Shown: positions 1 through 51,059, counted from the first letter of the stretch. The stretch is 51,059 nt of DNA from Kiritimatiellota bacterium (GCA_013151865.1 JAADHN010000153.1:53435-104493); one strand, 5' to 3'. Numbers and translations: made by a program. Notes: a model not told the origin generated them from the letters alone.

Positions 1-137
1 CCCCGGGGTGTCGGCGCGGGCCCGATCTCGGTCGCGGAAGCAGCGGGGTTCTTCTCGGCGGGATACGGCAACGCCGGCGCATGTCGCGTTGGAGCACAAG
101 AAATGCCCCCCCCGCGAGGATCGAGTCGCACGCCGTG
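1..137. other. Left edge, no gene recognised
   Basis: This stretch follows the rex stop codon. No reading frame with recognisable protein character or good start signal was found on either strand. It is GC-rich and contains a run of eight C near position 110. A gene that begins or ends beyond the left edge cannot be excluded. Confidence 0.4.
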
Positions 138-818
138 TCACCGCCCCACGTCGGCGTCCGGCACAAGGCCGGGCGAGGGCAGAGAGTCGTGGCCGCAGAA
201 GGCGGCGCAGGCAATCTGGATGAAAGAGCAAATGATCTGACGATTCTGGACGACCACACGAGCCGGAACTTTCAGACGCACCCGGGTGTAATTGAGAATT
301 CCCACAACTCCCGCCGCCACCAGCTTCGAAGCCGAGTCTTGGGCGGCTTCCTCGGGAACACTCAACGCCGCCACGCGTACGCGGCGATCTCGACAGATTT
401 CCGTCATACGGTCCGCGTGATCGATCCGGACCGCCCCGAGGTTCTTGCCCACGATGTTCGGGTCCACATCGAACGCCGCGACCAGATTCAACCCGTAATT
501 CGCCAACGGCACATGCAACGCCAAGACCGTCCCGAGACGACCGCAACCGACAATGGCCACACCCCGAGGCTCGGTCAGACCCAGCGCCTGCCGAATCGTC
601 CGTTCGAGGACGGGGACGCTGTAGCCCTGACCTACACGCCCCGTCTCCGCGAGGCAGAACAGGTCCTGCCGCACCTGATTCGCATTGTTGCCGTACAGTC
701 CGGCGAGTTCGCGGCTGGTTACCACGTCGACGCCGTTCTCCACGAGTTCTTCAAGAATGATCAGGTATTCAGACAGGCGGACGACGGTGGGCCAGGCGAT
801 TCGTTTCCTCCGAAGCAT
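138..818 (-). CDS. rex: Redox-sensing transcriptional repressor Rex
   Basis: Rex proteins sense the NADH/NAD+ ratio and repress fermentation and respiration genes when NADH is low. The 226-residue product has the family layout. An N-terminal winged helix (about 1-80) contains the segment NNANQVRQDL, matching the Rex recognition helix. A Rossmann domain follows, with the dinucleotide motif GCGRLG at about 91-96 and the downstream AFDVDP acidic strand end at about 115-120. Length is typical (about 210-230). The ATG at 818 is chosen because GGAG lies six bases upstream; an in-frame ATG at 836 has no such site. The gene lies downstream of the hydrolase gene on the same strand, separated by 385 bases holding its own promoter and a Rex-like operator, so autoregulation is likely. 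Family assignment is firm; the target genes are unknown. Confidence 0.93.
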   Translation of the reverse strand: MLRRKRIAWPTVVRLSEYLIILEELVENGVDVVTSRELAGLYGNNANQVRQDLFCLAETGRVGQGYSVPVLERTIRQALGLTEPRGVAIVGCGRLGTVLALHVPLANYGLNLVAAFDVDPNIVGKNLGAVRIDHADRMTEICRDRRVRVAALSVPEEAAQDSASKLVAAGVVGILNYTRVRLKVPARVVVQNRQIICSFIQIACAAFCGHDSLPSPGLVPDADVGR

Positions 819-1033
819 TTCGTTCTCCGGGGCCATGGGGAGGCCGTTTCTCCGTTGTCTATCTCCAGCAGACACTCCAGCCCAACTCTCTGTGTCGGGG
901 ACGCGCCGCAGTCGTCTGCCGCAAGCCCCTTCAGCGCCAGGACAAGCCTGCCGAGTCAACCGGTTCGCGCGGACTCCAGGTTCTTTTTCAAAACAGCCGG
1001 CTCTCGCCAACGCACCCCGGCTCCGGGCTTGGC

Positions 1034-1051
1034 ATGTTTACAGTTTAACAG
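1034..1051. promoter_or_regulatory. Candidate Rex operator (ROP site) upstream of rex
   Basis: The 18-base sequence ATGTTTACAGTTTAACAG matches the published Rex consensus TTGTTAA-N4-TTAACAA at 11 of 14 defined positions. It overlaps the -10 element of the proposed rex promoter, where a bound repressor would block RNA polymerase. Autoregulation by Rex is known in other bacteria; here it is inferred from position and sequence. Confidence 0.6.
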
Positions 1052-1069
1052 GCCGAAAGAAAAAGGCAA
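1042..1069 (-). promoter_or_regulatory. Promoter for rex
   Basis: On the minus strand TTGCCT (1069-1064) and TAAACT (1047-1042) are 16 bases apart, and the -10 is preceded by TGT, an extended -10 (TGn) motif. Transcription would start near 1035, giving a leader of about 215 bases before the rex ATG at 818. The -10 lies inside the candidate Rex operator. Confidence 0.5.
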
Positions 1070-1124
1070 GCCAGCAACAGGCAGGCGACCCGCAAAAAAG
1101 GGACAACCCTGTTTGTTTCCCAAC

Positions 1125-1144
1125 GGCCCCGTGTCGAAGGGGCC
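1125..1144 (-). terminator. Hairpin downstream of the hydrolase gene
   Basis: GGCCCC and GGGGCC form a perfect six-base stem with an eight-base loop, about 60 bases after the hydrolase stop codon and just before the rex promoter. There is no T-run, so it is at best a weak or Rho-assisted terminator. Its position fits separate transcription of the hydrolase and rex. Confidence 0.35.
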
Positions 1145-1203
1145 CAGCCCTCAGTAAATCGTGCCCACGCGCGACCATGCACCTTTTTTCGGACGGGCTC
1201 CGA

Positions 1204-3465
1204 CTATTCTCGGAGTTGCTCCAGGAGGGCGTCGACCAGGGCCGCTGCACCGGTCTGTTCCGGAGAGAGGCCCGGACAACGCAACGCCTCCGCTGCGCCC
1301 GCGGCGGAGTACACGGTGCGAACCAGCGTCGCCGCCTCCCGGGGCAGGGATTCTCCGACGATCACCGACAGTGGCCAGGGAGCGGACAGTGCAAGCAGCC
1401 CCCCCACGTCGCCGTACTTGACCGCCCCCGGAACGAACATGGGGTCATCCACTCGGTCCAAATCGTCGAAGCGGAAACCGCGACCGTCGACGGCCGCGAA
1501 AGGCACGGCCTCTCCCGTCACGAGGCGTGCGGCGGCGACGACCGCACCGGCAACGCGGCCCGTCCCCATCAGGCAAATACGCCGGGGTGCATCAGCGGCC
1601 CTTTGTGCGGCCGCCAAAGCGGTCAGCACGTCATGGACCCGTCGGCAGAACAGCGGTGGGTTATAGCCGAAAGTGTAGCCCACGTATGGAGCTTTGCCGC
1701 CGGGCACAAGTCTCTGCCGGGTGGGTGGGTGCTTGGACCCCGGGAATTCGCCCTGATCGAGCATGTCGATCCCTGCCACGGCAACGCCGCTTTCCAGCAG
1801 AGTCCGAACTTCCGGTCGGGGCGAACCGCCGGGCTCGAAAAGACCGCTCTTGCCGTCGTCCGTGACCCAGAGAACGAGGTCGCCGGCCCAGGAAGGCGGT
1901 TCGAGAACGAGTGCCGGCACCTGCTCGTGCCATGTCGTATTGTCCAGGAGCCAGAGGTCGACGGCAAAGGGACCGGCCATGGTCCGACCGACTTGACGCA
2001 TCTGAACGTCGCCGGCGCTATCGAGGCTGCGCCCGAGGATGGTCTGCCATGCCCCGCCGATAACCCGGCGAAAGGCCTCCAACCCCGCCCGGTCCCGGGG
2101 GACGAGCCCCCGGAACTGCTCCTCCCATCGCTTCGTCCACTCGCGAAGAAGACGGCGTTCCAACGCCTCGCCCTTCCGGTCGCCGGCAGGGCGAGTCGAT
2201 TCATCCCACACGCTCAATTCGCTGCCGGAGAGGAAAGTGTAATCGCGTTCGAGCACCGGATCCTCGAATCCGAGGTGGAAGAAACGATTGAGGAAACTAT
2301 ACATTCGGCCTCGGCTGACACTGTTGTAATTGTGGCCGAATTGCGGAAAAGAAAACAACGCGACCCGGTCCGGCGCGCCGAGTAGTTCGTAGAGATGTTT
2401 CAGCTCCGGGAAGCCTTTTTCCGGCATCTGCCGGGTCCAGTCGTCGGCCGCGGTCATCCCCAATGGCCGCGGTTTCTCTTCCCGGAAAGCGTCCGGGTGC
2501 GCGGCCAAGGCGGCAATATCCACGTTTCCCGCCCCGATGCGGAGGTAAGAGGCGTTTTCGCACGTACAGCCGCCCTGCATGGCCGTGGATACCATGACAG
2601 CGGGAAAGAGCAGAGCAGGCCGGTCGTCGATGGCGCCGAGAATGAACGTCTGGGTACCGCCCCCGCTGGCGCCGGTGACGGCGATCCGGTCCCGGTCCAC
2701 GTCCGGCAGGGAACAGAGGAAATCCAGGGCGCGAATGGAATCCCATGTCTGCAGCCCCATCATCGTTTGAAGCCGAAGTTCGGCGGCCGGACTGAAGAAT
2801 CCCCAATCGGAACGTGTATTCATGGCGTCCCGCATTCCGGGAGCGTGAGGCAACTGAATCGAGTCCGCATAACCGATCATGTCGTACACGAAGGCGGTAC
2901 AACCCATGCGGGCCAGCTGCACGCAGCGGGCCTGTATCGGGCTCCGCCCACCCTCCACAAACCGTTCCGCACCGTCGGCGATTTGTCGGCGAATGTTCCT
3001 GGGACCGGCGGCTTCGGCCGCGTCGTAAAAGCGCCCACCCGGCCAGTGGCCGTGCGGGCACAGTACGCCCGGACGCCCGCCCTGCGGCGCGGGTGCCTTC
3101 GGGCGATACAGCGTGCCGGTCACGAAAAAACCAGGGATCGATTCGAAAAACACTTTCTCGACCGTGTAGTCGTCGAACTCGCGGCGACCGTGAACGACGG
3201 CGTTGAGCGGGGTCCGCGGCGGCATGGGCCAAAGTCCGACGGCAAGCAGTACTTGCCGCCGCAGTTCCGCGGCGCGCACCGCCCATTCTTCCGGAGAACG
3301 AATGCGCCGACACGGAAAATAATCGTTCAAGGTACGCAACTTTTTCAGACGCTGATCGTCGGGCCGGGCACCCGCGGGCATGACACGAGGGGCAGCGCCG
3401 AAACTCACGAAACAGGCAGGCAGAAACGCAGCACCGAGTCGAAGGACGGAATGAGAATTGTTCAT
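1204..3465 (-). CDS. Secreted two-domain alpha/beta hydrolase, acetyl xylan esterase-like
   Basis: The 753-residue product starts with a probable signal peptide (about 1-25). An alpha/beta-hydrolase domain of the acetyl-xylan-esterase/dienelactone type follows. It shows LCPHGH (about 135-140, oxyanion region), the nucleophile elbow GASGGG with Ser267, and a candidate His in the segment FPQFGHNYN near 380. The C-terminal half (about 480-750) resembles a second hydrolase fold without a clear GxSxG motif and may be non-catalytic. Such proteins are common in PVC bacteria and are thought to deacylate plant or algal polysaccharides; the substrate cannot be read here. The ATG at 3465 has GAGG nine bases upstream. 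A GTG at 3480 in the same frame would add five residues ahead of the signal peptide and is less likely. It is divergent from the GH-like gene that starts at 3832. Confidence 0.8.
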   Translation of the reverse strand: MNNSHSVLRLGAAFLPACFVSFGAAPRVMPAGARPDDQRLKKLRTLNDYFPCRRIRSPEEWAVRAAELRRQVLLAVGLWPMPPRTPLNAVVHGRREFDDYTVEKVFFESIPGFFVTGTLYRPKAPAPQGGRPGVLCPHGHWPGGRFYDAAEAAGPRNIRRQIADGAERFVEGGRSPIQARCVQLARMGCTAFVYDMIGYADSIQLPHAPGMRDAMNTRSDWGFFSPAAELRLQTMMGLQTWDSIRALDFLCSLPDVDRDRIAVTGASGGGTQTFILGAIDDRPALLFPAVMVSTAMQGGCTCENASYLRIGAGNVDIAALAAHPDAFREEKPRPLGMTAADDWTRQMPEKGFPELKHLYELLGAPDRVALFSFPQFGHNYNSVSRGRMYSFLNRFFHLGFEDPVLERDYTFLSGSELSVWDESTRPAGDRKGEALERRLLREWTKRWEEQFRGLVPRDRAGLEAFRRVIGGAWQTILGRSLDSAGDVQMRQVGRTMAGPFAVDLWLLDNTTWHEQVPALVLEPPSWAGDLVLWVTDDGKSGLFEPGGSPRPEVRTLLESGVAVAGIDMLDQGEFPGSKHPPTRQRLVPGGKAPYVGYTFGYNPPLFCRRVHDVLTALAAAQRAADAPRRICLMGTGRVAGAVVAAARLVTGEAVPFAAVDGRGFRFDDLDRVDDPMFVPGAVKYGDVGGLLALSAPWPLSVIVGESLPREAATLVRTVYSAAGAAEALRCPGLSPEQTGAAALVDALLEQLRE

Positions 3466-3831
3466 CTTCAGGGACCTCACCTGTTTGCCTGGGCGAAGGT
3501 TGCGTGGCCGGGCTCAAACTATAGCCCCTTTAATTGAAATCGGACCGCTGTCGCCTCACGTGGGATTGCCCGCCACCCCGTTCCGCGGCATGGGCGTGTC
3601 CCGGGCCGCGGCGGCCCCATTGCAAGATCCGGGCCGGATTTCTGTTGGACTCATGCCGTGCGCAGGCGGCCCGCCCCGGTTCCGAAGCCGGAAAGGTTCC
3701 CGCAGAACCGAAGGAAGCGATCAAGGTCGGATCTGTCGAAAAGTTTCTTGGGCCGGTGTAGGTTGAGGCGGTTCCGCAAACCCGGGCCGCGATGCGAACT
3801 CCGGTGCCGACCCAACTTGGGAGGTGGCGCA
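3466..3831. other. Divergent intergenic region, promoter not resolved
   Basis: This 366-base region separates two divergently transcribed secreted-protein genes and must carry promoters for both. On the minus strand a TATAGT (3523-3518) could be a -10 for the hydrolase, but no acceptable -35 precedes it. For the plus-strand gene only the ribosome binding site GGAGG, just before 3832, is clear. A small hairpin, GGTTC-ccgca-GAACC, lies near 3695-3709. Confidence 0.4.
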
Positions 3832-6800
3832 ATGACACCGAAGACTTGGACGACGGGTGCGATCGTATTCGTTCTGAACCTTGTCGGCATGGCGGCCCCG
3901 CCGCGGACCCCGTTGTTGTGTCCGCCGGTCGCCCGCGGCCGCATCGTCCTGGACGGCAAATTGGATGAGCCCGCCTGGCGCGACGCCCAGCAAGCCTTGC
4001 CGGTGGCGGACATCGCATCCGGCGCGGCGGTCCGCCGGCAACCGACCGTCCTGGTTCTGCGGGACGCAACAACCCTCTACGTCGGAGCACGCCTGCCCAA
4101 GCCGAAAGGCGTCCGACCGAAGACCGCAGCGACGAAGCACGACGGCCCGGTGTGGGCCGACGATGCGCTCGAGGTGTTTCTCGATCCCGGTCGAACGCGC
4201 TCGAAATACTTTCAGTTCGTGGTCAACGCCGCCGGGGTCCGTTGGGACTCGTCCGGCAAAGACAATCGCTGGAACGCCCCGTGGCGGGCGGCCGTTTCGA
4301 CGACACCGGACACCACGGCATGGACGACCGAAATCGCGATCCCTTTCGCCAGTCTGGGCGGCCCACCGCAACCGGGCGCCGCGTGGGGATTCAACGTGGC
4401 CTGGGATCGGCAGACACCGTCGGCACGGGTGATGAGTTGGGCGGCGATGCGGGGCACACTGCACCAACCCGACGCATTCGGCCTGTTGCGGTTTACGGCG
4501 AACGCGCCGAGTGTACGTGCGGCGGAAATCCGCCTCTCACCCAGGCGCGGCAAAGTGGTCCTCGGTCTGCGGGTCGCGGCTGCCGATGGGCCTGTGACGC
4601 TGCGATGGTGGTTCGGTCCGGCGGACCGACTCGTCCAACGGCAGCAGGCAATAGTGGCCAAGGGCAGCGCCAAGACGGTGACGTTCCGGTCCGAACTGCC
4701 CCGGAAAGACGGTCTGCCCGAGCAAACCGGCCCCTGCACCGGGATTGTGACGGCCCGCGACAAGGGGACGGATCTGTTCCGAGCGGTCGTCGAAATGACC
4801 ATACCCCCCCCTCTCGACTTCACTGTGCGGAAATACCTGCTGCAAGCGCGTCGAATCGAAGTCGAATTCCAAGGCGGTTTGCTGGTGGAAAAACTGGGCG
4901 GGACGGGCCGAGTCGAGTGCACGCTGACCGCGGTCGGCGGCAAGCGCCCGGCGTCATCGGGCCGGACCGCCCTGGACAAGGCCGGACGCGGGACCGTGAC
5001 GCTCGACATTCGGGATGTCAGGCCGGGCCGGTACGAGCTTTCGGCGCGCGCATTCGCCGCGGACGGGAAAACTGTCTTCAACCGCCACCTCGACACACTC
5101 GATCTCCCCCCGCGACCCGAATGGCTCGGGAACCGAGAAGGATTCAGCGATAACGTCTTGGCGCCGTGGACCCCGATCGAAGTGCGGGGCTCGGCGGTAC
5201 GGCCGGCGTTGCGGGAATACCGCTGGGGCGCGCTTCCCTTCCCCGAAAGCGTGACGGCACGCGACAAGTCCATGCTGGCCGGGCCGATTCGGCTCATTGC
5301 GGTTGTGGACGGCCGAAAACAGGTCTGGCGGGGATCCGGGCCAAACTTTTCCAAGAAGACCCCGGCCCGGGTCGAATTCAGCACGCAGGCGCGAAGCGCG
5401 GATGCCGCTGTGCGCGGCAATCTTTGGTGCGAATACGACGGGTGTATCCGCTGCGACTGGGAACTCACCCTGGAACGCCCCGATACGCGCCTCGACAGCC
5501 TGGTGCTGGAGATCCCGTACCGCGCCGAACACGCACGTTACCTTTACCACTATCCCGGCCGATGGCGGTCCCGTTTCAACGCGGGCGCCCTGCCGCCGGA
5601 GGGCGCCATGATGGGTTTTCGTCCCTTCGTCTGGCTGGGAGACGAATGGCGCGGATTCGCTTGGTTCTGTCCCTCGGACGAGGCGTTTCGACCGGGAGAT
5701 CCGAACCGTGTAACCGAAATCGTGCGGCAGGGCGATACGGTTCTGCTGCGCATTCACTTGCTGGACAAACCCGAATTACCCGGCCAGTCGTTCCGGGCCA
5801 GGTTCGGGTTCGAGGCGACCCCGGTCCGGTCGAACCCGGAAGATGTTTGGGACTACCGCATCGTGCACACGGGCAACTACGGTCTCGAAAAGCGGCCTTG
5901 GTCTCCGCCGTTGTCTGTTCGTTGGCCGGCGAACGGCAACTTGGACGTTCGCGAAGGCACCCTCGAAGCGTGGGTGCGCCCGCAGTTCGACCCGAACGTC
6001 CCCGTCAAGCCCGGCGACCCGGGCCGCGGACGGTTCAACCGCAATTTCTTCCTCTTCGATTTCGGCGGATGGACGGTGGGGTACTACTGGAACATCGACG
6101 ACCGGGGCATGCGCTTGTATATACGCTCCCCGGACGGCAAGTATCCCGTCATCCTGGGAGCGCGCTGCAACTGGAAAAAGGGCGAGTGGCGCCACGTCGC
6201 GTTTTCGTGGGGGCGCGAGTTGCGTCTCTACAACGACGGCAAGCTCGTGGCGCGGCGCTCGTACCGGGGTTTGCTGCCGGTCGTACCGCGCGATTTGCGC
6301 GGCGGCAGCATCCGGCTCGGCGGCGGACAATGCGACATGGATGTGGACGACTTTACCGTCAGCAACGAGCAACACGAACCGCGCGGCGCCCACGCGGCAC
6401 TGGCGCCGGACGGACATGCCCTGCTGCTCGAATCGTTCGACACCATAGCGCGAACGCCGTCCGGAGTACACACGGTCCCGACAACAGCCCGCGGCGGCCG
6501 CGGCACCGCGGATCCCGACGTGCGGATGGTCCCTGGTCGATTCGGCTCGGCGGCGGCCTTGGCGTACCACGGACCGCCGGTCACGACGCTTGACCATTAC
6601 CGTAAGCTGGGCGTCCGGACCATCTGTTTCCACGAACATTGGTCTCGGATCCAAAATTACTTCGCACCGGCCGACCCCGAAGGCCTCCGCCGCCTAGTCA
6701 AGGCCTGCCACGAACGCGGCATTCGCCTCTTGGTCTATTATGGCTACGAATTGAGCAACATCGCCCCGGAATGGGACCTGTACCGGGACGAAATCTTGGT

Positions 6801-7704
6801 TCGGCCCCGGGCGGGCGGCTACCATCGCCAGCCCGAACAACGGTGCTATATCTGCTGCTACCGATCGCCCTGGCAGGATTACCTGGCCCGGGCCATTGCG
6901 CAGACCATGGACGAATACGGCGTCGACGGCGTCTACCTGGACGGAACGGCCAATCCGCACGGGTGTGCGAACTCCGCACACGGTTGCGGGTGGACCGACG
7001 CGGGGGGACGACGACACCGGACCTACCCGTTCTTTGCCGTCCGCCAAATGATGAAACGCATCTACACCATCGTAAAAACGCGCAACCCGACCGGACTTGT
7101 GAACGTGCATCAGTCCACATGCATGACCATCCCGTCGGTCGGTTGGGCCACGAGCTATTGGGACGGCGAGCAGTTCGGCGGCATCCCGCGCGACCCGAAA
7201 AACCGCCCACTCGACGTCCTGCCGCTGGACGCATTCCGGACCGAATTCATGGGCCGGAACTGGGGAGTGCCCGCCGAAATGCTGTGCTACGGCCGACCGT
7301 ACACGTACGCCGAGGCCTTGGCCATTGCCCTGCCGCACGACGTGCTCGTGCGTCCCAACAACATCGAATTGGCGGCAAGCATCTGGAAGACGGCGGCGGA
7401 CTTCGGTCGGAAGCAGGCCCGCTGGCTCCCCTACTGGGAGAATGGGGCGGAGGTCGCCGTCACGCCCGCCGCGGTGAAATGCAGCCTTTACACACGCGGG
7501 GCCCGCGGTGTGCTCGCGGTGATCAGCAACCTGGGCGATTCGCCGGCCGCAGCGCGTATCGCACTGGACCGGCGGCGACTCGGTCTGTCCGGAAAACTTC
7601 GGGCCCGAGACGCCCTGTCCGACAAGTCTATCCCTTGCCCCGACGGCGTCCTCAACCTGAAGCTGCAGCCGCTCGAGTTCCGTCTGCTGATCATCTCGAA
7701 ATAA
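3832..7704 (+). CDS. Large secreted CBM9-like / LamG-like / TIM-barrel glycoside hydrolase-like protein
   Basis: The 1290-residue product has a signal peptide (about 1-22). Next is a CBM9/DOMON-like carbohydrate-binding domain (about 35-220), recognised by GRIVLDGKLDEPAW and the AIPFASLG region. The middle is beta-rich, with a concanavalin A/LamG-like sandwich (about 700-860, EGTLEAWVRP). A C-terminal TIM-barrel of the GH-D/DUF6067 kind (about 920-1210) carries YGVDGVYLDGT near 1027-1037, where the Asp is a candidate catalytic residue, and a Cys/His-rich loop after it. A final beta domain completes it. It probably acts outside the inner membrane on a polysaccharide; the substrate is unknown. 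The ATG at 3832 has a strong GGAGG. Upstream in-frame codons have Arg-rich, non-coding character and were not used. Confidence 0.78.
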   Translation: MTPKTWTTGAIVFVLNLVGMAAPPRTPLLCPPVARGRIVLDGKLDEPAWRDAQQALPVADIASGAAVRRQPTVLVLRDATTLYVGARLPKPKGVRPKTAATKHDGPVWADDALEVFLDPGRTRSKYFQFVVNAAGVRWDSSGKDNRWNAPWRAAVSTTPDTTAWTTEIAIPFASLGGPPQPGAAWGFNVAWDRQTPSARVMSWAAMRGTLHQPDAFGLLRFTANAPSVRAAEIRLSPRRGKVVLGLRVAAADGPVTLRWWFGPADRLVQRQQAIVAKGSAKTVTFRSELPRKDGLPEQTGPCTGIVTARDKGTDLFRAVVEMTIPPPLDFTVRKYLLQARRIEVEFQGGLLVEKLGGTGRVECTLTAVGGKRPASSGRTALDKAGRGTVTLDIRDVRPGRYELSARAFAADGKTVFNRHLDTLDLPPRPEWLGNREGFSDNVLAPWTPIEVRGSAVRPALREYRWGALPFPESVTARDKSMLAGPIRLIAVVDGRKQVWRGSGPNFSKKTPARVEFSTQARSADAAVRGNLWCEYDGCIRCDWELTLERPDTRLDSLVLEIPYRAEHARYLYHYPGRWRSRFNAGALPPEGAMMGFRPFVWLGDEWRGFAWFCPSDEAFRPGDPNRVTEIVRQGDTVLLRIHLLDKPELPGQSFRARFGFEATPVRSNPEDVWDYRIVHTGNYGLEKRPWSPPLSVRWPANGNLDVREGTLEAWVRPQFDPNVPVKPGDPGRGRFNRNFFLFDFGGWTVGYYWNIDDRGMRLYIRSPDGKYPVILGARCNWKKGEWRHVAFSWGRELRLYNDGKLVARRSYRGLLPVVPRDLRGGSIRLGGGQCDMDVDDFTVSNEQHEPRGAHAALAPDGHALLLESFDTIARTPSGVHTVPTTARGGRGTADPDVRMVPGRFGSAAALAYHGPPVTTLDHYRKLGVRTICFHEHWSRIQNYFAPADPEGLRRLVKACHERGIRLLVYYGYELSNIAPEWDLYRDEILVRPRAGGYHRQPEQRCYICCYRSPWQDYLARAIAQTMDEYGVDGVYLDGTANPHGCANSAHGCGWTDAGGRRHRTYPFFAVRQMMKRIYTIVKTRNPTGLVNVHQSTCMTIPSVGWATSYWDGEQFGGIPRDPKNRPLDVLPLDAFRTEFMGRNWGVPAEMLCYGRPYTYAEALAIALPHDVLVRPNNIELAASIWKTAADFGRKQARWLPYWENGAEVAVTPAAVKCSLYTRGARGVLAVISNLGDSPAAARIALDRRRLGLSGKLRARDALSDKSIPCPDGVLNLKLQPLEFRLLIISK

Positions 7705-8162
7705 CCCGGAAGCCGAAAACTCGAGGCCAATGCGCGGCTTCCGTCCCCTCCGCGAAGGCCCCACGCACGGAGTCAGCGTCCATACAAGAAAGATCGTCCC
7801 TGTAAAGCGGTATCGTCGCCTTGCCCGGATCGCAACCAACAAACTCCACTACAAGCAAGCCGGCCTCACTCCAAGGTCGGGGTTCCGGCCCCATCGTCCG
7901 ACCGTTTTTCTGCCGGCGCCATCCCATGTGTCGGTCGTACGTGCGCGCCCGGTCTCCGGATCGAGCGCACCGGTAGCCAACTCCGACGAGCACGGACCTG
8001 TACGAGAAGCGGCGTGATCCATCCCGGTCGGTGCGGAACTCGAGCGTTCGCCGGTCGACCCCCGCCGTCTGCGGCCCCCGCGGCCTGCATCATGGGGTGT
8101 CGTGATTTCGGCCGTGCCACACACGGGATCAGCCGGAAAGCTCCGACCCCCGTGCCACGGGA
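7705..8162. other. Convergent intergenic region with repeats at its right end
   Basis: This 458-base stretch lies between two convergent genes. No reading frame is convincing. A minus-strand frame (7691-7993) has some natural-looking residues but no good start signal, and its GC content at third codon positions is lower than in the real genes. The right end contains a direct repeat nested in an inverted repeat, listed separately. No T-rich intrinsic terminator was found. Confidence 0.4.
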
Positions 8163-8174
8163 TCAGCCGAAATC
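8104..8174. repeat. Nested direct and inverted repeat over the helicase gene stop codon
   Basis: GATTTCGGC (8104-8112) and GCCGAAATC (8166-8174) form a perfect nine-base inverted repeat. Between and overlapping them a short unit occurs twice: GTGCCAC followed by GGGATCAGCCG. The first copy, near 8114-8135, has an extra ACAC between the two parts; the second, near 8152-8169, does not. The second copy includes the helicase gene stop codon (8163-8165). It may fold as a terminator for the minus-strand operon or be a tandem duplication of the gene end. Confidence 0.5.
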
Positions 8175-11100
8175 GAACTCGAGCTGCCGTTCCCTCGGGC
8201 GTTTTCGACGAGCACGGGCGGGCGGTCCCATCAATTCGAGGACGTTGGGGTCAATGGCCTCGAGGAAACGAGAAGGGCCCCGGACCAGGGTTTTGCCGAA
8301 CAATTGTCGTTTGGCTGCGCCGGTCAGGTAGAGGACGCGTTCGGCTCGGGTCATGGCCACGTAAAAGAGGCGACGTTCCTCGGCCAAATCTTCCGGTCCC
8401 TCGGCCCCGGGCGGGATATACGGCAGAATACCGTCCTCGCATCCGGCCAGGAACACGGCGGGGAATTCGAGGCCCTTGGCGGCGTGAATACTGAGCAGTG
8501 CCACTTTTTCCGCACTCTTCGAGTAGCCGTCCGCGTCCGCCCGCAGAACCAGACGGTCGAGCAGTGCGTCGAGCGAACCGTCTGCTTGCTCGGCCAGTCG
8601 CACCAGTTCGTTCCAGGCGTCTCCGGCCAAACAGAAGGCGTCGTCCGGAGAGACGGTTGCGGCAAGGGAGGCCAGGGCGTCCGCGGCCTTTCGTCGGCGC
8701 AGTTCGAGCGGGGCCCGTTGAATGACGCCGAGCAGCGCCCGTCCGGGGCCGGAGCGGAAAACCGGTGACTTACGAACCACCTGCACGGGAAGACCGAGTC
8801 GACTCAAGGCTTCCGCCAGGGGCCCGACCAGCGCGTGAAGGCGAACCAGGACCGCGACGTCGCCAAACGTCATACCGCCCATTCCGGCTTCCGCGACCCG
8901 GTCGGAATTCATCGAAAAATGCGCGACGCCGCCGACCCACTTCTCGATTTCGTGCGTGATGAATTCCGCCTCGGCCGCAGCGGTCGGCGCCTCGTGGACT
9001 CGAACCCTGAGTTGCCGCTGCCAAGCCGCCTCCGCCGAGGCCGAAATCGCCGACCGTCCAGGCGCCAACACTTGGGCCGCGGTGCGCACGATCCAGGCAT
9101 CCGAACGAAAGTTGGTCTCCAGTACCACGTGGCGGAAGTCCGGGTAGTCCCGTTGGAAATCCGTGAAAGCGGTGCCGCTCGAGCCGCGGAAGCCGTAGAT
9201 GGCTTGGTCCGGGTCGCCGATGACGAAGAGCCCACGCCCGTCGGGGCGCAATCTGCGGACCAGGGCGTACTGGTCCGGACTGACATCCTGGAATTCGTCC
9301 ACGCAGATCCACTCGAGCGCGAGCGCGTCCCGGATATGCGGGTACGCGTCCAGTAGCCCGACCACGCGCGGAACCAGGGAACTGAGTTCGACCAGCCCGG
9401 CCGCTTCCAGTGCGGCGGCATAGGCCGGATAGCCAGGGACATCGTGCGGACTCCGCAACTCGCGCCGGGCGGCCTCGATTTCATTGAGGAACTCCCGGGC
9501 CGCGGCCGGCTTGAGCCCGAGTCGGTCGACCGCCAGGTCACGAGCCGCATCGGAGTCGAGGAGGCGGAAATCGGGCGGCAGGCCGGCGGCTTCGGCCCGA
9601 CCGCGGAGCAAGTCGAGACAGAAGGCATGGAACGTACCCACAGTCAGTCTTCGGGCCGCAGCGGGGGAAAGGAGGTTGCCCAGGCGCTCGGTCATTTCGC
9701 GGGCAGCGCGGTTGGTGAACGTGACAGCCAGGATCTGTTCCGGGGCCGCGCCGTGGCAGCGCACGAGCCAAGCGATACGGCGTGTCAGGGCGCGCGTCTT
9801 GCCGGTCCCCGGCCCGGCCACCACCAGCACGGGCGCTTCCACGGTGGTCACCGCTTGGCGCTGAGCCACGGTGAGACCTTCGAGGATTTCACCGCCCGGC
9901 AGGCGGAAGAGCAGCGGCTGGGTCGGCTCGGAAGCCGCCCCGCCGGACCCCGGTCCGGCGGCGATCTCCTTGCGCAGGACACCGAGCCGGTAAGCCGGTC
10001 CCGCAGATTCGCGCACAGCGGCGACCGGGGGAGACGCGGGCGCCGGGCGAGCAGGAGCAACGCGCTGCACGGCGAGCAGAATCATTTGCCGCTGCACACG
10101 GTCCTTCTCCCCAGGGGCGAACACACGGATGACCCCGTACTCGCCGTCGAACCCGCCACGGCGGACGACGTTGCCGTCGCGCACTCGGCGCACGGCTTCC
10201 CCGATCAGCGCCGGTCCGACTCTCTCGATGTCGTCGGGCGGCAACTCCCGCAGGATGCGCAGTTCCGGCCCCAGGCGTTCGAGCAGACGGCGGTACGCCC
10301 TCTGGACTTTCTTCGTGTTTTCACCGCACTCGAACAGTTCGGCCAGGAGTTCCGGCAGGGGAATGATGTGTTCGCACGGCAGCGCATTATCGGGCCGGGC
10401 GCCCTTCGGTCGGTCGGCCAGTTCGGTCACGCGGTGCAGGACGCCGAGCACGAGCGGCTTGCCGCAGACCGGGCAGAGGTTGTCGTGCGACAAGCTTTCT
10501 TCGGGTTCGAAACAGACGCCGCACTTGCGATGTCCATCGAGGTGATACTTGCCTTCTTCCGGAAAGAGATCGAGGGTGCCGCCGAACCGTTCCGGGTCTT
10601 TGTCCCGGAGTGCGTCGCGCATGGCGAAAAAATCCGGGTCCGTGCGAAAAATGTTGGCGTTCCGCGCCATCCTTTGGGGCGAGTGCAGGTCCGAATTCGA
10701 GACCAGGACGAGTCGATCCAGGGCGCTGACCCGCCAGTTCATGGGCGGGTCGGACGAAAGCCCGGTTTCCACGGCAAAAACGTGAGGAGACAGGTCCCCG
10801 AAGCATTCTTCCAATGAATCGAATCCGGATTTGGACCCCAACATGGAGAACCACGGCGTCCAGATATGTGCGGGTATCAGGTACGCATCCGGGTTGGTCT
10901 CGAGTACGATATCGAGCAAGTCTCGGGGATCGAGCCCGAGAATGGGGCGACCGTCCGACTTGAGGTTGCCAAGGGCGTCCAGGCGCCGATTGATGCCGGC
11001 GACGGTCTCGAGGTCCGGGGCCAGAACCAGGGAATGCACTTTTCGAACCCGGCCCCCGCGTTTGTAAATATGGCTGATCTCGGCCGTGAGCATGAACTCC

Positions 11101-11357
11101 ACGGGCCCTCGGCAGGCGGCCGGCACCTCACCCTCTGCCGCGCGTGCGAACTCCGCACGCAGTCGAAAGAGGCCCGGTACAGACCCGACAAGCTTTTCTC
11201 CGATCTCGGCAAACCAGGCAGGGTGCGTAAAATCGCCGGTACCCACAACGCGAATACCCTTGAGTTGGGCCCAGCGATGCAGACCCTCGAGGTTGCACTC
11301 CCGACTGGTAGCCCGAGAAAGATGGGAATGAACGTGCAAATCCGCCGTGAAGACCAT
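8163..11357 (-). CDS. EndoQ-type PHP endonuclease fused to UvrD/PcrA-like helicase
   Basis: The 1064-residue product joins two DNA-repair enzymes. Residues 1 to about 430 match endonuclease Q, which nicks 5' of deaminated bases. They include the PHP metal motif DLHVHS (His8, His10), SDLHS near 222-226, and a four-Cys zinc finger (Cys279, Cys282, Cys295, Cys298). Residues about 485-1064 are a superfamily 1A helicase with Q-motif GLTVAQRQAV, Walker A GPGTGKT (515-521), Walker B DEFQD, motif III GDPDQAIYGFRG and a C-terminal VAMTRAERVLY motif. A low-complexity Pro/Ala/Gly linker joins them. The ATG at 11357 is supported by the EndoQ N-terminus (MVFTADLHVHS) and by a TGATG one-base overlap with the upstream HD gene, implying translational coupling. 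It probably acts in the cytoplasm on deaminated DNA, unwinding from the nick. Confidence 0.9.
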   Translation of the reverse strand: MVFTADLHVHSHLSRATSRECNLEGLHRWAQLKGIRVVGTGDFTHPAWFAEIGEKLVGSVPGLFRLRAEFARAAEGEVPAACRGPVEFMLTAEISHIYKRGGRVRKVHSLVLAPDLETVAGINRRLDALGNLKSDGRPILGLDPRDLLDIVLETNPDAYLIPAHIWTPWFSMLGSKSGFDSLEECFGDLSPHVFAVETGLSSDPPMNWRVSALDRLVLVSNSDLHSPQRMARNANIFRTDPDFFAMRDALRDKDPERFGGTLDLFPEEGKYHLDGHRKCGVCFEPEESLSHDNLCPVCGKPLVLGVLHRVTELADRPKGARPDNALPCEHIIPLPELLAELFECGENTKKVQRAYRRLLERLGPELRILRELPPDDIERVGPALIGEAVRRVRDGNVVRRGGFDGEYGVIRVFAPGEKDRVQRQMILLAVQRVAPARPAPASPPVAAVRESAGPAYRLGVLRKEIAAGPGSGGAASEPTQPLLFRLPGGEILEGLTVAQRQAVTTVEAPVLVVAGPGTGKTRALTRRIAWLVRCHGAAPEQILAVTFTNRAAREMTERLGNLLSPAAARRLTVGTFHAFCLDLLRGRAEAAGLPPDFRLLDSDAARDLAVDRLGLKPAAAREFLNEIEAARRELRSPHDVPGYPAYAAALEAAGLVELSSLVPRVVGLLDAYPHIRDALALEWICVDEFQDVSPDQYALVRRLRPDGRGLFVIGDPDQAIYGFRGSSGTAFTDFQRDYPDFRHVVLETNFRSDAWIVRTAAQVLAPGRSAISASAEAAWQRQLRVRVHEAPTAAAEAEFITHEIEKWVGGVAHFSMNSDRVAEAGMGGMTFGDVAVLVRLHALVGPLAEALSRLGLPVQVVRKSPVFRSGPGRALLGVIQRAPLELRRRKAADALASLAATVSPDDAFCLAGDAWNELVRLAEQADGSLDALLDRLVLRADADGYSKSAEKVALLSIHAAKGLEFPAVFLAGCEDGILPYIPPGAEGPEDLAEERRLFYVAMTRAERVLYLTGAAKRQLFGKTLVRGPSRFLEAIDPNVLELMGPPARARRKRPRERQLEFDFG

Positions 11358-12010
11358 CAGAAATCGCTCCCCTCGACTTCGCGCGCAAGCTGTTCGAAAA
11401 AGTCGTCCATGAATCTGCGGCGGCGCACGGCGAGTCGGCGGCCCTCGTCGGTAAGCATACACCCGGGGACCTTGCGCAGTTTCACGAGGTATTCGCGGAA
11501 AGCGGTGTCCTCGGTGCTGTAACTGTCGGACGCCAATGCTTCGGCGGCCGTGTTGTGGAGCCGCGCCCCGAAGCGTCCGGCAAAATGGAAGGCCCGTCCG
11601 ATCCCAACCGCGCCGAGCGAATCCAGCTTGTCGGCGTCGAACACGACTTTGCTTTCGAGGGTGGCCGGCATCTCGCCGTTCCGAGAGCGATACCGGTGGG
11701 TGCGCACGCAAGCCGCCACATGCTCAATGAACGCGACGTCGGAAATCCCGGCGGCCTCGAGCACGCCGCGGGCCAGTCGGGCACCGAACTCGGCGTGGCA
11801 AGTTTTCCCGCGGTCTGCCAGCTCGCGCGGCCGACCGATGTCGTGAAGCACGGCCGCGAACTCCACCACCGTCGCATCCGCTCCCTCGACGCGAGCAAGG
11901 TGCCGGGCGTTCCGCAACACTCGCTCGGTGTGGTCCCAATCGTGACAAGCCGGGACAGCGGTCAAGGCGCGCCTGACTTCTGCTTCGACCCGGGAGAAGA
12001 ACTGCTTCAA
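11357..12010 (-). CDS. HD-domain phosphohydrolase, YedJ/YpgQ-like
   Basis: The 217-residue cytoplasmic protein has the metal-binding HD pattern: His in HDWDHTERV (about 23-31), LHDIGR (about 54-59), a downstream H in TCHAEFG, and FDADKLDSLG (about 123-132). This matches the small HD hydrolase family of E. coli YedJ and B. subtilis YpgQ, reported to act on nucleotides. The start is TTG at 12010 with GGAG eight bases upstream. It is the first gene of a two-gene minus-strand operon and overlaps the EndoQ-UvrD gene by one base. This suggests, without proof, a nucleotide-pool or repair-linked role. Confidence 0.85.
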   Translation of the reverse strand: MKQFFSRVEAEVRRALTAVPACHDWDHTERVLRNARHLARVEGADATVVEFAAVLHDIGRPRELADRGKTCHAEFGARLARGVLEAAGISDVAFIEHVAACVRTHRYRSRNGEMPATLESKVVFDADKLDSLGAVGIGRAFHFAGRFGARLHNTAAEALASDSYSTEDTAFREYLVKLRKVPGCMLTDEGRRLAVRRRRFMDDFFEQLAREVEGSDF

Positions 12011-12228
12011 CTCGATAACTCCGTGGCAGGCGAGAAGGCTTCGGATTTCACTGTTTCCAAACGTGAATCTACCACGCCAAACGCCGGGGGCAACGTGCCT
12101 GACGGGCCTGCGGGGAGGGCGGGCGTTTGCGCGCGCTTAAGTCGTGAGGTCGCCGAGGTGCGAACGAACAGTTCGAGTTGGACCCCGACTGCGCCGGCCC
12201 TCTGCCCGCACACGCTGCAATGCAGAAT

Positions 12229-12258
12229 TTGACAAGACCGAGGGTGCCCGTGTAGACT
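12229..12258 (+). promoter_or_regulatory. Sigma70-type promoter for the 5'-nucleotidase-like gene
   Basis: A perfect -35 TTGACA (12229-12234) is followed after 18 bases by TAGACT (12253-12258). Transcription would begin near 12265, leaving about 285 bases before the preferred start codon. The rest of the 12011-12550 region shows no convincing gene on either strand. Confidence 0.55.
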
Positions 12259-12550
12259 ACGCCCCTCGATTCGAACACGTCACGAACGGCGAACGCTGCA
12301 ACCGAGACGAGCGCACCTCGACATACGGCGGCGGCATTCACGCTCACGGCATTCGCCTGGCGACGCGTGGCCGCTGCCGTGTCCGGCGCGGAGAATGCGG
12401 ACTCTCGCCATGAGCCGACAAACGACAAACAGTCGGGGCCCCGGAATCTGCAGACCGGGGCCGCACGTGGCCGCGCCCACCCAGGGAAATCGGAGACGGC
12501 GCGGCGACGACGACCGCGGCCTTGTCGCCTTTCACGCCAACGGCCTAGGC

Positions 12551-14152
12551 GTGCGTGTGTTACTCCGGATGCTGGCCCTGTTCTCGACAATGATGTTGCC
12601 GCTGGTCTGCGCGGCGGGAACGCCGAAAGTATGCATAACTATCCTTCACACCAACGATCTCCATCAGAGTCTGGCGCAGTTACCGCGCATCGCAGGGTAT
12701 GTGGCCGAATTCAGGCAAGCACACCCGAACACCGTCTTCATCGACGCGGGGGATTGGTTCGACCGGGGCTCCTCCCTGGCCCTGATAACCCGGGGCGGAG
12801 CCATGTACGGAGCCATGGCACGTATGGGCTATGACATGTGGCTCCCCGGCAATCACGACTGGGCCTATGGCGGAGCACGCTTGCAGGAACTGATGCGCCG
12901 ATACCCGGTCCCTGTTCTGGGGAGCAATCTGGGCTGGACGGAACACCCATTGCCGAAAAACGTGGCAGCCGTATTGGTGAAGGAGTTCGAGGGGGTTCGG
13001 GTGGGCTTTTTCGGGATCACCCTGGACACGTACGGGCAGGACCCCAAAGGACGCCCGTACATCCACGTACTCGAAAGCCGTCGGTCGACCAGGAAGGCCG
13101 TCAACAAACTCAAGCGAGCGAAAGTGGATCTCATCGTAGCGGTCACTCACCTGGGTTTCGAGCGGATGAAGCACGAAGGAAAGCGCCGTTGCCCGACGGA
13201 CCTCGACCTGGCCGGGGAGTATCCCGACATTGACGTTATCGTCGGGGGCCATTCTCACACCCGTCTCACCGAGGAGCGTGTTCGCGCCGTTTACCGGAAT
13301 ACCGGGACAATCATCGTTCAGGCCGGGGCGAGCGGCCGTTTTGTGGGAAAACTCACGCTCCGGGTCGATCCCGATACGGGGCGGATCGACAGCTTCGATT
13401 CTGAAACCGTTCCGGTGACGGCTCGGATGCCGGAGCAGGCCGCGACCGCGGACTTCTTGGCGTCGCAGTATGCCGCGCACATGCCCAACGCGCGCAGGGT
13501 GGTCGCGACATTGCGCGAGGACATCGAGCGCTATAATGCCGGCTACTGGTATGCGGAGTTCCTGCGCACCCGAACCGGCGCCGACCTGGTCCTCCTCCCG
13601 GTCGCGGCCTTTTATAAGGAACCCGCGTTCCTGCGCAAAGGCCCCATGACCGTCGAGCGATTGCGCGGCTACTTCTTCGACAAGTACCTCATCTCGATGC
13701 GTGTGGTCGGGCGCGACCTGCGGAGCTATCTCGCCAACGGCCCCATGCTCCACCGCCTCAACCCACTCCATGACCGCGGGCGCCCGTTCAGCGAGGACGC
13801 CGTTTACATCGCAGGATTCGACGCTCGCTTCGACAAGGCTGCACGGGAGGTCTTGATCGATCTCGATCCCGAAAGGGAATACACCCTCGTCACTCCGTGG
13901 TTTCACTCTTGGCGGCATCTGTCGGCAGGGGCCGACAACGGACTGCCGTCCCGTTCCTTCGCGGAGTCCGCCAACCCTCTTCCCGGCCTTGTCCACAAAG
14001 AAAAAAAGGTGTTGTCATTTACAAGCATGAAACTGCTCCTGGACGCAGCCATGGCGGACGAACTCCGGTTCTACCGCAAGTACACCGAGCCGCGGTCGGA
14101 CTGGGGCCCCTGGAAGGTTTTCTACGAAACCGAACGGAAGGTCGGGAATTGA
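12551..14152 (+). CDS. Secreted 5'-nucleotidase / UshA-like metallophosphoesterase
   Basis: The product has the two-domain UshA layout. The N-terminal calcineurin-like metallophosphoesterase contains HTNDLH, DAGDWFDRG, GNHDW, THLGF and GGHSHT, together supplying the dimetal ligands. A 5'-nucleotidase C-terminal domain (about 310-500) follows. It likely hydrolyses nucleotides or related phosphate esters in the periplasm. A hydrophobic signal peptide (LLRMLALFSTMMLPLVCAAG) precedes the domain. The start is uncertain: GTG at 12551 gives a basic n-region, ATG 12569 lacks one, and ATGs at 12395 or 12410 would add about 50 residues of Arg/Gly-rich, non-coding-looking sequence. None has a strong ribosome binding site. 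Length from 12551 is 533 residues. Confidence 0.85.
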   Translation: MRVLLRMLALFSTMMLPLVCAAGTPKVCITILHTNDLHQSLAQLPRIAGYVAEFRQAHPNTVFIDAGDWFDRGSSLALITRGGAMYGAMARMGYDMWLPGNHDWAYGGARLQELMRRYPVPVLGSNLGWTEHPLPKNVAAVLVKEFEGVRVGFFGITLDTYGQDPKGRPYIHVLESRRSTRKAVNKLKRAKVDLIVAVTHLGFERMKHEGKRRCPTDLDLAGEYPDIDVIVGGHSHTRLTEERVRAVYRNTGTIIVQAGASGRFVGKLTLRVDPDTGRIDSFDSETVPVTARMPEQAATADFLASQYAAHMPNARRVVATLREDIERYNAGYWYAEFLRTRTGADLVLLPVAAFYKEPAFLRKGPMTVERLRGYFFDKYLISMRVVGRDLRSYLANGPMLHRLNPLHDRGRPFSEDAVYIAGFDARFDKAAREVLIDLDPEREYTLVTPWFHSWRHLSAGADNGLPSRSFAESANPLPGLVHKEKKVLSFTSMKLLLDAAMADELRFYRKYTEPRSDWGPWKVFYETERKVGN

Positions 14153-14243
14153 GTTGCCGAGGCAGGCGGTCCGCGCAACCAGTGCCTGCCCGCCGCCCGT
14201 GGCTTCCCGATCCCTGCACAGTCGCCAACAACGAAATCTGTGG

Positions 14244-14301
14244 TTCCCGCGAATGGGAAAGCCCTTCGACCCCTCGCTCGAGCCCGGTCGCAGGGCTTTC
14301 C
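14244..14301 (+). other. Two mutually exclusive hairpins in the leader of the 900-residue protein gene
   Basis: TTCCC (14244-14248) can pair with GGGAA (14255-14259). Alternatively GGAAAGCCCT (14256-14265) pairs perfectly with AGGGCTTTCC (14292-14301) across a 26-base loop. The two share GGAA, so they exclude each other. They lie between the nucleotidase stop (14152) and the TTG start at 14409. No T-run follows, so this may be an mRNA processing or attenuation element, or chance. Confidence 0.35.
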
Positions 14302-14408
14302 GCCTGAGGAAAATATGCCGCAACCGGGAATGCCTGACACCCGATGCACCGCGGCCGACGGCGCTCAAGCGCCGGTTCGCTGCGCGGAAAAGATGAGGAG
14401 ACGTCAAT

Positions 14409-17111
14409 TTGCTGCCTTGCTACAAAGAATGGGTTGCGGCATGGCTCGCGGCCGGCGCCCTGGTCGGCGCCGTCCAAGGCGGCGCCGACCAGGTGGTTTG
14501 GAGATTTCCGCAAGGCGAAGTCCGCTTTGCCCCGCAGACACGGCAGGTGACGGTCAGACTCGGCGCGATCGCCTTTCAACCTTTGGTAGGGGCCGGTCCG
14601 ACTCGGGTCGGGTCGGGAGGTCGAATACTCCCGCCGAAGCAGGAAATCCGACTTCAAGAAATGGAACGTCTACCGGACGGCCGCCTCTATTGTGTTTATG
14701 AAAGCACAGTGGCGGAAAAGACAGCGCGCTTCGCAGTCGAAGTGCAGGTCGCGACAGACAACACAGGGGACGGAACGTCCACCATCGTTCTACACCTGCG
14801 TTGGCACGCGGACTCCGCAGATTGGGAAGGGGTATGGCCCGGGTTCGTGACCGGCCTGCCCCGGCACACGCCGCTTTTCTTCTATCGCTCCGCCGAGGCG
14901 TACGGCGGGCAAAGCGGACCGGCAACCTACTTCTGCAAGACGACAAAGGGGCCGATCTGGCTGTTTGCCGAGTGGGATGTTTCCCATTCGAGCCTGAACG
15001 GCTTTCGGAAAATGACACTCCCGAAGGCAGGTGAAGTCAACCCCAACTTCCCGGTAATTCTCAGCGCCGAGCCCCGAAAGGGTGGGGCCGGCCCGTTCAG
15101 TATCGCCGGCGAGACAGTTTACCAGCCCGACACGACAGGGCGTCGCCTGACTTTGGACGACGTACTGGTCGTGCGCGTCGCGGACCGGTTATGGAACGCC
15201 GTGCCGACGCCGGCACAACCCCCGAGTCCGTATCGAGACGAATTGGCCCGCAGCGTGTACGTGGATTGCTGGGGCCAGCAGCACGCGTCGAAATGGGAGC
15301 ATTGGCTCAATTTGCTCGGGCAGGTGACCCGTGGCCGCATCCGGCTTTACACCATTCTACAGAACTGGCAGGCGGGCGGGTTCGACGCGCTCCTTCCGGA
15401 CTCGGTACGGATGCCCGACCTGCCGCCAAACGCTTCCGTCGGCACGGTCGCCGAGCTGCGGCATCTTTGCCAGACGGGCCGAAAATACGGCCGGTTTGGG
15501 TTTCGCACCAATTATATCTATCCCAAATCCCGCTCACCTTCGGTCAAAGCCGGGGAAGCGAAACGGGCGAAAACCCCTTCGGGGAAGGATCGTGCTTTTA
15601 TTCGACCGCGCGACTTGATCAAGCTCGCCTTTCGACAGGAACCGGAAATCAAAGATCTGTTCGATCCGAATTGCACATTCTCCGACCAACTCGGCAGTGC
15701 CGGCGCTGCGGGCGCCTATATCGATTTCGAAGCCCGTTGGGGCACGCATTCGCTACGAGAGACATGGGCTTGCCTCAAAACCCTGTGCGAGTACCTGCGC
15801 CAGACGCATGGCGGCCCGCTCAGTAGCGAAACGCTCAACAGCGGCTATCTCATCGGGGGCTGGCTCGATACGGGCGACTACGGCCTGTTCGAGGGGCACA
15901 CGCGGAGCTTGGCCCCCGACTATAAGCTCCGTAAGTTACAGCAGCTTAGCGTGATGCACGGAGTGGGACTTGGGTATCGTTTCTTCTTTGCCCCCCCCTA
16001 CGGCGGCACTGACAAGATCCCGCGGGGCAGCGCACTGTACGCCGCACCGGGCCCAGCCCAAGACGATTACCGGGCCTGCGAAGTCCTGTTCGGCAACGGC
16101 GCATATCTGTACCTCACCCCGGTCTCGAGATGGCGTCAGATGCTTTCCGAAGTCGTCCAGATCGGAGCGCTGCAACGTCGGTACGCTTTGACGACCGTCA
16201 CCCAGATCGCCTATCGAAACCCCAAGACAGGGAGTTGGGGCACACTCGAGGAGCTGATTCGGGCCGGCGTCAACGTGACTCCCGTGCGCTGGATACCCCA
16301 GCCCGAGGAACTGCTTTGTGCACGAGTACGATACTCGAACGGCCTTGAAGTGGTCGTGAACCGTGCGAAGTCCGCAATCGAGATCCAATGCAGTCGATTC
16401 CGGTTGACCCTGCCCCGGTATGGATGGGCCGCCTGGATGCCGGACGGACGAACGGTCGCGTTCAGCGCTTACTGGCCCGGCACGACGCACCGAGTGGATT
16501 ATCTCGAAGACAAAGAATGGGGATGGCGGTTCCTCGACCCCCGGGGGCGGACCGTGGACGGAGTGAGCCGTCCGACCCTCTTTGAAAACGGCAGGGCAGT
16601 CGTCGAGCTGATCGAGGACACCGAGAAAGGCGATCTTTTGCGCATCGACGGCAGGGAACACCCGGGATCACCCCCCGGGCCGCCGCCGCCCACGCGCATC
16701 GATTTCCGATTCGAGCGTCGACTCGAGGGCTGGCAGGCGGCCCGGGACTTGGCCCCGTTCGAAATCAGAAACGGTGTGCTCTACATGGTTACGCGCGGAG
16801 GCGATCCGTTCACCGTTTCCCCGCCTCTGAACGTGGAAGGCGACACTGTGCGGGAGATCGCAATTCGAATGCGCACGAGAGAGAATGGGATCGGACAACT
16901 GTTTTGGGCGAGCACCGTCGCACCGCTGACCGAAAAATCGTCGGTCCGCTTCAACGTGGTCGGCGACGGGAAGTTCCATGAATACCGCTTGGTCGTGGGG
17001 AACCATCCCCTGTGGAAGGGACACATCATTCGCACACTTCGGATCGATCCGCTTTCACACGATGCCGAAACCGTGGTGGAAATCAGCAGCGTCCAGGGAC
17101 TGCCTCCGTGA
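14409..17111 (+). CDS. Secreted glycoside hydrolase-like protein, DUF5696-like
   Basis: The 900-residue product has a signal peptide (about 1-25). An N-terminal beta-sandwich (about 27-260) is followed by a TIM-barrel-like region (about 270-640) with conserved-looking acidic/aromatic segments (YVDCWGQQ near 278, YIDFEARWGTHS near 437, SSETLNSGYLIGGWLDTGDYGLFEGHT near 475-500). A short beta domain comes next. The C-terminus (about 763-900) is a carbohydrate-binding-like sandwich beginning RIDFRFERRLEGW. The general look is that of DUF5696 or uncharacterised GH families in PVC bacteria; the catalytic residues cannot be assigned. The start is TTG at 14409, chosen because GAGGAG (14395-14400) is eight bases upstream and the signal peptide follows at once. 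It may be co-transcribed with the nucleotidase. Confidence 0.72.
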   Translation: MLPCYKEWVAAWLAAGALVGAVQGGADQVVWRFPQGEVRFAPQTRQVTVRLGAIAFQPLVGAGPTRVGSGGRILPPKQEIRLQEMERLPDGRLYCVYESTVAEKTARFAVEVQVATDNTGDGTSTIVLHLRWHADSADWEGVWPGFVTGLPRHTPLFFYRSAEAYGGQSGPATYFCKTTKGPIWLFAEWDVSHSSLNGFRKMTLPKAGEVNPNFPVILSAEPRKGGAGPFSIAGETVYQPDTTGRRLTLDDVLVVRVADRLWNAVPTPAQPPSPYRDELARSVYVDCWGQQHASKWEHWLNLLGQVTRGRIRLYTILQNWQAGGFDALLPDSVRMPDLPPNASVGTVAELRHLCQTGRKYGRFGFRTNYIYPKSRSPSVKAGEAKRAKTPSGKDRAFIRPRDLIKLAFRQEPEIKDLFDPNCTFSDQLGSAGAAGAYIDFEARWGTHSLRETWACLKTLCEYLRQTHGGPLSSETLNSGYLIGGWLDTGDYGLFEGHTRSLAPDYKLRKLQQLSVMHGVGLGYRFFFAPPYGGTDKIPRGSALYAAPGPAQDDYRACEVLFGNGAYLYLTPVSRWRQMLSEVVQIGALQRRYALTTVTQIAYRNPKTGSWGTLEELIRAGVNVTPVRWIPQPEELLCARVRYSNGLEVVVNRAKSAIEIQCSRFRLTLPRYGWAAWMPDGRTVAFSAYWPGTTHRVDYLEDKEWGWRFLDPRGRTVDGVSRPTLFENGRAVVELIEDTEKGDLLRIDGREHPGSPPGPPPPTRIDFRFERRLEGWQAARDLAPFEIRNGVLYMVTRGGDPFTVSPPLNVEGDTVREIAIRMRTRENGIGQLFWASTVAPLTEKSSVRFNVVGDGKFHEYRLVVGNHPLWKGHIIRTLRIDPLSHDAETVVEISSVQGLPP

Positions 17112-17289
17112 TCGTCCAGAGCGGTTCGAATCGCAGGCAAGCGCACCGAGTTTGGGTCCGCACCTGTCTTTGCCGGCTGCGTTAGGCGCTGCCCCTCGCA
17201 GGTCCAGCCATCCAACGACTCAACCACGTTGTTGCTTGATCCAGAATCGGTTAGGCTGTTGCACAGGGAGACCCCGTCGCCGCAAGGCC

Positions 17290-17318
17290 TTGACAATGCG
17301 GCTTGAATCGGGTATATT
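17290..17318 (+). promoter_or_regulatory. Strong sigma70-type promoter
   Basis: TTGACA (17290-17295), a 17-base spacer and TATATT (17313-17318) form a near-consensus promoter. The start point would be near 17325, about 100 bases before the pseudo-receiver/HD-GYP gene at 17424. The sequence just downstream is AT-rich, unusual for this genome. Confidence 0.75.
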
Positions 17319-17423
17319 AAGAGGTTGGTTCTATTATAGTTCCAGCGGATTGTACCGTTTTGGATCCCGCACGGCACCGACTTCGTACGGCGACGCGCCT
17401 GAAACTGAACCACGGAACAGCCG

Positions 17424-19094
17424 ATGGCATCGAAACAGATTCAAGTGCTGCTTCTTGAGGATCAGGGCAACGAACGCCTGCTCTTACGCTCGCTCCTGAT
17501 GTTCGGCGAGACCTTTCGCGCCGACGTGACGGAAGCCGGGAGCGCAGAGGAGGCGGAACGCCTGCTGGCCACGCGGAGATTCGACGTCATCTTTTTGAGC
17601 GCGGATCTTCAGGGAGGAAACGGCCTGCGCTGGCTTCCGGAACTGGTTGGGGGGGGGTTCGCTCCGGTCATCGTTCTGGCGCGCAACAGCAACGAACGGT
17701 TGGCCGTCACAGCGATCAAGGGCGGCGCATTGGACTATTATCCGAAAAACCAGGTATCGGCTCAAATCCTCGACGACCTTCTGGCGGAAGCCGTGCAAGC
17801 CGCGGGTCGGAGCGGGACCGGTCCGGGCGCCCTGCAGGACGGCGGGGGTGTGGGGCGGTCGCTCTCTCTGGACCGGATCCGGGCCTTTGGCGGGAATGGG
17901 GCGCAGAGGACGACTGCTCCCGCCGACACAGGGCCGACGGCTACGGCTTTCGGGACCGTCCCTTTCCGGGCGCCTCCCCCGCCCCCTGCGCCGACACCCC
18001 AAACCGGCGCCGCAGCCTTTGCTCAACCGGCGCGCGAGGAATACCCTGTGCCGTCCGGTCCGACCGCCCCCGGACAAGAAGAGGTCCCGGCCGCCACAGT
18101 CAATACCGCCGATCCCGCAGCCCAGCCGAAAAGCAAGGGCATCTCCTACCAGACGGCGGGAATCGATCGTGTTATGGAGAGTTTCGGGCTGCGCCGAGCG
18201 CCTTCGCTGGTGGATAACCTACCCCAGTTTTGGACCGAACTGGGTGAAATCCTGAAACAGGTCGCCGCGGCGCCCGATCCGGAGCAGTACGAAACGATCA
18301 CGGACATGGCCAAACGCCTGACCGAAATGGTCCACAAAGATTTCGAGATCGTCCCCGTGCTGCAGACGGCCTACCCGGAGGAAAAACTGATTGTCGGGCA
18401 CAGTCTGAATACGGCCATGCTGTCCATCGTCTTGTCGCGCTGCTGTCAATATGCTGAAGAGGACACGGCCACCCTCGCCGTAGCCGCTTTGCTGCACGAT
18501 GCGGCAACCTTCCAGCCGGAGGCCGCTGCTGAAATCGACCCAGGTGAAAAAGCTGTGTTCGCCGCGGAAGCTGCACGCAAGATCGGCGCGCCCGAAACGG
18601 TGGTCCAGGCGCTGCAACAATTCCCCGAGCACGCCGACGGTTCCGGTCCTTTGGCTCTGAACGCCAAGGAAATCGTCATCGATGCCCAAGTCTTGCTGTT
18701 GGCCAATTGCTTCGAGCACCTCTATTACCACCGCTGGAAGCGGTTCGCCGGGACGACCATAGGTGAGTTGGCCCAAAAAGAGGCCGGCAGCGTAGTGGTC
18801 GACCCGATCAACCTGATCGTTCACGGCCTGCGGAGCTGGTTCCAGCCCCGAGTCCTGAAGGCCCTGATTTTTACCACGGGGTTCTACTCGACCGGATCGA
18901 TCGTAGAGTTGAACAACGGTGCCGTGGCCCGGGTGGTTTCTCAGAACCGAAACAAACCGACGCTCCCCATTGTGGAGGTGATCTCCACGTCTCTGGGGGA
19001 AAAACCGCCCAAACCCCTGCGCCTGGATTTGGCGGAAACCCGCGGCATCTCCATCCGAAAAACCTTGTCCTACAACCCACCGGGTAACAGCTGA
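17424..19094 (+). CDS. Pseudo-receiver domain joined to a divergent HD-GYP domain
   Basis: Residues 1 to about 125 look like a response-regulator receiver with the acidic pair Glu12/Asp13 and the Lys of DYYPKNQ. The phospho-acceptor Asp is Ser59 (VIFLSADLQG) and the usual Thr/Ser is Ala (VIVLARN). A Pro/Ala-rich linker spans about 130-240. The C-terminal part is HD-GYP-like: GHSLNTAM, His358-Asp359 in ALLHDAA, and PEHADGSGPL where HHExxDGxGYP is expected. It also has the typical late segment TGSIVELNNGAVARVV. Classical HD-GYP proteins degrade cyclic di-GMP; the altered motifs make activity doubtful, and a binding or scaffold role is possible. It is cytoplasmic, 556 residues, with a weak ribosome binding site but a strong promoter. 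Confidence 0.82.
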   Translation: MASKQIQVLLLEDQGNERLLLRSLLMFGETFRADVTEAGSAEEAERLLATRRFDVIFLSADLQGGNGLRWLPELVGGGFAPVIVLARNSNERLAVTAIKGGALDYYPKNQVSAQILDDLLAEAVQAAGRSGTGPGALQDGGGVGRSLSLDRIRAFGGNGAQRTTAPADTGPTATAFGTVPFRAPPPPPAPTPQTGAAAFAQPAREEYPVPSGPTAPGQEEVPAATVNTADPAAQPKSKGISYQTAGIDRVMESFGLRRAPSLVDNLPQFWTELGEILKQVAAAPDPEQYETITDMAKRLTEMVHKDFEIVPVLQTAYPEEKLIVGHSLNTAMLSIVLSRCCQYAEEDTATLAVAALLHDAATFQPEAAAEIDPGEKAVFAAEAARKIGAPETVVQALQQFPEHADGSGPLALNAKEIVIDAQVLLLANCFEHLYYHRWKRFAGTTIGELAQKEAGSVVVDPINLIVHGLRSWFQPRVLKALIFTTGFYSTGSIVELNNGAVARVVSQNRNKPTLPIVEVISTSLGEKPPKPLRLDLAETRGISIRKTLSYNPPGNS

Positions 19095-19285
19095 CCCGGA
19101 TGGATGCTGTGCGAGCATGAGCAGGACTCGCACGTCGGCGGACTCGCGGGTCTGTCGGCCCTTCCCTCCTCCTATTGGGTCCCCTGTCCATCCCGACGCG
19201 TATCTCGGACCGTCGCGTCGGGTCGCCGTTGGATTGGACACCTTTCACGGGGCTTGCGATCCGGGGCGGGTATTCCGGATACCCC

Positions 19286-19313
19286 TTGACGGGTTAAACA
19301 GTTGTTTTATTGT
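19286..19313 (+). promoter_or_regulatory. Promoter of the TetR/RND operon with internal palindrome
   Basis: TTGACG (19286-19291) and TATTGT (19308-19313) are 16 bases apart. Between them lies a near-palindrome, TTAAACAGTTGTTTTA (19294-19309), with one mismatch per arm and a perfect core AAACA-GT-TGTTT. It fills the spacer and touches the -10, a typical place for a TetR-family operator. Transcription would start near 19320, about 80 bases before the tetR-like ATG. Confidence 0.55.
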
Positions 19314-19398
19314 ATCGGCCCATCGTTTCTCGCCATGGCGAACAATCCAGGTACGAGACCCGCTCCCGTCGGCTGAACGGGCTGGAGGCCGGACGAAA

Positions 19399-20133
19399 AT
19401 GCACTTTACTCCCTCCAGCAGGCCCGGATCCGAGAGACAGAGGCCGACACGAGACCGGATCCTGCGTGCGGCAGCCGAAACGTTCAGCGAACGCGGGTTC
19501 CGCGGCGCGACGATTCGCGAAATCTGCCGGAAAGCGAAAGCGAACGTGGCGGCGGTCAAGTATCACTTCGGCTCGAAAGCCGAACTGTATTTCGAAGTCT
19601 TCCGCTGGCTCTACGAGAGTTCCGGGGTGCAGACGGCAGGGGGTGAAGTCTCTGCGATTACAACGGCGACTCAGTGGGAGGCGGCCCTCCTGGATTGGAC
19701 TCGAAGCGTCCTGTCGATTGTCCTGAGCGACCGACCTCGAGATCGCTGGCGGACTCGTCTCTTCCGGCGTGAGCGCAGCGACCCTTCTACCGTTCTTCCA
19801 TTGATTCTGGACAGTTTCTACGTGCCCATTCTGAAACGTATCGAGGGACTCATTCAGCTGGGTTTACCGCCCGGCACGCCGCATTCCACGCTTCGGACAT
19901 GGGCTGTTTCGACGCTGGCCCAGTGCACGGTCTACATCGAGCGCCGCCCCCCTTGGGACCGGCATCTTCTCCCCTCGACGGGCCCCGGAATGACGATCCG
20001 ACAGGAAGAAATCGCCCGCCATGTGGTGGGCGGCATCACCTGCCGGTTGCATTTTCACGGCCCCGGGACTGGAGGGACGGCCGGTGACATCGACGCCCCG
20101 GGCTCCTTGCCGGCGGAAGGGCGAATCGGATGA
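19399..20133 (+). CDS. TetR/AcrR-family regulator, CecR-like
   Basis: The 244-residue product has a TetR N-terminal helix-turn-helix (about 18-65), seen as RILRAAAETFSERGFRGAT, then EICRKAKANVAAVKYHFGSKAEL. The longer C-terminal ligand domain has the look of the CecR/YbiH (DUF1956) group. The ATG at 19399 has GGAGG about ten bases upstream. The last codons overlap the TolC-like gene by four bases (ATGA), so the repressor is the first cistron of the efflux operon rather than divergent. It probably represses its own operon through the palindrome at 19294-19309 and responds to a pump substrate; the ligand is unknown. Confidence 0.88.
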   Translation: MHFTPSSRPGSERQRPTRDRILRAAAETFSERGFRGATIREICRKAKANVAAVKYHFGSKAELYFEVFRWLYESSGVQTAGGEVSAITTATQWEAALLDWTRSVLSIVLSDRPRDRWRTRLFRRERSDPSTVLPLILDSFYVPILKRIEGLIQLGLPPGTPHSTLRTWAVSTLAQCTVYIERRPPWDRHLLPSTGPGMTIRQEEIARHVVGGITCRLHFHGPGTGGTAGDIDAPGSLPAEGRIG

Positions 20134-21773
20134 AGCACGTCTCGCTCAACATGCAAGTCCGACCGCTGACCCGGGCCGGCGCCGCCCTGCTTCTGCTGGC
20201 GGTCGCCGGTTGCCGCCTGCTTCCGAAGGATACGGACGCCCGGCGATATACGTCGGCGCTCGGCGCCAGGGCGAAGCTGAAGGCCGAAACCGATGCGGTC
20301 CTGGCCGAATTCGGACCGGAACTGACGCTTGCCGAATGCCTGTCCATTGCGCGGCGTCGCAGCCGTGCCCTGGCCGCCCGTCGCATCGAGGCACGTCTGG
20401 CGCGCTTGGACCGCGACATCGCGTTCAGCGCGTTCCTGCCCACCGTCAACGTGGACCTCGGCTGGAAGGGCCAGAGCAAACCACCGGTGATTCGGGCCGG
20501 CGCGAGCCGATTTCAGGAAGCAGACCAGAGAATACAAGACTTTTCTGCCATGCTGTATCAGCCGGTTTTTCTGCCGTCTTACTGGTTGTTGTACAGCGTG
20601 GCCAAACGGGGCGAAAAGATCCGACGTCTGGTTCTGCAACGCGCCGGACAAATGGTGGAAGCACAGGCGACGGCGGCGTTTTACCGAGCTGCCCTGCTCG
20701 GCGAAACGGTCCACTACCATGAAACCCGCCTGACCCAGATTCAACAGCGGCTCGCCGAGGTCCGCGCCCTCGCCGGGGCCGGCTACGCCTTGCCGGTGGA
20801 CGTCCAGCGACTCGAGACCCTCGAAGCGACCGGGAAACATGGTCTGGCCCAGGCGCGCCGAGATAGTGCAGAGGCAAAACTTCGCCTGCTGGACGTGCTG
20901 AATCTCTGGCCCCTCGCCGCTGTCCAACTTGCTGCGCCTCCGCTGGTCCCGGCCGATGACGCTCTCGAGTCCGGCGCATCGTCCCGAAGCGGCGCGGACC
21001 ACCGCCCAGTGCCTGAGGGCGGGGCCGAGGAGGCCGCCGGAGGAAAGGAGACCCGGCCCCCCGGCGCCGCCCCGGATCTCCTCGATTCGCCGGACGCCTG
21101 GAGAACAACTCCTCTGGACGCTTGGCTCCTGGAAGCCCTCCTGCGCCGCCCCGAGACGAGTATTGCCGGCCTGCGGGCGGACATCGGCCGAGTCCGGGCG
21201 TTGCAGGCCCTGTCTGCTTTTCTGCCGCACGTCTATGCCTTTGCGGGGCGCTACACGACCAGCGATTCGTACTTGGTGTATCCGAGTTTCTGGATATCGG
21301 GCTTGAGAGGCGTCGTCTCGCTGTTCAGCGGCTTTCGCGACGTGCATGCGGTGATGCGTGCTCGCGATCAACTTCGGCAGAGCGAACTTGCCCGGGAAGA
21401 TACGGTCATGATGGTCCTGGTCCAAGTAGTGGAAGCCCGGCGCAACCTCCAAAAGAGCAGGGAACTGTACCGCGTAGCCGTCCGGAACGAAGCCGCCGCC
21501 GAGGCGGAATTCCGCCAGGTGCGGGCTCGACATCGCGCCGAACTTGTCCCGTTGTCGCGGGAATTGGAAGCCGACGAGGCCCGATCCGCAGCGCACTTGC
21601 AGGCGCGCCGCGCCGCGTATGGATACGCTGTGGCTCTCTGCGTATTCCGCAATGCCGTGGGACAGGGCGGCGAACCCCTCGCGCCCTCCCCGAAAGGGCT
21701 GGCGATTTTCAAAAAGGGCCGGGGCCGCGGCTCGGCCGCCCCGACCCACGAGCGGCAAGAGGACACCCCATGA
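20130..21773 (+). CDS. TolC-family outer-membrane efflux lipoprotein
   Basis: The 547-residue protein has a lipoprotein signal with lipobox VAGC (Cys28). Two repeats of the outer-membrane efflux protein family follow: LTLAECLSIARRRSRALAARR near 70 and the second helical half from about 340 (VVEARRNLQKSRELYRVAVRNEAAAEAEF near 430-460). It is predicted to form the outer-membrane channel of a tripartite exporter. An insertion rich in Gly, Pro and Glu (about 280-320) separates the halves. Four-base ATGA overlaps join it to the tetR-like gene upstream and the adaptor gene downstream. Confidence 0.9.
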   Translation: MKHVSLNMQVRPLTRAGAALLLLAVAGCRLLPKDTDARRYTSALGARAKLKAETDAVLAEFGPELTLAECLSIARRRSRALAARRIEARLARLDRDIAFSAFLPTVNVDLGWKGQSKPPVIRAGASRFQEADQRIQDFSAMLYQPVFLPSYWLLYSVAKRGEKIRRLVLQRAGQMVEAQATAAFYRAALLGETVHYHETRLTQIQQRLAEVRALAGAGYALPVDVQRLETLEATGKHGLAQARRDSAEAKLRLLDVLNLWPLAAVQLAAPPLVPADDALESGASSRSGADHRPVPEGGAEEAAGGKETRPPGAAPDLLDSPDAWRTTPLDAWLLEALLRRPETSIAGLRADIGRVRALQALSAFLPHVYAFAGRYTTSDSYLVYPSFWISGLRGVVSLFSGFRDVHAVMRARDQLRQSELAREDTVMMVLVQVVEARRNLQKSRELYRVAVRNEAAAEAEFRQVRARHRAELVPLSRELEADEARSAAHLQARRAAYGYAVALCVFRNAVGQGGEPLAPSPKGLAIFKKGRGRGSAAPTHERQEDTP

Positions 21774-23014
21774 CGCGCCCGTCAGTTCTTATTCTATGGC
21801 CATTGGTTCTCGCCGGCTCGATGTTCATCGGGTGCCGCCGGCACCCGGCGTCGTCCGGCGGCGCTTCCGGCTCCACGGCCCGACCAGTGAACGTGATCGT
21901 CGGAAAACTCGAACCGCGGGTGTTCGAGGAACGCCTCGAAGTCCAGGGAACAGTCAAAGCCGTCCGGTACGCGAACATTGCCGCGAGAATCCCGGGAACC
22001 CTGGATGAACTCCCGGTGGCAGAAGGCGATGCCGTCCGGCCGGGACAAATTCTGTTCCAGACAGAACGAATCAACCTTGAGAATACGGTCGAAGTGCAGC
22101 GCCAGGAATTGGCCGTGGCCCGGGCGTCCGTGACCGAGGCCGAAGCCGGGGTGCGCCAGAAACTGGCTGCCTCCGAGAAAGCCGCGCTCGATGCGGCGCG
22201 CTTTCGCAAACTGTACGAAAACGACCGTGCCGTGACCCGAGACGCATTCGAGAGGATGGAATCCGCTCGCAAGCAAGCCGAGGCCGGGGTCGATTACGCC
22301 AAAGCGCTGGTGACTTTGGCCAAAGCCCGAGAGGCACAGGCGACCTCTGCACTGAAGATCGCTCTCAAACGATTGGCCGATTCGCGGGTGTCGGCGCCGT
22401 TTTCCGGCCGCATCGTCCGCAAGTTCCGCGAGAAGGGAGAATTTGCCGGGGCCGGCACTGCCGTGGTCAGACTCGAGGCACTCGATGACATCGAGGTCTC
22501 TTTTTTCGTTGATGCGGCCCAGTACTCACGGGTCATGCCGGACGAGACCCGAGCCGTAGTCTCCGCCGCCGGACGCCGAATCGCCGAAGCGCCGGTTTCA
22601 TGGCGGGCGCCTGTGGTGGATCCGGCCACACGCACCTTCGAAGTGAAAGTGCGGTTGGCGGCAACCGGCGCCCTTGTCCCGGGAATGCTTTGCGATGTTC
22701 GCCTCATCCTGGCTTCCCACCAAGGGATGGGCCTGCCCCGGCGCGCCATTCGGCAGCGGGCCGGCGCCGAAACCGTCTTTGCCGTCGACGGCGCCGTGGC
22801 TCGCGCCGTTTCGGTGCACACGGGTCTGACCACCGGGGAGATGATCGAGATCGCCGACCCCGAGAAGCTCGCAGGCAAGCAGATCGTGATCGAAGGGCAA
22901 ACCTTTCTCGAAGATGGGGGAGCCGTGCGTATCGTCGGCAACGGGAGGCCTGCCCGCCCGCAAAAAGATGCCCTCCGGGCCACGACGCCCGAAGGACGTT
23001 CCACCCCGCGGTAG
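21770..23014 (+). CDS. RND efflux periplasmic adaptor (membrane fusion) lipoprotein
   Basis: The 414-residue product has a signal ending in FIGC (Cys22, an atypical lipobox) and the HlyD/AcrA order: barrel-sandwich half (RIPGTLDELPVAEGDAVRPGQIL, about 72-95), a long alpha-helical hairpin (about 105-190), the second half (DSRVSAPFSGRIVRKFREKGEF, about 200-225), then beta-barrel and membrane-proximal domains. It would bridge the RND pump and the TolC-like channel. The ATG at 21770 overlaps the TolC stop (ATGA). Confidence 0.9.
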   Translation: MTRPSVLILWPLVLAGSMFIGCRRHPASSGGASGSTARPVNVIVGKLEPRVFEERLEVQGTVKAVRYANIAARIPGTLDELPVAEGDAVRPGQILFQTERINLENTVEVQRQELAVARASVTEAEAGVRQKLAASEKAALDAARFRKLYENDRAVTRDAFERMESARKQAEAGVDYAKALVTLAKAREAQATSALKIALKRLADSRVSAPFSGRIVRKFREKGEFAGAGTAVVRLEALDDIEVSFFVDAAQYSRVMPDETRAVVSAAGRRIAEAPVSWRAPVVDPATRTFEVKVRLAATGALVPGMLCDVRLILASHQGMGLPRRAIRQRAGAETVFAVDGAVARAVSVHTGLTTGEMIEIADPEKLAGKQIVIEGQTFLEDGGAVRIVGNGRPARPQKDALRATTPEGRSTPR

Positions 23015-23136
23015 AGGGGGCCCCGTGCCCCGCCACCATCGCCTGCCGGGCCGTACGACAGACCGAGCCGGAACGGATGCCGGTCGCTCCCGGCACGATT
23101 CGCCGGACCGAGTCAAATACCCCGGAGAGACAGCGA

Positions 23137-26100
23137 ATGCTGCTGACCGACGCATCACTCAAACGCCCCATTGCCATGACCACAGTCATCCTGGTCATGC
23201 TGCTGCTGGGCGTTCTCGCCTATCGCCGGCTCGGCTTGGATCTGATGCCGAAGGTCGACGTCCCGTTTGTCACGGTCGTGACCGTTTACCCCGGCGCGTC
23301 GCCCCGGGAAATCGAAACGGAAATCGCCAAGAAAATCGAGGACGCCGTCGTAGCCATCGACGGTCTCAAGCACGTCAACACCAGTTGCATGCAAAGCGTC
23401 TGCCAGACGTTTCTCGAATTCGACCTGGACCGTGACGTGGACATCGCGGCCATGGACGTCCGGGAAAAAATCGGCCTTATCCGAAACGAACTGCCCGCTG
23501 CCGCCGAGGAACCCAAGGTCCTCAAATTCAACCTCAACGCCCGACCTGTGGTCCGCCTGGCCCTGACCGGCGACCTGACTCCGGACGAACTCTACGATTA
23601 TGCAGACAACCAACTCAGGGATCGACTCTCAACCCTGGCCGGAGTGGCGGACGTGCGTCTGACGGGCGGCGCCAGACGCGAGGTGCACGTACTCCTCGAC
23701 CGGCGGAAACTGGCGGCGCGGGGCCTCACCAGCGCAGGCGTTGTCCGCCGTCTCAAGGAGGCCAATCTCAAAGTCCCGGCAGGGAACATCAAAGAGGGAG
23801 TGCGCGAATACACAGTCATGTTCGACGCGGAATTCGATACCGTGCACTCGATCGGCAACCTGATTGTGGGAAACCGGGAGGGACGGCGCACCCGCCTGCG
23901 GGACGTTGCGACAATACGCATGGCCACCGAAGAGGTCCGGACGGCCGCCATGGTGAACGGACGTCCCGGCGTTGCCGTCGAAGTCGTCAAGAAAGGGGAA
24001 GCCAACGCCGTACGGGTGGTGAACCGGGTCCGGCGGGAAGTCGCGGCGCTCCGACGGCAGCTCCCGGGCGGCATGGATTTGGTGTGGTTCCTGGACGACG
24101 GTGAATTCATCGAGTCCACCGTCCGGGATGCGTGGAGCAATATCGTGGTCGGGGTCCTGCTGACCGCAGCCATTCTGGTTCTTTTCCTGCAGGACGTGCG
24201 CGCCGCACTGATTGCTTTTCTGAGCATGCCGACCTCGATCGTCATCAGTTTCTGGGCCATGGGCCTGTTCGGCTACACGCTCAATACTTCCACTCTGCTG
24301 GCCCTGGGCATATCGGTCGGCGTCCTGGTGACGAATTCCATCGTGGTCCTGGAAAACATCGCCCGTTGTCTCGGCGACGCACCCGACGCGCGCTCGGCGG
24401 CACGGACCGGCACGGACCGTGTGGCGATCGCCGTTCTGGCCAGCGCGAGCACAAACGTGGTGGTATTCGTCCCGATCGCTCTGATGTCGTCGCTTGTGGG
24501 GCGCTTCTTCATTCCGTTCGCGGTCACCATCACGGCCGCCACCCTGGTGTCGTTGTTTATCAGTTACACGCTCACCCCGATCCTGGCGGGCATGTTTCTG
24601 AAGCGCGGCACGCTCCGTCGGAGCGGTCGATGTGCGGCGGTCGTCGGAGTATGGCAGGCCGCCTATTCAATCAGCGAACGTGCCTACGGGCACGCCTTGT
24701 CCGTGCTGGCCCGGATGCCGCTCCTGCCGGTCGCGGCGGTGTTTGCCGCTTTTGCGGGCGTCCTATTCGCAGTGGCCCCACGGGTGGGCATGGACTTTTT
24801 TCCCAATACAGACCAGGGCCAATTGGTGGTGCGCCTCGAATTCCCTTCCGACTTCAATCTATCGGCGACCCGGCGGCGGACTGCGGAGATCGCCGCCCGC
24901 CTCAGAAAAACCCCGGAGGTACTGGGGACTTTGTCGGTCGTCGGTCGGATTCAGGGGATCATCGGTCAGGCGTCCGAGGGCCCATATCTCGCCGAAATTC
25001 TGGTCAAACTCACGCCCCGCACAGCGCGGACCACCAACATCGAGACACTCCGTGCCGGTTTGCGCCGCCTGCTCGTCCGAGAACCTGCCTGTCTGGTGTC
25101 GGTCATGGTGCCGGACATCATCGGCGGCTCGGCCAAACCGGTTGAAATGGAGATCAGCGGGCCTGACCTAGCCCAGTTGGATCGCCTCGCCCGGCAGGCG
25201 GGCGTCACGGCCCGGGAATCCGGCGGACTGGTGGACATCGAGGACACCGTGCGGCTCGGAAAACCGGAAATCCGCCTGCTCCCCCGGCGCGCCGTGCTGT
25301 CCGACCTCGGCCTGCCCCCCGCCACTCTCGGGTTCGCGCTGCGGGGGAACTTGACGGGACTCAAGGCAACCACGTTCAGGCGGGGCGACCGTTCGTACAA
25401 CATTCGGGTGAAAATGACCGAACGGCGCGGCGCACGGCAGGTCTCGACATTTCGTCTGCCTACACCGTCCGGCTTTCCCCTAAACATAACCAACGTGGTC
25501 CGAATCCGGCGGGACCGTGTGCCGGTGCAGGTCACCCGGTCCGAGAAGCGACGCGTGGCCAAACTCTTTGCCAACCTCGCCGAGGGCATGGGGCTTGGGA
25601 CAGCCGTGGAGCGGCTTCGAGGGAAGGTCGCTGCGGGGCTGCCTGGCGGCTACACGGTGCGCTTCGTCGGCCTTTACGAAAAAATGGCCGAGGCGGTCGC
25701 GGATTTCCGCCTGGCGATCCTGACCGCCGTCCTGCTCACGTACCTGCTTCTGGCGGCCGTACTCGAATCCTGGACTCAGCCGTTTCTGATCATGGCCACC
25801 TTGCCCTTGGCCTACATGGGGTTGATCCTTGCCCTGTTTCTGACCGGAATGAACATGTCCATGATGGGGTTGCTGGCCGGGGTCATGCTCATCGGAATCG
25901 TGGTCAACAATGCCATTCTGATCATGGACGAGGTGAATCGCTTGGTCCGGGACGGGCAGCCTCGATTCGAAGCCATGCTTGCGGCGGCGCCGGCCAAATT
26001 CCGTCCGATCGTAATGACGAGCATTGCCGCGGCCCTAGGCATGCTCCCGATGGCCTTGGGACGAGGGTTGGGTGGCGAACTGCGCGCGAGCTGCGGCGTC

Positions 26101-26199
26101 GGGGCGGTGGGAGGCATTCTCGTTTCGAGTGTTCTCTCTCTGTTTTTCGTACCGCTCCTCTACCTGGCGGTTGTCCGGCGCAAGGCCGGGGACGACTGA
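23137..26199 (+). CDS. RND-family (HAE1-like) inner-membrane efflux pump without canonical proton-relay acids
   Basis: The 1020-residue protein has the AcrB/SwrC layout: TM1 at about 12-30, porter domain (DLMPKVDVPFVTV), TM2-6 (about 335-580), TM7 (about 525-550 region repeat), a second porter half and TM8-12 (about 860-1010). In TM4 the AcrB Asp-Asp pair is replaced by Thr399-Asn400 (GVLVTNSIVVLEN), and in TM10 the region of the relay Lys reads VVNNAILI (Asn924-Asn925). Related pumps often keep one TM4 Asp, so its loss is notable. The ATG at 23137 has GGAGAG eight bases upstream and gives the usual N-terminus (LKRPIAM). It follows the adaptor gene by 122 bases. Drug, metal or lipid export is possible; the substrate cannot be read. 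Confidence 0.9.
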   Translation: MLLTDASLKRPIAMTTVILVMLLLGVLAYRRLGLDLMPKVDVPFVTVVTVYPGASPREIETEIAKKIEDAVVAIDGLKHVNTSCMQSVCQTFLEFDLDRDVDIAAMDVREKIGLIRNELPAAAEEPKVLKFNLNARPVVRLALTGDLTPDELYDYADNQLRDRLSTLAGVADVRLTGGARREVHVLLDRRKLAARGLTSAGVVRRLKEANLKVPAGNIKEGVREYTVMFDAEFDTVHSIGNLIVGNREGRRTRLRDVATIRMATEEVRTAAMVNGRPGVAVEVVKKGEANAVRVVNRVRREVAALRRQLPGGMDLVWFLDDGEFIESTVRDAWSNIVVGVLLTAAILVLFLQDVRAALIAFLSMPTSIVISFWAMGLFGYTLNTSTLLALGISVGVLVTNSIVVLENIARCLGDAPDARSAARTGTDRVAIAVLASASTNVVVFVPIALMSSLVGRFFIPFAVTITAATLVSLFISYTLTPILAGMFLKRGTLRRSGRCAAVVGVWQAAYSISERAYGHALSVLARMPLLPVAAVFAAFAGVLFAVAPRVGMDFFPNTDQGQLVVRLEFPSDFNLSATRRRTAEIAARLRKTPEVLGTLSVVGRIQGIIGQASEGPYLAEILVKLTPRTARTTNIETLRAGLRRLLVREPACLVSVMVPDIIGGSAKPVEMEISGPDLAQLDRLARQAGVTARESGGLVDIEDTVRLGKPEIRLLPRRAVLSDLGLPPATLGFALRGNLTGLKATTFRRGDRSYNIRVKMTERRGARQVSTFRLPTPSGFPLNITNVVRIRRDRVPVQVTRSEKRRVAKLFANLAEGMGLGTAVERLRGKVAAGLPGGYTVRFVGLYEKMAEAVADFRLAILTAVLLTYLLLAAVLESWTQPFLIMATLPLAYMGLILALFLTGMNMSMMGLLAGVMLIGIVVNNAILIMDEVNRLVRDGQPRFEAMLAAAPAKFRPIVMTSIAAALGMLPMALGRGLGGELRASCGVGAVGGILVSSVLSLFFVPLLYLAVVRRKAGDD

Positions 26200-26261
26200 T
26201 CGTCCAGGCCGCCGAAACTGTTGCAAGCCGGACTCCGCGTGCTGCTGCCAGCGGTCCCGGC

Positions 26262-26290
26262 TTGGATTCCCGTCACTCGCGGCGTACAGT
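26262..26290 (+). promoter_or_regulatory. Weak candidate promoter
   Basis: TTGGAT (26262-26267) and TACAGT (26285-26290) are 17 bases apart, about 60 bases before the SUMF1-like gene. Each hexamer is only a partial match, so this is tentative. The gene could also be read through from the pump operon. Confidence 0.3.
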
Positions 26291-26352
26291 ATGCACGTAT
26301 CCGGCCACTGTGCGATCCGGACCGTTCAGCCAACCCCGGTTGGGAACAGTCG

Positions 26353-27291
26353 ATGCCCGAGGTCAAAACACAATGTCCACACTGCGGGGTCCGCTATTGG
26401 GTGGATGCCGACTTTGTGGGTGAGTCGGTCGAGTGCGAGGACTGCGGAAAGAGTTTCGTGATCCGCGTCACTCCGAACCTGCCGCCCAAACCCGCCGGAA
26501 CCGCCGATGCCGGAGGCAACCTGATTGCCGCGGCGCGCAACGGGGAAACCTCCATCCCGGACCTCGGGCTCACCTTCGTCCAAATCGAACCGGGCACTTT
26601 CCGCCAAGGACGTGAAAAGGGGTATCCGGAGGAACAGCCCGTCCACCTGGTGCACATCACCCGCGGGTTCTGGATGGGGAAGAACCTGATCTCCCAAAAG
26701 GCGTACGAACGCATCATGGGGCGCAACCCGAGCTATTATCCCGACCCGGTCCTGCCGGTGGAAACCGTGTCCTGGTACGAGGCCAGGGAGTTCTGTCTAC
26801 GGCTGACCGAGCGAGAAATGATCGCCGGACGCCTGCCGCCTCGACATCGTTTCCGTCTGCCCAGCGAAGCCCAGTGGGAATACGCGTGCTGCACCACGCT
26901 GCCCATAGGCCCAAAGCGCGGACGCGAACGTATGGTCCGGGAAACCACGGACTTCTGTTTCGGCAACGCCCCGGGGAAACTGGACGATTACGCTTGGTAC
27001 GTTGCAAACAGCGGGGGGCGACCCCATCCCGTCGGAACGTTGAAAGCCAGTCCCCGGGAACTGTATGACTTACATGGAAACGTCGGTGAGTGGTGTTCCG
27101 ATTGGTTCGCCCCCTACGGCAAAGAGGAACTGACCGACCCGGAAGGCCCGCCGGAAGGAGAACGCAAGGTCCGCCGCGGCGGGGGCTGGGCTTCGGTTGC
27201 AGCCCGGTGCCGAGGCACGGGACGCATCGGCATCCTGCCCGGGACCCGCTGTGCACTCATCGGTTTCCGCGTCGTGCTCAGCGAAGAATGA
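26353..27291 (+). CDS. Zinc-ribbon plus SUMF1/formylglycine-generating-enzyme-like protein
   Basis: The 312-residue product begins with an MJ0042-type zinc ribbon (Cys8, Cys11, Cys28, Cys31). A C-type-lectin-like SUMF1 fold follows (about 70-310), with FRLPSEAQWEYAC, LHGNVGEWCSDW, RRGGGWA and GFRVV. In true formylglycine-generating enzymes two copper-binding Cys lie in this last block. Here the first is Ser281 and only Cys286 remains, so sulfatase activation is unlikely. Proteins of this shape often act as binding or regulatory modules in PVC genomes. No signal peptide is present, so a cytoplasmic location is likely. The ATG at 26353 is preceded by GGGAA. Confidence 0.85.
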   Translation: MPEVKTQCPHCGVRYWVDADFVGESVECEDCGKSFVIRVTPNLPPKPAGTADAGGNLIAAARNGETSIPDLGLTFVQIEPGTFRQGREKGYPEEQPVHLVHITRGFWMGKNLISQKAYERIMGRNPSYYPDPVLPVETVSWYEAREFCLRLTEREMIAGRLPPRHRFRLPSEAQWEYACCTTLPIGPKRGRERMVRETTDFCFGNAPGKLDDYAWYVANSGGRPHPVGTLKASPRELYDLHGNVGEWCSDWFAPYGKEELTDPEGPPEGERKVRRGGGWASVAARCRGTGRIGILPGTRCALIGFRVVLSEE

Positions 27292-27294
27292 GGC

Positions 27295-27334
27295 CCCGAT
27301 CACCCCCTGTCGACGGGCGCGGGGGATTATCGGG
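27295..27334. terminator. Hairpin between convergent genes
   Basis: CCCGAT (27295-27300) pairs with ATCGGG (27329-27334), and inside them CCCCC (27303-27307) pairs with GGGGG (27321-27325). It sits between the stops of the SUMF1-like gene and the small membrane protein gene and could end transcription from both sides. There is no T-run. Confidence 0.45.
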
Positions 27335-27812
27335 TTGCCGAAGTGTCGTCGTTTTTGACCCAGCAGGAACGAACCGTCAGCCCCGCCCCGAAGAGCCCCA
27401 CAAAAGCGCCCAGCAACCACATGGTCCCGATCTGCCCCCAAAGCAGGAGGACCTGCACGGCCCCGATGCTGATCCCCAGCAGACCGGCGCGGACATACAG
27501 GGAACGCGCCCAGTCGGCAGCGGCAAGCTCCCCGATGACGGCGGTCAAGCCCGCAGCCGCAAAGGGACAAAGCAGGAAAGCTGCGACCGCGTGCCGCATG
27601 GCTCGGGCCTTCAACGTGTCCATGTCTTCCCGCGTGAAGCCGTCGTACCCCGCCATCGTCCCCTGAGCCGCGCGTTCGTACTCTTTGGCTTGCACGAACG
27701 AATCCGTGCCCGCCGCCAAACCGCCGACCCCCAAGGCAATCAGAGGGAAGAGCAGGAGCAGCGCCGGTATTCGGCGTTTCCATTCAGCCCACTGAAACGT
27801 TTCCGGCGCCAT
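27327..27812 (-). CDS. Small membrane protein of unknown function
   Basis: The 161-residue product has a hydrophobic segment near 15-35, a soluble stretch (about 36-70, Glu/Lys/Asp-rich) and three further hydrophobic segments between about 73 and 150. I do not recognise the family. The ATG at 27812 is preferred because AAAGGGG lies seven bases upstream; codons upstream of it lack protein character. It is isolated on the minus strand, convergent with the SUMF1-like gene, and the sugar isomerase-like gene on the same strand lies about 240 bases upstream, so an operon with it is possible. Confidence 0.65.
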   Translation of the reverse strand: MAPETFQWAEWKRRIPALLLLFPLIALGVGGLAAGTDSFVQAKEYERAAQGTMAGYDGFTREDMDTLKARAMRHAVAAFLLCPFAAAGLTAVIGELAAADWARSLYVRAGLLGISIGAVQVLLLWGQIGTMWLLGAFVGLFGAGLTVRSCWVKNDDTSATR

Positions 27813-28051
27813 GCCGATCCCCTTTCCGCCAGAATTCGTCCGGACGCGCAAATGGAATGTATGCATTGGCTGATTTGCGATCGACGTTTCCGTCCGCTCG
27901 GCGGGACCGCCCTCCAGGGGAATCGCCCGGAGCGTGCCTTCGTTCAATTCGCGCGCCGCCAAGTTTGCGTGGATGCGTATTGTTCCTCGCTTGTCGGCCG
28001 CCCGGGGCGCCGGACCGCATCAAGAGCATGGTTGCATCCATCGGCAATGCA

Positions 28052-28831
28052 TCACATCCCGAAAATCAAATCCAAGTGCCGCGCAGTGTCGTACACCATC
28101 TGCTCCGGGGCACTCCGATAAACCGGCATCTCGGCGGTAATGAAGTCGTCGTATCCCACATCCCGGAAAGCGGCCATGACCGCCGGCCAATCGATACTCC
28201 CTTCGAGCAGGTAGACCCAAGCGAAGGATTCCCGTTTGAACCCTTTCACGTGGACCTTCTTGATGCGCGATCCCAAGCTGCGAATCCAGTGCTGTGGAAA
28301 GCCGTACAACACAATATTCCCGACATCGAAATACGCTTGCACCCACGGATTGTCGACCTCATCGATGAACCGGGCAAACTCAATGGGACTGAGCAGAAAC
28401 TTGTTCCAAACGTTTTCGATGGCGATGTACACCTGTTTTGCTTCGGCATACGCGGCCAGGTCCCGCAGCTCGGCCAAGGAACGCTCGAACGCCTGCTCGT
28501 ACGTGGTGGCTTCGTTGACCACGGCAGGCACCACCAAGACCGTATCGGCCCCGACCGCAACAGCCTGATCGATCGAACGACGAATGTTCGCTTTGCAAAT
28601 CTCTCGCTCTGTCGCCTCGGCGTGCGAGAGCGGGTGGGCCCAGTGGGCGCTGCACATAATGCTCGATACCCGTAGACCCGATGCCTTGACCGCGTCGTAC
28701 ACTTTGGCCGTTTCTTCCGGACAATCGATCGTGGGCAGCTCGACCCCATCGAATCCGGCGGCTGCGGCCAGACGACACTTCTCTTCCGGGGTCTTTCCGA
28801 GCAACGTGCTGTAACAAATGCCCTTTTTCAT
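28052..28831 (-). CDS. Sugar phosphate isomerase/epimerase-like TIM barrel
   Basis: The 259-residue cytoplasmic protein belongs to the xylose-isomerase-like TIM-barrel family (AP endonuclease 2 fold). It shows the N-terminal strand KKGICYS, GFDGVELP near 27-34, IAIENVWNKFLLSP near 137, AYFDVGNI near 166, KVHVKGF near 191 and FITAEMP near 233; the Glu, Asp, His and Glu of these blocks are the expected metal ligands. The exact substrate cannot be assigned. ATG at 28831 with GGAG nine bases upstream. Confidence 0.85.
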   Translation of the reverse strand: MKKGICYSTLLGKTPEEKCRLAAAAGFDGVELPTIDCPEETAKVYDAVKASGLRVSSIMCSAHWAHPLSHAEATEREICKANIRRSIDQAVAVGADTVLVVPAVVNEATTYEQAFERSLAELRDLAAYAEAKQVYIAIENVWNKFLLSPIEFARFIDEVDNPWVQAYFDVGNIVLYGFPQHWIRSLGSRIKKVHVKGFKRESFAWVYLLEGSIDWPAVMAAFRDVGYDDFITAEMPVYRSAPEQMVYDTARHLDLIFGM

Positions 28832-29160
28832 CTCCGATTCTCCTTGCTCGCCTGTCGCCGTGTCTCACGCTGGACTGCCGCGAAACGCTTCTTGTCAATC
28901 CGCCGCGGTCTTTCCCCATACACTACCACGCCGGAACGCAGCCGCCAGGTCGTGCAAGGGCAAGTGCCGTCCCAATCCTTTTGGCCGGAGACCACGGCGC
29001 CGGGATCGCGGGCCGGGACCGAGGCGCCTGACGCGCCCGACGACATTGACGGCGACGAACGCACCGCCGGGATGAAATCTCGGGAAACGGGAACATGTTA
29101 CGGGCCACGACCGCAGTCCTCCATGAACGCAGATCGCCCAGACCGAGATGGAGCAGCGTG
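28832..29160. other. Divergent intergenic region, nothing firm
   Basis: This 329-base region separates the isomerase-like gene (minus) and the MBL-fold gene (plus). A minus-strand TTGACA (28898-28893) has no acceptable -10 at 16-18 bases. A plus-strand TACACT (28919-28924) is 21 bases from TTGTCA, too far. No gene is supported in it. Confidence 0.4.
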
Positions 29161-29916
29161 GTGAGAATCACGACCCTTGGGACCAGTCACGGCGACCACA
29201 CCTATTGCCGGTTCAACTCGTCCAGCCTGATCGAAGTCGGCGGCCGCTCCTATCTTGTGGACGCGGGGGAACCGGTAAACGGCCTGATGATTCGAGCCGG
29301 AAAGACGTTTTCCGCCCTGCGCGCGGTGTTCATCACCCACATGCACGAGGATCACGTCGGCGGCTTGCCGGATTTGATAAAGGCCTTGGTCAAATACCCC
29401 CGGGAAACACACTGCGTCGACGTTTTTCTGCCCGATCCCGCCGGCATCGCCCCGCTCGAGGGTTGGCTCCGCGCCATGAACATTCGACGGCCGCCGGATG
29501 CGGTCGCCTTGCGGGCCGTTACCGGTCCGGGCGCGGTCTTCGACGACGGCGTCATGGCGGTCCGTGCGGTACCGAACCGGCACATGGCGGGGGGTCGGCT
29601 ACCCAGTTATTCCTATATAATCGAGGCCGCAGGGCGACGAATCGCGGCCACAGGGGACCTGTCGGCGGACTTCTCCGATTTTCCGGCGCCGGTCCGCGAG
29701 GCGCCGTGCGACCTCTGCCTCTGCGAGATCACCCACTACCCGCCTGAGGCAGCCGTACCGATCCTCGCAACTTGTCCGATCCGCCGCATGGTCTTTAATC
29801 ACGTGCACAATCCATGGCATGGTCCGGAAGGAGAAGCCCGCCTTATCCACGCCTTTGCATCGCTGCCGTTTCCTGTCGAAATCGCCCACGACGGCGATGT
29901 GTTTGAGATTGACTGA
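29161..29916 (+). CDS. Metallo-beta-lactamase-fold hydrolase
   Basis: The 251-residue cytoplasmic protein has the dizinc motif HMHEDH (His60, His62, Asp64, His65), the preceding LVDAGEP strand, the late ATGDLSADF Asp and FNHVHNPWHG. It is close to RNase Z/arylsulfatase-type or phosphodiesterase-like MBL proteins, but the substrate is open. The start is GTG at 29161 with GGAG seven bases upstream; sequence before it has no MBL character. Confidence 0.82.
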   Translation: MRITTLGTSHGDHTYCRFNSSSLIEVGGRSYLVDAGEPVNGLMIRAGKTFSALRAVFITHMHEDHVGGLPDLIKALVKYPRETHCVDVFLPDPAGIAPLEGWLRAMNIRRPPDAVALRAVTGPGAVFDDGVMAVRAVPNRHMAGGRLPSYSYIIEAAGRRIAATGDLSADFSDFPAPVREAPCDLCLCEITHYPPEAAVPILATCPIRRMVFNHVHNPWHGPEGEARLIHAFASLPFPVEIAHDGDVFEID

Positions 29917-30051
29917 ACACGCCCGACGCGAGGCGACACGTCGCGGACGGCGGATGCCCGATTGCCGCCGGATTCACTGGGGTCGAACGGGCCGACGGGG
30001 GAAAGAAGCGAGGCGGACGGACCGCTGCAAGCGACCGAATCGGAGTTTGGT

Positions 30052-30864
30052 ATGTCGTTCTTACCGTGGTCTCACTACCCGACTGCCTCTCTGATCTGGA
30101 TTGCCCTTGCCGTGTTTCTGCTGGGCATGACCAAAGGCGGGTTCCCCATCGGTCCCGTGGCTCTGCCGATCCTGGTGCTCGTTTGGCCCGGGCAGACGGA
30201 CGCCGCCAAGAGCGCCGTCTCTTTCATGCTGCCCCTCCTCTGTGTCATGGACGTGTTTGCCGTGGCAGTCTACCGCCGGCACATCCAATGGCGGTTGATC
30301 CTTCCACCGGCACCCGGAGCGCTCTTGGGCGTGGCGGCAGCTTCGGTGCTCTTTCTCTCGAACAACGCTTCCGCCATAGGGGTGTCAGACCGGGCCCTGA
30401 AGTTCCTGATCGGATTGATCGGCCTCGGTTTCGTCTGCTATCGCGCCGTCCGCAGGACGTTGGTCGAACGTCTTGCCGCCACGCCGCCGCCGGGCCTCTT
30501 GTCCGCCGGACTGCTCGGGTTCTCGGCCGGAGTCACTTCCACGCTGGCGCACGCCGCCGGACCGATCGCACAGATGTACCTTCTGCCGCGCAGACTCCCC
30601 AAGATGCAATTTGCCGCGACCACTGCAGCGTTCTTTTTCTGCCTGAACCTCGTGAAACTGGCGCCGTTTGCAATGTTCGGCCGGCTCCAAAAAGAAAACC
30701 TGCTGCTGGGGGCCTCGCTGCTGCCGCTGGCTCCGGCGGGGGTGGCGGTAGGGTATTTGCTCGTGCGCAGCATGAAGAGTCGACATTACATCGCATTCAT
30801 CTATATCATCCTGTTCCTGGCCTCAGGGCTCTTGATCGTCAAAAGTCTGGCCGGCGCGGGATAA
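30052..30864 (+). CDS. TauE/SafE-family sulfite/anion exporter
   Basis: The 270-residue membrane protein has about eight hydrophobic helices in two repeats; the first carries FLLGMTKGGFPIGPVALPIL and the second LLGFSAGVTSTLAHAAGPIAQMYLL, both family hallmarks. Members export sulfite, sulfonates or other organic acids. ATG at 30052 with GGAG six bases upstream; the longer frame upstream looks non-coding. No sulfur-metabolism gene is adjacent, so the substrate is not indicated. Confidence 0.88.
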   Translation: MSFLPWSHYPTASLIWIALAVFLLGMTKGGFPIGPVALPILVLVWPGQTDAAKSAVSFMLPLLCVMDVFAVAVYRRHIQWRLILPPAPGALLGVAAASVLFLSNNASAIGVSDRALKFLIGLIGLGFVCYRAVRRTLVERLAATPPPGLLSAGLLGFSAGVTSTLAHAAGPIAQMYLLPRRLPKMQFAATTAAFFFCLNLVKLAPFAMFGRLQKENLLLGASLLPLAPAGVAVGYLLVRSMKSRHYIAFIYIILFLASGLLIVKSLAGAG

Positions 30865-31011
30865 TAGAGACCCGAGATGCCCGCTGCGCAGGACGACGAT
30901 CAGAAGAATGCACCCCCGGATCCACGACAGGGCGGCGCGGTCGGACGCAGAATGCCCCTCAGAATACCGGTTCAATAGCCCACTCGTGGCCTTGCACGGC
31001 GAAAACCGGCT

Positions 31012-31045
31012 TCCAGGTGAACGCTCTCCCCTCCCGTGACCTGGA
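31012..31045. other. Inverted repeat between convergent genes
   Basis: TCCAGGT (31012-31018) and ACCTGGA (31039-31045) form a perfect seven-base stem with a 20-base loop in the 216-base gap between the exporter and the flippase-like gene. It could be a weak bidirectional terminator; no T-run follows. Confidence 0.3.
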
Positions 31046-31080
31046 GCATCGATCGGACAAGCAACCGCCCGGGGGCCTTG

Positions 31081-32187
31081 TCAGGGCCGTTCATCAAGGC
31101 CTTGACTCCAAGCCCGTCGGGCCCCGCGCGAAAAAACGAAGACACCGGCCCCCACCAAACTCCAGAACACGATGATCAGCGAGAGCGTCACGGGGATCGC
31201 CCCGGCCAACTCGGGGTCGGCGTGCATGGCCCTGAAGAAGCGGGCGGCGACAGCGTCGCGAGTGCCTACCCCGGACGGTGTGATCGGGATTGCCCCGGCG
31301 GCATTCGCCACCTGTGTAGTCAAGAAATAATTGCCGAGAGTGAGTCTTTTCTCCCCCAAAGCGACCCCGATGCAGTAGAAATCAATGGCCAGCAAAGAAT
31401 GGACGGAAAGGGCGAGGGCGAAAGCAGCCAGCACGCTGCCCCGTTTCCGCCGGTACAGATCGAGTGCCGCGGCCAAACGTTCCACAACGTGGACAACGGT
31501 TTCAGGCAAAACACGTCGCCCCAGTCCCAGGAGGCGGGCGATCCACCCATGGCGGACGAGGACCGCCCGGAATTCCACCAACACAACCGCCGTAATGCCG
31601 CCCATACTGCCCACCCCAACAAGGTAAGCGGCCATTTGCAAAGCGCGATCATCGCGCCCCATCTCCGCCAACAGGGACAGCGAAAGCAGGACCATGACCG
31701 TGGCAACGAAGAACAGGGCCAGAAGCCCAATGATTCGATCCAGCATGATGGTCAGCACGGCTTCGGTCCGTCTCCCCGGGGCCAGGCGGGCGATATAGCC
31801 CATCTTGACCAAGTCCCCGCCCACGGCGCCGGGGATCGCCATATTGAAGAACACGCCGATCATAGTCAAGCGGACCAGTTCCCAAGCCGGCAGATGAATG
31901 CCCTGGACCCGGAGCAGCACGCCCCAACGGCAGACCGTAATCAGAATGACCACCCCGTAGAGGACCAGCGCGGCAAGCAGGAGCGGCTTGGATGCCTGCC
32001 TCAAAACCAAGGAAAGTTCGGTCCGGTTCGCGTGAAGCGTATAGCGGAGCAACAGGAAAGCGAGACCGAAGCCGAGGAGCATACGCAGCCCGGCGCCGAC
32101 CGCCTGCCGCAGACGCGAACGCGCCGGCGGTATTGCGACCCCGACCGGGGACTTCGGGCAGGGAGATGACTTGTCAGGGCTATTCAC
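31081..32187 (-). CDS. Flippase-like membrane protein, UPF0104/LPG synthase TM-domain family
   Basis: The product (368 residues from GTG 32187) is an integral membrane protein with about eight helices and family motifs FFNMAIPGAVGGDLVKM (about 110-126), MLDRIIGLLAL, and ITPSGVGTRDAV near 320. The family (lysylphosphatidylglycerol synthetase transmembrane region, AglD-like) is linked to lipid or glycolipid flipping and cell-envelope synthesis. GTG at 32187 overlaps the galE stop by eight bases, which suggests coupling. An ATG at 32235 would overlap galE by 56 bases and adds a hydrophilic extension. Co-transcription with galE suggests a glycan/lipid role. Confidence 0.82.
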   Translation of the reverse strand: MNSPDKSSPCPKSPVGVAIPPARSRLRQAVGAGLRMLLGFGLAFLLLRYTLHANRTELSLVLRQASKPLLLAALVLYGVVILITVCRWGVLLRVQGIHLPAWELVRLTMIGVFFNMAIPGAVGGDLVKMGYIARLAPGRRTEAVLTIMLDRIIGLLALFFVATVMVLLSLSLLAEMGRDDRALQMAAYLVGVGSMGGITAVVLVEFRAVLVRHGWIARLLGLGRRVLPETVVHVVERLAAALDLYRRKRGSVLAAFALALSVHSLLAIDFYCIGVALGEKRLTLGNYFLTTQVANAAGAIPITPSGVGTRDAVAARFFRAMHADPELAGAIPVTLSLIIVFWSLVGAGVFVFSRGARRAWSQGLDERP

Positions 32188-33151
32188 GGTAGCCGTCCGG
32201 GTGAGCCAAGCGCCATTTCCAGGCGCTCTCGACAATGGCGTGAATGTCGTCGAACTGCGGCGTCCAGCCGAGCACCCCCCGGGCGGCAGTCGAGTCGCTG
32301 ATCAGCCGCGGTGGGTCGCCGGGCCGACGGGGTGCGATCTCCGCGGGGATCGGATGGCCGGTGATCCGGCGGGCCATGTCAATGATCTCCTGCACGCTGG
32401 AACCGGAGCCGGAACCGAGGTTCAGTGAGCCCACTTCCGGGCTCTCGAGCGCCAGAGCATGGGCTTGGGCCAGGTCGAGTACATGGATGTAGTCCCGAAT
32501 ACACGTACCGTCCGGCGTGGGGTAATCGTTTCCGTAAACAGAGACTTTTTTCCGGCGCCCCTCGGCGACCTGGAGCACGATGGGGATCAGGTGGCTCTCC
32601 GGATCGTGAGCCTCTCCGAACTGTTCCGTGGCGCCGGCCGCATTGAAATACCGCAGGGCATGGTATCGAAGTCCATGCACTTCCCAATACCAGCGCAGGA
32701 TCTTCTCGACGATCAGCTTGGACTCGCCGTATGGGTTGATGGGACGGGTCGACTCGGACTCGGGGATGGGGACATGTTCCGGCATGCCGTAAACCGCGGC
32801 GGTGCTCGAAAACACGATCTTGCCCACGCCCGTGGCTACGGCGGCGTCGAACAGGTTCAACCCGCACGCCACGTTGTTCCGGAAGTATTTGCCCGGGTCG
32901 CGCATGGACTCGCCGACCTCGATGAAGGCGGCGAAATGAATGATCCCGTCGACCTGCTCCGCCTCGAGCGTCCGAAAGACCCGGGACCGGTCAGCCAGCT
33001 CGCCCCAAATGAACCGGGCACGCGGATCCACGGCCGCACGGTGACCTTTGACGAGCGAGTCGAAAACCACAACTTCGTGCCCATGGTCCAGGAGGTATTC
33101 GGTACAGCAACTGCCGATGTAACCGGCCCCGCCGGCGACCAGGATTCTCAT
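32180..33151 (-). CDS. galE: UDP-glucose 4-epimerase
   Basis: The 323-residue enzyme interconverts UDP-glucose and UDP-galactose (or related sugars) with bound NAD. It is an extended short-chain dehydrogenase with GGAGYIGS (7-14), the SSTAAVYG catalytic Ser/Thr block near 122-129 and the catalytic YGESK (Tyr about 149, Lys about 153). A typical GalE C-terminus, including RRPGDPP, follows. Length is close to the family average (about 330). The ATG at 33151 is preferred over an ATG six bases upstream because AAGGG lies seven bases before it. It is first in a two-gene unit with the flippase-like gene and has its own promoter. Confidence 0.93.
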   Translation of the reverse strand: MRILVAGGAGYIGSCCTEYLLDHGHEVVVFDSLVKGHRAAVDPRARFIWGELADRSRVFRTLEAEQVDGIIHFAAFIEVGESMRDPGKYFRNNVACGLNLFDAAVATGVGKIVFSSTAAVYGMPEHVPIPESESTRPINPYGESKLIVEKILRWYWEVHGLRYHALRYFNAAGATEQFGEAHDPESHLIPIVLQVAEGRRKKVSVYGNDYPTPDGTCIRDYIHVLDLAQAHALALESPEVGSLNLGSGSGSSVQEIIDMARRITGHPIPAEIAPRRPGDPPRLISDSTAARGVLGWTPQFDDIHAIVESAWKWRLAHPDGYRE

Positions 33152-33325
33152 GGACATTCCCTTTGGTATCGAGCCGGGAGAGACGGCGTCCGGAAAGAGG
33201 TCTCGGGGGCCCGCAAAACGCGAACACGCAGGGACGCGCGCCCTCGGTGGCGCTCCCCCGGCGGATAACCCGGCGCCCAAGCCATCGCTGCAATCGGCAA
33301 GCGACGCGGGCATAAACAGTCGGAC

Positions 33326-33354
33326 AATATACCGGCGGGGCGGTCACTTCCCAA
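33326..33354 (-). promoter_or_regulatory. Promoter for galE
   Basis: On the minus strand TTGGGA (33354-33349) and TATATT (33331-33326) are 17 bases apart. Transcription would start near 33319, giving a leader of about 168 bases. The rest of the 33152-33482 region shows no gene on either strand. Confidence 0.5.
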
Positions 33355-33482
33355 CCGTATCGGGGTTGAGGCGGAAACGAAAGCAGCGAGATGCGGAGGC
33401 AGTGGAACCGACGACGGTCGCAGCACCCCGCGGCCGTCGGCAGACTGACCGCACAGGGCATGAGACGCCAAGGAAACGCTCG

Positions 33483-34283
33483 TCAGCGCATATCCCGGAC
33501 CCGAACCCAAATGAGCCCACCCAGTTCGGTATCCACCAAGCGCCCCTCGGGGTTGGCGGTTTTCTCGCCCGGGACCAACGCGGCGAACCCCCACCACCCG
33601 GCACGAGGCATGGCGAACGAAAAGCATCCGGCGCCGTCCGCCTTGATCACCTGGGTAACATAGGGATCGGAGGGCGGTTTCACCTTGCGGCCCTCGTTCC
33701 AATACTCGGCTTCGATCTCGGCGAACGGAACCGGATTCCCGTCTTTCCGGACCACGCCCCGGAATACGTTGCCCGTCCACAGGCCGTACGGCCGGACCAG
33801 CGGTTCGATCTCGACCGGAAACCCCACCATCGCGTCCCAGCCTTCCTCTGCGTCAAAAGCATCCACAACCACTTTGGTGTAATGAATGATCATCTTCTCC
33901 TCGGCAGGTTCCCAATATGGCGCAGGGGCAATGTAGAAAATGAAATCGCCCGGACGCCGCACTTTCCATTTGCAGGTATACGCACGCTTTCCTTGCAGGG
34001 TGATCGGTTCAAGGCTGGCGCGCAGGTCCACCTTCCGTCCGTGGGCGACGACCCCGAACTCGCGTGGCGCGCCCATGTTCATCACCGGCCCCTGTTCCAT
34101 CGGATGCGTGAACAGAATCTGCAGGGCCAACGTGCGCGGGCCGGTCTCGGTGACAATATCCGTGGAAGGCATGATGACTTGGAAATGAGCCCGGACACCG
34201 GTCCCGGCCAACAGCCCAACGCCGCATATCCATGCGACACCCCATCGCTTCGCTCGAATCGTCAGACGCTTTTCGGTTTGCAT
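33483..34283 (-). CDS. DUF4198 periplasmic protein, NikK-like nickel-uptake component
   Basis: The 266-residue product has a signal peptide (about 1-32, with the mature end at RAHFQVIMPS). The rest is the DUF4198 family: AHFQVIMPSTDIV at the start, ILFTHPMEQGPVMNM with His and Met residues (about 57-71), YWEPAEEKMIIHYTKVV, and a C-terminal carboxypeptidase-regulatory-like part (NPVPFAEIEAEYWNE... GCFSFAMPRAGWWGF). Similar proteins are the NikK-type extracytoplasmic partners of nickel ECF transporters, and the mature protein keeps several His and Met residues. ATG at 34283 has AGGAGG upstream. It lies 128 bases after the porin gene, behind the same NikR-like operator. Confidence 0.85.
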   Translation of the reverse strand: MQTEKRLTIRAKRWGVAWICGVGLLAGTGVRAHFQVIMPSTDIVTETGPRTLALQILFTHPMEQGPVMNMGAPREFGVVAHGRKVDLRASLEPITLQGKRAYTCKWKVRRPGDFIFYIAPAPYWEPAEEKMIIHYTKVVVDAFDAEEGWDAMVGFPVEIEPLVRPYGLWTGNVFRGVVRKDGNPVPFAEIEAEYWNEGRKVKPPSDPYVTQVIKADGAGCFSFAMPRAGWWGFAALVPGEKTANPEGRLVDTELGGLIWVRVRDMR

Positions 34284-34411
34284 GGTCCGCCTCCTGTTTT
34301 CCGCGTCCCGGTGTATCGAACCCGACCCTGTGTCCGGCAGTCCGAAGCGCGTCGGGACACCAACGTCTCTGCACTGCCGGGGGCGACTCGCACAACTGCC
34401 GTTGGCAGCTT

Positions 34412-35779
34412 TCAATACGTTAACTGCAGACGCAACGCCAACACCCAGATATCGCCGTTTTCCCGGTCGCCATTCGGGTTTCTCACCCACTGAAAGTCCG
34501 GTGACAGGCTCAACGCGTCGTTCACTTGCCAATTGTAGTACGCCTCCAGGTGATACTCGTCCGCCGGGGCGCTGCCGGCGGCGGTCACAGCTTTTTCCCA
34601 ATCGTCTCCCAGCAAGGCCGCCACAAACCCAATCCCCAAGACGTCGTCCTTACGTCCAAACCGTGCCGCCGACATTTGCAGACCTGCACTCCACGATTGT
34701 TGCACAGCCGCGACACTCTCGCGCTGGCGCCCAAAACGCCCGAAAAGGGAACAAGAATCCGAGATCTCATGGTCGAAAGAACAACCCCAGCCGGCATTGC
34801 GGTGCGTACTGCCGGAGTCGAGTACATCCGGATAATCCGCTGCGTGGTTCCACGCGTAGAACCGCCAGTTCCCCTTCCGACCTGCAATTGAAGTATGGAG
34901 ATCGACCTCGAGAATACCGAAAAGGTCGTCGCTGATGTTGTTCAAATCGGGTACCGATTCGCCCGTGGTCGCGTCCACGTCCGCATCACCTCCGCCGATT
35001 CCCACGTCCAGCCACTGGGCCAACGTGACCCACAGTTCCCCGCCGAACGTGTAATCCGGGAACGGCACCGTGACATTGTTGACCAGCGCAGGCGAAAGGA
35101 ACTGCGTGCATTCGTCGTTCGCCGCCGCGTTGGCATCGAAGCTGCTCTCGCGCAATCCGCAGATGCCGGCCATATCGATTTTCCCAACCTTCAACGCCCA
35201 CCGGTCGCCCCCGAACCGGTACTCGTACCACAATTCCGAGAGTCGCAACGCCGCATCATCGGCGGCATCGGCGTTGAATCCGGTCAGGGTGGGCGTCGTC
35301 GCATCCAATCCGGCGCCGGTACCCGCCTCAATATGTGCATACACGGTCGCGTTCGCCCCCGCGCGAGCCTCGGCCTCGAAGTCAATGGACCCCGAGACGT
35401 CCGTCGAGTCGCCGCTCGTATTCAAACGTGCATCAATACCTGTCGCGCCTTGGAGTATGCTGGTCGCCCCGAAGTAAAACCGGGCATTTTCGAGGCCTGA
35501 CATCACCTGCTTCGTCGCTGGCCCCTCAGTCGCAGGCCGTTCAGTTCGGGACGGCGCAACGCGCAACCGGCTCAACTCCTTTAGGTTGTCGGTCTGCTGT
35601 TGCCGCCGAATCGCCCCCTGTTGCTCGCTCAGCAACTCTTCCAGCCGTTTGACCCGCCGTGCCAAGGCATCGAATTCCGCTTGGGAGACGCCCGGTCCGG
35701 CTGCCGTGACGGCCCCACAGATCAGCATGGTTCCCACCACGGTCCTTGCGCCTCGCCGTCGACATCGGTTCTTGGACAT
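34412..35779 (-). CDS. OprB-like carbohydrate-type outer-membrane porin, candidate nickel porin
   Basis: The 455-residue product has a signal peptide (about 1-33), a short predicted coiled coil (about 36-66, FDALARRVKRLEELLSEQQ) and an OprB-type beta-barrel (about 90-455). The barrel includes RFGGDRWALKVGKIDM and ends in the outer-membrane signature LRLQLTY, with Tyr as the last residue. The coiled coil may interact with peptidoglycan or another barrel subunit. The ATG at 35779 is preceded by a strong GGAGGAG. Position upstream of a NikK-like gene, behind a NikR-like palindrome, suggests a metal-uptake role rather than sugar uptake. This is inference. Confidence 0.8.
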   Translation of the reverse strand: MSKNRCRRRGARTVVGTMLICGAVTAAGPGVSQAEFDALARRVKRLEELLSEQQGAIRRQQQTDNLKELSRLRVAPSRTERPATEGPATKQVMSGLENARFYFGATSILQGATGIDARLNTSGDSTDVSGSIDFEAEARAGANATVYAHIEAGTGAGLDATTPTLTGFNADAADDAALRLSELWYEYRFGGDRWALKVGKIDMAGICGLRESSFDANAAANDECTQFLSPALVNNVTVPFPDYTFGGELWVTLAQWLDVGIGGGDADVDATTGESVPDLNNISDDLFGILEVDLHTSIAGRKGNWRFYAWNHAADYPDVLDSGSTHRNAGWGCSFDHEISDSCSLFGRFGRQRESVAAVQQSWSAGLQMSAARFGRKDDVLGIGFVAALLGDDWEKAVTAAGSAPADEYHLEAYYNWQVNDALSLSPDFQWVRNPNGDRENGDIWVLALRLQLTY

Positions 35780-35851
35780 TTTCTCCTCCTCTCCTCGGCC
35801 TGCGCGCCTGCCCCGGCGTTCTCTCGCTCCCCCTCGACGCGACGGGTGTAG

Positions 35852-35876
35852 TATTACGTTTCCTGTGTCCGTAATA
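35852..35876. promoter_or_regulatory. Candidate NikR-type operator before the porin gene
   Basis: TATTAC (35852-35857) and GTAATA (35871-35876) are a perfect six-base inverted repeat with a 13-base spacer. The Geobacter-type NikR site is GTGTTAC-N13/14-GTAACAC, so this site has the same spacing and a similar half-site. It overlaps an extended -10 (TGATATTAC on the minus strand) and lies about 75-95 bases before the porin ATG. Confidence 0.6.
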
Positions 35877-35901
35877 TCACGCGGCGGCGGCGGAATGCCA
35901 G

Positions 35902-35927
35902 CCGGCAGAAAACGTTTTTCTTGCCGG
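35902..35927. repeat. Imperfect palindrome upstream of the porin promoter
   Basis: CCGGCAGAAAAC (35902-35913) faces GTTTTTCTTGCCGG (35914-35927), an inverted repeat broken by two extra T. It lies just upstream of the minus-strand promoter for the porin and may be a second regulator site or a hairpin in divergent RNA. The rest of this 346-base divergent region shows no gene. Confidence 0.4.
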
Positions 35928-36125
35928 AATTGAATAATACGGCCTCGGACTCCGCGCTCGGCGCTGAACCCGGCGGGAAGCGGCTGCTGTTCCGGACGCG
36001 CTTGCGAGACACTCTCTCCTACGGTATTCTTGACTCTTCGAACCCGGATCGTCTGAACAAGCCGACCAAAACACAAGGGCGCGTATTTCGGGACGAGCCA
36101 ATCTCCGCCAACGGGAGTGCCATCC

Positions 36126-36962
36126 ATGAAGTTCTATCTCATGACCGACCTGGAAGGGGTTGCCGGCGTATACCAGTGGGAGAGTCGCGACGACACGTCG
36201 CTCGAGAATCATGAACGACGTATGCGTCAGCGCCGCTGGCTTGCGGAAGAAGTCAACGCGGCCATAGCCGGACTGACGGCCGGAGGGGCCGACGACATCA
36301 TCGTGAACGACGGCCATGGCGCCGGTTACACCATCGACCTGGACATGGCGGCCCCCTGCGCCCGATACATTCACGGCCGGGAGCGTCCGTTCTGGCTCCC
36401 GTATCTGGACGAGACGTGCGGCGCCACCGGCATCGTCGGGGCCCACGCCAAGGCCTGCACGCCTGGGGCCTGTCTTTGCCACACCATGAGTTCGGCCATC
36501 CGCGACTGGAGCTTCAATGGCGTGTCCGTGGGTGAAATGGGCCTGCAGGCCTTCATCGCGGGACACTTCGGCGTCCCGTTCGTATTCTGCACCGGCGACC
36601 GGTTTGCCTGTCGGGAAATAGAGGAACTCGTGCCCGGCTGCGTTACAGTGGCCGTGAAATGCGGGTTGAGCCGTTTCTCGTCCGTGACTTGGCCGCCGGC
36701 TCACGCATGCGATTTGATTCGCCGCGGGGCCGAAAAGGCGATGCAGCAGGCCGGTCGTATCGCGCCGCTGAAACTGGATTCGCCTGTCCTGTTTCGTGAG
36801 GTCCGCCGGCAGCCCTCGTTCGATCCGGAGAATCCACCACCGCATTCTCGGGTCATCGACTGCCGCACTCGCGAGATCGAGGGGAAGGACATCATCGATG
36901 TCATGCACAAAATCTATACCCGTTTCCCGCTCGATTGGCAGGCCCCGGTTTGGCCGGACTGA
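36126..36962 (+). CDS. M55-family D-aminopeptidase, DppA-like
   Basis: The 278-residue cytoplasmic enzyme belongs to the DppA (M55) family of zinc aminopeptidases. Asp8 and Glu10 (TDLEG), His64 (NDGHG), His107 (GAHAK) and a Glu in VSVGEMGLQ near 138 correspond to the metal ligands, and His119 to the proposed base. DppA of Bacillus cleaves D-amino-acid peptides. The ATG at 36126 has GGGAG eight bases upstream; a GTG nine bases earlier has no such site. It is divergent from the porin/NikK-like unit. Confidence 0.88.
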   Translation: MKFYLMTDLEGVAGVYQWESRDDTSLENHERRMRQRRWLAEEVNAAIAGLTAGGADDIIVNDGHGAGYTIDLDMAAPCARYIHGRERPFWLPYLDETCGATGIVGAHAKACTPGACLCHTMSSAIRDWSFNGVSVGEMGLQAFIAGHFGVPFVFCTGDRFACREIEELVPGCVTVAVKCGLSRFSSVTWPPAHACDLIRRGAEKAMQQAGRIAPLKLDSPVLFREVRRQPSFDPENPPPHSRVIDCRTREIEGKDIIDVMHKIYTRFPLDWQAPVWPD

Positions 36963-37321
36963 AGATTCCCGGTCCTGTGCGACCCTCGAGGTGCGGGGAA
37001 CACCACAGGCATATAGTCTGTCTGAAGCTCGCCTGAATGCGCTGACGAGGTCGCGGATTCATCTGGGATCGAGACGATTTCGTGACAATCGGCACATTGT
37101 GCCGGGTCGGGGGTCGACGACTTGGCCGAACGTCATGGTGTGCCGCCGGCGGGGGAGCGCCCCCAAGGAACGGCAACCCCCGCTGCAACTGCCTTCCAAA
37201 GAGGGAACTCTGGCCCAGATCATCCCGTGCCCCCAGGCGCCGGCATCATGTCACCCAGCCAACAGTCGTCCAAAGTACGGGGCGAACCAATACCGATTCC
37301 CGTCCCGCAGAATTCGGGTAC
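36963..37321. other. Convergent intergenic region
   Basis: This 359-base gap lies between the DppA-like gene and the dehydrogenase stop. The only structure noted is GGGGG-agcg-CCCCC at 37151-37164, a small hairpin without a T-run. No coding frame is supported. Confidence 0.35.
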
Positions 37322-38311
37322 CTACGATCTCGACGTCCAAGTGAGAACGACCTTGACCACGTCTTCCTGACCCGCTCGCAGCATGCGGACACCGTCAGCG
37401 AAACGCTCGGCGGGGAGCACATGGGAAACGAGCCGACCGAGGGGCAACCCACCGCCCAGCGCGAGCCGGACCGCGTCCGGCCACGCACCGGCACTGGCGT
37501 TGCTGCCGACCAATTCAATCTCTCTTTGGAGCAAATCGGTCCAGCGAAAATCGGCGCGACCCGTTCCATAATCGCCGAGAATCAGAATCCGCCCGCCTTT
37601 CGCAGCCGAATCGAACGCGGCTCGTGCTGCGGACACTGCGCCACTGGCCTCGACAACAGTCGGAAACTTGGCGCCCGCCCGATGGAGAAGACTTTGCGAC
37701 AAAGAATGCCCCATGCGGCGATAATCGAATACGTGCGCGGCCCCGAATTCGCGGGCCAATTCGAGACGTGCGCGGCGGCCGCCAACAAGTGTGACGGGCC
37801 GACTCGTTTCGCGTTGAGTCAAAAGGAGCAGCATAATCAACCCTATCGGACCGTCTCCAAGAACGAGTACGGGAGGAACGAGCCGGTCGTCTCCCAGTCG
37901 TCGCAAGCCCCGCACTCCGACGGCAAGCGGCTCGATCAGTGCGGCGGTGACGGCAGGGAAGTCGGCCGGCAGCAAGTGGAGCCTGTCCGCCAATGTCACA
38001 AAGAACTCCGCGTAGCCGCCCGGGTGCTCGAACCCCACCTCCCCACCGTCCGCCAGGACGTTTTCCCCGACGCACAGACGCCCCAGCAAGTCTTCGCTCA
38101 CCTCCCGTCCCACCGCGTCCACACGCCCCGACCACTCGTGACCCGGAATGGACGGGAACCCGGTCCGCTCCCACCCCGCAATCATCGCCAGATCCGTGGC
38201 GCAAATAGCGCACGCAGCCGTGCGAATGCGGACTTCGCCCGGGCCGGGCGACGGCGTCGGCACATTCCGCATAACCAGTTTTCCCGACTCTTCATTGACG
38301 ATGGCTCTCAC
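37322..38311 (-). CDS. Zinc-type medium-chain alcohol/polyol dehydrogenase without the structural zinc site
   Basis: The 329-residue product is an MDR-family dehydrogenase: a catalytic domain with CAICATD (Cys near 33) and IPGHEWSG (His near 57), and a Rossmann domain with VLGDGPIGL near 157. The structural zinc loop, normally with four Cys, is not seen between VGENVLADGG and GYAEFF. It likely oxidises a sugar alcohol or threonine-type substrate with NAD(P). GTG at 38311 has AGAGG about ten bases upstream. A strong promoter on the other strand drives the divergent pseudopilin gene. Confidence 0.83.
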   Translation of the reverse strand: MRAIVNEESGKLVMRNVPTPSPGPGEVRIRTAACAICATDLAMIAGWERTGFPSIPGHEWSGRVDAVGREVSEDLLGRLCVGENVLADGGEVGFEHPGGYAEFFVTLADRLHLLPADFPAVTAALIEPLAVGVRGLRRLGDDRLVPPVLVLGDGPIGLIMLLLLTQRETSRPVTLVGGRRARLELAREFGAAHVFDYRRMGHSLSQSLLHRAGAKFPTVVEASGAVSAARAAFDSAAKGGRILILGDYGTGRADFRWTDLLQREIELVGSNASAGAWPDAVRLALGGGLPLGRLVSHVLPAERFADGVRMLRAGQEDVVKVVLTWTSRS

Positions 38312-38392
38312 GATTCGTCCGACCTCTTTCTTGCACGCCCGGTGGAGAGCCGGGCGACGCTGCCGGCTCAGCCGGTTGGGATTTGTCTCCGT

Positions 38393-38421
38393 TTGACATT
38401 CAGAATGCGGTCGGGTAGAAT
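38393..38421 (+). promoter_or_regulatory. Near-consensus sigma70 promoter for the pseudopilin gene
   Basis: TTGACA (38393-38398), a 17-base spacer and TAGAAT (38416-38421) form one of the best promoters in the window. The start point would be near 38428, about 72 bases before the GTG at 38500. Confidence 0.75.
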
Positions 38422-38499
38422 GGGAAAGGCCATGCGCGGAGCACATGGTCTCTTTGGGACGTCGAACAGAAGCCCCGAAAAGCGCAAAGGAAATGCGCC

Positions 38500-39130
38500 G
38501 TGCGGAACCGACCCTTCACTCTGATCGAGCTGCTCGTCGTCATTGCCGTCATCGCCATTCTGGCGAGCATGTTGCTGCCTGCCCTGCAGAAAACCAAGGC
38601 CAACGCTCTCCAGGCGAATTGTTCAAGCAATCTCAAACAATACGGCCTTGCTGGGGCAATGTACACCGGCGACAACGATGAACGCACCGCGCGCCGCCGT
38701 TGTGAATCGGGATTGGGCACGAGCAGTGGGCCCCGCAATCCGACGGCCTGTTGGTTCAGCCCCATTTGCAGCGGCGAGTACTCCCAGTGCATCGGTGATG
38801 TCATTGTGTCTGAATACCCGGCCTCGACAGGCCACGGCCGCGGTGCCCACGGCGACTACGGCTGCAATTGCCCAGGCAACACCATCAAGACGGTCCCGGT
38901 CAAACACCGAACCGAATTCCCCATTTTCGCCGACGCCGACTGTCATTACGTCAACCACAACGCAGCCCGTGGCGGCGGTTGCAATCCGTGCGGCCGCGTG
39001 ACGCCTTGTCCGCGGATCGTCTTGGGATCGGCACAACGACGGGTTGAAACTGGCGTTCATGGACGGGCATGTGAAGTGGCTGAATCGACTTGCCGCCGAC
39101 GCCCGGAATTACGACTGGTCCGTGCATTGA
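38500..39130 (+). pseudogene. Prepilin-type H-X9-DG protein, broken by frameshifts
   Basis: The 5' end (GTG with AAAGGA upstream) encodes a good class III-like signal, [19 protein letters not shown], and [22 protein letters not shown]. The next parts of the expected protein are in different frames: [15 protein letters not shown] in frame 3, [12 protein letters not shown] in frame 2, GDYGCN...[16 protein letters not shown] in frame 1, and the family end [17 protein letters not shown] (exact H-X9-DG) in frame 2, stopping at 39130. At least four shifts are needed. Reading frame 1 alone gives a 230-residue open frame whose tail does not look like the family. It is probably a decaying or recently disrupted pseudopilin-like protein; sequencing errors are the alternative. 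Confidence 0.7.
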
Positions 39131-39208
39131 TACGCCGACGCCTCCGTCGCGAAATCCTTCGGCCGGCGTTTGTCCGGATAATCGCGGCTTGAGGAGGGTG
39201 TTTCGGTC

Positions 39209-39934
39209 ATGACCCGTCCCTTGATCGGCATCACGGCCAGACGACCGGGAGCGAAGAATGGCTCGCGGGTTATAGGAGTGCCGAGGGACTACATCGATGC
39301 TGTTGTATTGGCCGGCGGCACGCCCTGTCTCCTGCCCGCAATAACTGCCGACGCCGGGGCGCTTGCCATCCTCGACCGCCTTGACGGTCTGCTCCTCTCC
39401 GGAGGGGGCGATGTTCTGCCGGAACTTTACGGCCGCGAGACCCACCCGACCACCACCGAGGTCGATCCTGTACGGGACCGGTTCGAATTCGCCCTGTGCC
39501 GAGGCGCCGTGGACCGCGCAGTCCCGGTCCTCGGCATCTGCCGAGGTATCCAAGTCATGAACGCGGCTTTGGGCGGAACGCTGATTCAGGACATCCCCAC
39601 AGAGGGGCTCGGCGATCTCTCCCATTACGTGGGAGCGCCGAGCGATGCGCTCGCACATCCGATAACGTGCGCCTCCGGGGCCACCATCCGTGGACTCCTT
39701 GGGACGGGGACGCTGTCCGTAAACAGCCGACACCATCAGGCCATAGACAACTTGGCAGACGGCCTGCGGGCAGCCGCCATAGCACCGGACGGCATCATCG
39801 AAGCGGTCGAAAGCGCGGACGGGCGGGCCTTTCTCGGCGTCCAGTTTCACCCCGAGAACCTGGTGCAGAGTCGGCCCCGCTTTCTCGAACTCTTCCGTTG
39901 GCTGATTCGCAAAGCCGCTGTTGAACGCAGTTGA
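39209..39934 (+). CDS. Gamma-glutamyl-type amidohydrolase, peptidase C26 (PuuD-like)
   Basis: The 241-residue class I glutamine-amidotransferase-like enzyme has nucleophile Cys111 (GICRGIQ), LIQDIP, a His in NSRHHQAI near 174 and the catalytic FHPE near 214-217. Members hydrolyse gamma-glutamyl bonds, as in polyamine or GABA pathways. The ATG at 39209 has GAGGAGG about ten bases upstream. No putrescine genes are adjacent. Confidence 0.88.
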   Translation: MTRPLIGITARRPGAKNGSRVIGVPRDYIDAVVLAGGTPCLLPAITADAGALAILDRLDGLLLSGGGDVLPELYGRETHPTTTEVDPVRDRFEFALCRGAVDRAVPVLGICRGIQVMNAALGGTLIQDIPTEGLGDLSHYVGAPSDALAHPITCASGATIRGLLGTGTLSVNSRHHQAIDNLADGLRAAAIAPDGIIEAVESADGRAFLGVQFHPENLVQSRPRFLELFRWLIRKAAVERS

Positions 39935-40101
39935 AAAACGGACCGGGCTGGACTAGAGTTCGAGCAATAAGCGCCGGACCGCGACCTGCCTGCAGGGCGA
40001 GGGGGGCGCTCCAAGGTGTTTCGAGACGGCCTGAATACTCCCGATTCCTGTAACTTTGCGCCACTCCGGCGCCATCCCGCATTCCGGAGGAGTTCCACTT
40101 C

Positions 40102-40881
40102 GTGTTGGGCATCACTGTACTTGGCAGCGGCAGCAGCGGCAATGCACTGGTTCTCCACGCCGGCGAGGTGGCCCTCCTGCTCGACGCCGGGTTCAGTGCT
40201 CGGGAATTCACTCGACGTTGCGCCGCCGCCGATGTGGACCCCGGGCAGATTTGCGCCATCATCGTGTCGCACGAACACCGGGATCACATCGCGGGCCTCG
40301 GTCCGGTGGCGCGCCGGCTCGGTGTGCCGGTCTATTGCAACCGCTTGACCGGAGAGGCCATTCGCCAAGGGCTGCCACGCCCGCCTGCCAAACTCCACCT
40401 GTTCGCGTCGGGCAATCCTTTTTCTATCAACGGGATCGAGATCGAGCCGTTCTCGATCCCCCATGACGCGATCGACCCGGTCGCCTTCGTTTTCCGCTGC
40501 CAGGGACTGAAGGTTGGCATTGCCACCGACTTGGGATACGCCAGTCAACTGACTCAGCATAGGTTGCTCGGATGCGACGCACTCATCATCGAGAGCAACC
40601 ACGATATCGCCATGCTGCGCGAATCTCGGCGCCCCTGGGCACTGAAACAACGCATCATGAGTCGCCACGGACACCTCAGCAACGACGCGAGCATGGAACT
40701 GGTGGGAAAAGTGGTGAACGAGCGCACACGGTGTCTGATTCTGGCCCACGCCAGCCAGGAATGCAACCGCTACGAGTTGGTCGAGCAACAAGCGGCGCGG
40801 CGTCTGGCGGAAATGGAGCGCACGAACATCTCCAGTCACGTCGCCCGTCAGGATGAACCCTTGCCGACGTTGTGGCTTTGA
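40102..40881 (+). CDS. MBL-fold exonuclease-like protein, YycJ/WalJ type
   Basis: The 259-residue cytoplasmic protein begins LGITVLGSGSSGNALVL, typical of YycJ/WalJ, and has HEHRDH (His57, His59, Asp61, His62), TDLGYASQL, IIESNHD and a late SRHGHLSN. YycJ proteins are described as 5'-exonuclease-like and linked to cell-wall/DNA homeostasis. The GTG start at 40102 has GGAGGAG upstream. Confidence 0.87.
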   Translation: MLGITVLGSGSSGNALVLHAGEVALLLDAGFSAREFTRRCAAADVDPGQICAIIVSHEHRDHIAGLGPVARRLGVPVYCNRLTGEAIRQGLPRPPAKLHLFASGNPFSINGIEIEPFSIPHDAIDPVAFVFRCQGLKVGIATDLGYASQLTQHRLLGCDALIIESNHDIAMLRESRRPWALKQRIMSRHGHLSNDASMELVGKVVNERTRCLILAHASQECNRYELVEQQAARRLAEMERTNISSHVARQDEPLPTLWL

Positions 40882-40991
40882 GGCCTTGGTCGGAGGGGCC
40901 TTGAGTCTGCCGGCGGGCGTCCTGCCAACGTCCTGTTTCGGGCAGAGACATACCTGGCCGGCGCGCCGAGAAACGCGAGAGGGAACCAAAC

Positions 40992-41912
40992 GTGAAAAGT
41001 CGGATGCCACGTCTTGTCGAGACCGTCCGGAGTGGGCGGATCCTGGTTTCGGACGGAGCCTGGGGTACCATGCTGCAGCAAGCCGGGCTCGACCCCGGGG
41101 AATGTCCTGAACTCTGGTGCATCGAACATGAGGACTGTGTCGAGCGGATCGCTCGCGAATATGTCGCCGCCGGAGCAGATATGCTTGAAACCAACAGTTT
41201 CGGCGGCTCTCGGCTGAAACTCGAAATGTTCGGCTTGGCCGACCGAGTCGCGGAAATCAACGAAGCCGCGGCCCGAATCTCACGCTGCGCCGCCGGCCTC
41301 GACCATTGGGTCTTGGGTTCGATGGGACCGACCGGAAAAATGTTGCTCATGGGGGACGTGAGCGAACAAGATTTGTACGACACCTTCGCCGAACAGGCCG
41401 TCGCACTCGAAAAAGGCGGCGCAGATGCACTTTGCCTGGAAACGTTGTCGGACCTGGACGAAGCCCGGATTGCCATCCAGGCAGCCCGAGAGAATACGGA
41501 CTGCGAAATCATCTGCACTTTCACGTTCGAAAGGACCGTGAAAGGGGAGTTTCGCAGCATGATGGGCGTGTCTCCGACCCAGGCAGTCGAGACACTGCTC
41601 GGGGCCGGAGCGGACGTCGTGGGCACCAACTGCGGAAACGGCATGGCGGGAATGATTGAGATCATCCGAGAAATGCGCCGGGCCGCCGGGGACAGCGTGC
41701 CGCTGCTCGTCCATGCAAACGCCGGCCTGCCGAAAAACATCAACGGAGTAGACGTTTTCCCGGAAACCCCGGAGCAAACCGCCTCGTTCGTGCCTGCCTT
41801 GATCGAGGCGGGAAGCAACCTTATCGGGGGCTGCTGCGGAACGACGCCTGCCCACATTGCCGCCATCCACGCCGCCGTCGCCCGCTTCTCGGCCGGGGCG
41901 TCATCGGCCTGA
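40992..41912 (+). CDS. Homocysteine S-methyltransferase-family protein
   Basis: The 306-residue TIM-barrel protein resembles the N-terminal domain of MetH and MmuM/BHMT. The zinc ligands are Cys214 (GTNCGNG), Cys281 and Cys282 (GGCCGTTP), and LETNSFGGS near 65-73 is conserved. It transfers a methyl group to homocysteine or another thiol; in organisms with separate modules it may pair with a corrinoid protein. No cobalamin-binding domain is fused or adjacent. The GTG start at 40992 has GAGAGGGA upstream. Confidence 0.85.
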   Translation: MKSRMPRLVETVRSGRILVSDGAWGTMLQQAGLDPGECPELWCIEHEDCVERIAREYVAAGADMLETNSFGGSRLKLEMFGLADRVAEINEAAARISRCAAGLDHWVLGSMGPTGKMLLMGDVSEQDLYDTFAEQAVALEKGGADALCLETLSDLDEARIAIQAARENTDCEIICTFTFERTVKGEFRSMMGVSPTQAVETLLGAGADVVGTNCGNGMAGMIEIIREMRRAAGDSVPLLVHANAGLPKNINGVDVFPETPEQTASFVPALIEAGSNLIGGCCGTTPAHIAAIHAAVARFSAGASSA

Positions 41913-42164
41913 CTCTACCACAGCAAGCCACGAAATTCCGACGGTGCCCAGTCTCTGGGGCCATCGGTCGGCAAACGCCATGCCATGCCGCCCGGACCCG
42001 AAAACCAAAGAAGGACGCCGCGAAAATCGCCCCGGCCCGACCTGCCGCAGTCTCTATCTCTTTCCGGTGCCATCGCGCTTCTTTTCTTTCGAGTATTCCG
42101 CAGTTGTCTACGGCTGCCTCTCCAGCGAACTCAAGTACGGGCAGAGGCGGCGACAAGCAGGAAG

Positions 42165-43892
42165 CTACGGTCGCGCCGGTCTGGTCGAACGGGCCGGCCG
42201 GCGCCGGGGGCCGGGTGTACCGAGACGCGCCCGAATGTACTCAGCCAATGCTGAATCCGGACTCTTCTGCAGGTAATCGGACAACAGTTTGGTCGACATC
42301 GGGTCGCGCCGGGCCAACAGTGCGTCCGCGGCCGCCTTCTGGACCGCTGCCTCCGGGTCGCGCAACGATTCCGCCAGAACGAATTGCCAATCGCCGACCC
42401 GCCGCAGCGCCATTTCACGAACCGCCCGACAGCGTACACCCATGTCGTCGTCCAGAATGAGATCGGACAACACTTCCCTGGCGACATCTGCCGGCACCCT
42501 CCCAATCGTCTGGACCGCTAACAGACGCACGTCCACAAATCTGCTGCGAGTCATGGCCGCCAAGTCCGCCTCCTTCAACTCACCGGCCCGGCGTAAGATG
42601 GCCATGGCGGCCGCCTTCCGGACCTCGGTCGACGAAGATTTGAGTTCCTCGACAAACAGTCGCACCGACACCCCGGCAACCGGGCCCGAGCCGCCTTTTC
42701 TCCCGAGCACACCGAGCGCGCGGAGCGCTCCTGCCCGCAGCGGCGGGGGCGCCGTTTCGGCCAATCGGGTCAGGAACGGGATGACCGTACGCGGCCACAC
42801 GATCAGCACGGTGACGACGCGGGCGCGTTCGGATGCCGGGACACGATCATCCTCGAGGAAACGCTGGATCAAGGGAAAGACCGCGGGGTTTCGAGTCCAG
42901 GCCAAGGCGTTGACCGCCTCCGTACGGACCCCGATGTCGGCGTCCCCGGCGAGCTTCTTGAGCAGGTCGAGACTGGCCGGAAGCAGTCGGGGCAATAGAC
43001 GGACGGCGGCTTTGCGGACCTCAGGGTCGCCGGACTGCGCCGCCGGGAACAGGACAGACGGCAATTCTTTGGCGGGCAAAACGCGCGCACAAGCCTGCAA
43101 CGCCAGCACCCGAACTTCGCGGTCGCGGTCTTTAAGGCACATTCGCAACGCCACAGGATCGAAGTATTTCCCCAGATAGCCGCTGAGAGCAAGGAGGTTC
43201 TTCCGAATGATCGGGTCCGGGGCCCTCAAGGTCTTGCTCAGAATCTCCTTCATATCAGTCGGCGGGAGTGCCTCAGTCGGCAATGAAACCGACACAGGGG
43301 CCCCGAGACTGCGGATCATCAACTGCCGGGGACTGAAACAACGTCGCAACGCAGAGGACGCGATTCGTCGAATATGGATGTCCGGATCGAGCAGGAGGCG
43401 AACAATCCGACCTACGACTCCCGGGGGCAGAACCCCACCCTCGGAAAGCGACACCAATGCGGCTTGGCGAACGGCGGCCGATTTGTCCTCCAAACGCCCC
43501 GCAACGGCTTGGCGGGCCGCAGACGCGCGGTACTTGCCCAAAATCAAAACGGCACGACGCCGAACCTCGGGATCCGGGCTGCCCAGGTCTTTCAGACACT
43601 TGGCGATTGTCTGGGCCTCGGTCTCGTGGCCGGGACGCGGCGCCTCAGCCCCCGTCCTTGCGGCGGCTATGGCGGGAGTCGAGCGCAGGATGGAGGCGGA
43701 CGGCGCGGGGTCTGTGGGTGGCGGGCGGACGACCGGGACCGCAGCAACAGCGGACGTGAAACCGCACGCCACCCCCAAGGCCACCCGACAAGACGCGGCA
43801 ACGGCGAAATCGGACTGCCGGAGCCGCAGCCAGAATTGCGAGAGCGAACTCCACGTCGCGCGACAAGATCGGAAACGGACAAGTATGCTCAC
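42165..43892 (-). CDS. Secreted HEAT-repeat protein
   Basis: The 575-residue product has a probable N-terminal signal or membrane segment (about 15-50) and an Ala/Pro-rich linker. About 13 helical HEAT-like repeats (from about residue 85) follow, for example DPEVRRRAVLILGKY, DPDIHIRRIASSALRR and DIGVRTEAVNALAW. HEAT repeats bind proteins; the partner is unknown. The GTG start at 43892 has GAGGA seven bases upstream. It is divergent from the nickel/cobalt transporter operon. Confidence 0.82.
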   Translation of the reverse strand: MSILVRFRSCRATWSSLSQFWLRLRQSDFAVAASCRVALGVACGFTSAVAAVPVVRPPPTDPAPSASILRSTPAIAAARTGAEAPRPGHETEAQTIAKCLKDLGSPDPEVRRRAVLILGKYRASAARQAVAGRLEDKSAAVRQAALVSLSEGGVLPPGVVGRIVRLLLDPDIHIRRIASSALRRCFSPRQLMIRSLGAPVSVSLPTEALPPTDMKEILSKTLRAPDPIIRKNLLALSGYLGKYFDPVALRMCLKDRDREVRVLALQACARVLPAKELPSVLFPAAQSGDPEVRKAAVRLLPRLLPASLDLLKKLAGDADIGVRTEAVNALAWTRNPAVFPLIQRFLEDDRVPASERARVVTVLIVWPRTVIPFLTRLAETAPPPLRAGALRALGVLGRKGGSGPVAGVSVRLFVEELKSSSTEVRKAAAMAILRRAGELKEADLAAMTRSRFVDVRLLAVQTIGRVPADVAREVLSDLILDDDMGVRCRAVREMALRRVGDWQFVLAESLRDPEAAVQKAAADALLARRDPMSTKLLSDYLQKSPDSALAEYIRARLGTPGPRRRPARSTRPARP

Positions 43893-44017
43893 CGGCCGGT
43901 CCTCATCATTACCTGAAGGCCAAGTTAACGCAGACGCCTGTAGCCGCACCTCCGACGGCCGTGCATCTTTGAACCGTAGCCCGCGGCGTTGGATTTACCA
44001 AACCCCTCAGCCGCGAC

Positions 44018-44045
44018 TTGCACCAATGCACATCGGTATTATGTT
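44018..44045 (+). promoter_or_regulatory. Weak candidate promoter for the nickel/cobalt transporter operon
   Basis: TTGCAC (44018-44023) and TATGTT (44040-44045) are 16 bases apart. The -10 lies inside the palindrome at 44035-44063, so a regulator bound there would block transcription. The start point would be near 44052 and the leader to CbiM about 175 bases. The rest of the 43893-44226 region shows no gene. Confidence 0.35.
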
Positions 44046-44063
44046 TTCAGAAGTTTTCATACC
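44035..44063. promoter_or_regulatory. Candidate NikR-like operator before the Ni/Co transporter operon
   Basis: GGTAT (44035-44039) and ATACC (44059-44063) are the outer arms. Inside them TATTAT (44037-44042) and TTCATA (44056-44061) lie 13 bases apart, the same spacing as the porin-gene site, sharing nine of twelve half-site bases with it. Confidence 0.5.
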
Positions 44064-44226
44064 ATGTCGCAGCCGAGATCGGCCGAACAATGGGGCCACG
44101 GCACGACGCAGCCGCGAACCAGAACGTTGCAGAGCGCACCGCGGACGCTGGACTGTGCGGCGTTCGTGCCTCTGACCGGCAACTCGTCGTGTCCTTGGGC
44201 GCGGCACAAGTGGTCGAGGTCCACTC

Positions 44227-44847
44227 ATGCACATTGCCGAGGGTGTACTTTCCGGTCCGGTAGTGGGAGCAGGGGCCGCGCTGACTGTCGCGGGTATGGC
44301 GGCCGGGCTCCGACAGATGGACATGGACCGTGTGCCCCGGGTTGCCGTATTGGCTTCCACATTCTTCGTCGCCTCGCTCGTACACGTGCCGGCCGGATGG
44401 TCGAGTGCGCACCTGCTCCTCAACGGCCTGACCGGCCTCATTCTCGGCTGGGCCGCGTTTCCGGCCATTTTCGTAGCGCTTCTATTGCAGGCTCTGCTCT
44501 TCAACTTCGGCGGACTTTCGACCCTCGGGGTCAACACGGCGGACATGGCGATCCCGGCCGTGGTTTGCGGCATCGTCTTCGGACACGCGATTCACACGGC
44601 GCCTATTCGCTGGACGTTTCTACTCGGTTTTGTCTGCGGGTCATTGGCAATCGTCCTAGCCGGCCTGCTCACAGCAACGGCACTCACGTTATCGGGAAAA
44701 GGATTTCGGACTGCCGCTGAACTGATCTTGGCGGCCCATGTCCCCATTGCGATCATCGAGGGTCTGGTCACCGGCGCCGTGGCCACGTTCATCCGCCGCG
44801 TTCGGCCGGAACTGTTCGAGAGACCCCCATGGAGGCAAGAATCATGA
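44227..44847 (+). CDS. cbiM: Nickel/cobalt ECF transporter substrate-binding membrane protein CbiM/NikM
   Basis: The 206-residue membrane protein starts MHIAEGVLSG; the N-terminal Met1-His2 amine/imidazole loop that binds Ni or Co is intact. Further family motifs are HVPAGWSSAHLLLNGL (about 59-74), FGGLSTLGVNTADMA and a final AAHVPIAIIEGL. About six helices are seen. Ni and Co cannot be told apart by this sequence alone. GAGG precedes the ATG. It is the first gene of a four-gene operon. Confidence 0.92.
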   Translation: MHIAEGVLSGPVVGAGAALTVAGMAAGLRQMDMDRVPRVAVLASTFFVASLVHVPAGWSSAHLLLNGLTGLILGWAAFPAIFVALLLQALLFNFGGLSTLGVNTADMAIPAVVCGIVFGHAIHTAPIRWTFLLGFVCGSLAIVLAGLLTATALTLSGKGFRTAAELILAAHVPIAIIEGLVTGAVATFIRRVRPELFERPPWRQES

Positions 44848-45452
44848 GAAAACCGGCCACATTCATGAAGGGATGTCTGCTACTTGCCCTGTTTTGGGGC
44901 GGGGCGGCAGGGGCCCATCGGGTCAAACTCTTTGCTGCGGGTGAAGGTGACCGTATCAGCGGGTATGCCTACTTTCCCGGGGGCGCCCGGGCCAAAGACT
45001 GCCTGATTACGGTTTACGCGCCGGACGGGGCAAAGTTAGGGGAAACCCGCACGGACTCGAAAGGGGAGTTTTCCTTTCGTACCGATCGCCACTGCGACCA
45101 CCGCCTCGTACTCGACGCCGGCGACGGCCACCGCACCGAGTTTACGGTATCCGCCGACGAATTGGGCCCGGGACTGCCGGTCGGCGGCACGGACGCACCC
45201 GTTACGCCTCCCACGATACGCCCTCTCGGCCGCCGGTCGGCCGCCGCGGCGCCCTCCCCGGCGCCCCCCGGAGATCTGGGCAAGCTGCTCGACCGAATTC
45301 TGGCCCGGCGCCTACGCCCCCTCGAGGAGCGCCTGGACCGATACGAAGACCGGGTCCGTTGGCACGACGTAATCGGCGGCATCGGCTATATTCTTGGAAT
45401 TGCCGGACTTTATGTGCTGTTGAAGTCCGGACGGAGAAGTCCTGCCAACTGA
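44844..45452 (+). CDS. NikL-like periplasmic-domain membrane component of the transporter
   Basis: The 202-residue product has a signal peptide or N-terminal helix (about 8-25) and a His-containing beta-rich domain (about 24-125) similar to carboxypeptidase-regulatory or DUF4198 modules. A Pro-rich linker, a short charged helix and a C-terminal membrane helix (about 177-195) follow. This matches NikL of Nik(K)LMQO-type systems. The ATG at 44844 has GGAGG eight bases upstream and overlaps the CbiM stop by four bases. Confidence 0.8.
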   Translation: MRKPATFMKGCLLLALFWGGAAGAHRVKLFAAGEGDRISGYAYFPGGARAKDCLITVYAPDGAKLGETRTDSKGEFSFRTDRHCDHRLVLDAGDGHRTEFTVSADELGPGLPVGGTDAPVTPPTIRPLGRRSAAAAPSPAPPGDLGKLLDRILARRLRPLEERLDRYEDRVRWHDVIGGIGYILGIAGLYVLLKSGRRSPAN

Positions 45453-45482
45453 ACCGTTCCCGCCGCACGAGAGTCCGTATCG

Positions 45483-46244
45483 TTGAAATCCGACTTCCTC
45501 AGCGTTGCCTCCGTCCCGCCCCACTCGGCAATGGTGTATCTGGATCCACGCACACGGGTCGCAGCTGCAGCGGTCTTTGCTTTTCAGGTCGCGGTGCTTC
45601 AAACTTTCCCGGCGGTCGCGGCGGCATTCGTCGCGGCGCTGGTTGCTGTTGCCGTCGAGCGACCGTCCCGGCGCCGGCTGGCCGCTCGGTTGGCGCCGGT
45701 GAATCTTTTCTTGCTCCTTCTGCTGTTGCTTCTGCCGTTTTCAACGCCGGGCCGCCCGTTTTTTCGGATCGGACTGTTGGCCGCATCGGTCGAGGGAGCC
45801 CGACAAGCCCTGCTGGTTCTATTGAAGGCCAATGCAATTGTCGTTTGGGGCGCCGTCTTTCTGGACACAATGGATCCGGCCACGTTCGGGCGTGCGCTTC
45901 ATCGTCTGGGAGTGCCAATGCGCTTGGTGCACCTGCTGCTGTTCACGGTTCGATACATTGATGTACTTCGACGCGAATACAATCGACTGCGCCAGGCAAT
46001 GACGGTCCGGGGTTTCCGTCCCCGCACCAACCTGCATACCTACCGCAGCTACGGTTATCTTGTTGGGATGCTCCTGGTGCGCAGCGTGGACCGGTCCGAG
46101 CGCATTCTGGCCGCCATGAAATGCCGGGGCTTCCACGGCGAGTATTACGTACTGAACCGCTCCTGCTTCACCCGGCGCGACGCCTGGTTCATAGTGCTCC
46201 TTTGCACGGTTGCCGCCGGACTATTGTTCCTGGAGATTGTATGA
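45483..46244 (+). CDS. cbiQ: ECF transporter transmembrane component CbiQ
   Basis: The 253-residue membrane protein has about five hydrophobic segments and, between them, AMTVRGFRPR and AMKCRGFHG, the two paired coupling motifs (Ala-x-x-x-Arg-Gly) that contact the ATPase. N-terminal VYLDPRTRV is conserved. The start is a TTG at 45483; an ATG at 45531 would remove the N-terminal part. It follows the NikL-like gene by 30 bases and overlaps CbiO by four bases. Confidence 0.9.
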   Translation: MKSDFLSVASVPPHSAMVYLDPRTRVAAAAVFAFQVAVLQTFPAVAAAFVAALVAVAVERPSRRRLAARLAPVNLFLLLLLLLLPFSTPGRPFFRIGLLAASVEGARQALLVLLKANAIVVWGAVFLDTMDPATFGRALHRLGVPMRLVHLLLFTVRYIDVLRREYNRLRQAMTVRGFRPRTNLHTYRSYGYLVGMLLVRSVDRSERILAAMKCRGFHGEYYVLNRSCFTRRDAWFIVLLCTVAAGLLFLEIV

Positions 46245-46927
46245 AGACCCCGTTCATAAGATTGCAGGAGGTCGTATTCGCCTATGACGGCGGTCCCCGA
46301 GTACTCGACGGCGTGGATCTGGAACTGGCTCCGGGGGGGCGCATCGCGCTGACCGGTCGGAACGGAAGCGGCAAAACAACCTTGCTGCATATGATCGTCG
46401 GCTTGCTCCGACCCGTCTCGGGACGTATCGAGGCGTTCGGCCGGGAACGCTGCTGCGAACAGGACTTTCACGAAGTTCGCCGCCGGGCAGGGCTGCTTTT
46501 CCAGGATCCTGACGACCAGTTATTCTGCCCCACGGTGGCCGAGGACGTGGCGTTCGGCCCACTGAACTTGGGAAAGTCGCGCGACGAGGTCTGGGAACGG
46601 GTCCGGAAGACCTTGGAGGAACTCGGCTTATCCGGATATGAAGACCGGATTACCTATCGGCTTTCCGGCGGAGAGAAACGATTGGTGTCCCTGGCGACGG
46701 TGCTGGCCATGCAACCCGATGTCCTGCTCTTGGACGAACCGACCTCCGGCCTGGACGCGGAAACCGAGGAACGGCTCGCTGATATCCTGCACGACTTACC
46801 GCAAGCTATGATCGTGGCGTCCCACGACAGAAGGTTCATCGAAAAGGTGACCCAGTGGGAAGTGCGCCTGGAGCAGGGGAAACTGCGGCCTGGGAACCGG
46901 TCCGACGGACAAAACCTGCCGGGATAG
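46241..46927 (+). CDS. cbiO: ECF transporter ATP-binding protein CbiO
   Basis: The 228-residue ABC ATPase has Walker A GRNGSGKT (39-46), a Q-loop (LFQDPDDQLF, about 85), signature LSGGEKR (about 143), Walker B VLLLDEP and the H-loop ASHD. Only one ATPase gene is present, so a homodimer is expected. The ATG at 46241 overlaps the CbiQ stop by four bases. A strong hairpin overlaps the gene's stop codon and closes the operon. Confidence 0.92.
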   Translation: MKTPFIRLQEVVFAYDGGPRVLDGVDLELAPGGRIALTGRNGSGKTTLLHMIVGLLRPVSGRIEAFGRERCCEQDFHEVRRRAGLLFQDPDDQLFCPTVAEDVAFGPLNLGKSRDEVWERVRKTLEELGLSGYEDRITYRLSGGEKRLVSLATVLAMQPDVLLLDEPTSGLDAETEERLADILHDLPQAMIVASHDRRFIEKVTQWEVRLEQGKLRPGNRSDGQNLPG

Positions 46928-46946
46928 AGGGTGGACCGGCAGGTTT
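46912..46946 (+). terminator. Intrinsic terminator-like hairpin at the end of the Ni/Co transporter operon
   Basis: AAACCTGCCGG (46912-46922) and CCGGCAGGTTT (46936-46946) are a perfect 11-base inverted repeat with a 13-base loop containing the cbiO stop. It ends in TTT after a GC-rich stem. A second hairpin, CCCGAG/CTCGGG (46950-46973), follows in the convergent gap with the guanylyltransferase gene. Confidence 0.7.
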
Positions 46947-46975
46947 GCACCCGAGATCTCCGAACTGCTCGGGGG

Positions 46976-48085
46976 TCAGAGTTGCGAAGCGCCCCTCCTA
47001 CGCAATTCCTCCACGACGCGACGAACCTCCTGTGCCCTGTCCCTGGACACCACGAGCACGGCGTCCCCGGTGACGACCACCACCACGTCTTCCATACCGA
47101 CCACGGCCACGGCCATACGCTCGGGGCCGAGGTCGTTGACCACGATCGAACCTGCCGTTCCGATCAGAATCGGGGCGCCGATCGCAACGTTTCCAGATGC
47201 GTCGGTCGGGACACTTCGCCCGAGTGCGTCCCAGGCTCCCACATCGTCCCACGCGAACAGTGCGGGGACCATACGAACGGCGGCGGCCTTCTCCATGAGG
47301 ACGTAATCTATCGACTTGTTCGGAAGGGCTGCAAAAACTTCGGCGCCACGCAACTCATCCCCGGCGGCGAGCGCCCGAATCACTTGGTTCGCTATCCGAG
47401 ACAGACCTGGGTCGGCGTGCTCGAGCTGCGCCAAAAAAGTCGAGACGCGCCAGAAGAACATGCCGCTATTCCAAAAAAACCTCCCCGCGGCCAAGTACGC
47501 CTCCGCGCTGGCTCGGTCGGGCTTTTCGTGAAAACGCCGCACCGTGTGAACCTGCAAACAGTCAGGCTGGGGTCGATCCGTCACTTTGTCCACCTCGATA
47601 TACCCGTAGCCCGTTTCAGGACGTGTCGGGCGCACCCCGACGATGACCAATACGCTCTCCGCCTCCGCCGCGGCAAATGCGGCCCGCACTGTCTGCCGGA
47701 ACCGGTCCGCGTCCCCCACCAAATGATCCGCAGCAACAATGCCGAGCGTGAGTTCCGTGGGACGGCATCCCAAGCGCGAGAGGAGTGCCCCGGCGGCGTA
47801 GACCAGACAACCGGTCGTGTTCCGCTTAAACGGCTCCGCAATCACGTTCTCGGGCGGAACCCCGCTCCGGGCGGCTCGAATCGGCGCCACGAGATGCCGA
47901 CCGGTGACGATGAAAATCCGCTCGGAGGGTACAATCGACTTCAGGCGACTCACAGCGTCCACGAGCATCGGGGCCCCGCTGCCGGTCAAGCGCAGCAGTT
48001 GTTTGGGACGGGTCTGACGAGACAGAGGCCAAAACCGTTCACCCACCCCACCGGCCATGATCACAGCGGCGCGCGTCGCACCCAT
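46976..48085 (-). CDS. Mannose-1-phosphate guanylyltransferase
   Basis: The 369-residue enzyme makes GDP-mannose from mannose-1-phosphate and GTP. It has the nucleotidyltransferase signature MAGGVGERFWPLSR...RPKQ (about 10-28), FKRNTTGC (about 86) and the Asp of ADHLV. The C-terminal cupin isomerase domain of bifunctional ManC is absent. ATG at 48085 has GGAGGG upstream. It follows the histidine kinase gene on the same strand. GDP-mannose would feed exopolysaccharide or glycan synthesis. Confidence 0.9.
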   Translation of the reverse strand: MGATRAAVIMAGGVGERFWPLSRQTRPKQLLRLTGSGAPMLVDAVSRLKSIVPSERIFIVTGRHLVAPIRAARSGVPPENVIAEPFKRNTTGCLVYAAGALLSRLGCRPTELTLGIVAADHLVGDADRFRQTVRAAFAAAEAESVLVIVGVRPTRPETGYGYIEVDKVTDRPQPDCLQVHTVRRFHEKPDRASAEAYLAAGRFFWNSGMFFWRVSTFLAQLEHADPGLSRIANQVIRALAAGDELRGAEVFAALPNKSIDYVLMEKAAAVRMVPALFAWDDVGAWDALGRSVPTDASGNVAIGAPILIGTAGSIVVNDLGPERMAVAVVGMEDVVVVVTGDAVLVVSRDRAQEVRRVVEELRRRGASQL

Positions 48086-48210
48086 TCTATGAAGCCCTCC
48101 CGAGTCATTCGCAAAAAACGTTCGCGAAAAGTCGACCACCGTCCTCGTCCCGCTTCGGGAACGAAGATCGCATGGGGGTCAATGTCCCCAGACGCCAATG
48201 CTGCATCCAT
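48061..48210 (-). CDS. Small hypothetical protein (49 residues), uncertain
   Basis: A short frame between the kinase stop and the guanylyltransferase start encodes a hydrophilic protein with an amphipathic C-terminal stretch, RFLRMTREGFIEWV. It would overlap the guanylyltransferase by 25 bases. The ATG at 48210 has no clear ribosome binding site. It may be a leader peptide or noncoding. Confidence 0.3.
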   Translation of the reverse strand: MDAALASGDIDPHAIFVPEAGRGRWSTFRERFLRMTREGFIEWVRRAPL

Positions 48211-48226
48211 TGGAATTTCGAGACGA

Positions 48227-50641
48227 TCAATAGCGCTCTTCGTCCGGGGCAAGGGGCAGGCGGATGTAAAAAGTCGTCCCACCGCTTCCGGTTTCGAAAG
48301 TGATCCGGCCACCGTGTTCTTCGATGGTGCGTTTGGCAATGGCCAGCCCCAACCCGGTCCCGCTGGATTTACCCTGAGTCACAAAGGGCTCGAAAAGCGT
48401 CTCCTGGATGTCCTCGGGAATCCCGGGACCGGTGTCGGACGCCACCAATTCAACCCCCCCGGCCAAAGGACGGCAGCCCAGCGTGAAAACCCCGCGCTGC
48501 CCCATGGCTTCGGCCGCGTTCCGGCCCAGATTCATCAGAACCCGAATCATCTTGTCTCGGTCGGCCCTCACGGTTGCGCTACAGGCGATCTGCGATGCCC
48601 AACGGATTTCTGTGCCCGGGTACGCGTCCCTCAGTACCGCCAGAACGTCCTGGACTAGCATGCTGACATCCACGTCGCTCAGGTCGAGGTGACTCTCGTT
48701 CCGGCTATACTCGAGGACTTCTTGGGCCATACTGCTGATCTGCTCGATCCTGGATTGGACCAAAGCCGCCCAATCCTCGTTTCCGGCAACCTGACCGGCG
48801 TTCGCCCGAACCAGCTCGACATACCCCATCACAGCACTCAGGGCATTGCGAATGTCGTGCACGATCATTGCGGCCATCTGGCCCACGGCGGAGAGTTTCT
48901 CGCTGCGGACTAATTCTCCTTGGGCGGCCTTGAGGTCGCGCATGGCCCGTTCGAGCTGGCGATTCTTCTCCGCAAGGTCGGCGACGAGCCGCAGGTTGTC
49001 CAACAGGAGCGCCGCCTGTTGAGCGAGCATACCGATCAGGCGCAGGTCTTCGTCGGTGAACCAGTCCGTTGGCGAAACATCGGAGGGGCGTTTGTTATAG
49101 AAATTCAAGACGCCGATAGTCTCGTTTCGTACAATCATCGGTACGGAAAGAAAAGACTCCGTGGGCACAGCCCCCGTACTGAAACGGGGATCCTCACGCA
49201 GGTCTCCCGGTACCAGCAGCACGGATGAAGACTCCAAGAACTTGGGGTTGTGGCGTTCCTCGAACGCCCTGAGAGCCGGAGTGTCGTCCTGAGTGAACCG
49301 CCCGCCGGGTTCGTTGGGAAACCAGTACCAAACGCCGCCCTGCTGAACGAGCGTCAGGCTCACGGCGTCGCAACCGATGGTCCGTCCGATCAAATCCACC
49401 AGAACTTGAGGGGACTCGTCGGCCGCAAGGTCCGCCGCAGACAGCCGACTGGAATTCATCACCGCCGCAAGCTCGACATTCTTCTGGCGGACGGCGGCCC
49501 GGGATTCCGCGATCCCCAAGGCCAGTACGATTCCCAGGTTGGCCGCAAACAAACCCACGGGCGGAACCAGCTCAACCATGTAACTGAAACGGAAAAAGAT
49601 GAAAAAGGCAACCGCTATCCAGCCCGCAATGACCACGAGGCCCAGGGTGCCCGCCAGCAGGGGACTCAAACGCTTGAACGCGCTGATACTGAGGAAAGAA
49701 AAGGCAAAAAGCATCGCCGTAAACGTCGCAACCTTCTGTCGTCGCAGCACTTTCCCTGTCACGATGTTGTCCATGATCGTCCCCTGCACGAGGACACCGA
49801 ACATCTGCCCGAGCGGCGTGGCAAGCACGTCCGTGTTCACTTGGCCAAGGGCGGTCTGGCCGATCAGGACGATCTTGTCTTTGAAGGCGTCCGACGGAAC
49901 ATTGCCCTCGAGAAGTTCGAACATCGTTCGCACTTCGAATGCCGCCTGCTGCCCGTAATAATTGATCATCAGCTCGCCGTCCCGAGTCAAAGGCAGACGG
50001 TCGACCACCGACGCCGCTCGCGACGGTTCCGTCGTCGAACCGGCCAGGAAACGACGAGCAGCCTCGATCCCGAGCGCATAGTAGATACGCCCCCCGTACT
50101 CGATGGCAAAAGGAACGGCACGACATCTGCCGTCGACTGCGGGGGGAACGTTTATGTGAGCCAAGTCCACGGCGGCCGTGCTCAATTCGGGGAAACTCCG
50201 GGTCAGCGCCGGTACTCGCCGTACCGCCCCCTTGCCGACGGCGTTGCGCCTCAGCGTGCTGGGGCAGAACACCGGAAGGATCACATTCCCCGCTTCCCGA
50301 ACTGCCCGGACCAACTCGCGGTCGGCGGCAGGTTCGGACCGGACCGGAAAGAAAACGTCAAAGCAAATCACACGTGCGCCGGCGGCCTTAAGCTTCCGGA
50401 TCGCCTTGGCATAAACGGTCCGCGGCCACGGCAATGGACCAATCTCGCGAATGCACTGTTGGGTAATGCCGACAATGGTGACCGGTGACGGCTCCAGACG
50501 ATAACCGCGAAAAAGAAAGCGCGCATCGTGAGTCAGCAGCTCCAGGGGCTCGAATACCCCGGCCAGATACAGCGTCAGCACGACCCCTGCCGTCAGTAGG
50601 GGCCATCGCCCGTGATGCCACCAGTTTTCTACCGATCTCAT
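48227..50641 (-). CDS. CHASE2-GAF sensor histidine kinase
   Basis: The 804-residue membrane kinase has an N-terminal membrane helix (about 12-30), a periplasmic CHASE2 domain (about 30-330), three membrane helices (about 330-400), a GAF domain (about 410-570), a coiled coil (about 570-590) and a kinase core. The phospho-accepting His595 lies in IVHDIRNALS. The N box (LGRNAAEA), G1 (DTGPGIP) and G2 (GTGLGLA) boxes are intact. CHASE2 senses an unknown extracytoplasmic signal. No response-regulator gene is adjacent, so it is an orphan here. The ribosome binding site is weak (AGGA), and a minus-strand TAGAAT (50763-50758) without a good -35 is the only -10 candidate. Confidence 0.9.
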   Translation of the reverse strand: MRSVENWWHHGRWPLLTAGVVLTLYLAGVFEPLELLTHDARFLFRGYRLEPSPVTIVGITQQCIREIGPLPWPRTVYAKAIRKLKAAGARVICFDVFFPVRSEPAADRELVRAVREAGNVILPVFCPSTLRRNAVGKGAVRRVPALTRSFPELSTAAVDLAHINVPPAVDGRCRAVPFAIEYGGRIYYALGIEAARRFLAGSTTEPSRAASVVDRLPLTRDGELMINYYGQQAAFEVRTMFELLEGNVPSDAFKDKIVLIGQTALGQVNTDVLATPLGQMFGVLVQGTIMDNIVTGKVLRRQKVATFTAMLFAFSFLSISAFKRLSPLLAGTLGLVVIAGWIAVAFFIFFRFSYMVELVPPVGLFAANLGIVLALGIAESRAAVRQKNVELAAVMNSSRLSAADLAADESPQVLVDLIGRTIGCDAVSLTLVQQGGVWYWFPNEPGGRFTQDDTPALRAFEERHNPKFLESSSVLLVPGDLREDPRFSTGAVPTESFLSVPMIVRNETIGVLNFYNKRPSDVSPTDWFTDEDLRLIGMLAQQAALLLDNLRLVADLAEKNRQLERAMRDLKAAQGELVRSEKLSAVGQMAAMIVHDIRNALSAVMGYVELVRANAGQVAGNEDWAALVQSRIEQISSMAQEVLEYSRNESHLDLSDVDVSMLVQDVLAVLRDAYPGTEIRWASQIACSATVRADRDKMIRVLMNLGRNAAEAMGQRGVFTLGCRPLAGGVELVASDTGPGIPEDIQETLFEPFVTQGKSSGTGLGLAIAKRTIEEHGGRITFETGSGGTTFYIRLPLAPDEERY

Positions 50642-50877
50642 ACGAAAAACGATGTCCTGGAACTTTCAGGCGCCGCGCCGGAAGACGGTCTATTCCGAAG
50701 CTCAAGAGCGCATTGTCCGCGACCGCATTGCGGCGAAAGCCGCCAGCCATCGTATCCATTCTACGAGGGGATCGACCGAGCGTTTGTCCAACCGGCAACA
50801 GCCTGCGAAAGCGCCATGTACAATGCTGCTGAACGCGACGTTTTTCAAGCGGCCGCAGCCGTGCGCACGCGCAACAC

Positions 50878-50908
50878 AAAGGACCGCCCGGTGCACGGGC
50901 GGTCCTTT
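50878..50908. terminator. Strong bidirectional intrinsic terminator
   Basis: AAAGGACCGCCCG (50878-50890) and CGGGCGGTCCTTT (50896-50908) are a perfect 13-base inverted repeat with a five-base loop. It can end transcription in both directions. It most likely terminates the gene that enters from the right on the minus strand, about 130 bases after that stop. The remainder of 50642-51036 holds no gene that can be supported. Confidence 0.8.
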
Positions 50909-51036
50909 GTCCAACCAAATCGCGCCGGATCGTTTATTGCCAGCCGGGCGCTGATCCACCAAGCGCGACACACCCGCAACGGAACCCGCAGTCACCGTCC
51001 CGGCCTTGCCTTGTGGGACCGACGCACCCAAGAGAG

Positions 51037-51059
51037 TCAATCGTCATCATCGTCATCAC
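51037..51059 (-). CDS. C-terminal tail of a protein entering from the right edge
   Basis: On the minus strand the last bases read six Asp codons followed by TGA (51039-51037). Several short acidic proteins end in poly-Asp, so no family can be named. The terminator at 50878-50908 downstream supports a real gene end. Confidence 0.5.

Follow-up and report, generated by a model that had tools for sequence, protein, structure and literature searches.

The window analyzed here is a 51,059-nucleotide stretch of DNA from a Kiritimatiellota bacterium (GCA_013151865.1 JAADHN010000153.1:53435-104493), and every feature that we describe lies on its minus strand. At positions 8163 to 11357, a stop-free frame opens with an ATG at 11357 and encodes a protein of 1,064 amino acids in which an EndoQ-like half (residues 1 to 415) is followed by a disordered linker (about residues 430 to 488) and a UvrD/PcrA-type SF1A helicase half (residues 490 to 1040). 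The neighboring gene, at positions 11357 to 12010, encodes a YedJ/YpgQ-like HD-domain hydrolase of 217 amino acids from a TTG start (Pfam HD, 4.7e-15). The sequence-only reading of this DNA had claimed a one-base overlap between the two genes, and the stop codon (TGA) that closes the HD gene does share one base with the ATG of the fusion (TGATG, 11359 to 11355). A plausible ribosome-binding site for the fusion, GAGGGGAG, can be read from the sequence inside the HD gene at positions 11367 to 11374. A mechanical call returns a longer open reading frame at 8163 to 11711 (1,182 amino acids), the 5' extension of which falls inside the HD gene; it is not the likely protein, and the real start is the ATG at 11357. 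The same reading placed the EndoQ and SF1A helicase halves in one protein, and this is correct: active-site residues and helicase motifs are kept within one open frame, and the two enzymes form a single polypeptide, a genuine fusion.

The EndoQ-like half (positions 10113 to 11357) comprises a PHP domain and a Cys4 zinc site, as defined by alignment with the enzyme of Pyrococcus furiosus (PfuEndoQ), by conservation in 71 complete fusions, and by Foldseek. A sequence search of the PDB matched it to PfuEndoQ (5zb8, E = 5e-45), and the NCBIfam EndoQ profile TIGR00375 is covered in its entirety by residues 5 to 410. Mutating E76, H84, or H139 abolishes PfuEndoQ activity (PMC8307549); the aligned residues E93, H108, and H164 are invariant in all fusions that cover those positions. 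The HxH motif of the PHP domain corresponds to H8 and H10 and is likewise invariant in fusions covering both, save one with glutamine at H8. The base gate G199/S201, equivalent to the residues that exclude normal bases in PfuEndoQ (G169/S171), is kept in all 71 fusions. The zinc site is complete in the window protein (C279/C282/C295/C298), and its second cysteine, C282, is replaced by arginine in 29 of the 71 fusion relatives. The earlier description of this half as intact therefore stands for the catalytic, base-gate, and zinc residues, but the TIGR00375 score of 152.9 bits falls below the curated equivalog cut-off of 326.6. PfuEndoQ (PDB 5zb8/7k30) and Bacillus EndoQ share with the window protein the PHP-zinc architecture, the E/H/H triad, the G/S base gate, the Cys4 site, the fold, and a clamp or PCNA motif behind the nuclease domain; PfuEndoQ stands alone, however, whereas the window protein adds a UvrD-type helicase and carries its main clamp motif at the helicase C terminus.

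The helicase half (residues 491 to 1040, positions 8238 to 9887) matches PcrA/UvrD in a PDB sequence search and the Pfam families UvrD-helicase (1.8e-56) and UvrD_C (1.6e-33), with UvrD families spanning residues 496 to 1012. The Walker A and B and SF1A motifs are all present (AGPGTGKT, VDEFQD, GDPDQAIYGFRG, IHAAKGLEF, and VAMTRAERVLYL), and both the helicase motif and EndoQ catalytic positions are nearly invariant across the 71 complete fusions. The claim that this half, too, is intact holds for every motif but not for the 2B region, which has shrunk to about 64 residues, compared with 162 in UvrD1, so that the full 2B subdomain is not present; fusions from Desulfobacterales carry some 75 more residues of this region than the window protein. 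Given its short 2B region, the helicase may behave differently from UvrD. The window protein has helicase motifs and a fold (that of the UvrD/PcrA/Rep structures) in common with the SF1A 3'-to-5' DNA helicases UvrD and PcrA, but the fusion helicase is a separate lineage with an N-terminal nuclease and, in the window member, a short 2B region.

We modeled the protein with AlphaFold2 from an alignment of 63 fusion sequences (pLDDT, 87). The model contains two confident domains separated by a disordered linker at residues 430 to 488, where the pLDDT falls below 50, and ends in a disordered tail at residues 1047 to 1061. The whole linker region (residues about 416 to 490) occupies positions 9888 to 10112, and linkers range from 45 to 164 amino acids among the fusions. 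Foldseek comparison of the model with PfuEndoQ 5zb8 (TM, 0.89; rmsd, 2.5 Å) places the nuclease half in the EndoQ fold, and comparison with UvrD-DNA complexes gives TMt values of up to 0.75.

The strongest mechanistic lead on the fusion is its complement of sliding-clamp-binding motifs, which we defined by the published pentameric or hexameric consensus (PMC11139829). The window protein ends in RERQLEFDFG, in which QLEFDF (residues 1058 to 1063, positions 8169 to 8186) is a C-terminal clamp-binding motif recognized by sequence and family statistics. A C-terminal motif of the QLxLF type, mostly the canonical QLSLF, QLELF, or QLKLF at the very last residues, occurs in 58 of the 71 complete fusions, compared with 1.8 expected from shuffled tails. 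The ordinary UvrD proteins of relatives lack this motif: the same pattern was found in none of 17 tails, one of which (L019) has a looser QPSLF. A second motif, QxxLF, lies behind the EndoQ domain in 36 of 71 fusions (1.2 expected), 11 residues past the domain in most carriers. Four relatives of the window protein (L032 to L035) have QLDLF or QLELF at the end of the linker; the linker of the window protein itself has a weak form as its candidate, QPLLF (residues 480 to 484, positions 9906 to 9920). Three of these relatives (L033 to L035) have no clear C-terminal motif, yet they carry QLELF in the linker. When the two enzymes are split into neighboring genes, as in Omnitrophota, each protein can carry its own terminal motif: the EndoQs end in QRSLF or QLTLF (L083 and L087) or QLSFF (L112), and the helicases end in QMTLF (L087) or QLNLFDL (L112), while none was seen in the L083 helicase, which is truncated where its contig stops. 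In archaea, EndoQ uses a C-terminal PIP box to bind PCNA, and a beta-clamp motif has been noted in bacterial EndoQs (PMC4858679). From these patterns, the tail of the fusion looks like a predicted tether to the replication clamp.

Using only the EndoQ half as the query against GTDB genomes, we confirmed at least 589 relatives, so the EndoQ family is large. The best 80 of these loci were classified into 70 fusions (64 complete and 6 that end at a contig edge but already enter the helicase), 5 split or frame-broken neighbors, 4 standalone genes, and 1 unresolved case. The fusions span about 15 phyla, named as in the sequence records: the host phylum, Thermodesulfobacteriota, Myxococcota, Chloroflexota, Gemmatimonadota, Actinomycetota, Planctomycetota, Elusimicrobiota, Melainabacteria, Latescibacterota, Fibrobacterota, KSB1, Binatota, SAR324, and Pseudomonadota. 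Fusions recur in the host order as well, in six genomes besides that of the window (G001, G004, G005, G023, G031, and G045), and five others (G006, G008, G010, G011, and G012) have a standalone EndoQ. Across the sequences surveyed, the fusion thus recurs in relatives and is the form in which this branch of EndoQ commonly occurs in bacteria. Within the order, EndoQ occurs patchily, in about 14 of 48 genomes, which argues against an essential role for the fusion. In two relatives, the fusion adjoins recA.

In a quick EndoQ tree of moderate support, most standalone EndoQs of the host phylum (two of them recorded as Kiritimatiellae) nest inside the fusion clade, and this nesting suggests that they probably lost the helicase. 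A midpoint-rooted helicase tree groups all ordinary UvrDs in a single clade that excludes the fusion and split helicases, with support of 100/100. This separation fits a single old partnership between EndoQ and the helicase, although a midpoint root does not amount to proof.

Taking the folds, key residues, flexible linker, and clamp motifs from the sequence and the model, we infer the activities, the direction of unwinding at a nick, and clamp binding. We think it fairly likely that the fusion is a repair enzyme, tethered to the sliding clamp, that nicks and unwinds DNA at deaminated bases. The C-terminal QLEFDF, together with the second motif in many relatives, would hold the fusion on the beta clamp. 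The EndoQ half would then flip out a uracil, hypoxanthine, or abasic site and nick the strand directly on its 5' side to leave a 3'-OH; at this nick, the 3'-to-5' UvrD-type helicase half would load onto the undamaged strand. Traveling 3' to 5' away from the 3'-OH, the motor would peel off the lesion strand as a 5' flap and open the template, a geometry that follows from the known polarity of the EndoQ and UvrD families. From the 3'-OH, a polymerase bound to the clamp would fill in the gap, and the repair would be completed by a 5' nuclease and a ligase. More tentatively, we raise the possibility that a single chain combining incision, strand displacement, and two clamp motifs docks on the two sites of the dimeric clamp and, behind the fork, repairs deaminated bases without a glycosylase, as a widespread and undescribed bacterial system.

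Against the repair reading, the window genome encodes two genes of the UDG superfamily, so uracil repair in this host does not depend on the fusion. Because such genes occur in 47 of the 48 genomes of the order, we rejected the idea that EndoQ replaces UDG. We found no EndoV in the host genome, and, with UDG-superfamily genes present, hypoxanthine may be a more telling substrate for the fusion than uracil.

UvrD/PcrA relatives act in replication conflicts, and the clamp motifs point to the replisome. The fusion could accordingly serve replication-coupled surveillance, in which a clamp-bound helicase strips proteins or remodels stalled forks, EndoQ cuts only when deaminated bases are met, and unwinding from its own nick is not the main job of the motor; the shortened 2B region could also alter helicase activity. 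That one helicase lineage has been tied to EndoQ over about 15 phyla, however, suggests that both activities share a substrate, and we regard this explanation as unlikely.

The sequence-only reading went further and coupled the fusion to the HD enzyme. On such a model, the two would form a dedicated unit in which the hydrolase cleans deaminated deoxynucleoside triphosphates while EndoQ-UvrD repairs the DNA. The HD protein belongs to the same fold family as YpgQ and YedJ (PDB 5dqv and 3gw7), and its metal ligands H27, H56, D57, and D127 correspond to H29, H58, D59, and D124 of YpgQ, a dNTP pyrophosphohydrolase; among the substrate residues of YpgQ, R136, F140, and H25 have their counterparts in R139, F143, and H23, but H158 is replaced by E173. 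Beyond the one-base overlap in the window (G000), the HD gene lies directly upstream of EndoQ in two more of the 48 genomes of the order, with a 4-base overlap in G012 and a gap of about 30 bases in G010. For a single-copy gene, three such adjacencies far exceed what chance would give, which makes an ancestral or locally favored operon likely, and the two genes are probably cotranscribed in the window genome. Both of the other EndoQs are standalone, however, and this arrangement is no property of the fusion. The HD gene is present in 44 of the 48 genomes, with or without EndoQ, in a single copy in nearly all of them (two genomes each have a pair of fragments, located at the ends of contigs), and the HD tree follows the host families without grouping the three EndoQ-adjacent copies. 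No HD gene was seen beside the other fusions of the order, nor, as far as the flanks reach, near any of the best 80 of at least 589 EndoQ loci, so it is not always upstream. These patterns lead us to reject HD as an obligate partner, to consider the dedicated unit improbable, and to treat the gene, on comparative evidence, as a separate housekeeping hydrolase with no standing part in the fusion system.

A role in defense, as a one-piece analogue of Gabija that attacks phage or foreign DNA containing uracil or hypoxanthine or modified in other ways, is suggested by a PADLOC match of the helicase half to GajB, by the patchy occurrence in the host order, and by a review that raises a possible antiviral role for Bacillus EndoQ (PMC8307549). 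Gabija likewise pairs a nuclease with a UvrD-fold helicase, but GajA is a TOPRIM nuclease, separate from GajB and devoted to defense, whereas the partner in the window is an unrelated, fused EndoQ PHP nuclease. The GajB match reflects the generic UvrD fold, and a PcrA model scores higher. Searches of plasmids, phages, and viral contigs returned no match to the fusion, for which reason we also dropped a mobile-element origin. Groups in the EndoQ tree largely track phyla, none of the 10 other window proteins scanned is a defense gene, and the clamp motifs suggest housekeeping; a defensive role thus seems quite improbable. Least credible is a relic with one inactive half, which the reduced 2B region might suggest but which is contradicted by catalytic residues that are nearly invariant in both halves over about 15 phyla.

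A search of the literature accessible without subscription found no description of an EndoQ-helicase fusion, and the fusion seems to be undescribed. The 2015 paper reporting the discovery of EndoQ noted homologues in Bacillus and Desulfovibrio and stated that few bacteria have the enzyme. Although EndoQ has been described as rare in bacteria, our survey suggests that it is common there and exists largely as a helicase fusion. In the literature that we examined, the step that follows the EndoQ nick has not been established even for archaea. The fused helicase and the clamp tails, recurring over about 15 phyla, would name that next step as strand displacement on the clamp, a proposal that is directly testable.

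Three Omnitrophota loci carry two adjoining genes, one for EndoQ and one for the helicase, instead of the fusion. Their EndoQs end at the C terminus in QRSLF (L083), QLTLF (L087), and QLSFF (L112), and the helicases of L087 and L112 each bear their own candidate sliding-clamp-binding motif at the C-terminal end. Two distant standalone EndoQs from the same phylum as the window (L145 and L147) terminate in QFSLGIS and QFSLPL, which, judged by sequence, are clamp-motif-like.

The related fusions L033 and L034 (genomes G031 and G023, respectively) lie in a DNA-repair neighborhood: upstream of each is recA, followed by a gene of the metallo-beta-lactamase fold that stops 20 bases short of the fusion; L034 additionally has a cinA-like gene before recA (gene names were assigned by sequence reading, not by family search). 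The genome of the window holds two UDG-superfamily genes; EndoV was not found in it and is present in only 3 of the 48 genomes of the order.

Elsewhere in the window, the plus strand encodes a probable secreted glycoside hydrolase of 1,348 aa that combines a GH123 N-terminal domain with CBM9 and laminin-G-like ones (3658-7704) and two open reading frames without a Pfam family at an E value of 1e-5 (380 aa, 2395-3537; 900 aa, 14409-17111), while a CHASE2-GAF histidine kinase lies on the minus strand (48227-50641).

In the HD protein (11357-12010), E173 stands where YpgQ has H158, a ribose/base contact. This replacement is invariant across the three EndoQ-linked HD proteins and hints that the HD protein may act on a different nucleotide substrate.
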